A DNA stretch of 64,000 nucleotides from the NCBI RefSeq assembly GCF_014201715.1, contig NZ_JACHFD010000017.1, positions 1 through 64,000 on the forward strand. Direction: 5' to 3'. Below are positions 1 through 64,000 of the stretch, piece by piece. The stretch is from Haloferula luteola. GTDB taxonomy: Bacteria; Verrucomicrobiota; Verrucomicrobiia; Verrucomicrobiales; Akkermansiaceae. A program made the translations under genes and the position numbers. The notes beneath the pieces are model-generated. The model saw nothing but the letters and a program-made list of their open reading frames with translations, ran no database searches and was not told where the DNA came from. Numbering within the stretch: the stretch's first letter is position 1; the number at the start of each line of letters is the position of its first letter.

Positions 1-1
1 C

Positions 2-430
2 CCGAAGAAGCTCAGTCGGATCATCCAACTAACCAAGCTCGCCCAAGACGCTGGCATCACCTGATATGCCTGCTACTTTTCGGACGATGCACTAGAATCC
101 CATCTCGGGAGGAGGAGTTGGCACTCTTCCGCGACCTGAGCCCGGTGGAAACTCAGCACCCCTTCATCCGGCGGGGAGGTCAGGAAGAGGGCGGGTATTT
201 GGTGGCTGATGATCTTGAAGGCATCACCGCGCGTCTTTCTCCCCGGGGTGGATGTGAATTCGAGTTCTGAACTCGATTGTGCCGGGAGAAGCATGGAGGT
301 GCTGATGGCAGACGCATTCGTTGATGCACCTGCTGACCGAAGCAGTGATCCAAGCCAGCCCAGCTTGGTTTTGCCGAAAGGGTAGGCATCCAACTTGGTG
401 ACCCTCGGAGCATCCGTGGGTTATCGAACT
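2..430 (+). pseudogene. Decayed FkbM-like class I SAM methyltransferase remnant
   Basis: No intact reading frame exists here, but three collinear protein-like stretches occur on the plus strand. Frame 2 reads to a TGA at 62-64 and continues as FSDDALESHL. Frame 1, from about 104 to 240, reads EEELALFRDL, then EEGGYLVADDLEGI. Frame 2 resumes near 242 with PGVDVNSSSELDCAG and MEVLMADAFVDAPA, stops at 383-385 and keeps a similar sense as ASNLVTLGASVG. The GGYLVxDDLEGI ... SPGV ... MADAFVD pattern resembles, from memory, the N-terminal half of FkbM-like methyltransferases found in polysaccharide loci. Two frameshifts and two stops argue for a real pseudogene. The 3' part is lost against the convergent acyltransferase gene, and the 5' part lies outside the window. 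Confidence 0.55.
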
Positions 431-1578
431 TATTCGGGTCGAAGATTGACCATCTTCAACTTCCGCTTTTCTTTGAGCGAACCGGCGACGGCGTGTCCCT
501 TTGCAATGGATCGCAATTCGATGTGCTGATAGGTCCAACGAGATACGATGTAGCTGATGATCACGACAGCAGCGTAGATGGCGAGAGCCGATAGGGGCTG
601 TGAAAGGAAAGCGGGGAACTTCCTCAAAAAGAGCACGCCCAGATTCCAAGTGATGAAGAAATGGACTAGGTAGATCGAAAAAGAGCATTCTCCAATTCGA
701 GCTAAGATCTGGAAGCGAGGTAAAACTTCGATCAGGAGTGCGAAGCCAACAAACAGCATGCCAGCAACAAGAGGTGTGAAGTTCCAACCGAATGATTGAG
801 GATGGAGGACCGCCAGAAGAACTCCAAGGGGAGCCATCATTCCGATCCCGAGAAAGCGAAAGACTTTTTGGTCTTTGAAATGGAAATAGATCATTCCCAT
901 CAGGAAGCAGGGGAGCTGATTGATCACCGAAAAATAGGCAAAGCTGTCATTTCCGGGCGGCTCAAGCCACCCCAAGGTCGAAAGAACCTTGGGTAGTGCG
1001 GAGGCCATAGGAATGCAGACGGCGATCAGGCACCCTAAGAGCCAAGGGCGATTTCGAGTGGCGAAAAATAGGAATGGAAAAAGCGAGTAAAAGAGAAACT
1101 CACAGCCAATGGACCACCCCCCCGGGACAACTTGATTGACGGCTGGCGGCCAGAGTCCATGAGTGAAAGTGAGGTTGGTAAGAAAGCCGCCGAGGGAAAA
1201 GGCCGATGGCTCTGTCCATGGAGTTTTGCCGAAAAGCTGATGGCTGGCTAAAGAGTAAAGTGTATAAAAAACTAAGGCGCAGAAGTAGAGGGGAGCGATA
1301 CGAAACCAGCGTTTGATGAAGAAGGCTTGGTAGTCGCCTTGCCCCATCCGTGGAAGGCGATCCATGCTGTGACAAAGCGTGAAGGCTGACAGCATAAAGA
1401 ACAACTGCACTCCATATTGTCCATATCGGGAAATATGGGTAATTCCCATGTCTTCGTCGAAATAGAAACCGATGTGAACGAAAGCGACCAGAAGCACCGC
1501 AAACCCGCGAAGTTCGTCGACGTATGCGAAGCGTTTGGGTGCCTGAGCTGCGACCGTAGACGAGGAAATTGGGCTCAT
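430..1578 (-). CDS. Acyltransferase family 3 membrane protein (O-acyltransferase)
   Basis: A 382-residue integral membrane protein of the acyltransferase-3 (OatA/NodX-like) family, which transfers acetyl or similar groups from the cytoplasm to surface glycans. The family's N-terminal signature is visible as DELRGFAVLLVAFVHIGF, with the expected Arg and His, followed by YGVQLFFMLSAF and the basic FFIKRWFRIAPLYF segment. About ten hydrophobic segments follow. A start 18 codons upstream is possible, but the ATG at 1578 forms an ATGA overlap with the stop of the upstream O-antigen-ligase-like gene, so I chose it. The neighbour suggests that it decorates a polysaccharide. The substrate cannot be read from the sequence. 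Confidence 0.85.
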   Translation of the reverse strand: MSPISSSTVAAQAPKRFAYVDELRGFAVLLVAFVHIGFYFDEDMGITHISRYGQYGVQLFFMLSAFTLCHSMDRLPRMGQGDYQAFFIKRWFRIAPLYFCALVFYTLYSLASHQLFGKTPWTEPSAFSLGGFLTNLTFTHGLWPPAVNQVVPGGWSIGCEFLFYSLFPFLFFATRNRPWLLGCLIAVCIPMASALPKVLSTLGWLEPPGNDSFAYFSVINQLPCFLMGMIYFHFKDQKVFRFLGIGMMAPLGVLLAVLHPQSFGWNFTPLVAGMLFVGFALLIEVLPRFQILARIGECSFSIYLVHFFITWNLGVLFLRKFPAFLSQPLSALAIYAAVVIISYIVSRWTYQHIELRSIAKGHAVAGSLKEKRKLKMVNLRPE

Positions 1579-2972
1579 GATTTCGTCGGAGAATCGCTCG
1601 TGATGAGGCGATCTGTGAAGGAGTGAATCCAAGATCCGCGGATGAAGAAGGCTTGGGGAAGCGTGGCCATGACTCCGAACATGAGAGCGAGCAGTCGTTC
1701 ATCGAACGGATTCGAAGTCAGCGTGAGACTCAGGAAGCACGCGGTGAAAACAAGGGGCATGAAGGCGATCCAGTAGTCTGGGCCCGGCATCCCCGCATTG
1801 GCTTTTGCTGCCTTGATCGATTGCACGATGGTGGCGATGAACAATCCAATCACGCACAGCAGAGCGATGATTCCCCCGGAGAACATGGAATAGGTCCAAA
1901 TCGAATGACCCGAAAACCACACGTCCACTCCGAGTTGTTCTTCCTTCGGATATACGAGGTAGATCTCGGGGAGGTAGGCGGCATCCCAATAGTAGGAGGC
2001 TCCAATACCCTTTCCGTAGAGGTAGGAGATGGGATCGGAGCCCAGGATGTGAAAGATGGCGGACGCTTCTGCTTCGCGCGTCAGCCAAGAAATGTCGCGA
2101 GTGGTATTTCGAAGGTTTGAGTAGTGGAAAAGGCGCTCATTCCATCGTTCGATGATGTGAGGTTGAACGATCCATGTGAGAAGGAGGGCGAATCCTCCCA
2201 ATCCTCCCATCATGAAGATGGGCGCAAGTCTGCGAGGAACATCGCGCCACTGAAATGCACCCCATTTGACTCCTAGCAGAAAGCCGAGGCTTGCTGTGGC
2301 GCCTGCGGCTGCGATGGGAAGAATCAATGATCGCGTGATCGTGATGATGATCCCCACAAAAAGCACACCGCTTGCCATGATCGCAGTCCAATGAAGCCGT
2401 GGCCTGAGGAGGATGGAGCAAGCAATGAAGGCTGTGAGCCATGCCGTTGCCAAGCTGAGAACCTCGGTTCTTACGGTATCGAGTTCAGCCCCTTTGAATA
2501 AGAATCCCTGAATCATTCGCCACACGACATTGATGCAGGCGGCGGCGAGAATCGGAGTGACGAGCTTGGCGGGCCGAACGCCGAGGCAGCTGGCAATGTG
2601 GACGTTGATCATGCCTGCGTAGCACAACATAAGGGGCAGGATGATGCGCAGCGATCGACCTGGATTGACCCCTTGGAGGAAGGCATTTCCGAGCATGTAG
2701 GCGAGGAAGGCTCCCCAGAAGGCGAGCATCCAGGCACCGGGGCGCACCGTGAGAGTCCGCCAGCCGAGCACGAGCAGGCCGCCGGTGGAACCGAGCGCCA
2801 TCATGAGGAAAACCAGTTGGTCGAGTCCTGCACCCGCTCCTCCGGCCCGTGCTTCGGCCGCCCGATAGTCGAGGGAGAACGAAAGCATGAAAATCCAGAA
2901 AAGCGCTTCCACCACCACGCGAAGCCGGGTGCGGGGAAAGGACACGGGGTCCTCGCGGTCGTCGGGAGACAT
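1575..2972 (-). CDS. O-antigen ligase / polymerase-like membrane protein (Wzy_C type)
   Basis: A polytopic membrane protein of about 465 residues with roughly ten or more hydrophobic segments. It has a long soluble stretch after residue 300 and a GHSIWTYSMFSGGIIALL segment, which resembles the conserved His-containing C-terminal part of Wzy_C/O-antigen ligase proteins. Such proteins ligate or polymerise lipid-linked glycan chains at the periplasmic face. The ATG at 2972 gives a natural cytoplasmic N-terminus. An upstream TTG at 3065 would add a low-complexity, Pro-rich stretch and is less likely. Its stop overlaps the start of the acyltransferase gene by four bases, so the two are probably translated together. 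Assignment to ligase rather than polymerase is uncertain. Confidence 0.7.
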   Translation of the reverse strand: MSPDDREDPVSFPRTRLRVVVEALFWIFMLSFSLDYRAAEARAGGAGAGLDQLVFLMMALGSTGGLLVLGWRTLTVRPGAWMLAFWGAFLAYMLGNAFLQGVNPGRSLRIILPLMLCYAGMINVHIASCLGVRPAKLVTPILAAACINVVWRMIQGFLFKGAELDTVRTEVLSLATAWLTAFIACSILLRPRLHWTAIMASGVLFVGIIITITRSLILPIAAAGATASLGFLLGVKWGAFQWRDVPRRLAPIFMMGGLGGFALLLTWIVQPHIIERWNERLFHYSNLRNTTRDISWLTREAEASAIFHILGSDPISYLYGKGIGASYYWDAAYLPEIYLVYPKEEQLGVDVWFSGHSIWTYSMFSGGIIALLCVIGLFIATIVQSIKAAKANAGMPGPDYWIAFMPLVFTACFLSLTLTSNPFDERLLALMFGVMATLPQAFFIRGSWIHSFTDRLITSDSPTKS

Positions 2973-3181
2973 GGGACGAAATAGGGGGGTGGGTGCAGGC
3001 CCTTGAAAGGGAAGGACCCGGGCGGACGGCCCGCGCAGTCTAGGACTCAACGGTGGAACCGTCAACTAGCCGGGGGAACGCGTCATCGCGGGTGGTGCCG
3101 GGCGGACGGGGGAGGTGACGGTTTGGGCGGAAATGGCGAACTCCTGTGAAAACTCGGCCAATCGCTGCGTATCCCGCCATC

Positions 3182-5458
3182 ATGCGGATCGTTTCCTTGA
3201 TTCTCGGTGCCTTTCTCGGCGCGGCCCAAGCGGTGCCGCCGGAGGTGGCGTGGGAGGAAACGATCCAGCCGATGCTGCTCGAGTATTGCTTCGACTGCCA
3301 TGGGGATGGTGTGAAGAAGGGCGAACTCGATCTTGATCGATTTTCGGACATCCCCTCGATGCAGGCGGATCGCGAGGTGTGGAAGCGGATTCGGCTCAAT
3401 TTGGAGCAGCATTTGATGCCTCCGCCGGATGAATATCAACCGGCGGCGGAAGAGCGCCAGGCATGGATCGATTGGATCGATGCGGCAGTCTTTCCCGTCG
3501 ATCCCGACCACCCAGATCCGGGTCGTGTCACCCTGAGAAGGCTCAATCGGATCGAGTATCAGAATACTTTGCGCGATCTTCTGGGGATCGATTTGCGAGT
3601 GGTCGAATTGTTGCCGCCGGATGACTCGGGGTACGGCTTCGACACCATTGGGGATGTGCTGACTCTATCCCCGGCGCATCTGGACAAGTATTTGGATGCG
3701 GCGCGGTTAGCGGTCGGCAAGGCGGTTCATCTAGGCCCGATGCCTTTTCCGAAGCAGAAGCGGCTTGGACGCAAGCTGGGGGGAGATGGCAGGGCTGACG
3801 GAAACGGGAAGTTCCTTCATACCAATGGCGTGGTGAGCACGGAGTTCAGTGGTCTGACCTCGGGGCGCTATCGTCTGGAGGTGAAGGCAGGAGGAACTCG
3901 TGGGCCTTCCGGGGCCCCGACCATGCGGGTGGAGGTCGACGGCCAATCCCTTGGAGAGATCACTGCCACGGCTTCTATGGAGAATCCTGAAGTGCTGGTC
4001 ATGGACTTGGCGGTGGAAGGTTCGGATCGCGCAAAGATCGCTCTGCATTTCATCAATGATTCGTGGGATGAAAAGGCGGAGCCGGAAGCTCGGGACACGA
4101 ATCTGCGGCTGGAGTCGGTGGCTTTGGTGGGGCCGCTGGATGGACCGCGATTGCCAAAGCCGGCCTCGCATCGTCGGATTTTTGGCGAGGGAGATTTGCG
4201 AGGTGATCAGGACGAGGAGGTGAGACGGATTTTCCGGGATTTCGCCCGTCGGGCTTTCCGACGGCCGGTGGAGGCAGAGGAGATCGATCGTTACCTCGGT
4301 CTGTTTCACGCATTGCGCAGCGAGGAAATGGCTGCCGACGAAGCGGTGGCAATGGGTTTGGAAACGATGCTGGTGTCCCCGTCCTTTTTGTATCGGGAGG
4401 AGCCGCAACCGGAGCCCGATGAACCGGGTTCGGTGCATGAGATTGGTGAGCATGCGCTGGCGTCGCGACTGTCGTATTTCCTGTGGTCGACGATGCCGGA
4501 CGAGCGGCTGATGATGCTGGCGGACGAGGGGAAGTTGCGGGAGCAATGGACTCAGGAGGTCGAGAGGATGGTCGCCTCGGATCGAATTTCGGCGTTGGTG
4601 TCGAATTTCGGTGGGCAATGGTTGCAACTGCGCGATTTGGCGGCTTCGCGTCCATCGCCTCGATTTTTCCGGGATTTTGATTTGGCACTTCGCGGCGACA
4701 TGCGGCGGGAAACGGAGCATTTTCTTGGGTATTTGCTGCGGGAAGATCGACCGGTCACGGAGTTGTTGAATGCCTCCTATTCGTTTTTGAATGAGCGGCT
4801 TGCGCATCATTATGGGATCGCAGGGGTTGAGGGTCCGGAGTTTCGTCTGGTGGATTTGGAGGGCACGCCGCGCCGGGGACTGCTCGGCCAGGGATCGTTT
4901 CATTTGCTGACCTCCCTTCCGACTCGGACGTCTCCGGTGATGCGGGGCAAGTATGTGCTGGAGAATTTGCTCGATACTCCTCCGCCACCTCCCCCGCCGA
5001 ATGTGCCGCAACTCGATCCCCCACAGGGTGGAGGCAAGGAGCATTTGTCCCTGCGCGAGCAGATGGAGAAGCATCGTCAGGATCCGAACTGCTCAGCCTG
5101 CCATGCGTTGATGGACCCGATTGGATTTGGTCTGGAGAACTTCGATGCGGATGGCACATGGCGGACGGAGGACCATGGAAAGCCACTGGACGTGAGTGGT
5201 GAATTGGTGGGTGGACGAGCCTTCACCGGGGCGGGGGAATTGCGGGAGATCCTGGTGCGGGAGCACCGCGAGGAGTTGCTTCGATCCGTGGCGTCGAAGA
5301 TTCTGACCTACGCTTTGGGGCGGGGGACGGATTGGTATGACAAACCTGCACTGGATCGCATTTTGGCGGAAACCGAAGCGACGGGTGGAGGGTTTCGTGC
5401 GATGATCCATGCCGTCACCCGCTCGGTGCCCTTTCAAAAGCGACGGGGAGATGGATGA
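3182..5458 (+). CDS. Secreted c-type cytochrome-like DUF1592/DUF1588 protein (planctomycete type)
   Basis: A 758-residue exported protein. The ATG at 3182 gives a clean signal peptide (MRIVSLILGAFLGAAQA), whereas an upstream GTG at 3146 would put 12 extra residues before it. A c-heme motif CFDCH lies at residues 36-40 (planctomycete cytochrome C domain). DUF1587 and DUF1595-like regions follow, with LNRIEYQNTLRDLLGIDL near residue 120, then DUF1592, DUF1588 and DUF1585. A second CSACH motif is at residues 637-641 (CSACHALMDPIGFGLENFD). Residues about 600-610 contain a run of prolines. The family is abundant in Planctomycetes and Verrucomicrobia and is always found near DUF1552 proteins, as here, 37 bases downstream. 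Its biochemical role is unknown; electron transfer linked to polymer use is a guess. Confidence 0.85.
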   Translation: MRIVSLILGAFLGAAQAVPPEVAWEETIQPMLLEYCFDCHGDGVKKGELDLDRFSDIPSMQADREVWKRIRLNLEQHLMPPPDEYQPAAEERQAWIDWIDAAVFPVDPDHPDPGRVTLRRLNRIEYQNTLRDLLGIDLRVVELLPPDDSGYGFDTIGDVLTLSPAHLDKYLDAARLAVGKAVHLGPMPFPKQKRLGRKLGGDGRADGNGKFLHTNGVVSTEFSGLTSGRYRLEVKAGGTRGPSGAPTMRVEVDGQSLGEITATASMENPEVLVMDLAVEGSDRAKIALHFINDSWDEKAEPEARDTNLRLESVALVGPLDGPRLPKPASHRRIFGEGDLRGDQDEEVRRIFRDFARRAFRRPVEAEEIDRYLGLFHALRSEEMAADEAVAMGLETMLVSPSFLYREEPQPEPDEPGSVHEIGEHALASRLSYFLWSTMPDERLMMLADEGKLREQWTQEVERMVASDRISALVSNFGGQWLQLRDLAASRPSPRFFRDFDLALRGDMRRETEHFLGYLLREDRPVTELLNASYSFLNERLAHHYGIAGVEGPEFRLVDLEGTPRRGLLGQGSFHLLTSLPTRTSPVMRGKYVLENLLDTPPPPPPPNVPQLDPPQGGGKEHLSLREQMEKHRQDPNCSACHALMDPIGFGLENFDADGTWRTEDHGKPLDVSGELVGGRAFTGAGELREILVREHREELLRSVASKILTYALGRGTDWYDKPALDRILAETEATGGGFRAMIHAVTRSVPFQKRRGDG

Positions 5459-5495
5459 AACATTTCCTCCCTGATCTTGCGTAGCCCCATTTGCC

Positions 5496-6791
5496 ATGAC
5501 CTCGCGACGCCACTTTCTTCAAGGCCTGGCCGCCACGCTGGCCCTGCCCTCACTGGAAGCCTTCGGATCTCCGGTAGGTTCGCTTGCCGCCGCGCCGCGG
5601 CGCCTTGCCTTCGTGTATGTGCCCAACGGGGTGAATCTATCGCGATGGTTGCCGCAAGGGGACACTCTTGCTTTCGCGGATTCGCTGGCACCCCTCGCAG
5701 GGCTGGAGAAGCACATTTCCCTGCTAAGGCATCTGGATCACGATAAGGCCCGGGCCAACGGGGATGGTGCCGGAGATCACGCCCGGGCGAATGCAACGTT
5801 CCTGACGGGTTGTCAGGCGCGGAAGACTGCTGGGGCGGATATCCGGGCCGGTATTTCAGTGGATCAGATCGCGGCGCGCCAGATGGGGCATGAAACTCGC
5901 CTCCCTTCGCTGGAGCTTTCGACCGATCCGGCGCGGCGTTCCGGGCAGTGCGATTCGGGTTACTCGTGTGCCTATCAGTTCAACCTTTCCTGGCTGGATG
6001 AAGACACGCCTGCTCCGGCGGAGCGGGATCCCCGTTTGGTCTTTGAGAAGCTTTTTGGTTCGGGCAATGCCAAGCAGGACGCGGCGCGCCGCGTCCGCCG
6101 CAAGAGCATCCTCGACTTTGTGCGCGGCGACGCGAAGCGCCTGCAAGGGCGCCTGGGAGCCACGGACCGCGGCAAAGTGGAGGAGTATCTGACCTCCGTG
6201 CGTGCATTGGAAAAACGGATCGAGAGTGCAGAGAATCATCATCCGCCCCAACCTCCGATTGCCTGTCCGGCAGGGATTCCCGAAAGCTACGCGGAGCACA
6301 TTCAACTGCAGTTCGAACTGATGGCGCTGGCGTTTCAGACCGACAGCACTCGGGTTTCCACCTTTTTGTTGGCGCACGATGGATCGAACCGGCCGTTCCC
6401 TGAGCTTGGAATTGCCAATGGTCACCATTCGATTTCCCACCACCGCAATGACACGGAGCTGCTTGATCAAATCGCGACGATTGACCGTTTTTACGCTGAG
6501 CAGTTTGCTGGGTTTCTGCGTCGCATGGCCGAGACGCCGGATGGCGAGGGCTCGCTTCTCGACCATTCGATGATCGTTTACGGAAGCGGCATCGGCGATG
6601 GCAACCGCCACAATCACGACGACCTTCCGCTGCTTCTTGCGGGCGGCGGCGGCGGCTCGCTCCAGCCAGGCCAGATTCTTCATGCGGCTGAGGGAACGCC
6701 GATGACGAATCTTCACCTCGCCCTGTTGGAGCGGATGGGAGTGCAGGCCGAGCGGGTCGGAGATTCGACTGGGGTGCTGGCGGGAATCTGA
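5496..6791 (+). CDS. DUF1552 domain protein with Tat signal
   Basis: A 431-residue protein beginning TSRRHFLQGLAATLAL, a twin-arginine export signal (SRRHFL), so it is probably folded, possibly with a cofactor, before export. The body matches the DUF1552 family as I know it: FVYVPNGVNLSRW near the start, then DHARANATFLTG, IRAGISVDQIAA, LELSTD and the C-terminal MIVYGSGIGDGNRHNHDDLP. That last stretch is rich in His and Asp and looks like a metal site similar to that of alkaline-phosphatase-superfamily or DUF1501 proteins. It sits 37 bases after the DUF1592 cytochrome gene and 16 bases before the sulfatase fusion, in an apparent operon. The family has no established activity. Confidence 0.85.
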   Translation: MTSRRHFLQGLAATLALPSLEAFGSPVGSLAAAPRRLAFVYVPNGVNLSRWLPQGDTLAFADSLAPLAGLEKHISLLRHLDHDKARANGDGAGDHARANATFLTGCQARKTAGADIRAGISVDQIAARQMGHETRLPSLELSTDPARRSGQCDSGYSCAYQFNLSWLDEDTPAPAERDPRLVFEKLFGSGNAKQDAARRVRRKSILDFVRGDAKRLQGRLGATDRGKVEEYLTSVRALEKRIESAENHHPPQPPIACPAGIPESYAEHIQLQFELMALAFQTDSTRVSTFLLAHDGSNRPFPELGIANGHHSISHHRNDTELLDQIATIDRFYAEQFAGFLRRMAETPDGEGSLLDHSMIVYGSGIGDGNRHNHDDLPLLLAGGGGGSLQPGQILHAAEGTPMTNLHLALLERMGVQAERVGDSTGVLAGI

Positions 6792-6807
6792 TGGGTCAGT
6801 TTTTTCG

Positions 6808-8994
6808 ATGAAGATTCTGTTGCTGTGGGTCCTGGCCTTGGCGGTCAGAGTTCACGCGGAGCGTCCGCGGCCGAACATCGTGTTTCTGTTTTCTGACGAT
6901 CATGCGTTGCAGGCGATCAGCGCCTATGGCTCGAAGCTTACGACCACACCGCAGATCGATCGGCTCGCTGAAGCGGGGGCGGTTTTTGAAAACTCTTTTT
7001 GTGCCAATTCGTTGTGCGGTCCCTCGCGGGCGTGCATCCTCACTGGGAAGCACAGCCACGTGAATGGATTTCGGCGCAATTCAAATCGCTTTGATGGTGA
7101 TCAGCCGACTTTTCCGAAGATGCTTCAGGCGGCTGGCTATCAGACGGCGATCTTTGGGAAGTGGCACTTGGGGAGTGATCCCCAAGGATTCGATCATTGG
7201 GAGGTGTTGCCTGGGCAAGGGCACTACTACAATCCGGACTTCCGCCAGATGGATGGGAGCTTGCGTCGCTACCCAGGGTACTCGACCGACGTGATTGCGG
7301 ACCGAGCGATGGAGTGGTTGGGAAGTCGCGATCCATCGCGGCCATTTCTCCTGATGTGCCAGTTCAAGGCACCGCATCGTGGATGGTCACCAGCGCCGCG
7401 GTTCTTGGATCGATTGGAAGGGGAAGTCCTCCCTCAGCCGGAGACTTTCGGCGATCATTACGAGGGGCGCAGTGGTTTGCTGAAGGAGAACGAGATGTCG
7501 ATCGCCAAGGATCTTCAGTGGGCGCATGACCTGAAATTCAAGGGGCCAAACCGGTTTCCGGAATTCTTCGCCTCCGGGATGAAGAATGAGGAATATGGAC
7601 GGATGAGTCCGGCCCAGAAGAAAGCATGGGATGACTACTATGAGCCGAGAAATGAAAAATTTCTCGCTGAGCTGGAAGCCGGAAGCCTGACGGATCGCGA
7701 TGTGGTCGATTGGAAGTTTCAGCGATTTTTGAGCGATTACCTGAAGTGCGTGGCTGCGGTGGATGAAAATGTGGGGCGGGTCCTGGACGAACTGGATCGG
7801 CGCGGGCTGGCCGAGAACACGCTGGTGGTTTATGCCTCCGATCAGGGTTTTTATCTGGGGGAGCATGGGTGGTTCGACAAACGGTGGATGTTTGAGGAGT
7901 CCATGCGGATGCCTTTGTTGATGCGGTGGCCAGGGGTCATCGAGGCCGGGAGTCGGCCGACGGCGTTGGTGCAGAATATTGACTATGCGCCGACCTTTCT
8001 CGAGGCGGCGGGGGTTCCGATTTCTTCCGACATTCAGGGTCGTAGTTTGATGCCAGTGATTGAGCATCCCAAGGTCCTGCCCAGTGGTTGGCGAGATGCA
8101 GTTTACTATGCCTACTACGAGAATGATGCGATTCACGAGGTGCCCGAGCACGATGGGATTCGCAACGATCGTTACAAACTGATGCGATTTCCCCGCACGC
8201 GGGAGTGGCAACTTTTTGATCTCGTGGAAGATCCCCACGAGCTGCGAAGCGTGCATGACGACCCACTGTACCGAGAGGTTTTCGAGGGCATGAAAAAGCG
8301 CTACTTTGATCTCCGGAAGTTCTTTGGTGTGCAGTCGGCCATCATTCCCTCGACCCGTGGCGACGAGCGTCAGGGGAAGGAACGCACCTGGAAAAAGCGC
8401 AATGCGAGGCTGACTCGACTGGCAAGTGAGGGTCCCTACGATCTGGCCTTCATCGGGGATTCGATCACGCACGGTTGGGAAAGCACCGGTAAGCAGGTTT
8501 GGCAGGATCGCTACGGCAAGCTCAAGGCGATCAATCTAGGCATTGGGGGGGACCGTACGGAACATGTGTTGTGGCGGTTGACGGAAGGACGGCAATGCGA
8601 AGCGAAACCCAAGGTGGCGGTGGTGATGATAGGCACCAACAACACCGGGCATTGGATGCAGGAACCTCAGGAGGTTGCCGAGGGTGTGAAGGTGATTTTA
8701 GAGACGCTCCGAGAGCAAACTCCGGACACCCGGGTGTTGCTTTTGGGGATCTTTCCCCGAGGGGAGACGGCGTGGGATCCGGCGCGCTTGAACAATCGGG
8801 CGATCAACGACCGCCTGCGAACTTTCGCTGATGGTGAGCGGGTCCGTTATCTCGATGTGGGTGGGGTCTTTCTCGAAGAAGACGGGAGGTTGTCGCGCGA
8901 GATCATGCCGGATCTGCTTCATCTATCCGCGGAAGGATACCGGCGCTGGGCGGATGCCATTGCGGGGCCGTTGGCCGAGTGGGGAATCGAATGA
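6808..8994 (+). CDS. Secreted sulfatase fused to a C-terminal SGNH/GDSL esterase
   Basis: A 728-residue two-domain hydrolase with a signal peptide (MKILLLWVLALAVRVHA). Residues 20 to about 500 are a type I sulfatase: PNIVFLFSDDHA supplies the metal-binding Asp pair, C70-G-P-S-R74 is the formylglycine motif, and FGKWHLGSDPQGFDHW and YASDQGFYLGEHGW are further sulfatase blocks. Residues about 540-728 form an SGNH hydrolase with IGDSITHGW, then GIGGDRTEHVLWR, IGTNNTG and the terminal DLLHLSAEGY. The pair could remove sulfate and acyl esters from one polysaccharide. The formylglycine-generating enzyme it needs is not in this window. It is the third gene of the DUF1592-DUF1552 operon, and the fusion is continuous with no frameshift. 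Confidence 0.9.
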   Translation: MKILLLWVLALAVRVHAERPRPNIVFLFSDDHALQAISAYGSKLTTTPQIDRLAEAGAVFENSFCANSLCGPSRACILTGKHSHVNGFRRNSNRFDGDQPTFPKMLQAAGYQTAIFGKWHLGSDPQGFDHWEVLPGQGHYYNPDFRQMDGSLRRYPGYSTDVIADRAMEWLGSRDPSRPFLLMCQFKAPHRGWSPAPRFLDRLEGEVLPQPETFGDHYEGRSGLLKENEMSIAKDLQWAHDLKFKGPNRFPEFFASGMKNEEYGRMSPAQKKAWDDYYEPRNEKFLAELEAGSLTDRDVVDWKFQRFLSDYLKCVAAVDENVGRVLDELDRRGLAENTLVVYASDQGFYLGEHGWFDKRWMFEESMRMPLLMRWPGVIEAGSRPTALVQNIDYAPTFLEAAGVPISSDIQGRSLMPVIEHPKVLPSGWRDAVYYAYYENDAIHEVPEHDGIRNDRYKLMRFPRTREWQLFDLVEDPHELRSVHDDPLYREVFEGMKKRYFDLRKFFGVQSAIIPSTRGDERQGKERTWKKRNARLTRLASEGPYDLAFIGDSITHGWESTGKQVWQDRYGKLKAINLGIGGDRTEHVLWRLTEGRQCEAKPKVAVVMIGTNNTGHWMQEPQEVAEGVKVILETLREQTPDTRVLLLGIFPRGETAWDPARLNNRAINDRLRTFADGERVRYLDVGGVFLEEDGRLSREIMPDLLHLSAEGYRRWADAIAGPLAEWGIE

Positions 8995-9139
8995 GAAGCG
9001 TTCCCAGGAGGCGGGTGCGATAGTAACGTTTGAAGAGCCATCGAGGGGGCGAGGAGGTCGTGGGGGATCAGTCGGCTTCCCGTCCTGGGACTTGTTCCAG
9101 CAGATCCCGGCGATAGAGTGGGGGGGGTGGAAACTCTCT

Positions 9140-9535
9140 ATGATGCGATTCTATCGTTACTGCTCTGACGCGGTGAGTCCTTATACTGGGGAGCGGTATG
9201 GGATTTTTGTCGCCGTATGGCATTTGGTTCGAGATGGCCGGGTGACGGAGGATGAGGAAAGGGAATACTGGGACCACCGGAATTGGTATGAGGAGCATTT
9301 GCCCCTTCCTCCATTCTATGCAGAGGGGAACCCCCGGAGGGCGATTACTTGGTTTAAGGAATCCGCGATGGAGCATCCTCTTTTGAGCCGCCTTTCGTTC
9401 TACAAGGGTCTTGCTGAAAAATACCAACTGAGAATGGAGGTCGAATCGACTGATCAACCGGGAGAAATCCTCTATGAGGATGATTTTCAGGTGGCGGCGG
9501 TGCGCGTGAAGTTGGCGGGTCGGGTGGAGGGATGA
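9140..9535 (+). CDS. Conserved hypothetical protein, 131 aa
   Basis: A small soluble protein with blocks RYGIFVAVWHLVRDGRVT, NWYEEHLPLPPFY, AITWFKESA and a C-terminal PGEILYEDDFQVAAV. These resemble a short uncharacterised family that I recall from actinobacteria and other phyla; no function is known to me. The open frame extends upstream into the sulfatase gene, but conserved-looking sequence begins only at MMRFYRYCSD, so I set the start at the ATG at 9140, which is preceded by a weak GGTGG. It is convergent with the cysteine-cluster gene. The 145 bases between it and the sulfatase gene hold nothing recognisable. Confidence 0.65.
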   Translation: MMRFYRYCSDAVSPYTGERYGIFVAVWHLVRDGRVTEDEEREYWDHRNWYEEHLPLPPFYAEGNPRRAITWFKESAMEHPLLSRLSFYKGLAEKYQLRMEVESTDQPGEILYEDDFQVAAVRVKLAGRVEG

Positions 9536-9574
9536 TCCCCGCGGAGACTGATCGAGGGCGGAGAGGCGGCGGCC

Positions 9575-10030
9575 TCAAGCAGCGCGTTTGCGGCGGCGCC
9601 GGGGGCGAATGGGGCGGGGTTCGTGAGGCGGTTCATCACCGTCATGCTCGGGCTGCCACCAGCCGGGTTCGAGGGGAGGAAGGCCGAAGGCAGCGCGGGC
9701 GCGATCGCAATCGGGATTGGGTTCGCCATTTTCCCAGGAGGCGGCGAAATCGCGACATGGGGACGAGCGGGCAGGATGGATGGAGCAAAAGACCGCCTCG
9801 CCCACGGTGCCATGGAGGGCAATGCAGCGGGGAGGTTTGGAGAGAGTGCCGAGCATGGCAACGCGGTGAGGCGTGACCTGGGAGGTCATTTCCTCGGGAA
9901 CGCCATCGGGTCTGCCCGCAGTGGATTCTGCCCAGTGAAAGGAGACCCGAAAGAACGCACAGCAAGCACCGCAGGTCATGCAGGGATTGGCCGGGTGGAG
10001 GGGAATGACGGGAATCGGGTCGGCCGACAT
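9575..10030 (-). CDS. YkgJ family cysteine-cluster protein
   Basis: A 151-residue protein of the YkgJ / putative zinc- or iron-chelating family. Its cysteine spacing is visible as NPCMTCGACCAFFRVSF near the N-terminus, then PRCIALHG, CSIHPARSSPCRDF and NPDCDRARAAFGL. These eight or so cysteines suggest a bound metal. The tail after residue 120 is rich in Pro, His and Arg, ending RRRRKRAA. The ATG at 10030 (MSADPIPVIPLHP) was chosen because upstream sequence in that frame is low-complexity and lies opposite the antiporter gene. It is transcribed away from the antiporter. The family's physiological role is unknown. Confidence 0.8.
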   Translation of the reverse strand: MSADPIPVIPLHPANPCMTCGACCAFFRVSFHWAESTAGRPDGVPEEMTSQVTPHRVAMLGTLSKPPRCIALHGTVGEAVFCSIHPARSSPCRDFAASWENGEPNPDCDRARAAFGLPPLEPGWWQPEHDGDEPPHEPRPIRPRRRRKRAA

Positions 10031-10141
10031 GGGAGTGGTTGGGTGCGAGATCTGGTATCCGGCCGGGTGGGGAAAGCAAGCACGGTGAGGGGGCGGAGGT
10101 TCCGGCTGGGCAAAGCGATGACGGAGGGCATGTTCGGAAGC

Positions 10142-11683
10142 ATGAAAAAGCTGGGGGTTGCATTGGGATTGCTCGCCACGACTTGGGCTTTGGCCTTGGG
10201 AGGGGTGAAGGGGGGGTGGGTGACCTGTTGGCCAGCAGCCGTGGCATTGGTCGGAATCTTGTTGAGTCGGCAGGCGATCGTGGGTTTGGCGGCGGGGGTG
10301 CTGGCAGGGGCTCTGTTGTTGGCTCAGGGGCGTCCAGTGGAGATGGTGAGGGTGGCGATGGAGGAGCATGGATTTCCATCCCTGGAGGGCTCCTGGCATG
10401 TCGGGGCGCTGGTGTTCACTTTGCTTTTGGGAGCATTTGCAGGGGTGCTGGAATCGTCAGGGGGATTTGCGGCGATCCTGCAACGGATGTTGGGCCGTGG
10501 TGCGGCGGATCGCCGGGTGCTGGGATCGGCCTATGCGATGGGTTTGCTTTGTTTCTTCGATGGGTTGGCGAACAGTTTGTTGGTCGGGAGGATTTGCCGG
10601 CAGGCGGCGGATCGGGCCGGAGTTTCCCGGGAGAAGCTCGCGTGGGTGGTGGACTCGACGAGTTCACCGGTGGCGTGTGTGGCGTTTGTTTCGACGTGGA
10701 TTGCGACCCAGCTGACCTTGATTGGAGATAGTCTTCCGGGGGCGGATGCATACGGGCTGTATTTCCGGTCGATTGGGGCAAATCCGTACTGTGTGTTGAC
10801 CTTGTTGTTGATTCCGGTGGCGGTGTTTTTCCGTTGGGAGCCGGGGCCGATGAAGGGGGCTCGGGCGGTGGATTTGGGGGATGATAAGGAGGCGATGGTG
10901 GCGACTGCGGCGTGGCGGGCCGTGGTGCCTCTGATGGTGTTGGCGGGATCGATTGCCATTTCGCTGCAGTGGTTTTCTGGAAATCCGGTGAGGGTCTTGT
11001 CGTTGGACGCATGGAGGCAGGCGGCGTCGAGTTCGGCGGGTCCGGTGGCCCTCGTGACGGGGGCGGTCGCGGGATTATTGGCGGCCTGGGGCTGTCATCC
11101 GAGGAGGGATCGGGCAGGAGCGGCGGCGGTGGCAGGAGCAGCGGGTTTGTTGCCCGCGTTGGTGATTCTGGTGTTGGCGTGGACTCTGGGGAGCGTGTTT
11201 CAGGCAATGGGGGCTGCGGAAGCTTTGCAGGGAACTTTGGGCCGGCATGTGGCGGCGCCATGGTTGCCGTTGGCGGTTTTTGGAACGGCGGCACTGACGT
11301 CCTTCGCCACGGGTTCTTCGTGGGGGACGATGGCCTTGGTGATGCCCCTTGCTCTAGGCTTGGCGACGGCGCAGGCGGGGTTCGATCCGGCGGCTCTTCC
11401 GGCCGTGATTGGGGCGGTTTTCGGTGGGGCGGTGTTTGGAGATCATGCGAGTCCGTTTTCGGATACGACGATTGTGAGTGCGCTGGCCTCGGGTTGTGAG
11501 CCAGTGGCGCATGTGGCGACCCAATGGCCCTATGCGGCGGTGGTGGCCGCGGTTTCGGCCGGTGTTTATGCCTTGATGGCAGTGGGTTGCGCCGCTCCAC
11601 TGGCAACCGGTTTGGGGGCGTTGGGTTTGTTGGGTGGGGTGGTGGTGGCTTGTCGCCGAGCAAGTTTTTCAAATCGGCAATAA
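10142..11683 (+). CDS. NhaC-type Na+/H+ antiporter family protein
   Basis: A membrane transporter of about 513 residues with roughly 12 hydrophobic segments. Landmarks are GALVFTLLLGAFAGVLESSGG, AMGLLCFFDGLANSLLVG, WVVDSTSSPVACVAFVSTW and, near the C-terminus, VFGGAVFGDHASPFSDTT. The FGDHxSPxSDT motif is characteristic of NhaC-like antiporters, which exchange Na+ or organic ions against protons. In-frame ATGs at 10118, 10130 and 10142 all lie near a GGAGG at 10123-10127. I use 10142 because the first transmembrane segment starts there, but 10130 is possible. The GH92 gene starts 38 bases downstream. The substrate could be Na+ or an exchanged metabolite such as malate/lactate. Confidence 0.85.
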   Translation: MKKLGVALGLLATTWALALGGVKGGWVTCWPAAVALVGILLSRQAIVGLAAGVLAGALLLAQGRPVEMVRVAMEEHGFPSLEGSWHVGALVFTLLLGAFAGVLESSGGFAAILQRMLGRGAADRRVLGSAYAMGLLCFFDGLANSLLVGRICRQAADRAGVSREKLAWVVDSTSSPVACVAFVSTWIATQLTLIGDSLPGADAYGLYFRSIGANPYCVLTLLLIPVAVFFRWEPGPMKGARAVDLGDDKEAMVATAAWRAVVPLMVLAGSIAISLQWFSGNPVRVLSLDAWRQAASSSAGPVALVTGAVAGLLAAWGCHPRRDRAGAAAVAGAAGLLPALVILVLAWTLGSVFQAMGAAEALQGTLGRHVAAPWLPLAVFGTAALTSFATGSSWGTMALVMPLALGLATAQAGFDPAALPAVIGAVFGGAVFGDHASPFSDTTIVSALASGCEPVAHVATQWPYAAVVAAVSAGVYALMAVGCAAPLATGLGALGLLGGVVVACRRASFSNRQ

Positions 11684-11721
11684 ACCTTGGCGCGTTTTCG
11701 GGGGTAGTTTCCCGCTCCACA

Positions 11722-14364
11722 ATGATGCTTCGAAGTCTGTTTCCTGCCCTTGCTGTTGTTGTTCTGAATGTGTGGATTCCGCTGGCGCGAGCGGATTCGG
11801 AGGAGGCGGTCGAATGGATCGATCCGATGATCGGAGCTGCGGATCGGGGGTCATGCCCGCCGGGCCCGGTTCTTCCACACGCCTCGGTGTATCCGAGCCC
11901 CGATACTGAGGAAACGGCAGCTTCGGGATACCAGCATGGCAGCCGGGTGGTGGGGTTTTCGCAGTTGCACGCGCTGGGGGCTGGGAGCAGCACGGTTTCC
12001 TTCGGGAACTTTTTGGTTTCGCCGCGTTTGGGTCCGGGCATGGGGGAGAAGGATCATGCTTCCGAGGTGACGGGGATGGAGGCGAAGCCTTGGGCGATGC
12101 GGACGAAGTTGGAGCGGTGGCAGACGGCGTGCACGGTGGTGCCAGCGCGGCGGGCCACCTTGTATGAGTTTGAGTTTCCGCGAGGAGAGGATGCGCGGAT
12201 CTACTTCGATGTGGCCCGGAAGTTGGGCAAGAGCGATGGGATGGTGGAAGGCTCCGTTGCGATCGACGCGGAGGCAGGGACCATCTCGGGAGGTGGGACT
12301 TTTGATGGGAATTGGAATCCGGCTCCCTATGAGGTGTTTTTCTACGCGAAGGTGGATCGGAAACCGACGGGGGTAGGAACTTGGGAGAATGATCGAGTGG
12401 AGGAAGGGGGCACAGCCGCGCAGTTGAAGAACCGGGGCCGGTTGGGAGGGTGGATGGCGTTCGATCCCGAAGCCGAGGGCCCGGTGAAGTTGAAGGTGGC
12501 GGTCTCTTTCCGCTCGGTGGAAACGGCGAAGGCGTTTTTGGAAGCGGACTTGCCGGATTGGGATGCAGAGGCGCTGGAGGCGAAGGGTCGGCAGGCGTGG
12601 GTCGAGGCTCTGTCGCGGGTGGAGACCCCGGGGATTGATCCGGAAGAAGGACGGCGCCTGTACACCTCCTTGTTTCATAGTTTGATTCAGCCGCGGGATC
12701 GGACGGGAGATGCGGAGGATTTTCCGGAGACCGCGCCGTTTTGGGACGATCACTACACGTGTTGGGACACTTGGTTGACCTTGTTCCCTTTATTGACCGT
12801 GGTGCAACCGGAAGCACTGGCCTCCATGATCGATGGGTTTGGAGAGCGCTATGAACACCGGGGCCGGGCGGAAACGGCGTTCATTCAGGGAAGGGACTAC
12901 CAAGTGGGGCAAGGGGGAGATGAGGTCGACCTGATCATCGCCGATGCTTTCGCCAAAAAGGTTCCGGGGATCGATTGGGGGAAGGTTTGGAAGTTGTTGG
13001 AGGCGCATGCCAAGCGCCGGATGCCGGATTATTTGAAGCTCGGGTATGTGGCGAGCGATGGGGAGCATGGCGACTACGATTGGCGGACCCGCTCGGGGTC
13101 ATCGACCCTCGCATTTGCCTATGAAGACTGGGCGGTAGCTCAGGTGGCGCGAGGCCTGGGTCACCGGGCGGTGGCAGAGCGTCTGGAGAAGCGATCCGGG
13201 GCGTGGCGGGAAGTGTGGGACGAGAGTGCGACGGGGGACGGGTTCACCGGGTTCGTACGGGCGCGGAAAAAAAACGGGGAATTTAGTACGACGGGCCTGA
13301 CGAAGGGGGATGATTTTTACCAGGGCACGGCATGGAACTATTCGTGGAATGTGCCGCACGAACGGGATGCGATGATTGAGAAGATGGGCGGGCGGGCGCG
13401 ATTCCTCCAGCGGTTGGATTTCGCCTTCCGGCAGGAGAGCAACGCGTATGTGGACTACACCAATGAGGTGTGCTTTCACAGTACTTGGCTGTTCGCGCAT
13501 GCGGGGCGACCTGCGCTCACGTCGCATTGGGCGGACCGGCTGCGGGATCACTACGGGGCCTATTCATTCCCTGGGGATGAGGATTCCGGGGCGATGTCTT
13601 CCCTGTATTTTTTCCTGACGGCGGGGATTTTCCCGGTAGCAGGCCAGGATTTGTATTATCTCCATGGGCCCCGCGTCCCTCAGATCGCGTTCGCTTTGGA
13701 GGGAGGAAAGTCGTTGGTGTTGGAGGCGGAGAATGCGGGGGGGGATAACCTCTTCATCCAATCCGTGACGTGGCAGGGCAAGCCATGGACTCGGCCGCGC
13801 ATCCGTCATTCCGATTTGATGGCAGGGGGCACGCTTCATTTTGTGATGGGCCCGGTCCCGTCCTTGTGGGGAACGGGTGATGATTTCCAACCCGCCTTGG
13901 GAGGATCCCGGGTCGTGGAAGGATGGAAAGAGGTGGATGGGCGGCGGCGGGCGAAGGTTCCGACGGTCCATTTGGCGAAGGCCGGAGATGCGGTGACCTT
14001 GGTGGCGCGCTATGAGCCTGCGACTGCGGAAGAAGTGACCGATTTCCAGTGGGGGCTGGGGCCGTATTGGGCCACCACTTCGATCGAGAAAGACGGCGTG
14101 CGAGTTTTCCGCAAGGCGGACCAGATCGTGGCTCGGGATTCGCTGCCTGCGGCGGGAGCCGGAGCTTGCCGTCTGGTCTTGACCCTCCGCAGGAACGAGC
14201 AGGAGGGGATCGATTTTCTGGCCGCGGCCTACCGCGAGGCCGATGAAACTCTGATCGCCTCATTTACGGGCAGTGATCCGAAGCCGGAGGGATATCGATG
14301 GGAGGAAGCAACCCTCTCCACGGAAGGGAAAGGGTCGCTGAAAGCCGTGATGGTGACCCGCTAA
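11722..14364 (+). CDS. Secreted GH92 family glycosidase (alpha-mannosidase-like)
   Basis: An 880-residue exported glycoside hydrolase. A signal peptide follows MMLRSLFPALAVVVLN. The GH92 pattern is clear: IDPMIGAADRGSCPPGP and PHASVYPSPDT near the N-terminus, GFSQLHALGAGSS, then an (alpha/alpha)6 domain with WDTWLTLFPLL and QGTAWNYSWNVPHE. The TNEVCFHSTWLF block carries the expected Glu, and GDEDSGAMSSLYFFLTAG carries the Asp of the GH92 active site. GH92 enzymes are Ca2+-dependent exo-alpha-mannosidases, although NEVCFH and GDEDSG differ from the more usual NEPSH and GNDDCGQ, so specificity may differ. It follows the NhaC-type transporter gene by 38 bases and may be cotranscribed with it. 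Confidence 0.88.
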   Translation: MMLRSLFPALAVVVLNVWIPLARADSEEAVEWIDPMIGAADRGSCPPGPVLPHASVYPSPDTEETAASGYQHGSRVVGFSQLHALGAGSSTVSFGNFLVSPRLGPGMGEKDHASEVTGMEAKPWAMRTKLERWQTACTVVPARRATLYEFEFPRGEDARIYFDVARKLGKSDGMVEGSVAIDAEAGTISGGGTFDGNWNPAPYEVFFYAKVDRKPTGVGTWENDRVEEGGTAAQLKNRGRLGGWMAFDPEAEGPVKLKVAVSFRSVETAKAFLEADLPDWDAEALEAKGRQAWVEALSRVETPGIDPEEGRRLYTSLFHSLIQPRDRTGDAEDFPETAPFWDDHYTCWDTWLTLFPLLTVVQPEALASMIDGFGERYEHRGRAETAFIQGRDYQVGQGGDEVDLIIADAFAKKVPGIDWGKVWKLLEAHAKRRMPDYLKLGYVASDGEHGDYDWRTRSGSSTLAFAYEDWAVAQVARGLGHRAVAERLEKRSGAWREVWDESATGDGFTGFVRARKKNGEFSTTGLTKGDDFYQGTAWNYSWNVPHERDAMIEKMGGRARFLQRLDFAFRQESNAYVDYTNEVCFHSTWLFAHAGRPALTSHWADRLRDHYGAYSFPGDEDSGAMSSLYFFLTAGIFPVAGQDLYYLHGPRVPQIAFALEGGKSLVLEAENAGGDNLFIQSVTWQGKPWTRPRIRHSDLMAGGTLHFVMGPVPSLWGTGDDFQPALGGSRVVEGWKEVDGRRRAKVPTVHLAKAGDAVTLVARYEPATAEEVTDFQWGLGPYWATTSIEKDGVRVFRKADQIVARDSLPAAGAGACRLVLTLRRNEQEGIDFLAAAYREADETLIASFTGSDPKPEGYRWEEATLSTEGKGSLKAVMVTR

Positions 14365-14375
14365 AGGGGGGGCGC

Positions 14376-15638
14376 TCAGGGGAACATGCCGCGTTGGGCC
14401 TTGACGTCAGAGACTGTTTTGACAGCGAGAGCCTGAGCGGCAGTTCGGATGGGGAGCCGGAAGCGCTCTGCGAAGTTGAGAACGCGGGTGAAGGCCGCCT
14501 CCATCTGGGTTTCGAGGCGGGTGATGACTTCCCGTTCCGTCCACTGGTAGCGCTGGAGGTTCTGGACCCATTCGAAGTAGGAAACGGTGACACCACCGGC
14601 ATTGCAGAGGACGTCGGGAATGATGAAGACGTCTCCGCGCTCGTTGAGAATCGCATCGGCGGCGGGAGTGGTCGGGCCGTTCGCCCCTTCGGCGAGAACT
14701 TTGCAGCGAAGCTTGGGCGCATTTTCCTGGGTAATGACCATGCCGGCAGCAGCAGGCGCGAGGATGTCGCAGGGCTGGCAGAGGAGCTCGGCTGGGTCGA
14801 TGGCATCCGCTCCGGAGAATCCGCGCACGCCTCCCTGGTCGCGAGCGTGGGCGGAGAGTTGGGGAAGATCGAGCCCGGCATCGTTCCAGACGGCCCCAGT
14901 GATGTCGGCGATGCCGCGGACTTTGACGCCGTAGGAGGAAAGCGTGAGGGCGGTATGAAGGCCGACGTTGCCGAAGCCCTGGACCACCGCAGTGGCTTGG
15001 CCAATGGGCACGCCAAGCTTGTCGAGTGCCCGTGAGGCGAGGAATGCCACGCCGTGACCTGTGGCTCGGGTGCGACCGGCGGATCCCTGGAGGCAGAGGG
15101 GTTTTCCGGTGACGATGCCGGGGACGAGATGGCCGGCATGGGTGGCATAGGTATCGACCATCCATGCCATGGTTTGTTCGTTGGTCCCCATATCCGGGGC
15201 CATGACGTCAATGTCTTCACCGATGAAGGGAATCATCTCCATGGTGAAGCGGCGGGTGATGCGCTCCAGTTCTCCGGTGGAAAGCGCGCGGGGATCGCAG
15301 TTGATGCCTCCCTTGCCTCCGCCGAAGGGTAGGTTCATCAGGGCGCATTTCCAATTCATCCACATGGCGAGGGCGGCGACTTCGCCCAAATCAACGTCTG
15401 GGCTGTAGCGGAGTCCCCCTTTGACGGGACCTCGGGTGAGGTGGTGTTGGACGCGATGGCCAAAATAGACGCGGGTGGTGCCGTCGTCGTGGCGGACGGG
15501 GACCGTGACGGTGATGAGCCGCTTGGGCCATTTGCAGCGTTCGCGGAGTTCATCATTGAGCTCCAAGAAGTCAGCCACGCCATCGAATTGGGTGGCGGCC
15601 ATGGAAAACATCGGATTGTTCAGGAGTTCGCTCCTCAT
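14376..15638 (-). CDS. Glu/Leu/Phe/Val-type glutamate dehydrogenase
   Basis: A cytosolic NAD(P)-dependent dehydrogenase of 420 residues, the usual length for the hexameric family. Seen motifs are GHRVQHHLTRGPVKGGLRYS, ALMNLPFGGGKGGINCDP (catalytic lysine region), APDMGTNEQTMAWMVDTY and the Rossmann loop VQGFGNVGLHTA. It interconverts glutamate and 2-oxoglutarate plus ammonium, linking carbon and nitrogen metabolism. The ATG at 15638 (MRSELLNNPMFSMA) matches the usual family N-terminus; a start at 15710 would add a Pro/Ser-rich stretch. Its 3' end is 11 bases from the convergent GH92 gene, and it diverges from the glycosidase-glycosyltransferase gene. The coenzyme cannot be assigned with confidence. 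Confidence 0.93.
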   Translation of the reverse strand: MRSELLNNPMFSMAATQFDGVADFLELNDELRERCKWPKRLITVTVPVRHDDGTTRVYFGHRVQHHLTRGPVKGGLRYSPDVDLGEVAALAMWMNWKCALMNLPFGGGKGGINCDPRALSTGELERITRRFTMEMIPFIGEDIDVMAPDMGTNEQTMAWMVDTYATHAGHLVPGIVTGKPLCLQGSAGRTRATGHGVAFLASRALDKLGVPIGQATAVVQGFGNVGLHTALTLSSYGVKVRGIADITGAVWNDAGLDLPQLSAHARDQGGVRGFSGADAIDPAELLCQPCDILAPAAAGMVITQENAPKLRCKVLAEGANGPTTPAADAILNERGDVFIIPDVLCNAGGVTVSYFEWVQNLQRYQWTEREVITRLETQMEAAFTRVLNFAERFRLPIRTAAQALAVKTVSDVKAQRGMFP

Positions 15639-15731
15639 GGGAAAATGGATAGATGCGGGTGAGGAGGGGCGCGAGGGAAATGGCGGTCTTTGCTCGTCGT
15701 TCCTCGTCATCGTTCCTAGCGTGGCTGGGAA

Positions 15732-17756
15732 ATGGAGCGTCTCCGGGTCGATGGACGGTTTCTTCGCCGAGGGGCGGAGCGGGTATTCTTGCGCCTTGTG
15801 ACTTACGGGCCCTTTCCAGGCGGCTGGCCGTGCGAGATGGCGGAGGAGTTCGTGAAGATCCGTGCAGCGGGATTTGATGGGGTGCGGCTGTATGGGTGGC
15901 CCTCTCGGGATTTGTTGGAAGGGGCGAGGGCGGCGGGATTGCTGGTGTTTGCGGCGGCGGAGTGGCCGCAATCGGTGGATTTCCGCGATGGGGAGGCGTT
16001 GGCGGTGGCACGAGCTTCGTTGGCGGGGGGGCTTGCGGAATCATCGGGGCACCCGGCACTGGCCGGGGTGTTCGTGGGCAATGAGGTGCCAGCGGATTTG
16101 GTGCGCTGGATGGGCCCGGAGTGGACGCGTCGGCAGCTTGAGTCCTTGGTGGAGTTTGGCCGCGAGAGGGCGCCGATGTTGATCTGGGCGTATGCCAACT
16201 ACCCCACGACCGAGTATCTTGAGCCGGGACAGGCAGATCTGACGGCGATGAACGTGTATCTCGAGGACGTGGAGGCCTTGCGAAGGTATCTGAGACGTTT
16301 GCAGCAGATTGCCGGGGACCGGCCGGTATTGATTTCGGAGTTCGGTTTGGACTCCCAACGGCACGGGCCGGAGAGGCAAGCGGAGTTGCTCGCGGGGGCG
16401 GTGCGGGTGGCGAGGGAGGAGGGGGTAGCGGGAATGGCTTTGTATGCGTGGAGTGATCGTTGGTTCAATGCAGGAGAGGTCGTGGAGGATTGGTCGTTCG
16501 GGCTGACCGATCGGGAGGGTCAGGAAAAGCCAGCATTGGCGGCGGTGTCAGTGGCCTTCCGGGAGGCATTGCCCGAGCCGGAAATGCCGGGGTTTTCGGT
16601 GATTGTGTGCACCCGGAATGGGGGTGAAAGGATTGGGGCGTGTCTCCGGTCCTTGACGCAATTGAGGGGGCCGACGCCTGAGGTCGTGGTGGTGGACGAT
16701 GGATCGACCGATGGGACCGCTTCGAGGGTCGCGGACGAATTCCCGGAGATTCGCTTGGTGAGCTTGCCGCCTTCGGGCCTGAGTGCGGCTCGAAATGCTG
16801 GTGCCGAGGTGGCCACGGGGGAAGTTCTTGCGTTCACGGACGACGATTGTGAGGTGGATCCGGATTGGTTGGTGGAGCTGGCGAAAGTGTTTGCGGCGGG
16901 CTGGGATGCAGCGGGGGGGCCGAACCTGCCTCCGCCACCCGCGGATGGGATTGCGGCAGCCATCGCCTCGGCGCCGGGCGCGGCCAGCCAGGTGATGCTC
17001 GACGATTTGGAAGCGGAGCACGTACCGGGTTGCAATCTGGCGGTGCGGAGGGGGGCGTTTTTTGCGATAGGTGGCTTTGATGGGCGGTTTCGAACTGCAG
17101 GCGACGACGTCGATTTCTGCTGGCGGCTTCGCGATGCGGGGATGCGCATCGGCTTCGCTCCGAACGCCTTCGTTTGGCACCACCGGCGTCCGTGCGCTCT
17201 GGGATATCTAAAACAGCAACGAGGATACGGCCGAGCGGAGGCTTTGTTGATGGCGAAGTTTCCCCAGCGCTTTTCACCGGCCGGGGATGCACGTTGGCAG
17301 GGGGTCATTTATACAGGTGCGCCGGTGCGGGCGACCGGTGAGGAGGTGATTTACCATGGCCCGATGGGGCTGGCGGGGTATCAAGGCGTTCTGGCACGCA
17401 TGCAGCCGCTGCGTGATCTCGACGTGGCCTTTGATCGCCCATGGACGCGAGGCTTGTTGAAGGTGCTGAGTTGGCTGGCTCCACGCATCCGCGCAAAGGC
17501 GCGGACGGGGACTTGGATCGGCCCCGTTTCACCACCGAGAAAACCCCGGGCACCCGTGGTTCGCGAGTTTTCAGAGTGGTCGAAGCAGTCGCGGGAAGAG
17601 GTACTCCGCGACTGGCTTGAATCCGGCTGGCAGGCGGGCTCGGCGGGAGATGGGTGGGATTTGGAGAAGGGCGACCGCCGGGTCTTGATCGCGTGTGAAA
17701 AACACGATCACGGGGTGACACGAATTCTTAGAAGGGAGTGGAGGGAGAAGGGATGA
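15732..17756 (+). CDS. Glycoside hydrolase-like TIM barrel fused to GT2 glycosyltransferase
   Basis: A 674-residue cytosolic fusion with no signal peptide. Residues 1 to about 280 resemble a clan GH-A (GH2/GH5-like) barrel: the entry FLRLVTYGPFPGGW, GVRLYGWPS, VFVGNEVP with N117-E118 at the acid/base position, and VLISEFGLDSQR with E203 at the nucleophile position. Residues about 287-530 are a GT2 glycosyltransferase with FSVIVCTRNGGERI, DDGSTDGTA at 322-330, LAFTDDDCEVDPDW and AGDDVDFCWRLRDAGM. The remaining residues are a C-terminal extension of unknown role. Both presumed glycosidase carboxylates are retained, so the barrel may be active or may bind the acceptor. It diverges from glutamate dehydrogenase. 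Confidence 0.85.
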   Translation: MERLRVDGRFLRRGAERVFLRLVTYGPFPGGWPCEMAEEFVKIRAAGFDGVRLYGWPSRDLLEGARAAGLLVFAAAEWPQSVDFRDGEALAVARASLAGGLAESSGHPALAGVFVGNEVPADLVRWMGPEWTRRQLESLVEFGRERAPMLIWAYANYPTTEYLEPGQADLTAMNVYLEDVEALRRYLRRLQQIAGDRPVLISEFGLDSQRHGPERQAELLAGAVRVAREEGVAGMALYAWSDRWFNAGEVVEDWSFGLTDREGQEKPALAAVSVAFREALPEPEMPGFSVIVCTRNGGERIGACLRSLTQLRGPTPEVVVVDDGSTDGTASRVADEFPEIRLVSLPPSGLSAARNAGAEVATGEVLAFTDDDCEVDPDWLVELAKVFAAGWDAAGGPNLPPPPADGIAAAIASAPGAASQVMLDDLEAEHVPGCNLAVRRGAFFAIGGFDGRFRTAGDDVDFCWRLRDAGMRIGFAPNAFVWHHRRPCALGYLKQQRGYGRAEALLMAKFPQRFSPAGDARWQGVIYTGAPVRATGEEVIYHGPMGLAGYQGVLARMQPLRDLDVAFDRPWTRGLLKVLSWLAPRIRAKARTGTWIGPVSPPRKPRAPVVREFSEWSKQSREEVLRDWLESGWQAGSAGDGWDLEKGDRRVLIACEKHDHGVTRILRREWREKG

Positions 17757-17762
17757 AACGGA

Positions 17763-17792
17763 AGAGATCGAGGGCGGATACCCCCGATCTCT
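17763..17792. terminator. Bidirectional hairpin between convergent genes
   Basis: AGAGATCG (17763-17770) pairs with CGATCTCT (17785-17792), and the inner GGG (72-74) pairs with CCC (81-83) around a CGGATA loop. It lies exactly between the convergent stops at 17756 and 17801. The minus-strand exit is mildly T-rich (TTTC). Confidence 0.6.
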
Positions 17793-17800
17793 GAGCTCAT

Positions 17801-20800
17801 TCATTCGAGTTCGATCCGATAGAAAGCGCGGCCCGAGGGTGCGGTGGTGTCGAGATAGATCCCTGAAGTTTCTCCGCCGGCGATTTCCTGGAAGTCGTCC
17901 AGGCCAGGAGCCGAGCGCTCAATGCGCACAGCGGCACCCCCTGAGTCGTAGTGCAGAGTTAGCCCGCCTGGTCCTCCTGTGACGTCGAGGATTCGGACGC
18001 CGGTGCCGGCAGCGGCTGTGGCGATCACGATGTCATCGACCCAAAAAGCCGAGCCGCTGTTACGAACTTCAAGATAGTTCGGACCGGTGGTGGGAACATC
18101 CTCCACGACGAAACCGTTGAGCAACTCGGTGCGATTCTGAGCGGATCCCAGAAGGGTGCCGTCCGCCGCCATCAAGGTGAAGGAGAAGGTTGGTGGGGAA
18201 GAACCATCCCAGCCGGAGCCGGAAATCCGCAGACGGTAGGGCACCTTGGTATCGCCAGGGTCATCGAGACTGCCATTGTCATCCGCATCCACAGAGACGG
18301 CCAAGGGGGATGCACTCAAGTCAACGAGGTCGATCCACGAGCCGCCATTTCCTGGAATGCCGTGGAAGACCTGCCACTTTGAGGCTTCGTAGCGGATATT
18401 GATTTCCGTGTAGTTCTCGCCATTCAGTTCTTCGCGGACCTTGAAATTGAAAATGCGGTTGTTGGTGCCGCCGATGGCGAACACCGCTTCGGCGACCCAA
18501 GTTCCACCACCGCTCCAGTACGGAGAAGAGCGTACCCATGTCGTTCCCATGGCAGATCCGCCATTCACTCGCGCTGCGGTCTGCGAACCAGCGAGGAGAC
18601 CGGGTACGGCCCGAATCTGGGTGCCATCATTCCAGAACGCAAAGGGGTCGGCTCCCGAGGGGTCATTGCCTGGCACCTCAAAATCAAAGTTCGGGTTCAA
18701 GGCCGCGTTGGAAGTCGCGCCGGCAATCAGCGATTCAATCGGCGAAGAACTGGTGTCGGAGCTGACGACCTCGAAGGTGGTGCGCGCAGCGCTGGTCGAG
18801 GCTTCCCAGTTCAGAGTCAGGTTGGCGGTGGCGCCCGGATTGATCAGGAGTGGAAGCGCTTCCGCTACGGAGAAAGCAGCGTTCTCGAAATTCACTGCGG
18901 TGATCTCCAGGTTCTCGCTGTCGCCATCGTTGCGGAGGGTCAGGGTTCCCTGAGCGATGGGGGAGTCTTCGATCTTGGTGAACAGAATCGATGGGGTCCC
19001 CGCCACGGTGAGCGCCGCACCTGCTTGGGTGCCTTGATAGAGCGCGGAGAAGTCCACCCAGAACGGTGGCACGTAGCCGGCGAGCTCGTTGGAATCGCTT
19101 TGGTCGGCGCTGGTGAAGAGATGCGCGGCCGGGCCGGTGGTTTCCCCACTGGTCCCATGCCATATCGTCAGAGCGGAAGAGCTGAGTTCATCGGTGAGTC
19201 CACTTTCGGTCACTTGGGCGACCTGAATCTGATAGAAGGCCGAGCTGGTTCCGAATCCGCTGCCCGAAATGGCGACACGGTAGGCGGCGACGGTATCTCC
19301 CGTAGCGGGATCGAGCACACCATCGGCATTGGCATCTACCGAGCCTGCTAAGTCGGCGGCGATAGCCAATTGCCAGGATTCAGTCAGCCCATCGAAAACG
19401 TAGAATCCGGGAGTGCCATTGCTGGTGATACCATCCGGCATGTAGGCGAGGTTGATGAGCACATTGGCGGTGTCCGCAGGGGTGATGGTGGCACCGCTGG
19501 CGACAGTGGTGTCGCTGGCAAGCAGCAGGTACTGCATGGCGCGATCGGTGAATCCGCCGTCAGCGGCCGCTCCGCTGTAGGGAGAGAAATCCGCCACTGG
19601 GGAAAAGAGGAACACAGCTTCGAAGTTGCTGGCGCCGTTCGGGACGGAAGTGCTTTGAGCGGCTCCGCCCACAGAGGAGCCACTAGGATCGCCGATTCCA
19701 AAGATGCGGATCGTGGAGGCGGAACCCGGAGTGAGCCCGGTGCTCAGACGTGCGTGTCCACCTGCCCAATCGACGGCTGTTCCGGCACCGTCGGCGAACT
19801 TGGGGTTGGGGTTCATTCGAGCTCCGGCGCGGAGCACGGTGGAGGTTGCGTCGATTTCGAGGGTATTTTCGTTGAGCTGAAGTGTTCCGGAAACCGGCTC
19901 CGAATCAGGACTGGGGAGAGGTTGGACGGAGATTTCGATCGAGTCTCCGACCGCGAGGTTGAATGGTGGAGCCAGGGGAGAGCCATTCTTGGAAATGGCG
20001 GTAATTTCAAAGCCCGCGGTGATGGTCACCGAGTCGACCGGGATATTTTGGGTCGGGCCTCCGTTGACGTATCGGATGGTGCGCTCGGGAAGCTCACCTC
20101 CATCATGAAAGGTGGTGCCGAAGTCCAGGTCGGGATCGGCCGTGGTGACATCGCGCAGGAGCACGGGGTCAATGCTGGATCCGGCCTGGGCGAGTCCGAT
20201 TTCCTGTGGGTCGAGGAAGTCGTTGGTGGTGGGTTCGAACTCCAAACCTTCGACTCCGGCGATGTTGCCGATGCCAAGGTCATCGAGGCTGAAGGCGATG
20301 CCGCCGACAGTGCGGTTGAGGGTGCCATTGTCCGCACCCTCGGTGGTCCGGAAGTACGTATTGACGGCAAGAACGGGCAGAGATCCGTAGTCGAGGAGTC
20401 GGATGTAGGCGGAGAGCTTGCCCATGCGCTGGCCGGTGGCATCGAGCGGGTAGATCGTCATCCGATCGTTGATGGTGGCGTCATTTTCATTGGCCATCAG
20501 ATAAATCAACGTGGAGCCAAACAGCGGCTGGCCAAATTGAACCTGAAAGTGGTGGTTCAGAGATCCGCTTTCGATGTCAAAGCTACCAATGGCTGCGGCG
20601 AGCGAGGATGGTGCTGTTTCAGAGAGGTGGATGTAGTCGGTGGAGCCTTTGAGATCGACGAAGGAAGTCGGTGCCACCAGAGAGGTATAGGATGTCTCGC
20701 CGACGTGGATTCCCGTCAAGGTCGGGCCGGAGAGGTCGATGGAATCGATGGGCAATTGGCCACGAGCGATCGTCGCCCACGTGGAGATCACGAGGACGGT

Positions 20801-20818
20801 AAGGTATGGGTTTTTCAT
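17801..20818 (-). CDS. Large secreted protein with ASH/choice-of-anchor-D-like repeats
   Basis: A 1005-residue exported protein with a signal peptide at MKNPYLTVLVISTWATIARG. Two immunoglobulin-like stretches, near residues 260-345 and 620-690, have the choice-of-anchor-D/ASH look: LDFGTTFHDGGELPERTIRY, and GTLTLRNDGDSENLEITAV followed by INPGATANLTLNW. Other parts resemble laminin-G or carbohydrate-binding beta sandwiches (FNFKVREELNG). The C-terminus ends RAFYRIELE, a beta-rich tail often seen in verrucomicrobial surface proteins. No catalytic motif was found. It is the last gene of the minus-strand surface operon, 35 bases after the FAD/SGNH gene. Adhesion or glycan binding is inferred only. 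Confidence 0.75.
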   Translation of the reverse strand: MKNPYLTVLVISTWATIARGQLPIDSIDLSGPTLTGIHVGETSYTSLVAPTSFVDLKGSTDYIHLSETAPSSLAAAIGSFDIESGSLNHHFQVQFGQPLFGSTLIYLMANENDATINDRMTIYPLDATGQRMGKLSAYIRLLDYGSLPVLAVNTYFRTTEGADNGTLNRTVGGIAFSLDDLGIGNIAGVEGLEFEPTTNDFLDPQEIGLAQAGSSIDPVLLRDVTTADPDLDFGTTFHDGGELPERTIRYVNGGPTQNIPVDSVTITAGFEITAISKNGSPLAPPFNLAVGDSIEISVQPLPSPDSEPVSGTLQLNENTLEIDATSTVLRAGARMNPNPKFADGAGTAVDWAGGHARLSTGLTPGSASTIRIFGIGDPSGSSVGGAAQSTSVPNGASNFEAVFLFSPVADFSPYSGAAADGGFTDRAMQYLLLASDTTVASGATITPADTANVLINLAYMPDGITSNGTPGFYVFDGLTESWQLAIAADLAGSVDANADGVLDPATGDTVAAYRVAISGSGFGTSSAFYQIQVAQVTESGLTDELSSSALTIWHGTSGETTGPAAHLFTSADQSDSNELAGYVPPFWVDFSALYQGTQAGAALTVAGTPSILFTKIEDSPIAQGTLTLRNDGDSENLEITAVNFENAAFSVAEALPLLINPGATANLTLNWEASTSAARTTFEVVSSDTSSSPIESLIAGATSNAALNPNFDFEVPGNDPSGADPFAFWNDGTQIRAVPGLLAGSQTAARVNGGSAMGTTWVRSSPYWSGGGTWVAEAVFAIGGTNNRIFNFKVREELNGENYTEINIRYEASKWQVFHGIPGNGGSWIDLVDLSASPLAVSVDADDNGSLDDPGDTKVPYRLRISGSGWDGSSPPTFSFTLMAADGTLLGSAQNRTELLNGFVVEDVPTTGPNYLEVRNSGSAFWVDDIVIATAAAGTGVRILDVTGGPGGLTLHYDSGGAAVRIERSAPGLDDFQEIAGGETSGIYLDTTAPSGRAFYRIELE

Positions 20819-20853
20819 GGGTTGTGTTCTCTGGATTTGAGAAGCAGGGCGGC

Positions 20854-23800
20854 TTAGGGCAGCGGTAAGCCGCCAGCGAGCTTCCATTTCAGATAGGGGA
20901 TCATGTGCGCCTCGAGGGCGGCGGCGGTCGGATGAACGCCATCCGGGATCGCGGCTTCAAACGCGGCTGGGTCTCGCAGTTGAAGCGCTGCCCAATTGGG
21001 CTCGTGATCGATGAGACGCAGACCGCGGGCGGCGGCCACTTCTCGGTACATCTGAAAATAGTCCGCGAGCTCGGGTCGCAGGGTGGCGGATGCGTTGCTG
21101 CCAGCAGGAGAGTTCCAGACGGTATTCATCGTCTGCAGGATGCATTCGCTATCCGGCTGGGCGGCGTGGATTTGGTCGAGCATTTGCTCCAGATTCGTCC
21201 GGGCTTCAGCGACGGTGAGCGACGGTGTGCCATCGCTATAACGGAAGGCATCGTTGGTGCCGAATTCGAGGATCACGACGTCGGGTTGGTAGTCGAGAAC
21301 CTTGGCCTGAAGTCGGGCCAATCCTTCGGCGGAGTTCTTTCCACTGAGTCCGCTGTTGATGACGGTCACCTGTCCCGGGTAGCGGGCCTCTAACCAATCG
21401 CGAACCACTCCCACCCAAGCTCCGTTGGCGGTAAGGCTTGTGCCGTAGGCAACCATGGTCAGGGGAGATCCAGCAGCGAGTTTCGGGAGAAAACCGGCCG
21501 GCTCTCCAGCGATTTGAGCACGGAAAAATCGGCGCTGCTCGGTGGTCGCGAGGTTGCGGCTGAGCGCATCGAGCGTGCCTTCATCGTCGCTCAGTGAGAT
21601 CTTCAATTCGGCGGTGTCGGCCCCATTGCGGGAGAGTTCCGGGCCATCGAGGGTGAGGTCCTGAATCTCTGAGACGTCGTGCAACCCGAAGAGCGCGCGG
21701 TGGCGCTTCACTCCTTCGATGAGGAGGGCGTTGGATTGATCCGGATCGAGACCCAAAACTGCCTCCTGAATATCGGGCATGCCATCGCCATCGGAGTCGT
21801 CGTCCTCCGCGACAGGAGCGAATCCGGCTGCGTCGACCACGACGTATCCGTCTGCATCCGTGGTGCGGATTCGAATGCCCTGTCCTGGTTCTGAGGAGAA
21901 TGGGAAGATGCCAAGGAGGTTCCATTTTCCTCCATGGGTGCGCTGGTTGACACGGACGGAGGCGGCGCCATCTGCATGCAGAATGTCGACAGGAATGGAG
22001 GTGGCACGGTTGGCGTGAGAGGTCCAGCGGAGGTAGACGCGTTGAAAGCCTGCCTGGCTCGGCTGAAAGGGGTAGAAGGCGCTGTTGCTGCCCTGGCCTT
22101 GATCGTTGTCGTGATGATAGCCCGAACCGACGAAACCTTCAGTACTCGAGCTTTCCAGCCAGGTGCCAACAAAGGTCACGGAAGGATCGGCATCATCCAG
22201 CACCACCTCTGGCTGTGGTGGAGGAAGTTCGCCAAGGGCCTGGCCAGCCGCGAGCAGGACGGGACGCAGCTGCGAGTAGCTGAGGTCCTGAACGGGGATG
22301 CCTTGATCCAGGGCCAGGTCCGCGGCCAAGGCGGCGGATTGCCCGAGAGCCATGAAGACGGGTTCCATGCGGATGGAGCCGAATGCCATATGTGAGGCGG
22401 AGAGGCTCCATGGGACCAGAAGGTTGGAGCACTCCGAGCGTTTTGGGATGATGGCGCGGTAGCCGATCGGATAGGGAGCGCTGAGGGCGGCTTGAATATC
22501 TCCTTCGTTGCGCACCTCCCCTTGGACCACTTGGCGGCGAACATGGTGGGAATCCATGGCGTAGGCGCCGAGAGCGATGGGGTCCGAGGCCACCTGAATG
22601 CCGCGACAATGGTCCTCCGTCATGACGAAGTCCGATACCATGCGGCGGGCTTCGCGGACGTAGATCTGCCAGGGCCAATGGTCGTTGTCCGTGAATTCAT
22701 CAGCGGGCAGTCCCCATTTCTGATAGGCATTGCGAATCGCGGCGGGGACGCGGCTGTGGTTTTGCAGGGTCCAGACCAGGCCGCGTTGCCAATTCTCGTG
22801 TTGCTTGGCCAAGGCCGCTCGCTCGGCATGGGTGAGGGTGGTCCAATTCCAGCCGGGGCCGTAGTTCTTCCCGATGAAGTCGGTCGACATGCCGCTGGCA
22901 TTGTTCGAGTCCGTCTTCCTGTTAGGCATCATGGAGAGCTTGAAGAAGGTGCTCGTTTGGCCGGCTTCGATCGCACGAAACAGCAACTCGTAGTCCGCCT
23001 CGTTATATCCTGCTGGCTGCGGAATGGGCACGCGGTTCTCCGCGACATCGGTGAGGACCATGCGATAGCAGAATGCCTGCAACCGTTCGTCGGCTTCGCC
23101 ATCGGTGCCCGCCGGATCTCCGCTGACCCCGGCAATCAAACCGCTGGAGGGATCGCCAGGAGTGATGTAAGGGTCGATCCCCGAAGGCAGTTGGTTTTTG
23201 GTGGCTCGGGAGGTTTGAATGCCATTGTAGGTTTCGCCGTAGGTGGCATTCGCTTCTCGGCCGACGATGAAACTGACGCCTGCGCCCGGTAGCAGGTCTC
23301 CCTCATAGGAGGCATCAATGAACATGGCCCCGGGGAATTCGCGGCCATCTTCGAGGCGCAAGCTGGTGATCGAGGTGCCTTCGCGGAGGACTCCATTCTC
23401 CGGGTCCAAGAACCCATGGACGACGTTAACACCGGCTTCTTCGATGAGGTGGTCGAAGATGGCCTCGGCCACCTTGGGTTCGAAGACCGACGCGATCTCC
23501 TCGGCGCTGAGAAAGGCGGGGCCATTTTGCCCTGGCATGCTCAGGTTCTTCTCTTCCCAGTTCCAGGCCGAGTCATTCTGATAATGTTGGTAAGCGGCGG
23601 TGAAGAATTCACGGCTGAGGCCGCCTAAAATCTCGGTGTCTCCCAAATCGATCCATCCCAGTCCGCTCGAAGTAAGGCCCCCCAGGTGATCGGTGGGACT
23701 GATGAGCACGACCGAGCGACCGGAACGAGCGGCCTGGACGGCGGCGGTGACTCCGCCGGAGGTGCCGCCATAGACGATGATGTCCCGTGCAGGCTCGGCC

Positions 23801-23892
23801 GCGGAGAGGGAAAGGCTGCAGGACAACAAGAGCGATGGTAGGGATCGAAGCACGGCTGGAAGGGACGGGTAGGTGGAAGGTGTCGAAGTCAC
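20854..23892 (-). CDS. Secreted FAD-dependent oxidoreductase + golvesin-like CBD + SGNH hydrolase
   Basis: A 1012-residue exported multidomain protein. After a signal peptide, residues about 37-540 form an FAD-dependent oxidoreductase (PF12831 type) with IIVYGGTSGGVTAAVQAAR and DHLGGLTSSGLGWIDLGD. Residues about 565-692 match the golvesin/Xly carbohydrate-binding-like fold (TWLESSSTEGFVGSGYHHD; ADGYVVVDAAGFAPV). A DSDGDGMPDIQEAVLGLDP Ca-binding-like loop follows. The end, about 808-1005, is an SGNH hydrolase with YGTSLTANG (GTS in place of GDS), LEFGTNDAF and the catalytic pair in PDGVHPTA. The GTG start at 23892 overlaps the upstream stop as GTGA. It sits in the operon that faces the ECF sigma factor. 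The substrate is unknown; a secreted glycan or glycoconjugate is likely. Confidence 0.85.
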   Translation of the reverse strand: MTSTPSTYPSLPAVLRSLPSLLLSCSLSLSAAEPARDIIVYGGTSGGVTAAVQAARSGRSVVLISPTDHLGGLTSSGLGWIDLGDTEILGGLSREFFTAAYQHYQNDSAWNWEEKNLSMPGQNGPAFLSAEEIASVFEPKVAEAIFDHLIEEAGVNVVHGFLDPENGVLREGTSITSLRLEDGREFPGAMFIDASYEGDLLPGAGVSFIVGREANATYGETYNGIQTSRATKNQLPSGIDPYITPGDPSSGLIAGVSGDPAGTDGEADERLQAFCYRMVLTDVAENRVPIPQPAGYNEADYELLFRAIEAGQTSTFFKLSMMPNRKTDSNNASGMSTDFIGKNYGPGWNWTTLTHAERAALAKQHENWQRGLVWTLQNHSRVPAAIRNAYQKWGLPADEFTDNDHWPWQIYVREARRMVSDFVMTEDHCRGIQVASDPIALGAYAMDSHHVRRQVVQGEVRNEGDIQAALSAPYPIGYRAIIPKRSECSNLLVPWSLSASHMAFGSIRMEPVFMALGQSAALAADLALDQGIPVQDLSYSQLRPVLLAAGQALGELPPPQPEVVLDDADPSVTFVGTWLESSSTEGFVGSGYHHDNDQGQGSNSAFYPFQPSQAGFQRVYLRWTSHANRATSIPVDILHADGAASVRVNQRTHGGKWNLLGIFPFSSEPGQGIRIRTTDADGYVVVDAAGFAPVAEDDDSDGDGMPDIQEAVLGLDPDQSNALLIEGVKRHRALFGLHDVSEIQDLTLDGPELSRNGADTAELKISLSDDEGTLDALSRNLATTEQRRFFRAQIAGEPAGFLPKLAAGSPLTMVAYGTSLTANGAWVGVVRDWLEARYPGQVTVINSGLSGKNSAEGLARLQAKVLDYQPDVVILEFGTNDAFRYSDGTPSLTVAEARTNLEQMLDQIHAAQPDSECILQTMNTVWNSPAGSNASATLRPELADYFQMYREVAAARGLRLIDHEPNWAALQLRDPAAFEAAIPDGVHPTAAALEAHMIPYLKWKLAGGLPLP

Positions 23893-24914
23893 GGTGTGGT
23901 GGAGACACGCGGCGATAGCCGCAGGAAGGATTTCCCGGCAGGGAGAGAGATGGAGCGGTGGACGGATTCAAAAGAGGCCCAATGGGAAAGGTCGTCGCTG
24001 TGCTGGATTTCAAAAACGAGCTCGGCTGTACCGTCGGTGGCTTCAAGCAGTGAGCCTGCTCCTGCCAGGTTCCGCAGACCGTCGCGGCTGAGAAGTTGGA
24101 AGTAGTCGGGGTGAGCCTGGATGGCCGCAATGAGGTCGGCATCGGAAACCGCAGGATCGAGGCCCAATTCAAGTTCGATGGCATCGAGCAAGCCGTCGCC
24201 ATCCGAGTCGAGGGTGAGATACGGTGCGACCTCGCTGAAAGCATCGCCGATGCGAATTTCATCCACTGCAAGGGAGGCTCCCGATTGGCCGGCGATGCGC
24301 AGTCGGTCGAAGCTGAAGTCGTCTCCCACGATGGTGGCGTTGGGCGATCGATTCGGTCCGCTGAGGGGTGGATCGAGAAACAATTCGATCTGGTCTCCCT
24401 GGGCAGTGGAGCTCAGATGAAGGACGATGAAGTGGGTGGTGCCGAAGCTTCCTCCTCCCGCGGAGGTGCTGGAATTTGCTGGAAAGTTATTGAGCGAAAG
24501 TTGAGCGCTGGTGGAGGTGCTGGCATTGCTTACCGCAAAAATGGAGGTCGCACCCCGGAAGAAGTTGACGCCTTCGTAGAGTGAATTGGCTGCAGGCAGT
24601 TGCCACAGAAAGGAGATCCATGCCTCCTCAATCGGAGCTCCTGCCAGTGAGCGAAAGCTGCGGGTGGTGGCGGGACCGGCGGTATCGAGCTTAGCCCCCG
24701 TCGTGACCAAAGATCGGGCATCGGCGTCGACATAGACCAAGGACCCGCTCACCACGGAGCAGGCGTCGCCATCCTGAGTCCAGGCTTCGGCCCAGCCGAT
24801 GCCGCCATGGAGCCCGGTGATTGGGCCCTCGTCGGCATCGAAGGGTTCGTGGACTCGCAACTCGGCATGGCAGGGGACTGCCAATGCCGCCATCAGCAGC
24901 CATCTTGGATTCAT
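23889..24914 (-). CDS. Secreted protein with beta-sandwich and DGDG/GLDP module
   Basis: A 341-residue exported protein with signal peptide MNPRWLLMAALAVPCHA. Residues about 18-240 look like a laminin-G-like beta sandwich (VHEPFDADEGPITGLHGGIG; LRIAGQSGASLAVDEIRIGD). A Ca-binding-like loop, DSDGDGLLDAIELELGLDP, follows, and then a module containing AAIQAHPDYFQLLSRDGL and LVFEIQHSDDLSHWASFE. The same DGDG-GLDP-helix-beta arrangement is present in the adjacent FAD/SGNH protein. A GTG at 24950 would form a GTGA overlap with the PEP-CTERM stop and add 12 residues; I prefer the ATG because it gives the better signal peptide. Binding or structural roles are plausible, and no enzyme motif is visible. 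Confidence 0.7.
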   Translation of the reverse strand: MNPRWLLMAALAVPCHAELRVHEPFDADEGPITGLHGGIGWAEAWTQDGDACSVVSGSLVYVDADARSLVTTGAKLDTAGPATTRSFRSLAGAPIEEAWISFLWQLPAANSLYEGVNFFRGATSIFAVSNASTSTSAQLSLNNFPANSSTSAGGGSFGTTHFIVLHLSSTAQGDQIELFLDPPLSGPNRSPNATIVGDDFSFDRLRIAGQSGASLAVDEIRIGDAFSEVAPYLTLDSDGDGLLDAIELELGLDPAVSDADLIAAIQAHPDYFQLLSRDGLRNLAGAGSLLEATDGTAELVFEIQHSDDLSHWASFESVHRSISLPAGKSFLRLSPRVSTTP

Positions 24915-24946
24915 GGGTGAACGTGAGATCGAAGCACTTGGATCCT

Positions 24947-25795
24947 TCACAGGCGGCGACGGCGGAGCAGCAGAGCACCGGCGACGAGGGCGAGGGAAGC
25001 GGTCGAGGGTTCCGGCACCTCGACGATCTGCACCATGTTGAGGAAGCCTCGGGTCTCCGCGGCATCGGCTCCGTCGCTGACGAGGAAAAGGGACTGACCT
25101 TCCGTCACGGTGACGTCGATCGAGACGAAGTTGTCCCCGGAGGTGAAGCTGGTGAATTCGCCCGCATAGCTGGCCGTGGCGTATCCAGGATTCGACTGAA
25201 CGGTGGGAGAAAGTGAGCTGAAATCAAAGGTGCTGGAATCGGCACCCACCGCGGCGAAGAGGTTCATGGGAAGCGAGCCGACATTCGAATTCGTGTTCCG
25301 GCCCATCAAGTAGATCGTGTAGGAGCCCGCTGCGAGTCCATCCACGCGCATTCCAATGGCGGATCCTGCGCCTCCGCTTCCATCGCCGAAGACTCCATCG
25401 CGTCCAGCTGCGGTGCTGCTACTGTCCGAGCCGTAGATCGATCCGGTTCCCAGAAGGCTTTGTTGGCCGGCGGCTCCTCCGCCTGTTCCTGCCAGGGTTA
25501 GCTTGGTGAGCTCGGTGGAAAAGGAGATGATTCCGTTGCCGGAGGTGCTTTCCTGGCCGAGGTTGAGAGTGATGCCGACTGCTGAGGAGCCATCGGAGAA
25601 AACCAGGTCACTTCGGTCGGCAGAGCTCGACAGGGTGTTCCAGGAAGTTTCCGTGGAGATCACCGTGCCGGCATGGTGGGCCGGGCTGAGAGTCTCATAG
25701 GGGGACGCGACAGTGGTGGGGCCGAAATCCAGCATCAGGTTGGCGGCGGACAGACTGCCGATGCAGGAGGTCAAAATGAGGGAACTTGCTTTCAT
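24947..25795 (-). CDS. PEP-CTERM sorting domain protein
   Basis: A 282-residue, Ser/Gly-rich exported protein. It has an N-terminal signal (MKASSLILTSCIGSLSAANL), then ANLMLDFGPTTVASPYETLS at the start of the mature region and repeated low-complexity beta-type sequence. The C-terminus is a textbook PEP-CTERM tail: VPEPSTASLALVAGALLLRRRR, that is, PEP, a hydrophobic helix and a basic cluster. Such tails are handled by an exosortase (EpsH/XrtA-type) in exopolysaccharide-producing bacteria; the exosortase is not in this window. It is the first gene of the minus-strand surface operon, divergent from the ECF sigma gene, and it has no enzymatic motif. Its role is probably in the envelope or matrix. 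Confidence 0.85.
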   Translation of the reverse strand: MKASSLILTSCIGSLSAANLMLDFGPTTVASPYETLSPAHHAGTVISTETSWNTLSSSADRSDLVFSDGSSAVGITLNLGQESTSGNGIISFSTELTKLTLAGTGGGAAGQQSLLGTGSIYGSDSSSTAAGRDGVFGDGSGGAGSAIGMRVDGLAAGSYTIYLMGRNTNSNVGSLPMNLFAAVGADSSTFDFSSLSPTVQSNPGYATASYAGEFTSFTSGDNFVSIDVTVTEGQSLFLVSDGADAAETRGFLNMVQIVEVPEPSTASLALVAGALLLRRRRL

Positions 25796-25852
25796 GGGTT
25801 TGCAGGGTTTTTAAGATGACATCCCACTCATGCAGTTCGATGGGCTCCGCCT

Positions 25853-25884
25853 TAGCAGAGAGGTGAAAATTTCTCTCGGTGCTA
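25853..25884. promoter_or_regulatory. Imperfect inverted repeat in divergent intergenic region
   Basis: TAGCA-GAGAG (25853-25862) pairs with CTCTC (25873-25877) and TGCTA (25880-25884), with a GG bulge and an AT-rich loop. It lies between the PEP-CTERM operon and the sigma gene, so it could be an operator or an RNA hairpin. A plus-strand ATTTT follows. Its function is inferred from position alone. Confidence 0.35.
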
Positions 25885-25924
25885 ATTTTCGGCTCTGCCC
25901 ATGGCATGTTTCTGGGAAGCGACG

Positions 25925-26476
25925 ATGCCCGAGGACTCCAACATGATCGATGCCGAGCGGCACACGGTGGCCGTCCAAGGGCTATTTTTGAAATTCCAGC
26001 CGATGGTGCGCAGTTACATTCTGTCGATCGTGCCGGACTTCAGCTTGGCGGACGACATTTTGCAGGAGACCTTTCTGGTGGTCAGTCGCAAGGCCGGGAG
26101 TTTTGAGTTAGGGTCCAGTTTTCCTGCCTGGGTCAAAACGATTGCCCGGTTCAAGGCATTGGAAACTTTGCGGCGGGAGAAAAACCCGCGCTTGGTGTTG
26201 TCGGACGAGGTCCTTGATGTGCTCGATGCCGAGCCGCATCCGTATGGCGAGTGGCGGGAGGTGGATCGACGGATCGAGCTCCTTCAGTCTTGTATCCAAG
26301 AGCTGGCACCTCAAGCGAGGCGCTCGATCGAGTATCGTTACCGGGGGGATCACAATCCACCTCAGATCGCCAAGTTGATGGGTTGCACGGTGGGCTCGAT
26401 CAACGTCACCCTGTCGCGAGCCAGGACGTTCTTGCGTGAGTGCGTGGAGCGCAAGATGGAGCCGAAATCACTCTAA
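25925..26476 (+). CDS. ECF sigma factor, Rhodopirellula/Verrucomicrobium type
   Basis: An extracytoplasmic-function sigma-70 factor of 183 residues. Region 2 spans FQPMVRSYILSIVPDFSLAD, DILQETFLVV and FPAWVKTIARFKALETLR. Region 4 is the C-terminal LAPQARRSIEYRYRGD, PPQIAKLMGCTVGSINVTLS and RARTFLREC helix-turn-helix. The length and wording fit the sigma-70 subgroup described for Rhodopirellula and Verrucomicrobium. An upstream ATG at 25901 is in frame, but the ATG at 25925 has a GGGAAG five bases before it and is preferred. The FecR-LamG gene begins 12 bases after its stop, the usual sigma/anti-sigma arrangement. The divergent PEP-CTERM operon is the obvious candidate target. Confidence 0.88.
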   Translation: MPEDSNMIDAERHTVAVQGLFLKFQPMVRSYILSIVPDFSLADDILQETFLVVSRKAGSFELGSSFPAWVKTIARFKALETLRREKNPRLVLSDEVLDVLDAEPHPYGEWREVDRRIELLQSCIQELAPQARRSIEYRYRGDHNPPQIAKLMGCTVGSINVTLSRARTFLRECVERKMEPKSL

Positions 26477-26488
26477 CTTCCCCTTCGA

Positions 26489-28060
26489 ATGATCGATGAA
26501 GTCCGCTTGGAAGCACTGATCGATGCCTACCTTGACCTGGAGCTGGAAGAGGCGGGTCGTTTGGAGTTGGAGGAGATGTTGATCCGCTCGTCGCGAGCGC
26601 GGCAGCGATTTCACGAACGGACGACTCACCATGGGCTGTTGCGAGAGTGGGCGTTGCGGGAGGAAGGAAACGCCACCGTCGCGGGGGAGATCACTCGGTC
26701 GCGGTCGCGTTGGCGGCCGTGGGCGGTGGGCCTGGCGGCTTGTGGGGTGGGCTGGCTTTGGTGGCAGCCTGGTGTCGACCGTGCGGAGTCTCCTGTGGTG
26801 GTGGAGAAGTCCGAATCTGCTGTGGAGAACGTGGCTTTGTTGGCGGCCGCAGTGGACGTCCGCTGGGCAGACGACGCGAAGTCCTATCACATGGGGCAGG
26901 CTTTGCCGAAGGGGCCCTTGCAATTGGCGGGCGGCTTGGTGCGATTGGACTTTTACAGTGGCGCCAAGGTGTTTCTGGAGGGGCCTGCGACCTTGGATTT
27001 GGTTTCGCCGGATTTGGCTCGTTTGGAGTCGGGCCGGCTGACCGCGCAAGTTCCTCCGCCAGCCCATGGATTCACGGTGCTGAGTGATGAGGTGCAGGTG
27101 GTGGATCGCGGTACGGAGTTCGGCATGAGTGTCGGGGATGACCAGGCGTTGCAGGTGCATGTGTTTGATGGTGAGGTGGAGCTTCATTCCGCGGATGGGG
27201 TGGCGCCGGTGCGTTCGTTGTTCGGGGGCGGTGCGGTAGCGATCCAAGACGGTTCGGCGACCGATTTGCCTGCGGACCGGGGGGCCTTTGCCAATCCTGG
27301 GGCTCTGCTGGTGGCTACGGAGGAGGCTCGTCAACGAGGATGGCAGCAGTGGCAATCGACCTCTGAAAGGATCCGCTTGGCCGCAGGATTGAAGATTTAT
27401 TACGATTTTCGGATCCATCCTCGAGGAGTGATCCCGAATCTTGCGGGAGCGGCTCCCGCTGAGAGTGACGGCACCCTGATCGGTTGCGAAGCGGTGCCGG
27501 GGAGGTGGCCACAGAAGCCGGCATTGGGGTTTGCGAGAACCAGTGACCGGGTGCGCTTTTGGTTGGAGGGAGAAGTGCCTTCGGTGACGATGATGGCGAG
27601 GGTGCGAGTGGACAGTTTGCCGCACGATCACAATGCGCTGCTGTCGATGACGCCTGGTGAGCAAGGGGAGATCCATTGGAAGCTGGATCGGGAAGGGCGA
27701 TTGTTGTTGGGCCTGCGGGCGAGTTCCGAGAGGGCTTTTGAATCGTGGGAGCGGTTGGTCAGTCCACCGGTGGTGGCGGAGAGTGATCTGGGTCACTGGA
27801 TGGTGCTGGCCACGGTGATCGATGGGGATGCCGGGGAGATGCGGCATTTCGTGGATGGGCGGTTGGTGGCGGAAGCTGCGATTTCTCGGCCCACCTTGGT
27901 GAAGTTGGGAAAGGCGAATCTGGGAAATTTCGATGCGGCTTCTCCTGATCTGTCGGGAGCCGAGGTGACGCGGAACTTCAATGGCCGGTTCGAAGAGTTC
28001 GCCTTTTTTGATCGGGCCCTGAGCGAGGAGGAAATCGGGGCTTGGGGCCGCGGTGAGTGA
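26489..28060 (+). CDS. FecR-LamG membrane protein, putative anti-sigma regulator
   Basis: A 523-residue protein with a cytosolic anti-sigma-like N-terminus (ALIDAYLDLELEEAGRLELE), one transmembrane segment near residue 75 (PWAVGLAACGVGWLWW) and a large outer part. Residues about 125-235 are FecR-like: LVRLDFYSGAKVFLEGPATL, GFTVLSDEVQVVDRGTEFGM and VHVFDGEVELH. Residues about 290-520 resemble a laminin-G/concanavalin domain (LKIYYDFRIHP; MRHFVDGRLVAEAAI; NFNGRFEEFAFFDRALSEEE). This sigma-linked FecR-LamG layout is common in Planctomycetes and Verrucomicrobia. The extracytoplasmic lectin-like domain could sense a glycan and release the sigma factor. That mechanism is inference. Confidence 0.85.
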   Translation: MIDEVRLEALIDAYLDLELEEAGRLELEEMLIRSSRARQRFHERTTHHGLLREWALREEGNATVAGEITRSRSRWRPWAVGLAACGVGWLWWQPGVDRAESPVVVEKSESAVENVALLAAAVDVRWADDAKSYHMGQALPKGPLQLAGGLVRLDFYSGAKVFLEGPATLDLVSPDLARLESGRLTAQVPPPAHGFTVLSDEVQVVDRGTEFGMSVGDDQALQVHVFDGEVELHSADGVAPVRSLFGGGAVAIQDGSATDLPADRGAFANPGALLVATEEARQRGWQQWQSTSERIRLAAGLKIYYDFRIHPRGVIPNLAGAAPAESDGTLIGCEAVPGRWPQKPALGFARTSDRVRFWLEGEVPSVTMMARVRVDSLPHDHNALLSMTPGEQGEIHWKLDREGRLLLGLRASSERAFESWERLVSPPVVAESDLGHWMVLATVIDGDAGEMRHFVDGRLVAEAAISRPTLVKLGKANLGNFDAASPDLSGAEVTRNFNGRFEEFAFFDRALSEEEIGAWGRGE

Positions 28061-28125
28061 TCCGTGGGGGGCGTGAATGTCCGGACTTTCTCCGGGCAGG
28101 GGGCATGCTGTTTTCGGGGAAGGGG

Positions 28126-28779
28126 TCAGGCCCCGGGATTCCCGCGCAGCAGCGGATGGCCTTTTTTGGCGACGGTAATGTGCGGAGGGCGGAGGTAGGC
28201 GGGTTGAGGCGGGAGAGTGCGCAGGGAGCGGCGAGCATCGTCATCGAGGTCGAACCAGGCCCGGCCAAGCGCGGCGGCAGTGGGATGGAGATGCGCGATT
28301 TCGAGGTTCTTCGGGAGGCCGAGGCGGGTGACGTTTTCGAAAGAGAAGACGTTTTCAGCACTCTGAAGTCGCTCGGCGAGCTCGTGGGGATCGATCAATT
28401 CGGGCTCGGGAAGGGCGGTGCCAATCGCGGCCCACCAGGCGCTGCCGCGGCGAGCATCGCCAATGGCGACACCTTCGGTGACCGAGGTGGCGAGGAGCGA
28501 GGAGAGCCCGATGGCCGGGCAGGCGTGGACGAGGGCCACGCCCTGACCGGCGGCGATGCCGACGCGGGTGCCACTGTAACTGCCTGGACCCGTGCCGATG
28601 ACGACCTCGGTGAGTGATTCGCCTGCGAGCAGTGCTAGCGCTTTCTCCAGGGGAGCGAAGAGGAGGGCGTTGTGATTGCGGTCGCTTTCGAAGGCGTCTT
28701 CGAAAACGCATTCGGAGTCGCGGAACAACGCGAGAGAGGCGCGGTTTGTGCTGGATTCGATGGTGAGCAGATACGGCAC
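28126..28779 (-). CDS. tsaB: tRNA threonylcarbamoyladenosine biosynthesis protein TsaB
   Basis: A 217-residue ASKHA-fold protein that partners TsaD in t6A37 tRNA modification. The N-terminus LLTIESSTNRASLALF is the first phosphate-binding-like strand, and VVIGTGPGSYSGTRVGIAAG is the TsaB signature. GTG at 28779 is the start. It is convergent with the FecR-LamG gene and divergent from citrate synthase. No tsaC, tsaD or tsaE is present in the window. Length and motifs are typical, and nothing is missing. Confidence 0.93.
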   Translation of the reverse strand: MPYLLTIESSTNRASLALFRDSECVFEDAFESDRNHNALLFAPLEKALALLAGESLTEVVIGTGPGSYSGTRVGIAAGQGVALVHACPAIGLSSLLATSVTEGVAIGDARRGSAWWAAIGTALPEPELIDPHELAERLQSAENVFSFENVTRLGLPKNLEIAHLHPTAAALGRAWFDLDDDARRSLRTLPPQPAYLRPPHITVAKKGHPLLRGNPGA

Positions 28780-28909
28780 CGGGCCTAGATACCTGACCTA
28801 GAGCCAACGAGCAAGGATTGCGGATTCTCCCCTTGCAGGGATTCCAACAGTCCGCTTTGTTGCCTGAGCACCGTCGTATTGTGCGGTTTCCCCAGAATTT
28901 TCACCAGTC

Positions 28910-30040
28910 ATGACCGAATACTCGAAAGGCCTCGCAGGAGTCATCGCCAACGAATCCGCGCTCTCGGAAGTGCGTGGTGAAGAAGGAAAACTGAGTTATG
29001 TGGGCTACGAAATCGATGATCTCGTGGCCCATTGCTCTTACGAGGAGGTCGTTTTCCTGCTTCATCACGGCAAGCTTCCGAATGCAGAAGAACTGACGGC
29101 TTTCGAAAAAGCCCTGCGTGCCGAGCGCAGTTTGCCGGAGGGTGTGATCGAGTTTTTGAAGTCGGCCCCGAAGGAAGCCAACCCGATGGACATTCTCCGC
29201 ACGGGGGTCTCGATGCTGGGGCTTTACGACGATCGGGCTGAGATTGGCGAGCCGGACCTTGAGAACGTGGCGGCTTGCGCAATTTCTCTGGTATCGAAGG
29301 TTTCGTTGATTGTGGCGGCGTTCCATCGCTTCCGCCAAGGGTTGGAACTTCCCGAGATTCGCGCGGATTTGTCCGAGGCGGGACATTTCCTTTGGTTGAT
29401 CACCGGCGAGGAGCCGACCGCCCGGGCCACGGAAATCCTCGACGTTGCGCTGACGCTGCATGCCGATCATGGGATGAATGCCTCGACCTTCTCGGCGCGA
29501 GTGACGGTGGCGACGCTTTCCGACATTTACTCCGCGGTCACTTCGGCGGTGGGCACCCTCAAAGGACCGTTGCACGGCGGTGCCAATGAGGGCGTGATCC
29601 AAATGCTGTTGGAGATTGGAGAACTCGATAAGGTGGATGCCTACGTCGATGGCAAGCTGGAGCGCAAAGAGAAGATCATGGGCATTGGCCACCGGGTGTA
29701 TCGGACCCTCGATCCGCGGGCTCCGCACCTCCGTAAGTTGGCCATCCAGCTGACGGAGGAATTGGGGGAACCGAAGTGGATTCAAATGTCCGAGCGGATT
29801 GCTGAGATCATGCGTGAGCGCAAGAACCTGAATGCGAACGTCGATTTCTACTCTGCTACGGTGTATTACTCGCTGGGGATTCCGACGGATCTGTTCACTC
29901 CGATTTTCGGCATTGCGCGGACCAGTGGCTGGACGGCGCAGGTGTTGGAGCAACTTCGGGACAACCGCCTCTATCGGCCGTTGACGCTTTACATCGGACC
30001 GAAGGAGCCGGTTCCGGTTCCGCCGATCGAGCAACGTTGA
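28910..30040 (+). CDS. gltA: Citrate synthase
   Basis: A 376-residue type II citrate synthase (the shorter, about 370-380 residue, Gram-positive/archaeal-like length) that condenses acetyl-CoA and oxaloacetate. The catalytic elements are visible: GPLHGGANEGV with the first His, MGIGHRVYRTLDPRAP with the second His, and NVDFYSATVYYSLGIP with the catalytic Asp. The upstream 130 bases separate it from the divergent tsaB and should hold both promoters. The M14-like gene follows after 10 bases with a strong ribosome-binding site, so the two may be cotranscribed. A 2-methylcitrate synthase activity cannot be excluded, but no prp genes are nearby. Confidence 0.92.
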   Translation: MTEYSKGLAGVIANESALSEVRGEEGKLSYVGYEIDDLVAHCSYEEVVFLLHHGKLPNAEELTAFEKALRAERSLPEGVIEFLKSAPKEANPMDILRTGVSMLGLYDDRAEIGEPDLENVAACAISLVSKVSLIVAAFHRFRQGLELPEIRADLSEAGHFLWLITGEEPTARATEILDVALTLHADHGMNASTFSARVTVATLSDIYSAVTSAVGTLKGPLHGGANEGVIQMLLEIGELDKVDAYVDGKLERKEKIMGIGHRVYRTLDPRAPHLRKLAIQLTEELGEPKWIQMSERIAEIMRERKNLNANVDFYSATVYYSLGIPTDLFTPIFGIARTSGWTAQVLEQLRDNRLYRPLTLYIGPKEPVPVPPIEQR

Positions 30041-30050
30041 GGAGAGGACG

Positions 30051-30794
30051 GTGAGCGCGTTTGATGCAGCGGGATTCCTGGAGCAATTCGGGTCCGAGGC
30101 GGCACAGCGGGGTCTTCAATCCCACCGGCTTGCGGAGACTTCCGCTGGGCCGGTGATGGCTTGGGTGCCGCCGCGCCTTGAGGGCGTGCGCTATCTTTCT
30201 GCCGGGATGCACGGCGATGAACCGGCCGGCCCCTTGGCGGCTTTGGAATTGTTGCGTGGCGGGCAGCTCGATCAGGGCTGGATCGTGTGTCCTGCCCTGA
30301 ATCCGGCGGGCCTGGTGGCGGGAACTCGGGAGAATGCGGCCGGACTGGATTTGAATCGCGATTATTTGGCGCGGATGAGTCAGGAAGTGGCAGCCCATGC
30401 GGCCTGGCTGGAAACCTTGCCGGTGCCGCACGCCTTCCTCTCCCTCCACGAGGATTGGGAGAGCAGCGGGTTCTATTTTTACGAGATCAACTTGCTGGCG
30501 GATGACCCGGCGCGTGCGCATGGGATTCTCGCTGCGGTGGCTCCGTGGTTTCCTCCTGAGCCGGAAGCGAGCATTGACGATCATGCGACTCGAGAGCCGG
30601 GCTGGATATTTCATGAGGCGGAGGCGGATTTGCCGGAGCACTGGCCCGAAGCGATCTTTTTGGCCAAGCGGGGGTGCCCGATTTCGTTCACTTTTGAGAC
30701 GCCGAGTTCGGCGGATTTGGCGAAACGGGTGAGCGCGCATGTGGCCGCCTTTGGAGCCGTGGCGGATTCCACGGCCATCCCGGCGCCAATTTGA
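30051..30794 (+). CDS. M14-family/aspartoacylase-like zinc hydrolase
   Basis: A 247-residue metallocarboxypeptidase-like protein. Zinc ligands are recognisable: YLSAGMHGDEPAGPLA supplies His and Glu, and FLSLHEDWESSG the second His. GLDLNRDYL contains the substrate-binding Asn-Arg, and ISFTFETPSS carries the presumed catalytic Glu. The GTG start at 30051 is decided by GGAGAGG three bases upstream, one of the few clear Shine-Dalgarno sequences here. Relatives include MpaA-type murein peptide amidases and succinylglutamate desuccinylases, so the substrate is uncertain. It follows citrate synthase by 10 bases. No signal peptide is seen, so it acts in the cytosol. Confidence 0.8.
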   Translation: MSAFDAAGFLEQFGSEAAQRGLQSHRLAETSAGPVMAWVPPRLEGVRYLSAGMHGDEPAGPLAALELLRGGQLDQGWIVCPALNPAGLVAGTRENAAGLDLNRDYLARMSQEVAAHAAWLETLPVPHAFLSLHEDWESSGFYFYEINLLADDPARAHGILAAVAPWFPPEPEASIDDHATREPGWIFHEAEADLPEHWPEAIFLAKRGCPISFTFETPSSADLAKRVSAHVAAFGAVADSTAIPAPI

Positions 30795-30828
30795 TCGATC
30801 CGGCGGGTCACCGACGTAGGGTGGGCCC

Positions 30829-33021
30829 ATGAAATGGCTGGCAGCTTGCGTGCTGATTGTCCCGGCAGGGGCGGGAACCGTGGAAGAATTCATCGCCGCA
30901 GCGGCGCAGAAACACGGGGACTTGGGTGAAAGGGCGGCAGAGTTTTTGGTGGAGTCGATGCCGGCTCAGGACCGCGAAGCTTTGGATTCCGGGTTTCTGA
31001 TGGAGAATCTCGACTTGGCATTGAAAGCGCGGGAGACGTTTCCGTGGGCGTCTGAGGTTCCGGAGGCGCTGTTTTTCAATGATGTGTTGCCCTATGCGGT
31101 GTTCGATGAGCCTCGCGACCCATGGCGAGCTGAGTTTTTGGAGATGGCGACCCCGATTGTGGAGGGTTCAGAGACGACCACTGAAGCGGCGCAGGCTCTG
31201 AATCGCGAGTTCTTTAAGCTGGTGAATACCCACTACCACACTGAGCGCAAGCGGACCAACCAGAGCCCGAAGGAGTCGATCGAGCAGGGTCGGGCGACCT
31301 GCACGGGTTTGTCCATTTTGATGGTGGATGTTTGTCGGGCGGTGGGCATTCCAGCCCGGGCGGTGGGGACGCCGATGTGGTCGAATGGTCGCGGCAATCA
31401 CACCTGGGTGGAGATCTGGGATGGAGATTGGCATTTCACCGGGGCTGATGAGTTTGACGAAAAGGGCCTCGATCGTGGGTGGTTTACCGGCGATGCGGCG
31501 GAAGCTCAGGCGGAGGTGCCGGAGCATGCGATCTATGCCACTTCTTGGAAGAAGACCGGGTTGAGTTTTCCCATGGTCTGGTCGCCTAGCGCGACGGGGG
31601 TGCCTGCGGTGAATGTGACGGCCCGCTATGCCAAGGCGAAGGAGCCGACTCCCGAGCTGGGGATCCGGTTGTGGGATGTGGCAGGGGAACGGGTGGCGAG
31701 GGAGGGATGGTTGACCAGCGAATCGGGTCGGCGCATCGCTTCTTTCACGACGAAGGGTGGCACGGCGGATCTCAATGACCTGCCGCGGGTGCCGGTGGTG
31801 GTCGGTCAGCGCTATCGCTTGTGGTTTCCGGGGCTTGGGGAGACGGAGAGTTTCGTGGCGGAGAGTGGGCAGGCGACCCGAGACGTGCGTCCGGCGGAAA
31901 TGACCCCATTGTCGCCAGCGCTGGCGGCGTTGGCGGAGAATCCGGGCGCCTCTCCAGAGATAGCAGGCAACGAGGAATTACGGGTGATCGCCCTTTTGAC
32001 CGAGGTCGCCCGGGAAAGCACACGGGAAGCCCGCCAGGCGGAGCTGGATGCCAAGAAGATCGTCCATGGGGAGTTTGAGCTGCGCTGGATGGAGCGTGAA
32101 TTTGGAGACGCTCCAGCAGGCGAACGCAGTTTATGGATTTCGATGCATGGTGGTGGTGGCACCACTCAGGAGGTGAACGACCAGCAGTGGCAAAATCAGA
32201 TCGGACTCTATGAGCCGGCCGAGGGGATTTATGTCGCGCCGCGAGCACCGACGAATTCGTGGAACATGTGGCATCAGGACCACATTGATCCGTTGTTCTC
32301 GCGGCTGATCGAAGACATGGTCGCGCTGCGCGGGGTGGATCCCGACAAGGTGTATCTGATGGGTTATTCGGCGGGAGGCGATGGGGTGTGGCAGGTGGCT
32401 CCGCGGATGGCGGACCGATTTGCCGCCGCCTCGATGATGGCAGGACACCCGAATGAGGCCTCGCTGCTTCCGTTGCGAGATTTGCCTTTCGCGGTGTTCA
32501 TGGGGGGCGAGGATGCTGCGTATGATCGCAATCGTTTGGCGCGGGAGCGGATTGCGAAGCTGGATCAGTTGGAGGCGGATGATCCTGAAGGCTACGTCCA
32601 TCTAGGCCGGGTCTATGAAGGCCTGGGGCACTGGATGGAGCGCAAGGATGCGGAGGCGGTGCCGTGGATGGCCCAATTCACGCGTCAGAGCTGGCCGGAA
32701 CGGGTGGTATGGGTGCAGGACGACGTGACCCATTCGCGCTTTTATTGGCTGGAGCTTCCGGAAGGAGGTTCTGCCGCGGCCGGTGATGCGATGACGGCCA
32801 CCCGGGAGGGTCAGACGATCCAATTGGAGGGGAAGGTACCAACGGGAACGCGGGTGCTTTTGGGACCTGGCATGGTCGATTTGGAGCAGCCGCTGACGTT
32901 GCGTGCGAATGGACAGGAAACGGAGGTTTCGGCGAAGCGGGATGCGTCGGTGATTCGCCGCGCTTTGGCTGAACGGCTCGATCCGAAGAGTTGTCCGGTT
33001 GCCGAGATTTTGGTCCCGTAA
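30829..33021 (+). CDS. Transglutaminase-like domain fused to alpha/beta-hydrolase esterase
   Basis: A 730-residue exported protein with a short signal peptide (MKWLAACVLIVPAGAGT). Residues about 140-215 form a transglutaminase-like core: GRATCTGLSILMVDVCRAVG with the Cys, SNGRGNHTWVEIWDGDWHF with the His, and TGADEFD with the Asp. A beta-rich linker follows. Residues about 420-630 are a PHB-depolymerase/esterase-like hydrolase with SLWISMHGGGGTTQE, VYLMGYSAGGDGVWQVA (nucleophile Ser) and LGHWMERKDAEAVPW (probable catalytic His). The C-terminus is a small beta domain. The pairing suggests remodelling of a protein or peptide-ester envelope component. It ends 30 bases before a strong terminator. 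Confidence 0.82.
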   Translation: MKWLAACVLIVPAGAGTVEEFIAAAAQKHGDLGERAAEFLVESMPAQDREALDSGFLMENLDLALKARETFPWASEVPEALFFNDVLPYAVFDEPRDPWRAEFLEMATPIVEGSETTTEAAQALNREFFKLVNTHYHTERKRTNQSPKESIEQGRATCTGLSILMVDVCRAVGIPARAVGTPMWSNGRGNHTWVEIWDGDWHFTGADEFDEKGLDRGWFTGDAAEAQAEVPEHAIYATSWKKTGLSFPMVWSPSATGVPAVNVTARYAKAKEPTPELGIRLWDVAGERVAREGWLTSESGRRIASFTTKGGTADLNDLPRVPVVVGQRYRLWFPGLGETESFVAESGQATRDVRPAEMTPLSPALAALAENPGASPEIAGNEELRVIALLTEVARESTREARQAELDAKKIVHGEFELRWMEREFGDAPAGERSLWISMHGGGGTTQEVNDQQWQNQIGLYEPAEGIYVAPRAPTNSWNMWHQDHIDPLFSRLIEDMVALRGVDPDKVYLMGYSAGGDGVWQVAPRMADRFAAASMMAGHPNEASLLPLRDLPFAVFMGGEDAAYDRNRLARERIAKLDQLEADDPEGYVHLGRVYEGLGHWMERKDAEAVPWMAQFTRQSWPERVVWVQDDVTHSRFYWLELPEGGSAAAGDAMTATREGQTIQLEGKVPTGTRVLLGPGMVDLEQPLTLRANGQETEVSAKRDASVIRRALAERLDPKSCPVAEILVP

Positions 33022-33051
33022 GCGGGCGAAACGTTTCGCTGCAGCTGAGTG

Positions 33052-33093
33052 GCCTGGCCGGTCTCGAAAGAGGCATGAGCCAGGCTTTTTGTT
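33052..33093 (+). terminator. Rho-independent terminator after the transglutaminase-esterase gene
   Basis: GCCTGG (33052-33057) pairs with CCAGGC (33080-33085) around an inner CTC-GAAA-GAG hairpin, followed directly by TTTTTGTTT. It is oriented for the plus-strand gene ending at 33021. Confidence 0.65.
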
Positions 33094-33238
33094 TGGCGAT
33101 GGGGGGAGGATGGCGGTAGCGAGGAGGAGCCTGCCAGGGGCTGAGGCGGGCATCCTGAGTGGTGCTCGAACCGCCAAGGGCGACGGAGGCCCGTGAAGGG
33201 AGATGGAGAAGATGAGGATGGCCTCTCGCGCGTACGAA

Positions 33239-33268
33239 GAAGGCCGCTCCGAGCCCGGAGCGGCCTTC
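33239..33268 (-). terminator. Terminator hairpin downstream of glnB
   Basis: A perfect 12-base-pair stem, GAAGGCCGCTCC (33239-33250) with GGAGCGGCCTTC (33257-33268), and a 6-base loop. On the minus strand the exit reads TTCTTCG. It lies 31 bases after the glnB stop, back to back with the plus-strand terminator of the convergent gene. Confidence 0.75.
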
Positions 33269-33299
33269 AAAAAGCCAATCTTGAGAAGACGAATCGAAA

Positions 33300-33767
<468 letters not shown>

Positions 33768-33775
33768 CTAACTTT

Positions 33776-35233
33776 TCATTTTCTTTCGGGAGGGGGCTGG
33801 AGAGCCTCGACATGCAAAGTCATGCCCTCTTGGAGGACCCTCACGGAGGTGCCCGCAAGGATGAGTCCATGGCGTGAAACCGCATCTCTTCGGAGACCTT
33901 TAATATCGACTGTTCCGGAGGGGCGAAGATCAGTCATGGCGATGCCAATTTGACCGATCAGGGACGCGATGGGTTGGGCATCGGGGGCTTGTCCGGCAGG
34001 AAGGTGATGAGTGGCGACGAGGCCGCGAAGGCCGGGGATGTGGGGCAGGTATCGGCCGAGGAGGAGGGCGAAGGTCAGAGCGCCCAGCAGGCCGAGCCCG
34101 AGGTAGATGCCGGGGCGGATGAGGAGGTCGTCGAGGGTGGAGGTGAGGATTTGATCGGCATGGTCGCGGTGGAAGTCGGTGCGATCGACCATCGCAAAGG
34201 TGAGCGAACCGAAGACGAGCAGGGCGCCGATGATGCCGGCGATTCCACCAGGGAGGACGAAGATTTCGAGGATGACGAGAACGATGCCGAGGAGGAATAC
34301 GGTCATGAGTTCGTAGCCGGCGAGGTTTCCGGCGACGTGATTGCCGAAGAAGAACAATCCAAAAGCGAGGAGAGCGAGGGAACCGCCGATGCCGAACCCG
34401 GGGGTTTTCATTTCGAACCAAGCGGCGCCGATACCGACGGCGATGAGCAGGGGAGACCAAGCGGCCAGCCACCACGCGAGAGTCTCGAAGCCGGTAGGAG
34501 TCGGAGTGGTGACCGAATTTCCGGTGAGGTTTTCTTTTTCAAGAACTTCCTCTAGGGAGGAGGCAAGCCCATCGGCGAAGAGGGGACGGTCGTCGACTTC
34601 GAGGATGGCTTCGCTGGCTGTGAGATTGAGAAGGCTGCCTTTTCGGACGGTGACGGGGCCGAATCGGCGCTCGTTTTCGTCGTCGACGACCATCATGGCG
34701 CGTAGCACATCAATGTTCCGGCCCTTTTTCTCGGCCACCGAGCGCATGGTGGCTTCGAAGGCGCTTTCGAGTTTGGCGCGCATGACTTTTTCGATTTCCT
34801 GGCCGGTGCCATTGATGAGTGCGGCGGAACCGACGGTGGTTCCGGGGGCCATGTAAATCCGGTCAGCGGAAAAGGCGATCAGGGCACCTGCGGAGAGGGC
34901 TTCGCGCTCGACCCAGGCGATCAAGGGAATTTGGAGATCGGCAAAGTCATCCATGATCAGGTCACGGGTGTCGAAAGCGATACCGCCGGGTGTGTCGAGG
35001 CGCAGCACGACGGCCTTGGCTCCCTCGGTTTTAGCGCGTTTGAGGGTGCGCTGCCAGAAACGGAACGATTGGGCGTTGGTGAGGTCCTTCTGGCCGATGG
35101 GCAGAACGACCACTTGGCCCGCCAGGGAGCTTTCCGCGGACCTCCCGAAGAGGTTACGATCGGGCGGATCTTGCTCGCCCCAAGCGGGCAGAAGAAGGAG
35201 GAGGCCGAGCAGGGCGCGCAGGAGGAGTGTCAT
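33776..35233 (-). CDS. nfeD: NfeD-family membrane-bound serine protease
   Basis: A 485-residue long-form NfeD protein. A signal peptide ([19 protein letters not shown]) precedes a ClpP-class protease domain (about 35-250) with VVLRLDTPGGIAFDTRD and VEREALSAGALIAFSADRIY, where the Ser is the expected nucleophile. A block of four or five transmembrane segments follows (about 255-410; GFGIGGSLALLAFGLFFF, EIFVLPGGIAGIIGALLVFG). It ends in an OB-fold NfeD domain (IGIAMTDLRPSGTVDIKGLR). NfeD proteins work with SPFH proteins of the stomatin/flotillin type. Here it is the third gene of a floA-led operon, with an ATGA overlap to the middle gene. Confidence 0.88.
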   Translation of the reverse strand: MTLLLRALLGLLLLLPAWGEQDPPDRNLFGRSAESSLAGQVVVLPIGQKDLTNAQSFRFWQRTLKRAKTEGAKAVVLRLDTPGGIAFDTRDLIMDDFADLQIPLIAWVEREALSAGALIAFSADRIYMAPGTTVGSAALINGTGQEIEKVMRAKLESAFEATMRSVAEKKGRNIDVLRAMMVVDDENERRFGPVTVRKGSLLNLTASEAILEVDDRPLFADGLASSLEEVLEKENLTGNSVTTPTPTGFETLAWWLAAWSPLLIAVGIGAAWFEMKTPGFGIGGSLALLAFGLFFFGNHVAGNLAGYELMTVFLLGIVLVILEIFVLPGGIAGIIGALLVFGSLTFAMVDRTDFHRDHADQILTSTLDDLLIRPGIYLGLGLLGALTFALLLGRYLPHIPGLRGLVATHHLPAGQAPDAQPIASLIGQIGIAMTDLRPSGTVDIKGLRRDAVSRHGLILAGTSVRVLQEGMTLHVEALQPPPERK

Positions 35234-35709
35234 CTTGGGAGGTGATCGGAAGCGTCCGCCTTAAGGGCCACGGGAGGGCCGAGGATTTCGGTAAGCAGCA
35301 CGGCATTGCGGGCGGCGTAGGGGGAACGCAGCAGGCGGTCGATTTCTCTGCGATGTCCGGTGCGTCCCTTGCGGGATCCGCGAACTTCAAAGGCGCGGGC
35401 GAGTTCCAGTTCGCGGTCGCTGGGGGCGACCACTTTCGGCAGTTGGGGAGGGGCTAGCGGAGGGGTCGGTTTGACCACAGAATGGATGACGATCTGAGGC
35501 GGGGTGGCCCGGTGGAGGGGTGGCGGCAGGGTTTCCACTTGGCGCCGCCAGATGATCTCCCGTTCTTCCTCAGTGAATTCCGATTCGTCGGGTTCCCGGG
35601 AGCGCTGAAATAGCTTGTCTTTGAGAACGCTGAGGAGTGACAGCAGCAAAATGACCACCAGGCCAATCGCATCGGCCGGAAGATCCGAGAAATTGATGGC
35701 GAAGATCAT
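35230..35709 (-). CDS. Single-pass membrane protein between floA and nfeD
   Basis: A 159-residue protein with an N-terminal membrane segment ([18 protein letters not shown]), a charged, Glu-rich stretch ([17 protein letters not shown]), a Pro-rich linker (residues about 60-90) and a basic C-terminal helix ([35 protein letters not shown]). I do not recognise a named family. ATGA overlaps join it at both ends to floA and nfeD, so it is probably translated in step with them and may belong to the same membrane-microdomain assembly. The C-terminal [13 protein letters not shown] block resembles a motif I associate with small planctomycete and verrucomicrobial proteins next to flotillin genes, but this is memory only. 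Confidence 0.75.
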
Positions 35710-36746
35710 TCGGAGATGGAGGATTCGGGGCCGTCATCGCTGGCGATCGAAGACCGCATGTCGGTATCCGCGACGATGTTGCGGTACCGGGTGTAGTCCA
35801 TGACGCCGAGATTTCCGGAGCGGAAGGCTTCGGCGATGGCTTGCGGGACCATAGCCTCGGCTTCGACGACCTTCGCGCGCATTTCTTGGGTGCGTGCGGC
35901 CATTTCCTGTTCGACGGCGACGGCGGCGGCGCGGCGCATTTCGGCTTTGGCCTGAGCAACCCGTTTATCAGCTTCCGCCTGTTCGGTTTGGAGTCGGGCT
36001 CCGACGTTGTCAGCGACGTCGACGTCGGCGATGTCGATGGAAAGGATCTCGAAGGCGGTGGAAGCATCGACTCCTTTTTGAAGAACGAGTTTTGAGATGG
36101 AGTCGGGGTTTTCGAGCACATGCTTGTAGCTCGCTGCGGAGCCAACCGAGGTGACGATGCCTTCTCCGACCCGGGCAATGATGGTTTCCTCCGTGGCCCC
36201 GCCGATGAAGGAGTCGAGGTTGGTGCGGACGGTGACGCGGGCGCGGACATTGACGGCAATGCCATCCCTGGCGACGGCGGTGATTTTGGTGATGCCAGCC
36301 TCGGGATTGGGGCAATCGATGACCTTGGGGTTGATCGAGGTTCGGACGGCTTCGAGGACGGTTTTGGTGGTGCCTTTGACTGCGAGGTCGATGGCGCAAG
36401 CGCGGTCGAAGGTGAGGGCGATGCCCGCCTTGTCGGCGGCGATCAGGGCCAGCACGACGTTTTCGACGTCACCGCCGGCGAGGTAGTGGGCCTCCAGAGT
36501 CTCCGAGGTGAAAGGGAGACCGGCTTTCGCGGCTGTGATGCGGGCATCGACGATGCGGCCGAAGGGGACCTTCCTCAAGAACATGCCGATCAGGTTGCCC
36601 CATGAGACCGGGGCGTTGGAGAGGCGGGCTCGCAACCAGGTTTTGAAGAACATGGTGACGACCAGTCCGGCGATCACCAAAAGGACGATCACAACCAAGA
36701 GAAAAACATAGGAGCCGCTGGTGCCCGCAGCGATAGGAGCTATCAT
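35706..36746 (-). CDS. floA: Flotillin-like protein FloA (UPF0365)
   Basis: A 346-residue SPFH-family protein of normal FloA length. A membrane segment near the N-terminus ([20 protein letters not shown]) is followed by the FloA signature [19 protein letters not shown], the SPFH-like core ([39 protein letters not shown]) and an Ala/Glu-rich coiled coil ([20 protein letters not shown]). FloA scaffolds membrane microdomains and usually partners NfeD, which is encoded two genes downstream. It is the first gene of the operon. The upstream 348 bases contain a decayed RNA-ligase-like gene and a possible 23-codon ORF. Confidence 0.93.
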
Positions 36747-36867
36747 GGGGCCAACCTAGCCAAGACGTGGCTTTGTGCAACGTCCTCTCGCGTTCACTTG
36801 CCCAGAGGGAAGTTTCGTAGGCATTTCCAGGGCCCGCCGAGGGATGCCCACAAGCGCAGAGCCATGA

Positions 36868-37065
36868 TGGTGCCGGATGAGGGGGGTGGGTTGGGTCGCG
36901 AGAGTGGCGTCCAATGGTGCCCTTTGAGACTCCGGCAGGTGGTGGAAGAGCGTGAGATGGGCGGGGATGAGGTTTCTTTCTGGGGGGGAAATAGCGGCGC
37001 CGAAGCTGTTCGAAACCGGCTTGGCTGATGGGATCGAAGACGGCGGCAAAGATGAGCGGGTCATC
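36868..37065 (-). pseudogene. Frameshifted, truncated 2'-5' RNA ligase-like remnant
   Basis: Within the 348-base gap between floA and hxlR the minus strand reads DDPLIFAAVFDPISQAGFEQ, then LRRRYFPP, and after a one-base shift ERNLIPAHLTLFHHLPESQR. Joined, this resembles the N-terminal third of 2'-5' RNA ligase/LigT-like proteins, with the first catalytic HxT motif as AHLTLFHHLP. The shift coincides with a G7 run at 36982-36988; six G's would restore the frame. The second HxT/S motif and C-terminal half are missing, so even a corrected frame would be truncated. No clear start codon was found. Confidence 0.6.
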
Positions 37066-37094
37066 CGAAGTGGGCGAGCGTCGGGGGATGCCCG

Positions 37095-37487
37095 TTATGA
37101 ATCGAAGGGAGGTTCGAGCAACCGCGTGTCGGGCTCCCATTCGAGCCCCCAGTCGCGAATGGCTAGCAACACGGGCTTGAGGGATTGGCCTTTGGTGGTG
37201 AGGCGATAAATCTGCCGTTTGCCGCCGGATTCGGATGGCCCCTTCTCGGCAAGTCCGCCGTCGACCAGACGGGCCAGGCGGTCGCTGAGAATGTTGGTAG
37301 GGATCCCCTCTGGCGAGTGGGTAAAGTCTTTGAAGCGTGTCGCCCCGAACATCAGATCACGGATCACGAGGAGGGTCCATCGGTCCCCAAAAAGATCGAG
37401 AGAGCAGGCCACCGGGCAGGGGGATCGGCGCGGGGAGGAATCGGAATTCGAGGTCACCTCAAAGTGATGCCACAGCAACACTTGCAT
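37095..37487 (-). CDS. HxlR-family winged-helix transcriptional regulator
   Basis: A 130-residue HxlR-type regulator. The core is CPVACSLDLFGDRWTLLVIR, DLMFGATRFKDFTHSPEGIP, TNILSDRLARLVDGGLAEK and RQIYRLTTKGQSLKPVLLAI, as expected for a dimeric winged helix. A Cys pair near residues 24-28 may allow redox or electrophile sensing, as in some HxlR proteins. It is divergent from the DinB-MATE operon, so it probably controls that operon and itself. The ATG at 37487 lies inside the candidate operator repeat; internal GTG codons near residues 3 and 11 are possible alternative starts. Confidence 0.9.
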   Translation of the reverse strand: MQVLLWHHFEVTSNSDSSPRRSPCPVACSLDLFGDRWTLLVIRDLMFGATRFKDFTHSPEGIPTNILSDRLARLVDGGLAEKGPSESGGKRQIYRLTTKGQSLKPVLLAIRDWGLEWEPDTRLLEPPFDS

Positions 37488-37520
37488 TTCAAAAGTAAAA
37501 AGACTTGCAAAGTGAAAGTA
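37480..37520. promoter_or_regulatory. Direct repeat, candidate HxlR operator
   Basis: Two 18-base units, ACTTGCATTTCAAAAGTA (37480-37497) and ACTTGCAAAGTGAAAGTA (37503-37520), repeat at a 23-base period with 13 identical positions. The intervening sequence is A-rich. They lie between the divergent hxlR and DinB-MATE genes and overlap the annotated hxlR start, which fits an autoregulatory operator. Assignment to HxlR is inference. Confidence 0.45.
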
Positions 37521-37538
37521 ATGATGGGAGTTCGAGTC

Positions 37539-38117
37539 ATGGATGAAGCACCGAAACTCGCTCCACCGGGTGCTGGGCTCCCGGCGTGGGAGCTCGCATT
37601 GATTCGTTGGAAATTCTCTCGAGGTCTCCGTTCCGCGACTCGCGAGGGCGTTCTGGATGCCTTCGCGCGTGAAAGAGAGCGACTCGACCTCGCATGGCAG
37701 CGGTGCCCGGTGGAGAAGCGGTCCCAGCGGGTGCTGATTCCCCGGTTACGCGGCATGGAGGACAGCAGCCGCCATTGGTCGGTATGGATGACCTTGGAGC
37801 ATCTTGGGATTTGTCAGGAGGCATTCTCCGGAGTGGTGGAGCGGCTGGGGAGGGGTGAAACGCCGGGAGGAAAGGCCAGCACGGCGTCGGTCAAGCCGTC
37901 ATCTGGGGCGGGACAAGAGTCCGAGGCCCGGTTTCAGGGGAGTTGTGAGGCTTTCGGCACGGTGCTTGCCCAACTTCCCGACTGGAGAACTGCGGCCACC
38001 TACGAGCATCCTTGGTTTGGACCGCTCGACGCGGCGGGATGGTCGCTGATCATTCCGGTGCATTTGAGGATCCACCGTGGACAGATCGAAAGGATCACCG
38101 AAGCTCTGCGGCGATGA
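37539..38117 (+). CDS. DinB-superfamily protein
   Basis: A 192-residue protein with a DinB/YfiT-like four-helix pattern. LRGMEDSSRHWSVWMTLEHL carries the first conserved His region, and the C-terminal LIIPVHLRIHRGQIERITEA contributes the HxxxH metal-site residues typical of DinB proteins. Members are metal-binding and often thiol-transferase-like (bacillithiol or mycothiol), but most are uncharacterised. In-frame ATGs at 37521, 37524 and 37539 exist; 37539 has a GGGAG at a suitable distance. An ATGA overlap joins it to the MATE gene, suggesting a two-gene operon controlled by the divergent HxlR. A detoxification role would fit this context. Confidence 0.75.
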   Translation: MDEAPKLAPPGAGLPAWELALIRWKFSRGLRSATREGVLDAFARERERLDLAWQRCPVEKRSQRVLIPRLRGMEDSSRHWSVWMTLEHLGICQEAFSGVVERLGRGETPGGKASTASVKPSSGAGQESEARFQGSCEAFGTVLAQLPDWRTAATYEHPWFGPLDAAGWSLIIPVHLRIHRGQIERITEALRR

Positions 38118-39487
38118 GCCGCGCTCTTTCGTTGACCACCGACCCGATCGACCGGCTCACTTGGAGAATCGCATGGCCGATGAGCATCGGCATGTTCTTC
38201 AATACCATGTACAACGTGGTCGACACCTGGTGCGCAGGGTGGCTGGGGACGGAGGCGTTGGCGGCGCTATCGCTCTCCTTTCCGGTGTTCATGGTGGTGA
38301 TGGTGACGGGGAGCGGGTTGAGTCAGGGGACGACCGCCTTGATGGCTCAGGCATGGGGTGGGGGGCGGCCAGAGGAGGCCAAGCATGTGTTTGCCCAGTC
38401 GTTGTTGCTGGCCTTGGCGGCGGGTTTGGTGATGAGCGTGGTGGGGAACTTGGCGGCGGGCCCGATCTTTCGGCTGCTTGGTGCCGAGGGTAGTTATTTG
38501 ACCAAGGCGCAAGACTACATGCGCCCAGTGTTGTATGGCAGCATCTTCATTTTGATGCCAATGGCATTGAATGCGGCTTTGATGGCCTTGGGAGAGACGC
38601 GTCATTTTCGGAACTTTCTGATAGGGGGGTTCGTGGCGAATTGTGCGCTCAATCCGGTGCTGATGTGGGGTTGGGGTCCCTTTCCCGAAATGGGAGTGTC
38701 GGGGTTGGCGGTCGCCACCGTGTTGATTCAGGCTGGCGGGGTGGGGTTTCTCGGGCGGCAGGCATGGCGCTCGGAGGTGGGGCACGGTTTGGCGGCTTCC
38801 CATTTCAAGCCGGATGCGGCGGTGTTGCGGCAAATCGCCGGGCAAGGGGTGCCGGCGGCGCTGAACATGCTGACGGTGGCGCTCGGTGTGTTTGTGATCA
38901 CCTGGTTCGTCCAGCGCTTCGGCAAGGAAGCGGTGGCCGCCATTGGGATTGCCACCCGGGTTGAGCAAATTGTGCTGCTACCCGCCATGGGCTTGAACAC
39001 CGCCGTCCTGAGCATCGTGGGTCAAAATCACGGAGCAGGGCTTCCCGAGCGGGTCCGTGAGGCGTGGGTGACAGCGATCAAAGCAGGTGCCGGGCTGATG
39101 ATTCTTGGTGGGTTTTTTGTGGGGTTCCTGCGGGGCCCGGCGATGCGGTTATTTACGCCGGATGAAACGGTGATTTCGCATGGGAGCGACTATCTCCTGA
39201 CGTCCGCCATCACGCTGGCGGCCTATCCGATCCTGTTCATCACGGTCTTCGCCATGCAGGGGATCAAGCGCCCGGCGTATGGATTGTGGATGGGGATCAG
39301 CCGCCAGTTGGTGGCGCCGTTTCTGGTCTACCAAACTTTAGCGTTTGGCCTTGGCTGGGGTTTGTGGGGAATTTGGTGGGGCATCACATGCGTGACTTGG
39401 AGTGCCGCGCTATTTTCTCTCTATTGGGGGTATCGAAGATTCTGTAGGCCTTCACTTTCAACAATAAAGGCGGTTTCCCAGGATTGA
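38114..39487 (+). CDS. MATE family efflux transporter
   Basis: A 457-residue, 12-helix multidrug and toxin extrusion protein of normal length. Features include WRIAWPMSIGMFFNTMYNVV, DTWCAGWLGTEALAALSLSF, SQGTTALMAQAWGGGRPEEA and, in the second half, VEQIVLLPAMGLNTAVLSIV followed by GQNHGAG. MATE proteins use Na+ or H+ gradients to export cationic or other drugs. The ATG at 38114 overlaps the DinB stop (ATGA). The downstream TerB-like gene begins 33 bases later. The substrate is unknown; control by HxlR is inferred from the divergent arrangement. Confidence 0.92.
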   Translation: MSRALSLTTDPIDRLTWRIAWPMSIGMFFNTMYNVVDTWCAGWLGTEALAALSLSFPVFMVVMVTGSGLSQGTTALMAQAWGGGRPEEAKHVFAQSLLLALAAGLVMSVVGNLAAGPIFRLLGAEGSYLTKAQDYMRPVLYGSIFILMPMALNAALMALGETRHFRNFLIGGFVANCALNPVLMWGWGPFPEMGVSGLAVATVLIQAGGVGFLGRQAWRSEVGHGLAASHFKPDAAVLRQIAGQGVPAALNMLTVALGVFVITWFVQRFGKEAVAAIGIATRVEQIVLLPAMGLNTAVLSIVGQNHGAGLPERVREAWVTAIKAGAGLMILGGFFVGFLRGPAMRLFTPDETVISHGSDYLLTSAITLAAYPILFITVFAMQGIKRPAYGLWMGISRQLVAPFLVYQTLAFGLGWGLWGIWWGITCVTWSAALFSLYWGYRRFCRPSLSTIKAVSQD

Positions 39488-39520
39488 CAGAGTTGACCTA
39501 ACCATATCCTATGAGATCCG

Positions 39521-40219
39521 ATGATCATCTTTGGAACTCGTGGGGTGACGACCACACCGGAAAAGGGCGTTTTTTGGTGTCCCAGCTGCGGGCCGGGATC
39601 GGCTTTCAAGCGGAAGCGGGTGAGGAGGTTCTTTACCCTCTATTTTATTCCGATCATTCCACTCAATGTGCTCGGAGAATACATCGAGTGTGGGCAGTGC
39701 AAGAGTCAGTATCATCTGGATGTGCTGCAATTTGACCCGGGGAAACAGGCGGAGGCCTTCGAGGTGGCCTTCCATGCCGCGGCGAGGAAGCTGATGATCG
39801 CGATGGTGCTGACGGACGGATCGATCGATGCTGCCGAATCCGCGGAAGTTTGCCGTCTCTATGAGGAGATGACGGGGCGTCCGATGTATCCGGGGGATGT
39901 GAATCTGGAGGCGGCGGATTTTCAATCCGCCGGCCTCGTGGTGCCGACCTTGTTGGCGGAGGTGGCTCCGCGGCTGAGCGATGGTGGAAGGGAGAAACTC
40001 TTTGAAGTGGCATGGCGCGTCGCGACGGCCAATGGACCGATGAATGCCCAAGAAGCGGCATTGCTGGATCAAGTGGCCGATTCGGTCGGTCTGACTGCCA
40101 GTCACCGCCAGGGTTTGGCGAGCCTGCTTCAGCAGCAAGGTCGACTTCCTGTTCAGGCATCCCCACCGCCGCTCCCTGGCTTTGCATCTCCTGAAAAGGA
40201 TGGAGGTCGACCGGCTTGA
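39521..40219 (+). CDS. Zinc-ribbon plus TerB-like domain protein
   Basis: A 232-residue protein. The N-terminus carries a zinc ribbon, CPSC near residue 20 and CGQC near residue 57 (GVFWCPSCGPGSAFKRKRVR, FTLYFIPIIPLN, GEYIECGQCKSQYH). Residues about 80-210 are an alpha-helical TerB-like (tellurite resistance TerB/DjlA-like) domain: LMIAMVLTDGSIDAAESAEV and FEVAWRVATANGPMNAQEAA, LLDQVADSVGL. The TerB fold binds metals and occurs in envelope-stress proteins, but its exact function is unknown. The C-terminal tail is Pro-rich. The 234 bases between this gene and bioA contain nothing I recognise. Confidence 0.75.
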   Translation: MIIFGTRGVTTTPEKGVFWCPSCGPGSAFKRKRVRRFFTLYFIPIIPLNVLGEYIECGQCKSQYHLDVLQFDPGKQAEAFEVAFHAAARKLMIAMVLTDGSIDAAESAEVCRLYEEMTGRPMYPGDVNLEAADFQSAGLVVPTLLAEVAPRLSDGGREKLFEVAWRVATANGPMNAQEAALLDQVADSVGLTASHRQGLASLLQQQGRLPVQASPPPLPGFASPEKDGGRPA

Positions 40220-40453
40220 GGGCTGGGGGCTCGAAGGTGGAAAAGGAGAGACGACCGACGGGTGCCCGAGATCGTGAAGTTTCGGGGACGTCGGCCGCCT
40301 CTTTTTTAGGGGGGGTGGTGTCCCCAATGTGTGATGCCGGGAGACTGGAGAGGAGAAGGAGGCATCTCCATTCCGCATTCACGTACGGGTTCCCCGGCAT
40401 GAGGTGCCGCAATCCGCGCTGGTCGCCCCCGGGCTTGGGCTCATCTTGGGCGC

Positions 40454-41731
40454 ATGCGGGACGACACGCGACGCTGGATCGAAGCGGACAAGAGGCATGC
40501 TTGGCATCCCTTCACCCCTCAGGACGAGTGGACGCATGCGGATCACGATCCACTGATCTTGGTGCGTGGCGAGGGGCCTTGGTTGTGGGATTCGGAGGGC
40601 CGTCGTTATCTGGATGGGAATGCCTCGATTTGGACGAATATTCACGGCCATGCTCATCCGGTGATCAATGCTGCGATTCGGACGCAGTTGGAGCAGGTGG
40701 CGCACACTTCCTATCTCGGGTTTGGCAACCCGCGGGCGAGTGAACTTGCGGAGAAGCTGACCTCCTTTTTTCCCGAGCAGACGTTGGAGCGGGTGTTCTT
40801 CTCGGACGACGGCTCGACGGCGATGGAGTGCGCAATGAAGATGTCGCTGCAATTCCGCATGCAAACCGGGGCGGAGGATCGGCGAGCTTTTGTGGCGTTT
40901 GCGGAAGGTTACCACGGGGATACGCTGGGGGCGGCATCCTTGGGTGGAGTTTCACGGTTCTTCGAACGATTCCGGGGAATGGGGCCGGAGGTGCGCTTTG
41001 TGCGATCGCTTGATGAACTGAGGGCGATGCCTGCAGAAGAAGTCCACGCCGTGGTGATCGAACCTTTGATCCAGGGGGTGAACGAAATGCGACCTTGGCC
41101 GGCGGGCATGCTTCGCGAGTTGCGCTCTTGGAGCGAGCGGGCTGGAGTGCTGTTGATTCTCGACGAAGTGATGACCGGATTTGGCCGCACGGGAACTATG
41201 TTCGCCTGTCAGCAGGAGGCCGTGATTCCAGACTTCCTGTGCGTGGCGAAGGGACTGACCGGAGGTTACTTGCCGTTGGCGGCGACGTTGACCACACGAA
41301 GGATCTACGAGGCATTTGGCGGGGCAGCAGATCAAGCTTTTTACTATGGGCATAGTTTTACGGCGAATCCTCTGGGTTGTGCCGCGGCATTGGCGAGTTT
41401 GTCCTTGTTTGAATCGGAGGGGACCCTTGAAAGCTTGCCGGAAAAAATCGCTCACCTGTCCTGGAGGTTGGATGAGCTTCGGAGGGATTGCCCGGAGGTG
41501 GTGGATGTGCGCCAGTGCGGGATGGTGGCGGGGATCGAGTTGAAGGCCGGTCTGGGCGCTCAAACGTGCGTATTGGCGCGGGAGTTCGGATTGTTGACGC
41601 GACCGATTCGCGATACGGTGGTGTTGATGCCTCCGCTGTGCGTGGAGAAGGATCATCTCGACATGGCAGTGGAGGCCATTCGCAGGGCTGCGAGGAAAGC
41701 GCAGGCTTCCGTTTCGGGTGGCTGCGAGTAA
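40454..41731 (+). CDS. bioA: Adenosylmethionine-8-amino-7-oxononanoate aminotransferase
   Basis: A 425-residue fold-type I PLP aminotransferase of the BioA type, which makes 7,8-diaminopelargonate in biotin synthesis. The family N-terminus HAWHPFTPQDEW, GEGPWLWDSEGRRYLDG, FFSDDGSTAMECAMKMS, EGYHGDTLGAASLGG, LLILDEVMTGFGRTGTMFAC and the PLP lysine block CVAKGLTGGYLPLAATLTT are all seen. Length is normal. No other bio genes are present in the window, so the pathway is scattered or the rest lies outside it. The next gene begins 10 bases downstream and may be cotranscribed. Confidence 0.92.
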   Translation: MRDDTRRWIEADKRHAWHPFTPQDEWTHADHDPLILVRGEGPWLWDSEGRRYLDGNASIWTNIHGHAHPVINAAIRTQLEQVAHTSYLGFGNPRASELAEKLTSFFPEQTLERVFFSDDGSTAMECAMKMSLQFRMQTGAEDRRAFVAFAEGYHGDTLGAASLGGVSRFFERFRGMGPEVRFVRSLDELRAMPAEEVHAVVIEPLIQGVNEMRPWPAGMLRELRSWSERAGVLLILDEVMTGFGRTGTMFACQQEAVIPDFLCVAKGLTGGYLPLAATLTTRRIYEAFGGAADQAFYYGHSFTANPLGCAAALASLSLFESEGTLESLPEKIAHLSWRLDELRRDCPEVVDVRQCGMVAGIELKAGLGAQTCVLAREFGLLTRPIRDTVVLMPPLCVEKDHLDMAVEAIRRAARKAQASVSGGCE

Positions 41732-41741
41732 TTTCGAGGGC

Positions 41742-42470
41742 ATGTCATCATCCCACGTCCCTCCACCCGTCCCTCCGTCGAGTCCGCCGCCGGTTCCATC
41801 ACCGAGGCCACCGGAATTCCCTCGGAAAAAGGGGTTCTCCCCATGGGCGGGATTGGGAATCGGTTGTGCGGTGTTGTTGGTGCTGATGCTTTTCGGGGGT
41901 GCCTTGGCGTTTCGGGCGGGAAGGAAGGTCTACTCGGAAATGAAGGAGAAGATGAATGAGGATCCTGCGCGGCCGTTGGCGGTGGCCGTGGTGGAGGTTT
42001 CACCGGATGTCGAGTGGGTGAGCGACGATCCGAGCCACGGCGGCATGGTGCTGCGCGTTTTGGAAACCGGTGAGCGGGTCGAAGCGACTTACGAAGAGGT
42101 GGTGGCGGGGCGCTTTGCTTTTGTGAATGGCGAAGGGGAGACGATCACTTTAGGGGCGGAGGCGGTGACTCCGCCCTCCTGGGTGCCGGTTTATCCTAAT
42201 GTTGCGGAGGCAGGCATCTCGGTCCAGCGGAGCACTCGCACGGGAACAGAGGGTGTCTTTATTTTGACGACCCACGATACCTTGGAGATGGCGAAGGCGT
42301 TTTATGAATCCTCGGCCCCTTGGGCTCAATCCAGCTCGGTGTCGTCCTATGCGTTGGGAACCAGTGGATCTTTTTCCCACTCGTGGTCGGGTTCGGGTCG
42401 TCAGCTGGAGGTGGATGCGACTCAGAAATCCGGAGGAGCGTTGCAAGTCATGGTCCGTTATCAGGACTGA
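41742..42470 (+). CDS. Pro-rich single-pass membrane protein, unknown function
   Basis: A 242-residue protein with a Pro/Ser-rich N-terminus (VPPPVPPSSPPPVPSPRPP), one membrane segment (AGLGIGCAVLLVLMLFGGAL) and an extracytoplasmic domain. The outer part has YPNVAEAGISVQRSTR and LTTHDTLEMAKAFYESSA, reminiscent of domains that follow MYXO-like or SurA-like linkers; no family is assigned. The ATG at 41742 is used. An upstream GTG at 41718 would overlap bioA. Its last 23 bases overlap the 3' end of the convergent toroid gene. Confidence 0.65.
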   Translation: MSSSHVPPPVPPSSPPPVPSPRPPEFPRKKGFSPWAGLGIGCAVLLVLMLFGGALAFRAGRKVYSEMKEKMNEDPARPLAVAVVEVSPDVEWVSDDPSHGGMVLRVLETGERVEATYEEVVAGRFAFVNGEGETITLGAEAVTPPSWVPVYPNVAEAGISVQRSTRTGTEGVFILTTHDTLEMAKAFYESSAPWAQSSSVSSYALGTSGSFSHSWSGSGRQLEVDATQKSGGALQVMVRYQD

Positions 42471-43650
42471 CTGGCGCAGCGGGGGGGTGGGAGGCCATCA
42501 CATCGCGGCACCAGGCGAGAGCCATCAGGCAGTAGCCGGTGCCATAAGGCTGATGGTAGTCGTAGAGCGGGTAGTCCCACCAGGATCCGTCCTTTTCTTG
42601 TCGATAGAGGATGATTTGGGCGAGTTCGCGGGCCAGAGCCGGTTGTTCTACGGGCGGCAGGAAGCGGGCGGATTCGGTGAAATAGTAGATGCCGTAGTAG
42701 TAGAAGTAGCCGGAGATCTGGAAGTGGGTCTCGTGGGGCACGGGGCGCTTGCGCCCGATGCTGAGGAAGCCTTCGCGATCGATGAATCGCCGGGCCCAAG
42801 TGCGCAGCACATCATCGGTGATGGCGGGGTCGCCAAAGGCGCGGAAGGCTGCATTGCAAGCCTGGCTGCGTGCCAGCGAGCCGGCAGGTCGATTGATGGG
42901 CGAGCGGGGAGCGACCCAATGATCGAATGAGTAGACGTAGGAAAAATCGGGTGTCCGTTGTTTTTTCAGGCCTGAAAGGGCATGAGCGACGATGGCCTGA
43001 TCGAGTTGAGTGCCCATTTTCTGGCGGGCTTCGGCCATGGCCAGAAGGACGGTCGCCGTGGTGAAAGAGGTCGGCATGCCGCTGGGCTTGCGGGTCATCA
43101 TGCCGTCGTAGAGGTCGAGGTAGCCCCAGCCACCGTTGACGTCTTCGTAGCGGTCGAGCAACTCGACTTGCTGATCGGCAAGTCGTGCCCAGCGCGCTTT
43201 CTGGGTGGCGTCCGTAGCGGTGCGGTGGAGGCGGCTAAGGGCCCGCAATCCATAGGCGTGGCCCCAGACGTTGTAGGTGGTCGTCTGATCGGCGCGGCGG
43301 AGCTTCGGAAGGTGCTCGGCCATCCATTCGCCCCCTTGGCGAATGGCTTCGAGCGTTTCAGGCCGAGGATCTGCACTGTCGATGAGGCCCGATAGCGCGA
43401 GACCGGAGGCACCGGCGCGGAAGGCGTGGTGGGCTCCAGGAAGGGGCGCGTAGATGTTGAGCCCCTTGGTGCGGGTGGGTCCGCCCCACGAACCATTCGG
43501 GTTCTGGTGAGTGAGGAGGAAATCGACGCCGCGGGTGATCGACGCCTGGACGGCTTCCGCGGTCACTTCGGCATGAGGTCGTTCCTCGGCATGAAGAACG
43601 ACGAACGAAAGCAATCCGAAGGTGGCGGCGAAGAATCGCATGGGAATCAC
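42448..43650 (-). CDS. Secreted alpha/alpha-toroid (prenyltransferase/squalene-oxidase repeat) protein
   Basis: A 400-residue exported protein with a signal peptide (MRFFAATFGLLSFVVLHA). Repeats of the prenyltransferase/squalene-oxidase toroid type are visible: ITRGVDFLLTHQNPNGSWGG, VELLDRYEDVNGGWGYLDLY and IILYRQEKDGSWWDYPLYDY (QxxxGxW-like). No DxDD or other cyclase acid motif was seen, so an enzymatic terpene cyclase role is not supported, and a binding or scaffold toroid is more likely. The GTG at 43650 overlaps the upstream stop (GTGA); ATG at 43641 is an alternative. It is the last of three genes with the HlyD-like adaptor and spermidine-synthase-like genes. Confidence 0.75.
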   Translation of the reverse strand: MIPMRFFAATFGLLSFVVLHAEERPHAEVTAEAVQASITRGVDFLLTHQNPNGSWGGPTRTKGLNIYAPLPGAHHAFRAGASGLALSGLIDSADPRPETLEAIRQGGEWMAEHLPKLRRADQTTTYNVWGHAYGLRALSRLHRTATDATQKARWARLADQQVELLDRYEDVNGGWGYLDLYDGMMTRKPSGMPTSFTTATVLLAMAEARQKMGTQLDQAIVAHALSGLKKQRTPDFSYVYSFDHWVAPRSPINRPAGSLARSQACNAAFRAFGDPAITDDVLRTWARRFIDREGFLSIGRKRPVPHETHFQISGYFYYYGIYYFTESARFLPPVEQPALARELAQIILYRQEKDGSWWDYPLYDYHQPYGTGYCLMALAWCRDVMASHPPAAPVSPDNGP

Positions 43651-45032
43651 TCGGGGGTCACCACGACTTGACCGACTTCGACACCCGAGAGGATCTCAGC
43701 TTTGTCGCCATTGACCCGACCGCGTTCGACGGGACGATTCTCGGTATTGCCGTCGGCCAGCTTGACGGTGACGGACCAGCCTTCTTTTTCGGCGTGCAGA
43801 GCGTTGGCCGGGAGCAGGATGGCCTCTTCGTTGAGGTAGACGGTGGCGCGGCAGACCAGCGGAGTTGTCGGGTGAGGAATGTGGTCTTTCTCCCATGCAA
43901 GTTCGAGCTCGGCATGGTGTCTCCCGGAAGCGTCCGGGATTTCCGCGACGACCTTCACGCTGCCTTCGGCGCCTTGGTCTTCGCGGCCGATGGGGTGGAC
44001 CGAAACGGGAGTGCCTTCACTCAGTTGGGCGGCGAGGGCGGGATCGAGATCGGCAGTGACGGCGAGCGCGCCACCGGTCGGAGCGACGCTGAGAAGCCCT
44101 TGGTGAAGGGGAACACTGGACCCGTGGCGGAGCGCCTTGGCGAGGTCGCCTAGCTTCCACTCGCCCTCGGAGATTCCGCCGTGGAGCAGGATGCCATCGG
44201 CTGGAGCGGCCCATGCGAGCCATTTGCCGTCGGCTTTGAGGCGGGAAAGTTCTGTTTTCTGGCGCTCGAAAGCGACTTCCGCGGCGGTGAGGTCGGACTT
44301 GGCGGCGGCGACGCTGGCGGGGATCGCGATTTCGGCCTCGGCGAGAGCGGCTTCGGCTTCGGCGGCGGCTTGAACCAGCTGCTCTTCGCGACGGGGGAGC
44401 TCCGCATGCAGGGTGCGTTCGGTGCGGCGCTCGGCAGCGGCGAGGTCGAATTTCGCGTCGGCGACGGCGAATTTCTGACGCTCAAGGATGATTTCCTCCG
44501 TTTCCTCGGTGAGGTCGTCTTCGGCGTACATCGCCTGGAGCTGCTTGAGTTCTTCCTCTTCGCCGGCGAGGCGAAAGCGGGAACCCTCGATTTGATGTTT
44601 GGCAGTGGCTTCCGCTGCTGGCCGTCCGGTTTCCTTGAAGTAGGCGAGATCTTCGGCGGCTTGCGCCTGGGTCCGCTGTGCCGCCTCAAGTTGGAGAGCG
44701 GAGGTTTTCTCGAGTTTGACGAAGCCGGCGCGAGCTTTCTTGAGGTCTTCCTCCTGTTTGGCCACGGCGCGGCTCAGATCCTCAAGGCGTCGGTCGTAGT
44801 CTTCCCGTTCGAAGGAGATCAGGGTCTGGCCCTTTTTCACTTGGGTTCCATGAGGCACCAGGGAATCGACGACGAAGGAGGTCCAGGACTCGGGCTCCAG
44901 CTCAAGGACGCCCGGAGTTGCCGGCAAGGCGGTCGCTTGGAATTCCTTTTCGATGCGGAAAGTCCCGCGGGCCACCGGGGCTTCGCCGGCAAAGGCGCTG
45001 GCTGCTGTGAGGAGAAATATCGGGCGGATCAT
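43647..45032 (-). CDS. HlyD-family periplasmic adaptor-like protein
   Basis: A 461-residue exported protein with signal peptide MIRPIFLLTAASAFAGEA. It has a biotinyl-lipoyl-like half-motif (FVVDSLVPHGTQVKKGQTLI), a long alpha-helical coiled coil rich in Glu/Ala/Lys (about 90-260), the second lipoyl half (WLAWAAPADGILLHGGISEG) and a beta-barrel and membrane-proximal end (ILLPANALHAEKEGWSVTVK, EILSGVEVGQVVVTPE). That is the HlyD/membrane-fusion-protein layout of tripartite exporters. No inner-membrane pump or outer-membrane channel gene adjoins it, which is unusual. The start at 45032 gives a signal peptide; a far upstream start lacks one. Confidence 0.82.
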   Translation of the reverse strand: MIRPIFLLTAASAFAGEAPVARGTFRIEKEFQATALPATPGVLELEPESWTSFVVDSLVPHGTQVKKGQTLISFEREDYDRRLEDLSRAVAKQEEDLKKARAGFVKLEKTSALQLEAAQRTQAQAAEDLAYFKETGRPAAEATAKHQIEGSRFRLAGEEEELKQLQAMYAEDDLTEETEEIILERQKFAVADAKFDLAAAERRTERTLHAELPRREEQLVQAAAEAEAALAEAEIAIPASVAAAKSDLTAAEVAFERQKTELSRLKADGKWLAWAAPADGILLHGGISEGEWKLGDLAKALRHGSSVPLHQGLLSVAPTGGALAVTADLDPALAAQLSEGTPVSVHPIGREDQGAEGSVKVVAEIPDASGRHHAELELAWEKDHIPHPTTPLVCRATVYLNEEAILLPANALHAEKEGWSVTVKLADGNTENRPVERGRVNGDKAEILSGVEVGQVVVTPE

Positions 45033-45045
45033 GGAGTCGTGGGCA

Positions 45046-45729
45046 TCAGCGATGCGAGGATACGAATTTGCCTTTGCGCGCGATCCACAGGGGGAGGCGG
45101 CGCGGACGGCGGGCTTGAGGAGAGCTTTCGATTTCGTGATGGGCGACCTCAAAGCCCGCACGGCGAAGCAGCGCTTCAAGCTTGGGGATGGGTCGCAAGG
45201 CGGTGATGGCCAGCAGGCCGCCCTCCTTGAGTGCGTCGTAGGCGGCGGCGAGCCATCGAGATTGGTTCACCAGCAGGCCACCGGACTCGGCGGGTGGCGC
45301 GGTGTCGGCATGCACGAGAATGGCGTGGATCTCGTCCTGATGGCGGGCGAGGTCGCCGGGTGAAATGGAAGTTTCAAGGATGACCCGAGGATCATCGAGG
45401 AGCGAGGGATCGACGTGAGTGGAAACCCAACGCGGGAGGGCCTCGCAGGGCTCCGCCACCCAGTAGCAGCCTTTCTTCTGGGGCAGAGTCGCCTTCACGG
45501 CGGCGAGGGTCGCACCGAGTCCCAGTCCAGCGAGGTAGATCACAGGTTGGCGAACCGGGCGGAAAGGGGAAAGCGCCAGCTCCGCGAGGGCGAGTTCGCC
45601 GGCCCGGGTCTGGGGGCCGGCCAAGGGTTCACCCTCCAGGCTCAATTGGTGCCGTCCATCGTGCTCGTGGAGGCACAGCGTGGCGCCCGAGGGCAGCTGG
45701 ATTTGTTCGAGAAAAACGCGGGGTTTCAT
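45046..45729 (-). CDS. Spermidine-synthase-like Rossmann protein
   Basis: A 227-residue cytosolic protein with a class I methyltransferase/spermidine synthase-like Rossmann fold. VIYLAGLGLGATLAAVKATL is the glycine-rich motif I, YWVAEPCEALPRWVST is the acidic strand-2 region, and later segments (LAAAYDALKEGGLLAITALR; LEALLRRAGFEVAHHEIE) match the beta-strand/helix pattern. Activity on polyamines is not shown by any catalytic motif I can point to, so an unassigned SAM-binding role is equally possible. It is the first gene of the three-gene minus-strand operon, 13 bases before the HlyD-like gene. Confidence 0.7.
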   Translation of the reverse strand: MKPRVFLEQIQLPSGATLCLHEHDGRHQLSLEGEPLAGPQTRAGELALAELALSPFRPVRQPVIYLAGLGLGATLAAVKATLPQKKGCYWVAEPCEALPRWVSTHVDPSLLDDPRVILETSISPGDLARHQDEIHAILVHADTAPPAESGGLLVNQSRWLAAAYDALKEGGLLAITALRPIPKLEALLRRAGFEVAHHEIESSPQARRPRRLPLWIARKGKFVSSHR

Positions 45730-45835
45730 GAAAGGCTCGCGGTGGGGAAGAGAATGGTCGGAAAATCCGCCCCGGGATCGTTGGAAGCAGTTTCCTCGCC
45801 GTTACTTCCAGCAATTGGCTCGGTCCCCGGGAAAC

Positions 45836-45868
45836 GAAGACCCCGGCCTTGTCCGGGCCGGGGTCTTC
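45836..45868 (-). terminator. Strong hairpin downstream of HU
   Basis: GAAGACCCCGGCC (45836-45848) pairs perfectly with GGCCGGGGTCTTC (45856-45868), a 13-base-pair GC-rich stem with a 7-base loop. On the minus strand it exits into GTTTCCC. It follows the HU gene and precedes the spermidine-synthase-like gene, so it probably separates the two transcripts. Confidence 0.65.
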
Positions 45869-45906
45869 ATTTGGATTTTTGAGGTCGGGTGAGGGTGGGA
45901 CCCCGT

Positions 45907-45928
45907 CCGGGCCGCAGAAACGGCCCGG
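45907..45928 (-). terminator. Second hairpin downstream of HU
   Basis: CCGGGCCG (45907-45914) pairs with CGGCCCGG (45921-45928) around CAGAAA. It lies 20 bases after the HU stop and 38 bases before the larger hairpin, with no T-run of its own, so it may stabilise the HU mRNA 3' end rather than terminate. Confidence 0.5.
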
Positions 45929-45948
45929 CCGAGATCAAAACCTACGGA

Positions 45949-46224
45949 TTAGAGGCTGTTCTTCAGAGTGGAAGAGGCCTTGAAACCGACCGACTTGGAA
46001 GCGGCGATCTTCATGGCTTCACCCGTCTTCGGGTTGCGGCCCATCCGAGCAGCCCGCTTTTTCACCTCGAAAGTGCCGAAGCCGATGATTTGGACCTTTT
46101 TGTCCTTCTTCACGCCTTTGGCGATGGAGTCGAGGACAGCGGAAACCGCATCTTCGGCGGCACGCTTGGTGGCGTCTTTACCCAGGGCTTTTTGGACGGC
46201 TTCAACAAGTTCAGCTTTGTTCAT
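45949..46224 (-). CDS. HU family DNA-binding protein
   Basis: A 91-residue HU/IHF-family nucleoid protein of standard length. MNKAELVEAVQKALGKDATK is the dimerisation helix pair. IIGFGTFEVKKRAARMGRNP carries the DNA-binding arm with the family GRNPKTGE motif, and the C-terminus (KSVGFKASSTLKNSL) is usual apart from phenylalanine-lysine spacing. The ATG at 46224 is used; an upstream start adds only a short non-homologous stretch. It is divergent from the YiiX-like gene. HU bends and compacts DNA nonspecifically. Confidence 0.93.
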   Translation of the reverse strand: MNKAELVEAVQKALGKDATKRAAEDAVSAVLDSIAKGVKKDKKVQIIGFGTFEVKKRAARMGRNPKTGEAMKIAASKSVGFKASSTLKNSL

Positions 46225-46391
46225 GGCAGGGACGGTATTGCTGGTGGGTCCGAACTTTGGCAAGATAAAATAATGGCTTCTTTCGCCTTGAAATCCCTGT
46301 AGTTCTAAGGATAGCGGCTGATCGGGGCGTCGTTGAATTCGGCTTCACAAGCCTCCGTTTTGGAGATGTTTAACTACGGCAAAAATAGTAA

Positions 46392-47705
46392 ATGAAGGGT
46401 GAGGTTATCGGAGGTGATGAGGGGCGGGATTTCGATGCGATGGTGCGCACGGCGGTGGCAGTTTTCCATGCCTTGGAAGAGGAAGGTTCGCCGCTCCATG
46501 AATTTCAATCGATTGGGCAGATTTTGGTGCGTGGCTACCTGACTCCGGAAGAGGATGAAAGACTACGAGTACGGTATTCGGCCTACTGGGTTCGTCGTGG
46601 TGCCTTGTTGCAGGTTCTGGCAGCGATGGAGTCCCGGGCGGGGCGCACGGGGGTGCGGTGGCAGCGTGAGGCGCCGGCGTTCCTTCTGGGCCTGACGGTT
46701 GGCTTGATTTTGGTGCGGTCAACGCGGGGATGGATTGAGTTGGCGGAAGCCTGCCGGCCGATTCGCAAGGCGCTCGACCTTTCCGATGGTGCCCGGGGGG
46801 TTCACCGAAAGTCCTTTGCGAGCCAGTATCGGGCGACGACTCGATTGAGTCGCCTGGGGCTCTTGCGCATGGCGAGGGACCACTATTTGAGTCATCAGGA
46901 GGCCTTCCGGGAAGAGGCGATCCCTGCCGGGATGGAAGATCTCTTGGAGGTGCTTGATTCCGAATGTGGGCGGCCGCTGGTCGCACTGGGGCTTGGCGCC
47001 GTGTGGGAAAGGTGGCGCTATCGATGGTTTTCGTTCCGGCGGCGGCATCACTCGGCATGGAAGCTGGGAGAATTCACCCTGTTCCGGTGGTCGGGAACGG
47101 CGATCGCTGATTGGCGGCAACCCGGGATTCGTCCGAGCGGCCCGAAGCGGATTTCAGCGGCCCTGCGTACGGAGGTCCTGAAGGGAGTGAGGCCGGGGGA
47201 CGTTTTCGTGACCCGGCATGACGATGCGCTCTCGAATCTCTTCCTGCCGGGCTTCTGGCCGCACGCCGCCCTTTATTATGGGGAGGAGGGCGCGGAGTTT
47301 TTAGAAGCCAAGAAAGATGGGGTGAGGTTTCGCAAGGCAGAGGAAACCCTCCAGGTGGATTCCCTGGTGGTGCTGCGCCCGCCCCTCGAATTCGAGGAAA
47401 TGCAAGTGGCGTTGGCGCGGGCTCGTGCCCATGCGGGGAAAAGTTACGATTTCGTTTTCGACTTCCGGAGGAGTGACCGATTGGCCTGCACGGAGGTCGT
47501 TTACCGTGGTTTCGATGGGATCGGCGGCCTGCATTTTGAGCTGGTCGAAACTGGCGGGAGACTTTGCCTGCCTGCCGAAGAGTTGATTCAACAGGCTCTG
47601 CAGCAAGGCTTCCGGGTGATCGTTTCCTGTGGAATCGATGGCGGAGGGTGCCTTCGCGGACAGGCTGCGGAGCTCGCCTTGCACCGTTCTCGATGCGGTT
47701 TGTGA
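46392..47705 (+). CDS. YiiX/NlpC-P60-like cysteine hydrolase
   Basis: A 437-residue protein. The C-terminal half, about 250-400, is a YiiX/YebB-like permuted papain-fold hydrolase: GDVFVTRHDDALSNLFLPGF, WPHAALYYG with the His, and GKSYDFVFDFRRSDRLACTE, VVYRGFDG with the Cys. The N-terminal half (about 1-230) is helical, with one possible membrane-associated stretch (AFLLGLTVGLILV), and I do not recognise it. Such enzymes act on lipids or peptidoglycan-linked amides. The ATG at 46392 is adjacent to an AT-rich leader. It precedes the ATP synthase operon by 129 bases and is divergent from HU. Confidence 0.72.
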   Translation: MKGEVIGGDEGRDFDAMVRTAVAVFHALEEEGSPLHEFQSIGQILVRGYLTPEEDERLRVRYSAYWVRRGALLQVLAAMESRAGRTGVRWQREAPAFLLGLTVGLILVRSTRGWIELAEACRPIRKALDLSDGARGVHRKSFASQYRATTRLSRLGLLRMARDHYLSHQEAFREEAIPAGMEDLLEVLDSECGRPLVALGLGAVWERWRYRWFSFRRRHHSAWKLGEFTLFRWSGTAIADWRQPGIRPSGPKRISAALRTEVLKGVRPGDVFVTRHDDALSNLFLPGFWPHAALYYGEEGAEFLEAKKDGVRFRKAEETLQVDSLVVLRPPLEFEEMQVALARARAHAGKSYDFVFDFRRSDRLACTEVVYRGFDGIGGLHFELVETGGRLCLPAEELIQQALQQGFRVIVSCGIDGGGCLRGQAAELALHRSRCGL

Positions 47706-47746
47706 AGTGCCCGGATAATCTGAGGGAAACCAAAGGATTAACCCGC

Positions 47747-47764
47747 TTGTGAAATTTTTCACAA
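47747..47764. promoter_or_regulatory. 18-base perfect palindrome upstream of atpB
   Basis: TTGTGAAATTTTTCACAA (47747-47764) is an 8+8 perfect inverted repeat with a TT centre. It stands 71 bases before the atpB ATG and 41 bases after the YiiX stop. It could be an operator for a dimeric regulator or a weak terminator stem for the upstream gene. Confidence 0.5.
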
Positions 47765-47771
47765 AAGGGTC

Positions 47772-47799
47772 TTGCTCGACGGCGAAACGGTCTGATACA
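47772..47799 (+). promoter_or_regulatory. Possible sigma-70 promoter for the atp operon
   Basis: TTGCTC (47772-47777) and GATACA (47794-47799) are separated by 16 bases and lie 36 bases before the atpB start. The -10 element is a weak match, so this is a candidate only, supported mainly by position. Confidence 0.28.
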
Positions 47800-47834
47800 C
47801 GCCCCGCGCCCCGTCGCAAGGACAGAAATTTTCC

Positions 47835-48737
47835 ATGTTTTCCCGTCGCTCCATTTTTCTCATTCTTTTCGCTTGGCTTGGCAGCTTCGCACCAGCCATG
47901 GCGGCTGAGGGTGGGCACGACCATCTTCCTGCTCACGCTGAGGAGGTTCTCCACCTTGGGCCCTTCGTGATCACCAACTCCATGCTGGTGGTTTGGATCG
48001 TGGCCGGCCTGATTATTTTAGTGGCCCAGGCGGCGACGAAAAATTTGCAGCTGATCCCCAGTGGTCTGCAAAATGCCGTCGAGTGGCTGGTCGAAGGCCT
48101 CTACGTTTTCCTTGAGGGGATTCTGGGCCCTCATCTGGTGAAGCGGACTTTTTGGTTCTTCGGGACGATCTTTGTTCTGATCCTCTTTACCAACTGGGCC
48201 GGTTTGTTCCCGGGCATCGGCACGATTGGCTGGAGCTTGAGTGGTTCCGGAGTGGATCCTCATGACACCTTCCGCCCGTTCTTCCGCGGTGCGAACGCGG
48301 ACCTCAACATGACGGCCGCCATGGCCTTCACCTTCGCCATCCTCTGGTTTTACTGGGCGATCACCGAAAACGGTCTGAAGGGCTTTCTGGCCCACATTTT
48401 CGCTCCCAAAGGCAAATTCGGCGGCGTGATGATGGTGCTCATGATCGTCGTCTTCCTCTTCGTCGGCGTTCTCGAAGTGGTTTCCATCCTCTTCCGCCCT
48501 GTGGCCCTCTCCTTCCGTCTCTACGGCAACATCTTCGCGGGTGAGAACATCCTCGAAAACATGATGATGGTGGTGGGAGACAAGAAGTGGCTCGCTTGGC
48601 TTCCGCCGATTCCCTTCTACTTCATGGAGCTTCTGGTTGGCCTCATTCAGGCGCTGGTATTCACGCTCCTCACTTCGGTGTTCCTCAAGCTGATCTGCGA
48701 TCACGGCGATCATCACGACGAAGAACATCACCACTGA
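47835..48737 (+). CDS. atpB: F0F1 ATP synthase subunit a
   Basis: A 300-residue membrane subunit that forms the proton half-channels of F0. The N-terminus may be a signal-like segment (RSIFLILFAWLGSFAPAMAA), followed by a His-rich stretch and helices typical of the long, Bacteroidetes/Verrucomicrobia-type subunit a. The conserved functional Arg is in ALSFRLYGNIFAGENILENM, equivalent to E. coli Arg210. The C-terminus ends in a His/Asp-rich tail (HGDHHDEEHHH). It begins the ATP synthase operon; no atpI precedes it. c-ring and b subunits follow in the canonical order. Confidence 0.95.
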   Translation: MFSRRSIFLILFAWLGSFAPAMAAEGGHDHLPAHAEEVLHLGPFVITNSMLVVWIVAGLIILVAQAATKNLQLIPSGLQNAVEWLVEGLYVFLEGILGPHLVKRTFWFFGTIFVLILFTNWAGLFPGIGTIGWSLSGSGVDPHDTFRPFFRGANADLNMTAAMAFTFAILWFYWAITENGLKGFLAHIFAPKGKFGGVMMVLMIVVFLFVGVLEVVSILFRPVALSFRLYGNIFAGENILENMMMVVGDKKWLAWLPPIPFYFMELLVGLIQALVFTLLTSVFLKLICDHGDHHDEEHHH

Positions 48738-48808
48738 AGACTCTCCCGCTCGGACCATGGCATCGCGACTGTGGAGGGCGGCGACACCACCAAACCAACA
48801 ACGACATC

Positions 48809-49018
48809 ATGACTTCGCTCCTCGCTGAAATCACCGGTAACATTCACGTTGCCGCCGCCGCCCTCGCTGCCGCTGTCGGCATCGGTCTCCTTGGTTCCAA
48901 GGCCGCCGAAGCGACCGGTCGCAATCCGGGTGCTGCAGGTAACATCCTGACGCTTTCGATCATTCTTGCCGCCCTTATCGAAGGTATCGTCTTCTTCGCG
49001 ATCTTCCTCGCCAGGTAA
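48809..49018 (+). CDS. atpE: F0F1 ATP synthase subunit c
   Basis: A 69-residue hairpin protein of the c-ring. The first helix contains the Gly-rich AAAVGIGLLG, the loop is ATGRNPGA with the conserved Arg-Asn-Pro, and the second helix carries the ion-binding Glu in LAALIEGIVFFAIFLA. The residue after this Glu is Gly and no Gln/Thr Na+ site is evident, so proton coupling is favoured. The ATG at 48809 is set by the family N-terminus; longer in-frame sequence upstream is not conserved-looking. It sits between atpB and atpF. Confidence 0.93.
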   Translation: MTSLLAEITGNIHVAAAALAAAVGIGLLGSKAAEATGRNPGAAGNILTLSIILAALIEGIVFFAIFLAR

Positions 49019-49105
49019 GTCTTCCCGCGCGGGGGTCGACCGGCTCCCGCGCCACTTTTGCTTTTTCTTCCCAAGGTTTCACTCCATCCACTTTCGCACT
49101 CTCCG

Positions 49106-49672
49106 ATGATTCCGTTCCTCGATCTCCTCGCAGTTGAGCCCCATGCCGTCGCAGAAGGTGATGGTGGGGTCGTGGGTGAAATCCTGCGCACGTTCAAGGT
49201 CGACTGGCCGTTCTTCATCAGCCAGTGCGTTTCGTTCCTGATCGTCGCCGTCCTTCTGAAGAAGTTCGCCTTTGGACCGATTCAGAACATGCTGGAGCAA
49301 CGCAAGTCCCGCATCGCCGAGGGCGAGGAGAAGCTCAAGCGCATCGAGCAACAACTTGCCGAATCCGAAGCGACGACCGCTGCGGCGATTGCCAAGGCCA
49401 ACGAGGAGGCCACCCGCCTGATTCAGGAGGCCCGCGACAGCGCTGCAGCCCTTTCGGAGTCGAAGGCTCAGGAAGCGGTCGCTCAAGCACAGTCGATTCT
49501 CGCCAAGGCCGAAGCCGCCGCAAAAGCCGAGCGCGAGCAGATCGCCGCCGAGCTGAAGAAGGAATTCGGTCGCTTGGTAACGGCCACCACCGCCCAAGTC
49601 ACCGGCAAGGTGCTCTCCGACGACGACATGCGCCGGATCAACGACGAGGCCCTGGCCAAGGTCGAAGCCTGA
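49106..49672 (+). CDS. atpF: F0F1 ATP synthase subunit b
   Basis: A 188-residue stator subunit. One membrane segment (WPFFISQCVSFLIVAVLLKK) is followed by the usual FGPIQNMLEQRKSRIAEGEE and a long, Ala/Glu/Lys-rich coiled coil that reaches F1. The N-terminus before the membrane segment is about 30 residues longer than in the shortest forms. The ATG at 49106 (MIPFLDLLAVEPHAVAEGDG) is chosen over a start at 49058, which would add an unrelated stretch. Only one b-type gene is present. atpH follows by 35 bases. Confidence 0.93.
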   Translation: MIPFLDLLAVEPHAVAEGDGGVVGEILRTFKVDWPFFISQCVSFLIVAVLLKKFAFGPIQNMLEQRKSRIAEGEEKLKRIEQQLAESEATTAAAIAKANEEATRLIQEARDSAAALSESKAQEAVAQAQSILAKAEAAAKAEREQIAAELKKEFGRLVTATTAQVTGKVLSDDDMRRINDEALAKVEA

Positions 49673-49707
49673 TCTCCTGAACCTCGACTCATTTTCGCCC
49701 CGTCGCC

Positions 49708-50100
49708 ATGAAGGTTTCCAAGGTCGCCACCACCACTGCCCGCCGCATTTTCCGGCTTTGCCAAAATGAGAGCGGCCTCGATGAGGCTAAGCTTTCTCTC
49801 GCGGTGAAGCAGATCGCTGCCGGGAAACCTCGTGACTACCGCGGCATTCTGGTCGCGCTCAAGCGCCTCGTGCGCCTTGAGCTGGAACGCCGCCACGCGG
49901 TGATCCACAGTGCCATTCCGCTCGGGGTGATCGAGCGCGAGCGTGTGGCCGCTGGCCTCCGCGCCAAGTATGGCGATACCCTGACTTTTGAATATCAAGT
50001 GGACCCGTCCCTTCTTGGCGGCCTGCGCGTCCGCGTGGGAAGCGATGTCTGGGACGGCACGGTGAAAAACCGCCTCGACCGCCTCGCCCAAGCCTTCTGA
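49708..50100 (+). CDS. atpH: F1 ATP synthase delta subunit, short form
   Basis: A 130-residue protein at the atpH position, much shorter than the usual 175-185 residues. The C-terminal domain is recognisable as IERERVAAGLRAKYGDTLTF and EYQVDPSLLGGLRVRVGSDV, WDGTVKNRLDRLAQ. The N-terminal helical bundle that binds the top of F1 is reduced to about residues 1-70. ATG at 49708 is the only reasonable start and the frame is intact, so this is probably a real short form, not a frameshift. Such short forms are, from memory, seen in related phyla. Confidence 0.88.
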   Translation: MKVSKVATTTARRIFRLCQNESGLDEAKLSLAVKQIAAGKPRDYRGILVALKRLVRLELERRHAVIHSAIPLGVIERERVAAGLRAKYGDTLTFEYQVDPSLLGGLRVRVGSDVWDGTVKNRLDRLAQAF

Positions 50101-50121
50101 ACGCCTTCCGGCCGAACTCTC

Positions 50122-50143
50122 AAAACTGAATATTAGCAAACTC
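50122..50143 (+). repeat. Leader motif shared by atpA and atpD (copy 1)
   Basis: AAAACTGAAT (50122-50131) and TAGCAAACTC (50134-50143), then an ATGAGCA start, recur upstream of atpD at 53636-53665. No Shine-Dalgarno sequence is present in either leader, so the shared bases may serve initiation or regulation. Confidence 0.5.
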
Positions 50144-50148
50144 TCGTC

Positions 50149-51690
50149 ATGAGCAGCATCCTCCAGGAACTTGAAAAGGAGATCGCCAATGTCACCAGCT
50201 CCGTCGACAAGACCAATGTCGGCGTGGTCCGCGAGGTGGGCGACGGCGTGGCCAAGGTTGAAGGCCTTTCGGACGTCTCGCTGAACGAAATGATTGCCTT
50301 CCCCGGTGGCGTCACCGGTCTCGCGATGAACCTTGAAGAAGGGGAAGTCGGCGTGGTGCTCCTTGGCGATTACGCCGCGGTGACCGAAGGCGTCGAATGC
50401 CAGGCCACTGGCAAGCTGCTCTCCATCCCGGTGGGCCGTGCCATGCTCGGCCGCGTGGTGAACGCGATCGGCCAGCCCGTCGATGGCAAGGGTGCGATTG
50501 AAGCCGCCGCCCAGTATCCGATGGAGAAGATCGCTCCCGGTATCATTAAGCGGAAATCGGTTTCCGTTCCGGTGCAGACTGGCATCATGGCGGTCGATGC
50601 GATGATTCCGGTTGGTCGTGGCCAGCGCGAGCTGATCATTGGTGACCGCGCCACTGGCAAGACGACAATCGCGGTCGATACCATCATTTCCCAAGCGAAG
50701 CAGAACAAGCTGGCGGAGCAAGGTAAGCTGCAGAACCACAAGCCGCTTTATTGTATCTACGTGGCCGTCGGCCAAAAGCTCGCCAACGTGGCCCGGATCC
50801 AGAAGACCCTGGAAGATGCCGGTGCGATGGAATACACGACCATCGTTTCTGCCTCGGCCTCGGATGCGGCCGCGATGCAGTTCCTGGCCCCCTATGCCGG
50901 TTGCGCCATTTCGGAGTACCTGATGGATCAAGGTGAGGACTGCCTCATCGTGTTCGACGACCTTTCCAAGCACGCCGTGGCCTACCGCCAAGTGTCGTTG
51001 ATTCTGAAGCGTCCTTCCGGTCGTGAAGCTTACCCTGGTGACGTGTTCTACCTGCACAGCCGGCTTCTCGAGCGCTCCGCTCGTCTTTCCGATGCTGCTG
51101 GCGGTGGTTCGTTGACGGCATTGCCGATCATCGAAACCCAGGCGGGTGACGTTTCGGCCTACATTCCGACCAATGTGATTTCGATCACCGACGGCCAGAT
51201 CTACCTCGAAACCGACCTCTTCTACCAAGGCATCCGTCCTGCGATTTCGGTGGGTCTTTCGGTGTCGCGGGTGGGTTCCGCGGCGCAGACCAAGACCATC
51301 AAGTCGGTGGCGGGCACGACGAAACTCGACCTTGCCCAGTTCCGTGAACTCCAGGCTTTCGCCCAGTTCGGATCGGACCTCGACGCGGCGACCAAGAAGA
51401 AGCTCGATCGCGGTGGTCGGATCGTGGAGCTCTTCAAGCAGAACCAATATTCGCCGCTGTCCATGGAAATGGAGTCGGTGTTCCTGTTCGCGATGCAGCA
51501 CGGCTACTTCGATGACGTGGCGGTGGATCGTGTGAAGGATTGCCAGACCGCGATGGGTGAGTTCTTCGAAACCCGCAAGACGGACCTCCTCGACAAGATC
51601 CGCAACGAGAAGCCTGACCTCAAGAAGGACACCGCCATGGTGGACGCCGTGAAGCAGGCCCTCGCCGACTTCAAGAACACCTGGAAGTAA
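50149..51690 (+). CDS. atpA: F1 ATP synthase alpha subunit
   Basis: A 513-residue catalytic-head subunit that binds nucleotide at the noncatalytic sites. The Walker A GDRATGKT is at residues 165-172, and the family blocks [40 protein letters not shown] and [19 protein letters not shown] are present. The length is normal. It follows a 48-base leader with a motif shared with atpD and precedes a structured atpA-atpG gap. Confidence 0.98.
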
Positions 51691-51717
51691 CCCTTCGACT
51701 CACAGGATCCCTAATGG

Positions 51718-51762
51718 AAAGGGGCGATGATCGCCCGGTTTGATCCAAGCCTCGCCCCTTTT
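51718..51762 (+). other. Stem-loop in the atpA-atpG gap
   Basis: AAAGGGGCGA (51718-51727) pairs perfectly with TCGCCCCTTT (51752-51761) around a 24-base loop; a smaller GGCGA-TGA-TCGCC hairpin can form inside instead. A short T-run (TTTT) ends the outer stem. It could be a partial terminator, processing site or stabiliser between atpA and atpG. Confidence 0.55.
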
Positions 51763-51802
51763 CCTCGACCGTTCTTCTTTCTACCAATCTTTTAGCGAAA
51801 GC

Positions 51803-52699
51803 ATGGCCAACCTCCGCGACATCCGCCGACGCATCAAGTCGGTCAAAAACACCGCCCAAATCACGCGGGCGATGCAGCTCGTCGCTGCGGCCAAGATGAA
51901 GAAGGCGCAAGACCAGGCCGTCGCCGGCCGGGACTACGCGGATCTTCTCAATCAGGTCTTGGTGAACCTGAAGGAGAACGTGAACGAGGAGGCCCATCCG
52001 CTCCTCGAGCAACGTGAGGGTGGCAAGGAACTCGTGTTGGTGATTTCCACTGACAAGGGGCTTTGCGGTGCCCTCAATACCAACCTCGGGAAGAAGATCC
52101 GGGCAGAGGTGTCTCCCGACGCCGATTTCGTGACCGTGGGTCGCAAGCTTCGTCAGCAGCTTTCCAAGGCGGGCCGCAATATGGTGGCCGACTTCGAGGT
52201 GAAGGACCCGGTTCCGTTCGCGGAAGCACGCCCTATCGCAAAGCTCCTGACCTCTCTCTTCCTGGAAGGGAAGTACGACAAGGTGAGCGTCGCCTTCAAC
52301 AATTTCGTCAGCACCCTGGTGCAAGAGCCGATGGTGGTTCAGCTGTTGCCGATCAGCGCAGCGGCCTTGGGTGAGAAGCAAGATTATGAAGGCGTGGGCC
52401 GTGGACGGGTTGGTGAGACCGATCATGCTGCAGCCCTGTCGAAGGACTACCTGTTCGAGCCGAGCCCAGAAGGCGTGTTGAACACTCTGTTGCCGCTCTA
52501 TGTGAACTTCCAAGTTTACCAGATGCTGGTGGAAAGCCGAGCATCCGAGCACTCCGCCCGGATGGTGGCGATGAAGGCAGCGACGGACAATGCGAAGAAG
52601 TTCATCAAGGAACTGACTCTCGAATACAACAAGCTGCGCCAGGCTGCGATCACTGCCGAACTGCTGGAAATCACCACTGCCATGAAGGCGATGGAGTGA
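51803..52699 (+). CDS. atpG: F1 ATP synthase gamma subunit
   Basis: A 298-residue rotor-shaft protein. The conserved N-terminal coiled coil is ANLRDIRRRIKSVKNTAQIT and RAMQLVAAAKMKKAQ, STDKGLCGALNTNLGKK forms the Rossmann-like part, and the C-terminal helix ESRASEHSARMVAMKAATDN and ELTLEYNKLRQAAITAELLE is clear. The ATG at 51803 gives the standard start; 21 upstream codons look unrelated. Two lipoprotein genes interrupt the order before atpD. Confidence 0.96.
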   Translation: MANLRDIRRRIKSVKNTAQITRAMQLVAAAKMKKAQDQAVAGRDYADLLNQVLVNLKENVNEEAHPLLEQREGGKELVLVISTDKGLCGALNTNLGKKIRAEVSPDADFVTVGRKLRQQLSKAGRNMVADFEVKDPVPFAEARPIAKLLTSLFLEGKYDKVSVAFNNFVSTLVQEPMVVQLLPISAAALGEKQDYEGVGRGRVGETDHAAALSKDYLFEPSPEGVLNTLLPLYVNFQVYQMLVESRASEHSARMVAMKAATDNAKKFIKELTLEYNKLRQAAITAELLEITTAMKAME

Positions 52700-52721
52700 G
52701 CATGAGGAGCTTCGCTTGACC

Positions 52722-53108
52722 ATGAAACTTGCTCAATTGCTCATCGTTCCGGGCCTTGCACTAGGCTTGTCGAGCTGTGGTGTCACCAGCGATCGTCGCG
52801 GGGAGCTGCATTCGGTTCCGGCAGCCAAAAGTGTCACTCTCACTCAGGACGTCTCTTGGGGAGATGGGTTTTGGAAGAAGAAGTTCACCTTCCCAGCGGG
52901 CCAGTACCATGCCCGTTACGAGAGCCCTAAAGGCTACTTTTACGAGTATCCGGACAGCCTGCAGGTCTTCGACTCTGGCATGCGCTACGGCAAACGCGGC
53001 GGCCTCTACCTGAAGAAGGGTGAGAGTGCTCCTACGCGCTGCTATATCGATGCTTACTTTGACGGTGCCGCGATCTTGGATCCCGGTGAGCCCCTGCCCG
53101 TCCGCTAA
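52722..53108 (+). CDS. Lipoprotein within the atp operon (1)
   Basis: A 128-residue exported lipoprotein with signal peptide and lipobox LSSC near residue 18 (IVPGLALGLSSCGVTSDRRG). The mature part has VTLTQDVSWGDGFWKKKFTF, ARYESPKGYFYEYPD and GGLYLKKGESAPTRCYIDAY, a small beta-rich domain that I do not recognise. The ATG at 52722 is used (a TTG at 52716 is in frame). It starts 22 bases after atpG and is followed 17 bases later by a second lipoprotein gene, an uncommon interruption of an ATP synthase operon. Confidence 0.75.
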   Translation: MKLAQLLIVPGLALGLSSCGVTSDRRGELHSVPAAKSVTLTQDVSWGDGFWKKKFTFPAGQYHARYESPKGYFYEYPDSLQVFDSGMRYGKRGGLYLKKGESAPTRCYIDAYFDGAAILDPGEPLPVR

Positions 53109-53125
53109 TTTTTTCTCCCCACCGA

Positions 53126-53629
53126 ATGATGTCACCTTTCCGCTTGCTGACTGCTGCTTCTCTCGTCGCCACCATGGCGATGACCAGCTGTGCCACCGTT
53201 TTCAATCGCCCCGTGCAGCCGGTCAAAGTGACCAGCGAGCCGAGCGGGATGAGCTTCACCGTCAAAACGCCCGATGGGGAAGTGGTGGGCCAAGGCGTCA
53301 CCCCTGGGGAAGTTCGGCTGAAGACCTCTTCTGCCTATTTTCGCCCCGCAACCTACCAGTTCGAGTTCCGTCGCGGTGGGAAGTTGATCGGCACCCGCAC
53401 CCTCACGGGTGAACTGAGTGGCTGGTATGTCGGAAACGTGCTCATTGGTGGTCTGATTGGCATGATCGTCATTGATCCACTCTCCGGCGCGATGTTCACC
53501 TTGCCGAACGACGTTCACCAATCGGGAGCGCCGCTGGCCTCCATCGAGATGACAGAGGGCCGGTCCCTCGCCGTGGTCTCGATTGACACTTTGTCTTCCG
53601 ACGAACGGGCTCGCCTCGTACGACTTTAA
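53126..53629 (+). CDS. Lipoprotein within the atp operon (2)
   Basis: A 167-residue exported lipoprotein with lipobox MTSC at about residue 22 (LVATMAMTSCATVFNRPVQP). The mature region begins with a PEGA-like beta unit (VKVTSEPSGMSFTVKTPDGE, VVGQGVTPGEVRLKTS), then a Gly-rich hydrophobic stretch (VGNVLIGGLIGMIVIDPLSG) that could be membrane-associated or bury in another protein. SCATVFNRPVQPVKV resembles small tRNA-like or IgaA-type lipoproteins only loosely. It sits between the first lipoprotein and atpD, whose leader starts about 6 bases after its stop. Confidence 0.78.
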   Translation: MMSPFRLLTAASLVATMAMTSCATVFNRPVQPVKVTSEPSGMSFTVKTPDGEVVGQGVTPGEVRLKTSSAYFRPATYQFEFRRGGKLIGTRTLTGELSGWYVGNVLIGGLIGMIVIDPLSGAMFTLPNDVHQSGAPLASIEMTEGRSLAVVSIDTLSSDERARLVRL

Positions 53630-53635
53630 GACCTG

Positions 53636-55134
<1,499 letters not shown>

Positions 55135-55135
55135 T

Positions 55136-55197
55136 GCCCGATCTCGGGCAGGTTTTCCGCGTCCGGGAACTTTGGGGAAACCCCCTGAAACCCGGAC
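55136..55197 (+). other. Two hairpins in the atpD-atpC gap
   Basis: GCCCG-ATCT-CGGGC (55136-55149) is followed by AGGTTTT. A second stem, GTCCGGG (55161-55167) with CCCGGAC (55191-55197), contains an inner GGGG-AAA-CCCC. Together they could attenuate transcription or protect the mRNA and tune atpC relative to atpD. Confidence 0.55.
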
Positions 55198-55234
55198 CCG
55201 GAAACGAAACAACCTGAATCGATCCATTTAACGC

Positions 55235-55645
55235 ATGTCTCTCCACCTCGAAATCGTGACTCCCGAGCACAGGGCCTTCTCGGGTGCGGTCAGCAACGTC
55301 CTCCTGCCGGGGGCCGATGGGGAATTGGGCATTCTGGAAGGCCACGCCGCTTTGGTCACGGCTCTTCAACCCGGCGAGCTTCGTTATGAGGCGGGCGGGA
55401 AGATTGTGACGATGGCAGTGGGTTCAGGCTTTGCCGAAGTGACTCAGCAACGCATCAATGTCCTGACCGACATGGCTTTGGGCGAGGATCAGATCGACGA
55501 AGCCAAGGCCGAGGCCGCCATGAAGCGGGCTGAGGAACAACTCGCCGCGATGTCCCACAACGACGATGCCGAGGAGGTTGCTCACCTTCAGGGCATCATT
55601 GCCAAGTCACTGGCTCAATTGAATTTGAAGCGCCGCGCTCGCTGA
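55235..55645 (+). CDS. atpC: F1 ATP synthase epsilon subunit
   Basis: A 136-residue central-stalk subunit. The N-terminal beta sandwich is SLHLEIVTPEHRAFSGAVSN, VLLPGADGELGILEGHAALV; the C-terminal helical hairpin is DEAKAEAAMKRAEEQLAAMS. This is normal for the family, which couples rotation and inhibits ATP hydrolysis. It is the last gene before a strong terminator, so it ends the operon. Confidence 0.94.
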   Translation: MSLHLEIVTPEHRAFSGAVSNVLLPGADGELGILEGHAALVTALQPGELRYEAGGKIVTMAVGSGFAEVTQQRINVLTDMALGEDQIDEAKAEAAMKRAEEQLAAMSHNDDAEEVAHLQGIIAKSLAQLNLKRRAR

Positions 55646-55673
55646 GACGAGCCAGGTACTGCTGATTTTCGAG

Positions 55674-55706
55674 CACGCCGTCTGGATCCCAGGCGGCGTG
55701 TTTTGC
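55674..55706 (+). terminator. Rho-independent terminator of the atp operon
   Basis: CACGCCGTCTGG (55674-55685) pairs with CCAGGCGGCGTG (55689-55700) with a single T.G wobble and a 3-base loop, followed by TTTTGCTT. It lies 28 bases after the atpC stop. Confidence 0.8.
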
Positions 55707-55785
55707 TTGGTAGGCCAAGGGTCCGATGGAGCGGCTGACCTATTTTTTTGGTGCCCCGTTGGAAAGACGGCTCTAGATTGTCGGC

Positions 55786-56226
55786 ATGCTGATCGGTGCG
55801 CTGTGTCCGAGCCTTCCTGTGGCGCTCGACTTGGATGCGGGATCGGAAGAAGCGGTGATTCGCCAAGTGGCGGGCATGCTGGCCGAGCATCCCGGAGTGA
55901 AAGATCCTGCCCGGTTTGTCGAGGCAGTGTTGGCGCGCCAGAAAGTTCAGCCGCCACTTCTGGGTGGTGGAGTTGCCTTGCCGCATGCTCGATGTGGGGC
56001 GGTCACCCAGATCGTGGCGGCGGCTGCTCGGGTTCCGGAGCCAGTCGACTTTCACGGAGTTCCGGTCCAGTTGGTTTTCTTATTTGGGGTGCCGCCCCAT
56101 GCGGTGACGGAGTATCTGGAGATGACGGCGGAGTTGGCGCGGAGGCTGAGGGATCCTCGGCGGCGCCAAGCGCTGCTGGAGGCGGAGGATCCTGAGACGT
56201 TTCGATGTGAGTTGGGGCTTTCATGA
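55786..56226 (+). CDS. PTS fructose-type EIIA domain protein
   Basis: A 146-residue EIIA (PtsN/fructose-type) domain. The phosphoryl-accepting His is in GGGVALPHARCGAV, and VQLVFLFGVPPHAVTEYLEM, TAELARRLRDPRRRQALLEA match the later helices. In many bacteria such proteins regulate K+ transport or metabolism rather than sugar uptake. Its stop overlaps the ClC gene start by ATGA, suggesting functional coupling to ion flux; that is inference. EI and HPr genes are not in the window. Confidence 0.85.
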   Translation: MLIGALCPSLPVALDLDAGSEEAVIRQVAGMLAEHPGVKDPARFVEAVLARQKVQPPLLGGGVALPHARCGAVTQIVAAAARVPEPVDFHGVPVQLVFLFGVPPHAVTEYLEMTAELARRLRDPRRRQALLEAEDPETFRCELGLS

Positions 56227-57992
56227 GGGAACCGAGCGGGCATGCAGCGGGCCTCGACAGGCCGGAGCGTCGGTTGGTCAAGGTCCGCATCTGGCTATCC
56301 GAGCGGATTCGTTTCAGTGAGTTTCACGTGACGCTGTTGTGGGCGGTGGTGATTGGTTTGGCCGGGGCGTTGACCTCCGCGGCCTTCAAGGAAGCGACGG
56401 AATGGCTGCACGGGATTTTCACCGGTCATCATGGGGGCTACATCGAGACTTTCCGCGCGATGCCGCAGTGGCGCCGGGTGCTGGTCCCGGTGGTGGGAGG
56501 TCTCCTGGCGGGCGCTTCGTTGCTGCTGCATCGACGTTTGAAGTCCGCCAAATGTTCTTCGGATTACATGGAAGCGGTGGTGGTGGGGGAAGGGAATCTC
56601 TCGGCTCGGGCGAGCTTCGTGAAATCGCTCTCGGCGTGGTTTTCGAGTTCCTCTGGCGCGTCGATCGGCCGCGAAGGCCCCTTGGTGCAGCTGTCTTCGG
56701 TCGTCTCGTCATTGATCGGGCGACTGTTCCGATTTCCGCTGGCGCGCAAACGCTTGCTGGTGGCCTCGGGCGCCGCGGCGGGGGTGGCCAGTGCTTACAA
56801 TGCGCCCGTGGCAGGCGCATTTTTTGTGGCGGAGATCGTGCTGGGTTCGATGGCTGTCGAATCGTTGGCTCCCTTGGTGGTGTCATCGATCATTGCCACC
56901 TTGGCGACGCGAGAAATCTACGGTGGGGAGGCGATCTACTCGGCTCCCTTTTTTGTGCTCCGCTCGAATGCGGAGGTGATTCCCTATGTGGTTCTCGGGA
57001 TCGTGAGTGGCCTACTGGCGCCGGTTTACATCCGCTTGTTGAAGGGAGGAGAGTCGCTTTTCGCGTTTCTGAAGTTGCCGTTGCCCTTGCGTTTGGCTCT
57101 CGGGGGCTTGGTGGTGGGATTGTTGGCGATGGTGCACCCGGAAGTGACGGGAAACGGACGCGCCTTGGTTTTCGCGGTGCTGCATGACCCCGGTCCGTGG
57201 CAGGCGGTGGCGGTGGTTCTGGTTTTCAAATTGCTGGCGACTTCGGCGACGTTCGGGTCGGGGGCCGTTGGCGGGGTATTCACGCCCACGCTCTTTACCG
57301 GGGCGGCGACGGGCTATCTTTTTGGTGCCGCTTTGGCCGCGCTGTGGCCGGGAGCGGGTTTCCAGCCCGCTTCCTTTGGTCTGGTGGGGATGGGGGCATT
57401 TTTGGCCGCTGCGACGGGAGCTCCGGTGATGGCGATCATCATGCTGTTTGAGCTGACTTTGAGTGATCAGGTGATTTTGCCGGCGATGGCGACCAGCGTG
57501 GTGGCTTACCTGGTGACGCGAGCCATGGGTGGGCGATTGCTCTACAGCGATGCTTTGGAGCGTAAAGGTGCGGCGGCGGTGAGCCAGCATTTGGCGGCCT
57601 TGAAGATCGACGATTTGATGACCGCCGATGCTGCGGTGTTGGATCCTGGGGCGTCATTTGGAGAGGTGGGACGCACTTTCATTCAGAACCGTCACGGCTC
57701 TCTCTATGTGGTGGATGAGGATCGCTACCGTGGCGTGATTGCCCTGCGCGACATCAAACCCTATTTGGGGCACCCGGATTTGGAGCAATTGATGATCGCG
57801 GGCGACGTGATGCATGAAGATCGGCCTCGGCTGGTGGCGGGTCAGGGAATGAATGAAGCTTTGGACCTTTTCAGTTTGGCGGAGGCGGAGCGCCTGCCGG
57901 TGGTCGATGCGATGGGACGCTATCTGGGCTCGGTGACCCGAGCGGATGTGTTGATGTTCTTGGCGGGCAAGCCCCGCCCGGGAGAGGCTTGA
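56223..57992 (+). CDS. ClC-family chloride channel/transporter with CBS pair
   Basis: A 589-residue membrane protein. The ClC signatures GASIGREGPLVQLSS and GSGAVGGVFTPTLFTGAATG are seen, plus AAATGAPVMAIIMLFEL. It has about ten helical segments (residues 30-450), then two CBS domains (about 460-585: IDDLMTADAAVLDPGASFGE; AGDVMHEDRPRLVAGQG). The gating Glu lies in the GREGP motif. Members are Cl- channels or Cl-/H+ exchangers; CBS domains sense adenine nucleotides. It overlaps the PTS EIIA stop (ATGA). Confidence 0.93.
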   Translation: MREPSGHAAGLDRPERRLVKVRIWLSERIRFSEFHVTLLWAVVIGLAGALTSAAFKEATEWLHGIFTGHHGGYIETFRAMPQWRRVLVPVVGGLLAGASLLLHRRLKSAKCSSDYMEAVVVGEGNLSARASFVKSLSAWFSSSSGASIGREGPLVQLSSVVSSLIGRLFRFPLARKRLLVASGAAAGVASAYNAPVAGAFFVAEIVLGSMAVESLAPLVVSSIIATLATREIYGGEAIYSAPFFVLRSNAEVIPYVVLGIVSGLLAPVYIRLLKGGESLFAFLKLPLPLRLALGGLVVGLLAMVHPEVTGNGRALVFAVLHDPGPWQAVAVVLVFKLLATSATFGSGAVGGVFTPTLFTGAATGYLFGAALAALWPGAGFQPASFGLVGMGAFLAAATGAPVMAIIMLFELTLSDQVILPAMATSVVAYLVTRAMGGRLLYSDALERKGAAAVSQHLAALKIDDLMTADAAVLDPGASFGEVGRTFIQNRHGSLYVVDEDRYRGVIALRDIKPYLGHPDLEQLMIAGDVMHEDRPRLVAGQGMNEALDLFSLAEAERLPVVDAMGRYLGSVTRADVLMFLAGKPRPGEA

Positions 57993-58059
57993 GGTCGACG
58001 GGCCTTGCTGCACCCTGCCGTTGCCGGGGGCCAATTTCTCGGCTACATACGCTCCCACG

Positions 58060-59847
58060 ATGAGTTTGTCTGCGCCGCTGAGTTACTGCCCCGATCTTCT
58101 GCGATATTCCCGCCGCCCGACGAGGGAGGTGCGGGTAGGCAACGTCGGTGTGGGTGGCGGCAATCCGATCCGCATCCAGTCGATGATCACGGCCGATACC
58201 CGGGACACCCCGGCCTGCGTGAAGGAGATCTTGGAGCTGGCAGCTGCTGGCTGTGAGATCGTGCGCGTGACGGCCCAGACCAAGGTCTATGCCGCGAATC
58301 TGGAAAACATCGCACGGGAAGTGCGGGCTGCGGGCTGCGATGTGCCGCTGGTGGCGGACATTCATTTCAAGCCGGATGCGGCCATGGAAGCTGCCAAGTG
58401 GGTGGAGAAGGTTCGGGTGAACCCGGGCAATTACGCCGATAAGAAGAAGTTCGAAGTTCGCGAATACAGCGATGCCGAGTACGACGAAGAGCTTGAGCGG
58501 ATTCGTGAGCAGTTCGCCCCGCTGGTAGAGCTTTGCAAGGAACTGGGCCGCGCCATGCGGATCGGGACCAACCATGGATCCTTGTCCGACCGGATCATGA
58601 ATCGGTATGGAGACACGCCGCTGGGAATGGTGGAGAGCGCCCTGGAGTTCGCCCGCATTGCTCGGGAGTTGGACTACCATCAGTTCGTGTTTTCGATGAA
58701 GGCATCGAACCCCAAGGTGATGATTGAGGCCTACCGCCTGCTGGTGGCTCGGCTCGACCAGGAAGGTCCCGATTGGAACTATCCCATTCACCTCGGAGTG
58801 ACCGAAGCCGGCGATGGCGAGGATGGTCGAATCAAGAGCGCCATGGGCATTGGTTCGCTGCTGGCCGATGGCATCGGCGACACGATCCGGGTCTCGCTGA
58901 CGGAGGATCCAGTGCATGAAATCCCGGTGGCGCGCGCTTTGGCGGCGGCTTTCCAAGACCGCGCCGAGGGAGCACGGCAGGCGCCCTTGGCGCCCTCCTA
59001 CGATCCGTTTTCGTATGAGCGACGCCCGTCGGAGGTCATGGAGGTTGCTGGCGTGGAGTTGGGTGGAGATCGCGAAATGCGGGTATTCACCTCGCAGGAG
59101 AAGTGGAATGCCGTGGCCCACAAGATTGCCAAGATGGGAGACTTCAAGCCGGAGGTGGTTTTGGAGGCATCCGGAGTGGTCGCGGTCGATCCGCGGGATG
59201 CCCATGCCCTGCAGGCTTTGAATTCCGCAGAAACTCCGCAGTTGGTCACCGTGGCAGACGGACTTGATTTGGAGCCGATCGTGGCTTTCCGGATGTTGGC
59301 CTTCCAACTGGATCCGCGGCACCCGATTTTGCTCAAGGACACTTTGCAGCCCACCGGTGAAAGTGGCGATTTCGTCGAAACGCTGCTCGTCGCGGCGCGC
59401 CATCTGGGCTCTTTGATTTGCGATGGGATTGGCGATGCCGTGATCGTTCAAGGGGAGCCTGCACCCGGCCAATCATTGAGGCTTTCCTACAATATTCTGC
59501 AGGCATCGGGTGCGCGGATTTTCAAGACGGACTACGTTGCCTGTCCGAGTTGTGGGCGGACCCTTTTCAATCTGCAGTCGACGACTCAAAAGATTCGCGC
59601 GGCCACGGGCCATCTCAAGGGGGTGCGGATCGCAGTGATGGGATGCATCGTCAATGGCCCCGGTGAGATGGCCGACGCCGACTTCGGCTACGTGGGTGGT
59701 GCTCCCGGCAAGATCAACCTCTACGTTGGCAAGCAGGCGGTGAAATTCAACATCCCGGAGGGCGAGGCAGTGGAACGCTTGATCGACCTGATCCGCGAGC
59801 ACGGCAAGTGGATCGATGCCCCGGTGGGTGAAACCGTGGAAGTGTGA
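58060..59847 (+). CDS. ispG: 4-hydroxy-3-methylbut-2-enyl-diphosphate synthase, long form
   Basis: A 595-residue enzyme of the MEP isoprenoid pathway, with a TIM barrel, a long insert and a C-terminal iron-sulfur domain. Landmarks: VGNVGVGGGNPIRIQSMITA, DIHFKPDAAMEAAKWVEKVR and VNPGN, and the [4Fe-4S] ligands C495-x2-C498 (ACPSCGRT) and C529 (MGCIVNGPGE). The extra domain at about 260-440 makes it the long form known from plants, Chlamydiae and Bacteroidetes. The ATG at 58060 is used. ClpS begins 3 bases after the stop. Confidence 0.96.
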   Translation: MSLSAPLSYCPDLLRYSRRPTREVRVGNVGVGGGNPIRIQSMITADTRDTPACVKEILELAAAGCEIVRVTAQTKVYAANLENIAREVRAAGCDVPLVADIHFKPDAAMEAAKWVEKVRVNPGNYADKKKFEVREYSDAEYDEELERIREQFAPLVELCKELGRAMRIGTNHGSLSDRIMNRYGDTPLGMVESALEFARIARELDYHQFVFSMKASNPKVMIEAYRLLVARLDQEGPDWNYPIHLGVTEAGDGEDGRIKSAMGIGSLLADGIGDTIRVSLTEDPVHEIPVARALAAAFQDRAEGARQAPLAPSYDPFSYERRPSEVMEVAGVELGGDREMRVFTSQEKWNAVAHKIAKMGDFKPEVVLEASGVVAVDPRDAHALQALNSAETPQLVTVADGLDLEPIVAFRMLAFQLDPRHPILLKDTLQPTGESGDFVETLLVAARHLGSLICDGIGDAVIVQGEPAPGQSLRLSYNILQASGARIFKTDYVACPSCGRTLFNLQSTTQKIRAATGHLKGVRIAVMGCIVNGPGEMADADFGYVGGAPGKINLYVGKQAVKFNIPEGEAVERLIDLIREHGKWIDAPVGETVEV

Positions 59848-59850
59848 CCG

Positions 59851-60129
59851 ATGGTCGAGACGGAACCGATTTCCAAGTCGGAGGTCCTCTCCGACATCCC
59901 TTGGGGGGTGGTGGTTCACGATGATCCCGTGAATCTGACGTCTTATGTGACTTGGGTGCTGATGAAAGTGCTATCGCATCCCAAGGCGAAAGCCGAAGCT
60001 CTGATGTGGGAGGTGCATCGACTGGGCCGTTCGGTGGTTTGGACAGGAAATCGGGAAATGGCCGAACTCTATGCTCAACAGCTCCAAGGGTATCAGTTGC
60101 GGACGACGGTGGAAAAGGCAGGCGAATGA
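59851..60129 (+). CDS. clpS: ATP-dependent Clp protease adaptor ClpS
   Basis: A 92-residue adaptor that delivers N-degron substrates to ClpA/ClpC. The conserved HDDPVNLTSYVTWVLMKVL, the MWEVHRLGRSVVW stretch and the C-terminal YAQQLQGYQLRTTVEKA match the family; HDDPVN is the usual HNDxxN region with D in place of N. Its stop overlaps the start of the DUF2017 gene (ATGA). It is unusual only in following ispG so closely. Confidence 0.93.
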   Translation: MVETEPISKSEVLSDIPWGVVVHDDPVNLTSYVTWVLMKVLSHPKAKAEALMWEVHRLGRSVVWTGNREMAELYAQQLQGYQLRTTVEKAGE

Positions 60130-60575
60130 AAATTGCTCCGACTTTGGATGGACGCGTTCGCGTGGACCTGGAAAACGAGAAAGACATCTGGGCGCTGATC
60201 TCGATCGTGGTCGACGCTGGTGGAGCCATGGGTCCGTTGTCCGACCAGGTCGCGGGAGGTATGGGCGCGGAATTTGCGGAAGATTGGCGCGAATGGGTGG
60301 TGCCCGACCTCGCGGATCAATTCCGTGCCCAGCTGAGTGAAGTGGCTGGCACCATGGAGGGGAAAGCACCCGGAGATTCGTTTTTCATCGCCCGTGAGCA
60401 GGCCGAACTTTGGTATGGTGCCCTCAATCAGGCCCGGAGGGCGCTCCATGCCCAACGAAGCTCCAGCCCAGAAGACACCGAGCCAGACGATTCGGAAGTC
60501 CGCCGTGCGCGCATCCTTGGGAGTTTCTATGATCGGCTCCAGATTCTGGTGTTCGAGACCCTTATGGAGCCGTAA
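60126..60575 (+). CDS. DUF2017 family protein, ClpS partner
   Basis: A 149-residue all-helical protein. The middle (EFAEDWREWVVPDLADQFRA) and the C-terminus (ELWYGALNQARRALHAQR; SFYDRLQILVFETLME) follow the DUF2017 pattern, a family usually found downstream of ClpS in actinobacteria. Its role is unknown but is presumably in the Clp/N-degron system. ATGA overlap with clpS supports coupling. Its 3' end overlaps the convergent GT9 gene by 14 bases. Confidence 0.75.
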   Translation: MKIAPTLDGRVRVDLENEKDIWALISIVVDAGGAMGPLSDQVAGGMGAEFAEDWREWVVPDLADQFRAQLSEVAGTMEGKAPGDSFFIAREQAELWYGALNQARRALHAQRSSSPEDTEPDDSEVRRARILGSFYDRLQILVFETLMEP

Positions 60576-61488
60576 AAGCATCGAGGCCCTGCACGACTTC
60601 CTCGAGGGTGAGGTCGCGTTGGCAACGGAGATCGAGAGCGCATTTTGAGGAAAAGCACGGTGCGCATTCCGCCTTGTGGCGAATGACGCGGTGTTGTTTG
60701 CCCAAGGGGCGATGCAGGGAAGGATCCCCCGGGCCGTAGAGAACGGCGCACACAGCGCCAAATGCCGCGGCGAAGTGTGGAGCGGGGGAGTCGGCCGAGA
60801 TCATGCGCGCCGTGCGGCGAAGGGTATTTCCAATCTCCGCCCCCGAAACCGTCGGCAGTTGATGCCCGTCGGCCCAGGTTGCCAGCTCATCACGGGCAAC
60901 CAGCACTCTTAGAGAAATAGGTAGAGTCTTCAGTCCCTCCACAAGGCGCGTCCATTGCTCCAAGGGCCACTCAAAGGGACTTCCGAAAGAGCTGGCGGGA
61001 GCGAGGAGGATCTCGTCGACCTTCTCTTCTCCTGCGTCGAGGGGCTCAAAAAACTGGCGATCGAGAGGTTCGGCCCCCAGCACCTGAACCGTGTCCAAAT
61101 ACCTCCGGACTTCATGCTCGACGGGTCCTGGGCGGACTTTTCGCTCCAAGGGCCGGGTGAGTCGTTTGGCGAGGTCCGTGGAGGGAAGGCCCACCCGATC
61201 GGCAACCCCAGCTTTGGCCGCGGCATCGGCAAGCATGCCTCCTTCCCAGAAAAGCGCCGAGGTGACGGCACCGAAAAGCGCAATGGCCTGCTTTTTCGAG
61301 ATCGCATCGGCATAAGCTCGGCATTGGATGCCCGGGACTTTGGACCAAAGGAATGCTTGGCTTTCCGGATGAAGGACGGTGACCGCGCAAATCTTCGTCA
61401 GAGCCCGCACGGCAGGCAGGGAAAAGCAGGCGGCTCTTCCGCAGAGCGGGGCGACAACGGTCAGAGGAGAAGCTTCGGCAAGGGTCAT
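60562..61488 (-). CDS. Glycosyltransferase family 9 (heptosyltransferase-like)
   Basis: A 308-residue GT9-type transferase of LPS core or related glycan synthesis. Family features include APLCGRAACFSLPAVRALTK, the sugar-nucleotide site LAPASSFGSPFEWPLEQWTR, and ISADSPAPHFAAAFGAVCAV, LYGPGDPS, the usual (S/N)DSGPxH-like block. Four C-terminal cysteines (CAPCFSSKCALDLRC) resemble the heptosyltransferase Cys cluster. The ATG at 61488 overlaps the upstream CBM9-like stop as ATGA. The sugar is not determinable from the sequence. Confidence 0.85.
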   Translation of the reverse strand: MTLAEASPLTVVAPLCGRAACFSLPAVRALTKICAVTVLHPESQAFLWSKVPGIQCRAYADAISKKQAIALFGAVTSALFWEGGMLADAAAKAGVADRVGLPSTDLAKRLTRPLERKVRPGPVEHEVRRYLDTVQVLGAEPLDRQFFEPLDAGEEKVDEILLAPASSFGSPFEWPLEQWTRLVEGLKTLPISLRVLVARDELATWADGHQLPTVSGAEIGNTLRRTARMISADSPAPHFAAAFGAVCAVLYGPGDPSLHRPLGKQHRVIRHKAECAPCFSSKCALDLRCQRDLTLEEVVQGLDAFTAP

Positions 61489-62096
61489 GGCGCACTGGGA
61501 GAATCCACATCCATCCACGAGACGACCGGAAAGGCCCAAGGTCGGTGGAAATCAGGTTCGCCGCTGCCGAGATCGGCAAGACTCAAGTAGCGGGGAGCCG
61601 GATCGTGAAGGATGAAGGTCACGTTGAGAGGACTGGAGGGCCCGAAATTCAGGGATTTCTGGAGAAAGTCCAGCGGCAGTCGCAACCCTGCTGTCCAGCT
61701 CCCTGCCGCGTCGGGATCGGCATGACTGCGGAAGATCGCAGGAAAATCTGGTTGCTCTTCCGAGCGCACCCTTGGGCTGTCGAATTGACAAGCCCACCAT
61801 GCGCCATTCGGTGCCAGATTGCATTCGAGGTAGCGCTCACGGGCTGGGTCCGCAATGAACAGCTCGGCGACCTCGTGATTCCACAGCCCTTCGACAAACT
61901 CCCCTGTCGAGCTTGCAGGTTGGGGTTTTCCAGAGGCTCCACGAGTGGCCAGCAGCCAAAGCGCTTCGGGATCGGCGACCAAACACCAGCCGACTGGGGG
62001 AACGATCTCGGCGCCATGCCAGTCGCGCTGAATCCCAAAGATCGGGACGTCGAGGTGGCCCCAATGGATCGGATTACGGGTGCGGAGAATCGGCAT
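61485..62096 (-). CDS. CBM9/DOMON-like domain protein
   Basis: A 203-residue protein with a carbohydrate-binding module family 9-like beta sandwich: VEGLWNHEVAELFIADPARE, RYLECNLAPNGAWWACQFDS and LNVTFILHDPAPRYLSLADL. The ELFIADPAxxRYLEcnLAPNG pattern is what I know from CBM9-like domains. No signal peptide is obvious, so the domain may act in the cytosol. It overlaps the GT9 gene as ATGA, implying a joint role in glycan handling. Confidence 0.75.
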   Translation of the reverse strand: MPILRTRNPIHWGHLDVPIFGIQRDWHGAEIVPPVGWCLVADPEALWLLATRGASGKPQPASSTGEFVEGLWNHEVAELFIADPARERYLECNLAPNGAWWACQFDSPRVRSEEQPDFPAIFRSHADPDAAGSWTAGLRLPLDFLQKSLNFGPSSPLNVTFILHDPAPRYLSLADLGSGEPDFHRPWAFPVVSWMDVDSPSAP

Positions 62097-62226
62097 CGAG
62101 AAAGCCTCGGGGACGAGAGCGATCGTGTCCAGACCGGGGGTTCTGACATCGAGTCCGAGTGGTTAGAAGAATTCTCAACTCCGACATTGAACTCGCGCGG
62201 AATCCACGATAGCCACATGCGCAGCG

Positions 62227-63030
62227 ATGGCACGCCACAAGTCCGCCTATTTGGGGACAATCGAGTATATCGGTCCCCGCCCGAAGAAAGCCCCCAAACG
62301 CCCGAATTTCCTGGCGGGTTGGGTCGTGTTGCTGATTGCCGCCGGAGGGGTTTACTTCATCGGCAAGCCGCTGATGATGCCTTTGGCCAAGGCTCAGGAG
62401 AATGTCGCCTCGGTGGAGAACACTGCGGTCGCCATTCAGCAACTTCAAGATGAAGGGACCTTCGGGTCCCGCCTTGCTGCCGCCGCCTTGAGCCGGACTC
62501 AAGAGACGGTGCAGTACGAGGATAGCTATTTTCAAATTGCTTACCCGCAGGGCGACGTTCCCGCCGACAAGGGCAAGGCAGAGGACGTGATCGTCCGTTC
62601 CTATCGCAAGGTGGGGGTCGATCTCCAACAACGAGTGCACGAGGACATGGAGGAGCACTTCTCGGAGTACCCTCAGATTTTCGGACGGCGTGCCGCGGAT
62701 TCCAATATCGACCACCGGATGACGCGCAATCTGGAGCGCTTCTTCCAGCGCAAGGGCGCTGAGATCACGGTGATGGACCCTCTTGGCAACCGAGTTCCCA
62801 GCCGCAATGTCGGCGACTACGAAGTGGGTGATGTGGTGGCTTGGCGTTTTTCCGACAGCGGCCGCAGTCACATCGGAATCGTGGTCCCTGGGCCTGGCGA
62901 TGCTTTCGGTGAACGCTGGATCGTTCACAACGCCGGGAATGGGCCGGTGTGGGAAAGCTGCCTGTTCAACTACAAGATCACTGGCCACTTCCGCTATCAG
63001 CCGGAAATGTCGGAGTCTTCCTCCCAATAA
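62227..63030 (+). CDS. DUF1287 family protein
   Basis: A 267-residue membrane-anchored protein. One N-terminal membrane helix (FLAGWVVLLIAAGGVYFIGK) is followed by the DUF1287 domain: YFQIAYPQGDVPADKGKAED, VIVRSYRKVGVDLQQRVHED, DSNIDHRMTRNLERFFQRKG, DYEVGDVVAWRF and HIGIVV. Its sequence resembles a papain-like NlpC-type fold, and a peptidase or amidase role is possible, but the usual catalytic Cys is replaced or absent in the GKAED region where relatives have Cys. The ATG at 62227 is used. Confidence 0.82.
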   Translation: MARHKSAYLGTIEYIGPRPKKAPKRPNFLAGWVVLLIAAGGVYFIGKPLMMPLAKAQENVASVENTAVAIQQLQDEGTFGSRLAAAALSRTQETVQYEDSYFQIAYPQGDVPADKGKAEDVIVRSYRKVGVDLQQRVHEDMEEHFSEYPQIFGRRAADSNIDHRMTRNLERFFQRKGAEITVMDPLGNRVPSRNVGDYEVGDVVAWRFSDSGRSHIGIVVPGPGDAFGERWIVHNAGNGPVWESCLFNYKITGHFRYQPEMSESSSQ

Positions 63031-63201
63031 TCGAGGACCTGCTCCTCTAGGGAACTGCCATGGAGGCGTTCCGTGAGGCAGTCATCAAGGAATAGCTTCC
63101 CCTTCCTGTCACCCCTGAAATGGGGGTGAGTTTCCGGTGGCCTCCCATTCCGAGGTGCGATGACACATCGCGATCCAGTCCGCCCGTTGCGGATTTGCCA
63201 T
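62997..63201 (-). pseudogene. Frameshifted 67-residue conserved-looking gene
   Basis: From an ATG at 63201 the minus strand reads MANPQRADWIAMCHRTSEWE, then ATGNSPPF, and stops. A shift of one base at the G5 run at 63122-63126 (plus strand) instead opens GDRKGKLFLDDCLTERLHGS, SLEEQVLDYWEEDS, ending at 62997. The protein-like continuity on both sides suggests one 67-residue gene disrupted by a one-base insertion or a sequencing error. It overlaps the DUF1287 3' end by 34 bases. I do not recognise the family. Confidence 0.45.
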
Positions 63202-63459
63202 TTTGACAAATCAAACAAAATAAATGAGTTGGATCGTTGGGTGGGTTTGATTGGGCTCGTCATAAGCTGGTGATTAAGACTTCGGTAGGTATCAATATCT
63301 CATTTAGGTTATTGAAATAATTCTGCGAAGGTGATAGGGGATGCCTCCCGACGGAAGGGGGCGTTGGAAAGTTCATGGGACCCGAAAATCATCGATAGAT
63401 GAGTTTCGGAATCCCTCTGGATTGGCGTCGTCCTCCGCGGGTTTGTGGAGCGATTTCGA
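63202..63459. other. AT-rich intergenic region before the LysR gene
   Basis: The stretch from about 63195 to 63330 is much richer in A+T than the rest of the window, with no protein-like frame. A TTGACA (63203-63208) lacks a convincing -10 at the right distance. It probably holds the promoters of the flanking divergent genes, but I cannot place them. Confidence 0.4.
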
Positions 63460-64000
63460 ATGATCAGTGGACGATACATTCCGGACTATTTTCATCTTCG
63501 AGCTTACCTTTCATTGATGAAGGAAGGTCGGGTGGCTCCCGCGGCGGATAGCTTGAGGACCTCCCAGGCGAACTTGCGACGCATGGTGGCGAGTTTGGAA
63601 GGTTGGGCCGGGGCACCCTTGTGCAAGACCGATGATGCCGGCCTCTTCGTGCCCACCGAAACGGGGCATGTGGTGCAAGCGGGAGCGGTGGGATTGTTGG
63701 AGGCGTGTCGATCATTTCAGAAGCAGCTGGCAGAGATTCACCGTCGTGGCCGGATGTTACGGATTGGGGTTCATCAGGGCTTGTTCCGTAGCCGCTTGCT
63801 GGGGAAAGCCCTCTCGTGTCTTCGCGAGGATGGGCGGTTTCGTCCGTTTCCTGTTTGCCTGCCGGAAGGTGGAGGCATCCCGGTGCTGGAGAGCGGTGAA
63901 GCTGATCTGTTGATCTGGACTGAAGACGCGGAGAGTCGTCGCACGGTTTCGCACAACTTGCGTCGTTTCGATGTTCACGTTTTGGCGATCAAAGGAGCGG
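63460..64000 (+). CDS. LysR-type regulator, 3' end beyond the window
   Basis: An open frame of 180 codons from the ATG at 63460 to the window end without a stop. The N-terminus has a LysR-like winged helix (YFHLRAYLSLMKEGRVAPAA, DSLRTSQANLRRMVASLEGW, LFVPTETG), and from about residue 98 the periplasmic-binding-like effector domain begins (GRMLRIGVHQGLFRSRLLGK; ESGEADLLIWTED). The helix-turn-helix departs from the usual LysR wording (SLRTSQANLRRMVASLE), so a divergent member is possible. Targets are unknown; it is convergent with nothing in view. Confidence 0.72.
   Translation, partial: MISGRYIPDYFHLRAYLSLMKEGRVAPAADSLRTSQANLRRMVASLEGWAGAPLCKTDDAGLFVPTETGHVVQAGAVGLLEACRSFQKQLAEIHRRGRMLRIGVHQGLFRSRLLGKALSCLREDGRFRPFPVCLPEGGGIPVLESGEADLLIWTEDAESRRTVSHNLRRFDVHVLAIKGA

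Follow-up and report, generated by a model that had tools for sequence, protein, structure and literature searches.

The junction between atpG (gamma subunit) and atpD (beta subunit) of the F1Fo ATP synthase operon repeatedly holds lipoprotein genes from unrelated families in one clade of the family to which Haloferula luteola belongs. Few gene sets are considered as well conserved as ATP synthase operons. We favor, with modest confidence, the reading that this junction is a clade-specific slot that selection fills with outer-membrane lipoproteins, cotranscribed with the ATP synthase but not themselves subunits of the enzyme. No earlier report of lipoproteins between atpG and atpD was found in the open-access literature.

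Genes between atpG and atpD

In the window analyzed here (64,000 nt), the atp operon extends from atpB (47835) to atpC (55645) on contig 17 of the draft genome. The gene atpG (51803..52699, plus strand; PF00231, E 8.4e-93 at 51809-52693) is followed on the same strand by two intact ORFs, P1 (52722..53108) and P2 (53126..53629), and then by atpD (53671..55134), which is conserved across all compared operons. The spacers are 22 nt between atpG and P1, 17 nt between P1 and P2, and 41 nt between P2 and atpD; P2 has an alternative second ATG at 53129. The initial annotation had described two lipoprotein genes at this position with spacers of 22 and 17 nt, and the ORFs and their coordinates agree. 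The lipoboxes it had named, LSSC and MTSC, likewise pass a rule in the style of PROSITE PS51257 (a positively charged N-terminus, an uncharged h-region, and a lipobox Cys at positions 15-35), giving plus-strand signal peptides through Cys19 in P1 (52722..52778) and Cys22 in P2 (53126..53191).

A scan of the gap in the window revealed neither terminator-like sites nor plus-strand promoter-like (sigma-70-like) sites, the promoter scan being weak for this phylum, and an Rfam search for structured RNA in the atp region gave no match. The leader of atpD (53630..53670, plus strand; CTGAAAACTGAATCACTGAACACTAGCAAACT) is G-poor and resembles both the leader of atpA (50101-50148) and the 3' arm of inverted repeats found in many empty gaps of relatives (see below). 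Codon-usage likeness to atpA/atpD is 0.52 for P1 and 0.54 for P2, compared with 0.61-0.78 for the atp genes, four of which are included in the reference itself. In eight of nine other operons, every scored atp gene has a higher value than the slot genes; the slot gene of G217 exceeds two of five. The low codon adaptation of the slot lipoproteins gives no sign of strong expression and speaks against a very high level; it would fit either moderate expression or recent membership in the operon.

Occupancy of the junction in the host family

PF00231 was located in part of the host family and in sampled genomes of the phylum, and the downstream regions were fetched. In the host family, 117 genomes allowed the atpG-atpD gap to be measured, and in 15 of them it is longer than 200 bp. 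As the initial annotation had expected, the junction is usually uninterrupted: the gap is 200 bp or less in 102 of 117 genomes, with a median over all of 70 bp. Fourteen of the 15 longer gaps contain one or two intact lipoprotein genes on the operon strand, and the last (280 bp) contains a short lipobox-bearing ORF of 66 aa that is probably a remnant. P1 and P2 occur together in the window genome (G000) and in G232, DUF4410 (PF14366) with P2 in G178, P2 alone in G228, G250, G288 and G248, and DUF4410 alone in G210, G302, G234 and G294. The remaining slots hold a weakly BamE-like protein (G230), a 106-aa protein (G217), and a PEGA-like protein just under the cut-off (G246), which, judged by its hydrophobic stretch, could be a remote P2 relative. 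Three more occupied genomes were reached by other routes, G194 (P1 and P2, at a contig end) and L205 and L209 (P2), bringing slot P2 to ten genomes, all in the same position; DUF4410 is found in five relatives.

BLAST comparisons among the slot proteins detected likeness only between P2 copies and between DUF4410 copies; P1, P2, DUF4410 and three other groups are mutually dissimilar. At least five unrelated lipoprotein groups occupy the slot. The arrangement is compact, the first lipoprotein usually starting 21-38 nt downstream of atpG, and in G232 the ATG of P1 overlaps the atpG stop codon. Because the position is common to other genomes and all inserts in the slot are lipoproteins, the arrangement reflects more than chance. 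It is also more general than the initial annotation stated: confinement of the lipoproteins to this strain, without a conserved position, would have counted for the annotation as a refutation, and P2 recurs at the same place in ten genomes. Chance or an assembly artefact was ruled out by recurrence in independent assemblies, including that of the isolate Luteolibacter marinus, whose slot holds P2.

Searches of the empty gaps by tblastn for remnants of lost lipoproteins gave no convincing match. About 20 empty gaps, roughly 85-135 bp long, contain an inverted repeat that could fold into a hairpin. In the L085-L144 set (for example G204, G239 and G275), many empty gaps, of about 119 bp, are filled by inverted repeats of short heptad-like units (for instance CACTGATCACTGATCACT or CTGAAAACTGAAAACT), and similar units recur as G-poor leaders directly 5' of the atpA, atpD and atpC starts. 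The hairpin and the lipoprotein genes may be two alternative ways of adjusting gamma-beta expression.

Among 47 genomes outside the host family, no slot lipoproteins were found. Four gaps in this set exceed 200 bp: two hold four-helix-bundle-type genes, a third holds a PEP-CTERM-like gene in antisense orientation, and the fourth is without a gene. The 1001-bp atpG-atpD gap of G166 (L021) carries a PEP-CTERM-like gene of 230 aa, read from the opposite strand. Four-helix-bundle-type genes are present in atp gaps of other families of the class (atpG-atpD in L024 and L188; atpA-atpG in L022 and L024), most of them lying between inverted repeats of heptad-like units (GGCTGAA / TTCAGCC).

The P2 and P1 lipoproteins

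P2 is a 167-aa PEGA-like lipoprotein of a widespread family. Its predicted model (pLDDT 84) comprises a beta-sandwich at residues 30-97 (53213..53416, plus strand) and a strand at residues 129-133, with a Gly-rich hydrophobic helix at residues 99-115 (53420..53470, plus strand) between them. The Gly-rich hydrophobic stretch reported in the initial annotation thus corresponds to a predicted helix that follows the sandwich; alignments (A1 and A3) show W100, G103, N104, G108, G109 and G112 to be invariant, and the helix may dip into the membrane. The predicted sandwich may have a PEGA / transthyretin / CnaB-like fold, as suggested by the model and by PEGA matches in relatives; VIA-align scores it at Z 6-7 (maximum 7.0) against many beta-sandwiches, an arrangement that is widespread among proteins. 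The PEGA-like unit proposed earlier holds at the level of the family, in which 18 of 36 members match PF08308 (best E 5.3e-6). P2 itself has no Pfam match, with none to PF08308 up to E 10 and none to PF14366 above the gathering score. P2 does match PHROG 6823 (phrog_6823, 2e-23). It is like the PEGA lipoproteins (PF08308) and PHROG 6823 in its predicted beta-sandwich and lipobox; unlike PEGA lipoproteins, it escapes detection by PF08308 and has the Gly-rich helix and a C-terminal extension.

Relatives of P2 are found in Pseudomonas, Acinetobacter, Vibrio, Bacteroidota, Nitrospirota, other Verrucomicrobiota, and phages. No conserved partner was detected within 3 kb at 71 loci of relatives outside the host family. 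One relative is gene 15 of Salmonella phage epsilon34 (L345:4986-5405), by the mnt-arc-ant region. A role in defense or in phage biology was considered and rejected: PADLOC gave no match, and PHROG 6823 carries no functional assignment.

P1 is a 128-aa lipoprotein from a Verrucomicrobiae family that lacks a Pfam model; it has no Pfam match, PF14366 included. Its predicted model is all-beta (pLDDT 78), with no convincing Foldseek match to a known fold and VIA-align Z scores of at most 2.9, a lack of structural matches that does not establish a new fold. The DUF4410 lipoproteins that share the slot are unrelated in sequence to P1 and P2. Relatives of P1 occur in four other host-family genomes, with weak ones in other families. 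In all five host-family genomes with P1 the gene lies beside P2 on the same strand, in the order P1-P2 in the slot (G000, G232, G194) and P2-P1 elsewhere (G243, G266), and the two proteins probably act as a pair at the envelope. For the distant P1 relatives in other families, P2 was absent from the flanks fetched.

Other junctions and operons

Inserts longer than 200 bp are absent from the atpD-atpC gap in 86 family genomes (Fisher p 2e-4) and from the atpA-atpG gap in 30 (p 0.04). In the nuo operon of 20 host-family genomes we found nine inserts, none of them a lipoprotein and all of them small "filler" genes, which by eye we take from their sequences to be four-helix-bundle or GxxExxY-like. 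The nuo fillers are located in L306, L308, L316, L319, L320, L321 and L323, and most lie within matching inverted-repeat arms. Across the inserts compared, such arms are present on both sides of 11 of 13 fillers and of 0 of 14 slot lipoprotein inserts (shuffle p 0.15-1).

In the S10 region we found an antisense ORF and, in G199 (L292), a lipoprotein-like insert. This insert is an ORF of 170 aa that follows the last ribosomal gene and precedes another conserved gene, presumably secY. Other long gaps in the S10 region appear to be conserved genes missed by the reference set, such as those we take to be rpmC and adk, or shared spacing. With a lipoprotein-like insert in a ribosomal operon, the preference may not be confined to atp. 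The background of lipoprotein-like ORFs was 11 of 788 (1.4%), a rough rate estimated from the fetched regions with a crude ORF caller; at that background, the chance of a lipoprotein-only slot is ~1e-9, assuming about five independent entries. We count about five or six independent entries, fewer than 15 because many occupied genomes share descent; multiplying the background over every copy would exaggerate the contrast.

Evolution of the slot

In a tree of AtpG and AtpD, every occupied genome belongs to a single clade with support 99, in which 18 of 86 rows are occupied. Occupancy switches 16 times across the tree, and at least 13 of the switches lie on starred branches. In the P2 tree, a branch of modest support (76/73) sets the ten slot copies apart, and a group of eight among them has 96/89. 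Since the slot copies group together, a single entry of P2 followed by frequent loss is likely; P2 probably entered before the clade diversified. Recombination within the flanking atp genes may also have led to exchange. Where P2 lies elsewhere in the chromosome (for example in G243, G266, G293 and G307) the slot is empty, and no matched genome contains two P2 copies. Pairs of P2 have dN/dS values of ~0.16-0.35 and one DUF4410 pair ~0.16, indicating purifying selection on both.

Interpretation of the lipoprotein slot

The initial annotation had left open whether the lipoproteins are linked to the ATP synthase itself or to its expression. This caution was justified, and the evidence now leans to a shared place and expression, because the families are interchangeable, are absent from most relatives, and include P1 and P2 genes located elsewhere in the genome. 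Under the reading that we favor, the gamma-beta junction would be tolerant of insertion in one clade of the family, and selection would load it with genes for outer-membrane lipoproteins. P2 would have come first; P1, DUF4410 and other lipoproteins would then have joined or replaced it, and most descendants would have lost P2. We infer that the slot genes would be transcribed together with the atp genes and translated from start sites of their own, cotranscription keeping the supply of lipoprotein in step with growth and energy metabolism. The products would be exported, lipidated and anchored in the envelope, P1 and P2 perhaps as partners, and the beta domain and Gly-rich helix of P2 may make further envelope contacts.

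Neutral hitchhiking, in which the junction is tolerant and lipoproteins are merely the genes most often gained and lost, with no benefit from atp expression, seems to us unlikely. Low codon adaptation, the patchy occupancy on the tree, and P2 relatives that stand alone in unrelated neighborhoods would all suit it, but insertable nuo junctions of the same family take fillers and no lipoproteins, several unrelated lipoprotein groups converge on a single slot, and P2 and DUF4410 are under purifying selection. We regard it as very improbable that the lipoproteins are ATP synthase accessories that contact Fo from the periplasmic side or hold the enzyme to the envelope. Their location within the operon and predicted membrane anchoring are compatible with such a role; against it, the constant presence expected of a subunit was not found, most relatives with conserved operons leaving the slot unfilled, unrelated families are interchangeable, P1 and P2 also occur far from the atp operon in genomes with an empty slot, and in Pseudomonas, Acinetobacter, Vibrio and phages P2 is likewise found away from atp genes.

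The lipoprotein character of the slot is constant and the protein family is not, and this observation suits two further readings. We give a rather small chance to the broader one, that the junction is selected for any lipoprotein, such that the class is kept and not the family; the nascent chain might recruit the atp mRNA, and with it F1 synthesis, to the membrane, or the gene might couple envelope biogenesis to ATP synthase output. Still less probable is the narrower one, in which the signal peptide matters more than the product: a lipoprotein translated in the middle of the operon would draw the atp mRNA to the membrane, and beta would be synthesized next to Fo. Against it, the mature sequences are conserved and subject to purifying selection, the message already includes two genes for membrane proteins, atpB and atpE, and most relatives manage without a slot lipoprotein. 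The least credible explanation is that the slot genes are mobile fillers bounded by palindromes, comparable to the four-helix-bundle and GxxExxY-type genes that other operons of the phylum contain. It could draw on the many empty gaps with a ~119-bp inverted repeat and on the sequence resembling a 3' arm that the window retains before atpD, but it is already disfavored by the lack of matching arms on both sides of any slot insert.

Relation to known systems and implications

The genes atpI and atpR lie at junctions other than gamma-beta and encode inner-membrane accessory proteins, and to our knowledge no extra gene of this type is a lipoprotein gene between gamma and beta. Both exemplify non-subunit genes within F1Fo and N-ATPase operons (PMC4154653, PMC5709465). 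A review of atp loci (PMC4154653) describes them as unsplit in Verrucomicrobia and, for Chlorobi, Bacteroidetes, Cyanobacteria and Aquificae, places a split at the gamma-beta junction; that the locus splits at this junction in several other phyla favors our reading of it as a slot. In Methylacidiphilum fumariolicum, an abundant small lipoprotein, WP_009060351, has been proposed to link the outer membrane and peptidoglycan (PMC10260701). We liken it to the slot lipoproteins by description, as a functional analogy only, and the abstract of that paper claims no atp-operon context.

That one junction repeatedly takes one class of protein, lipoproteins, from unrelated families while the nuo operon takes mobile fillers is a regularity for models of expression and localization to explain. 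Close relatives with occupied and empty slots, including cultured Luteolibacter (L. marinus, L206), constitute a natural experiment.
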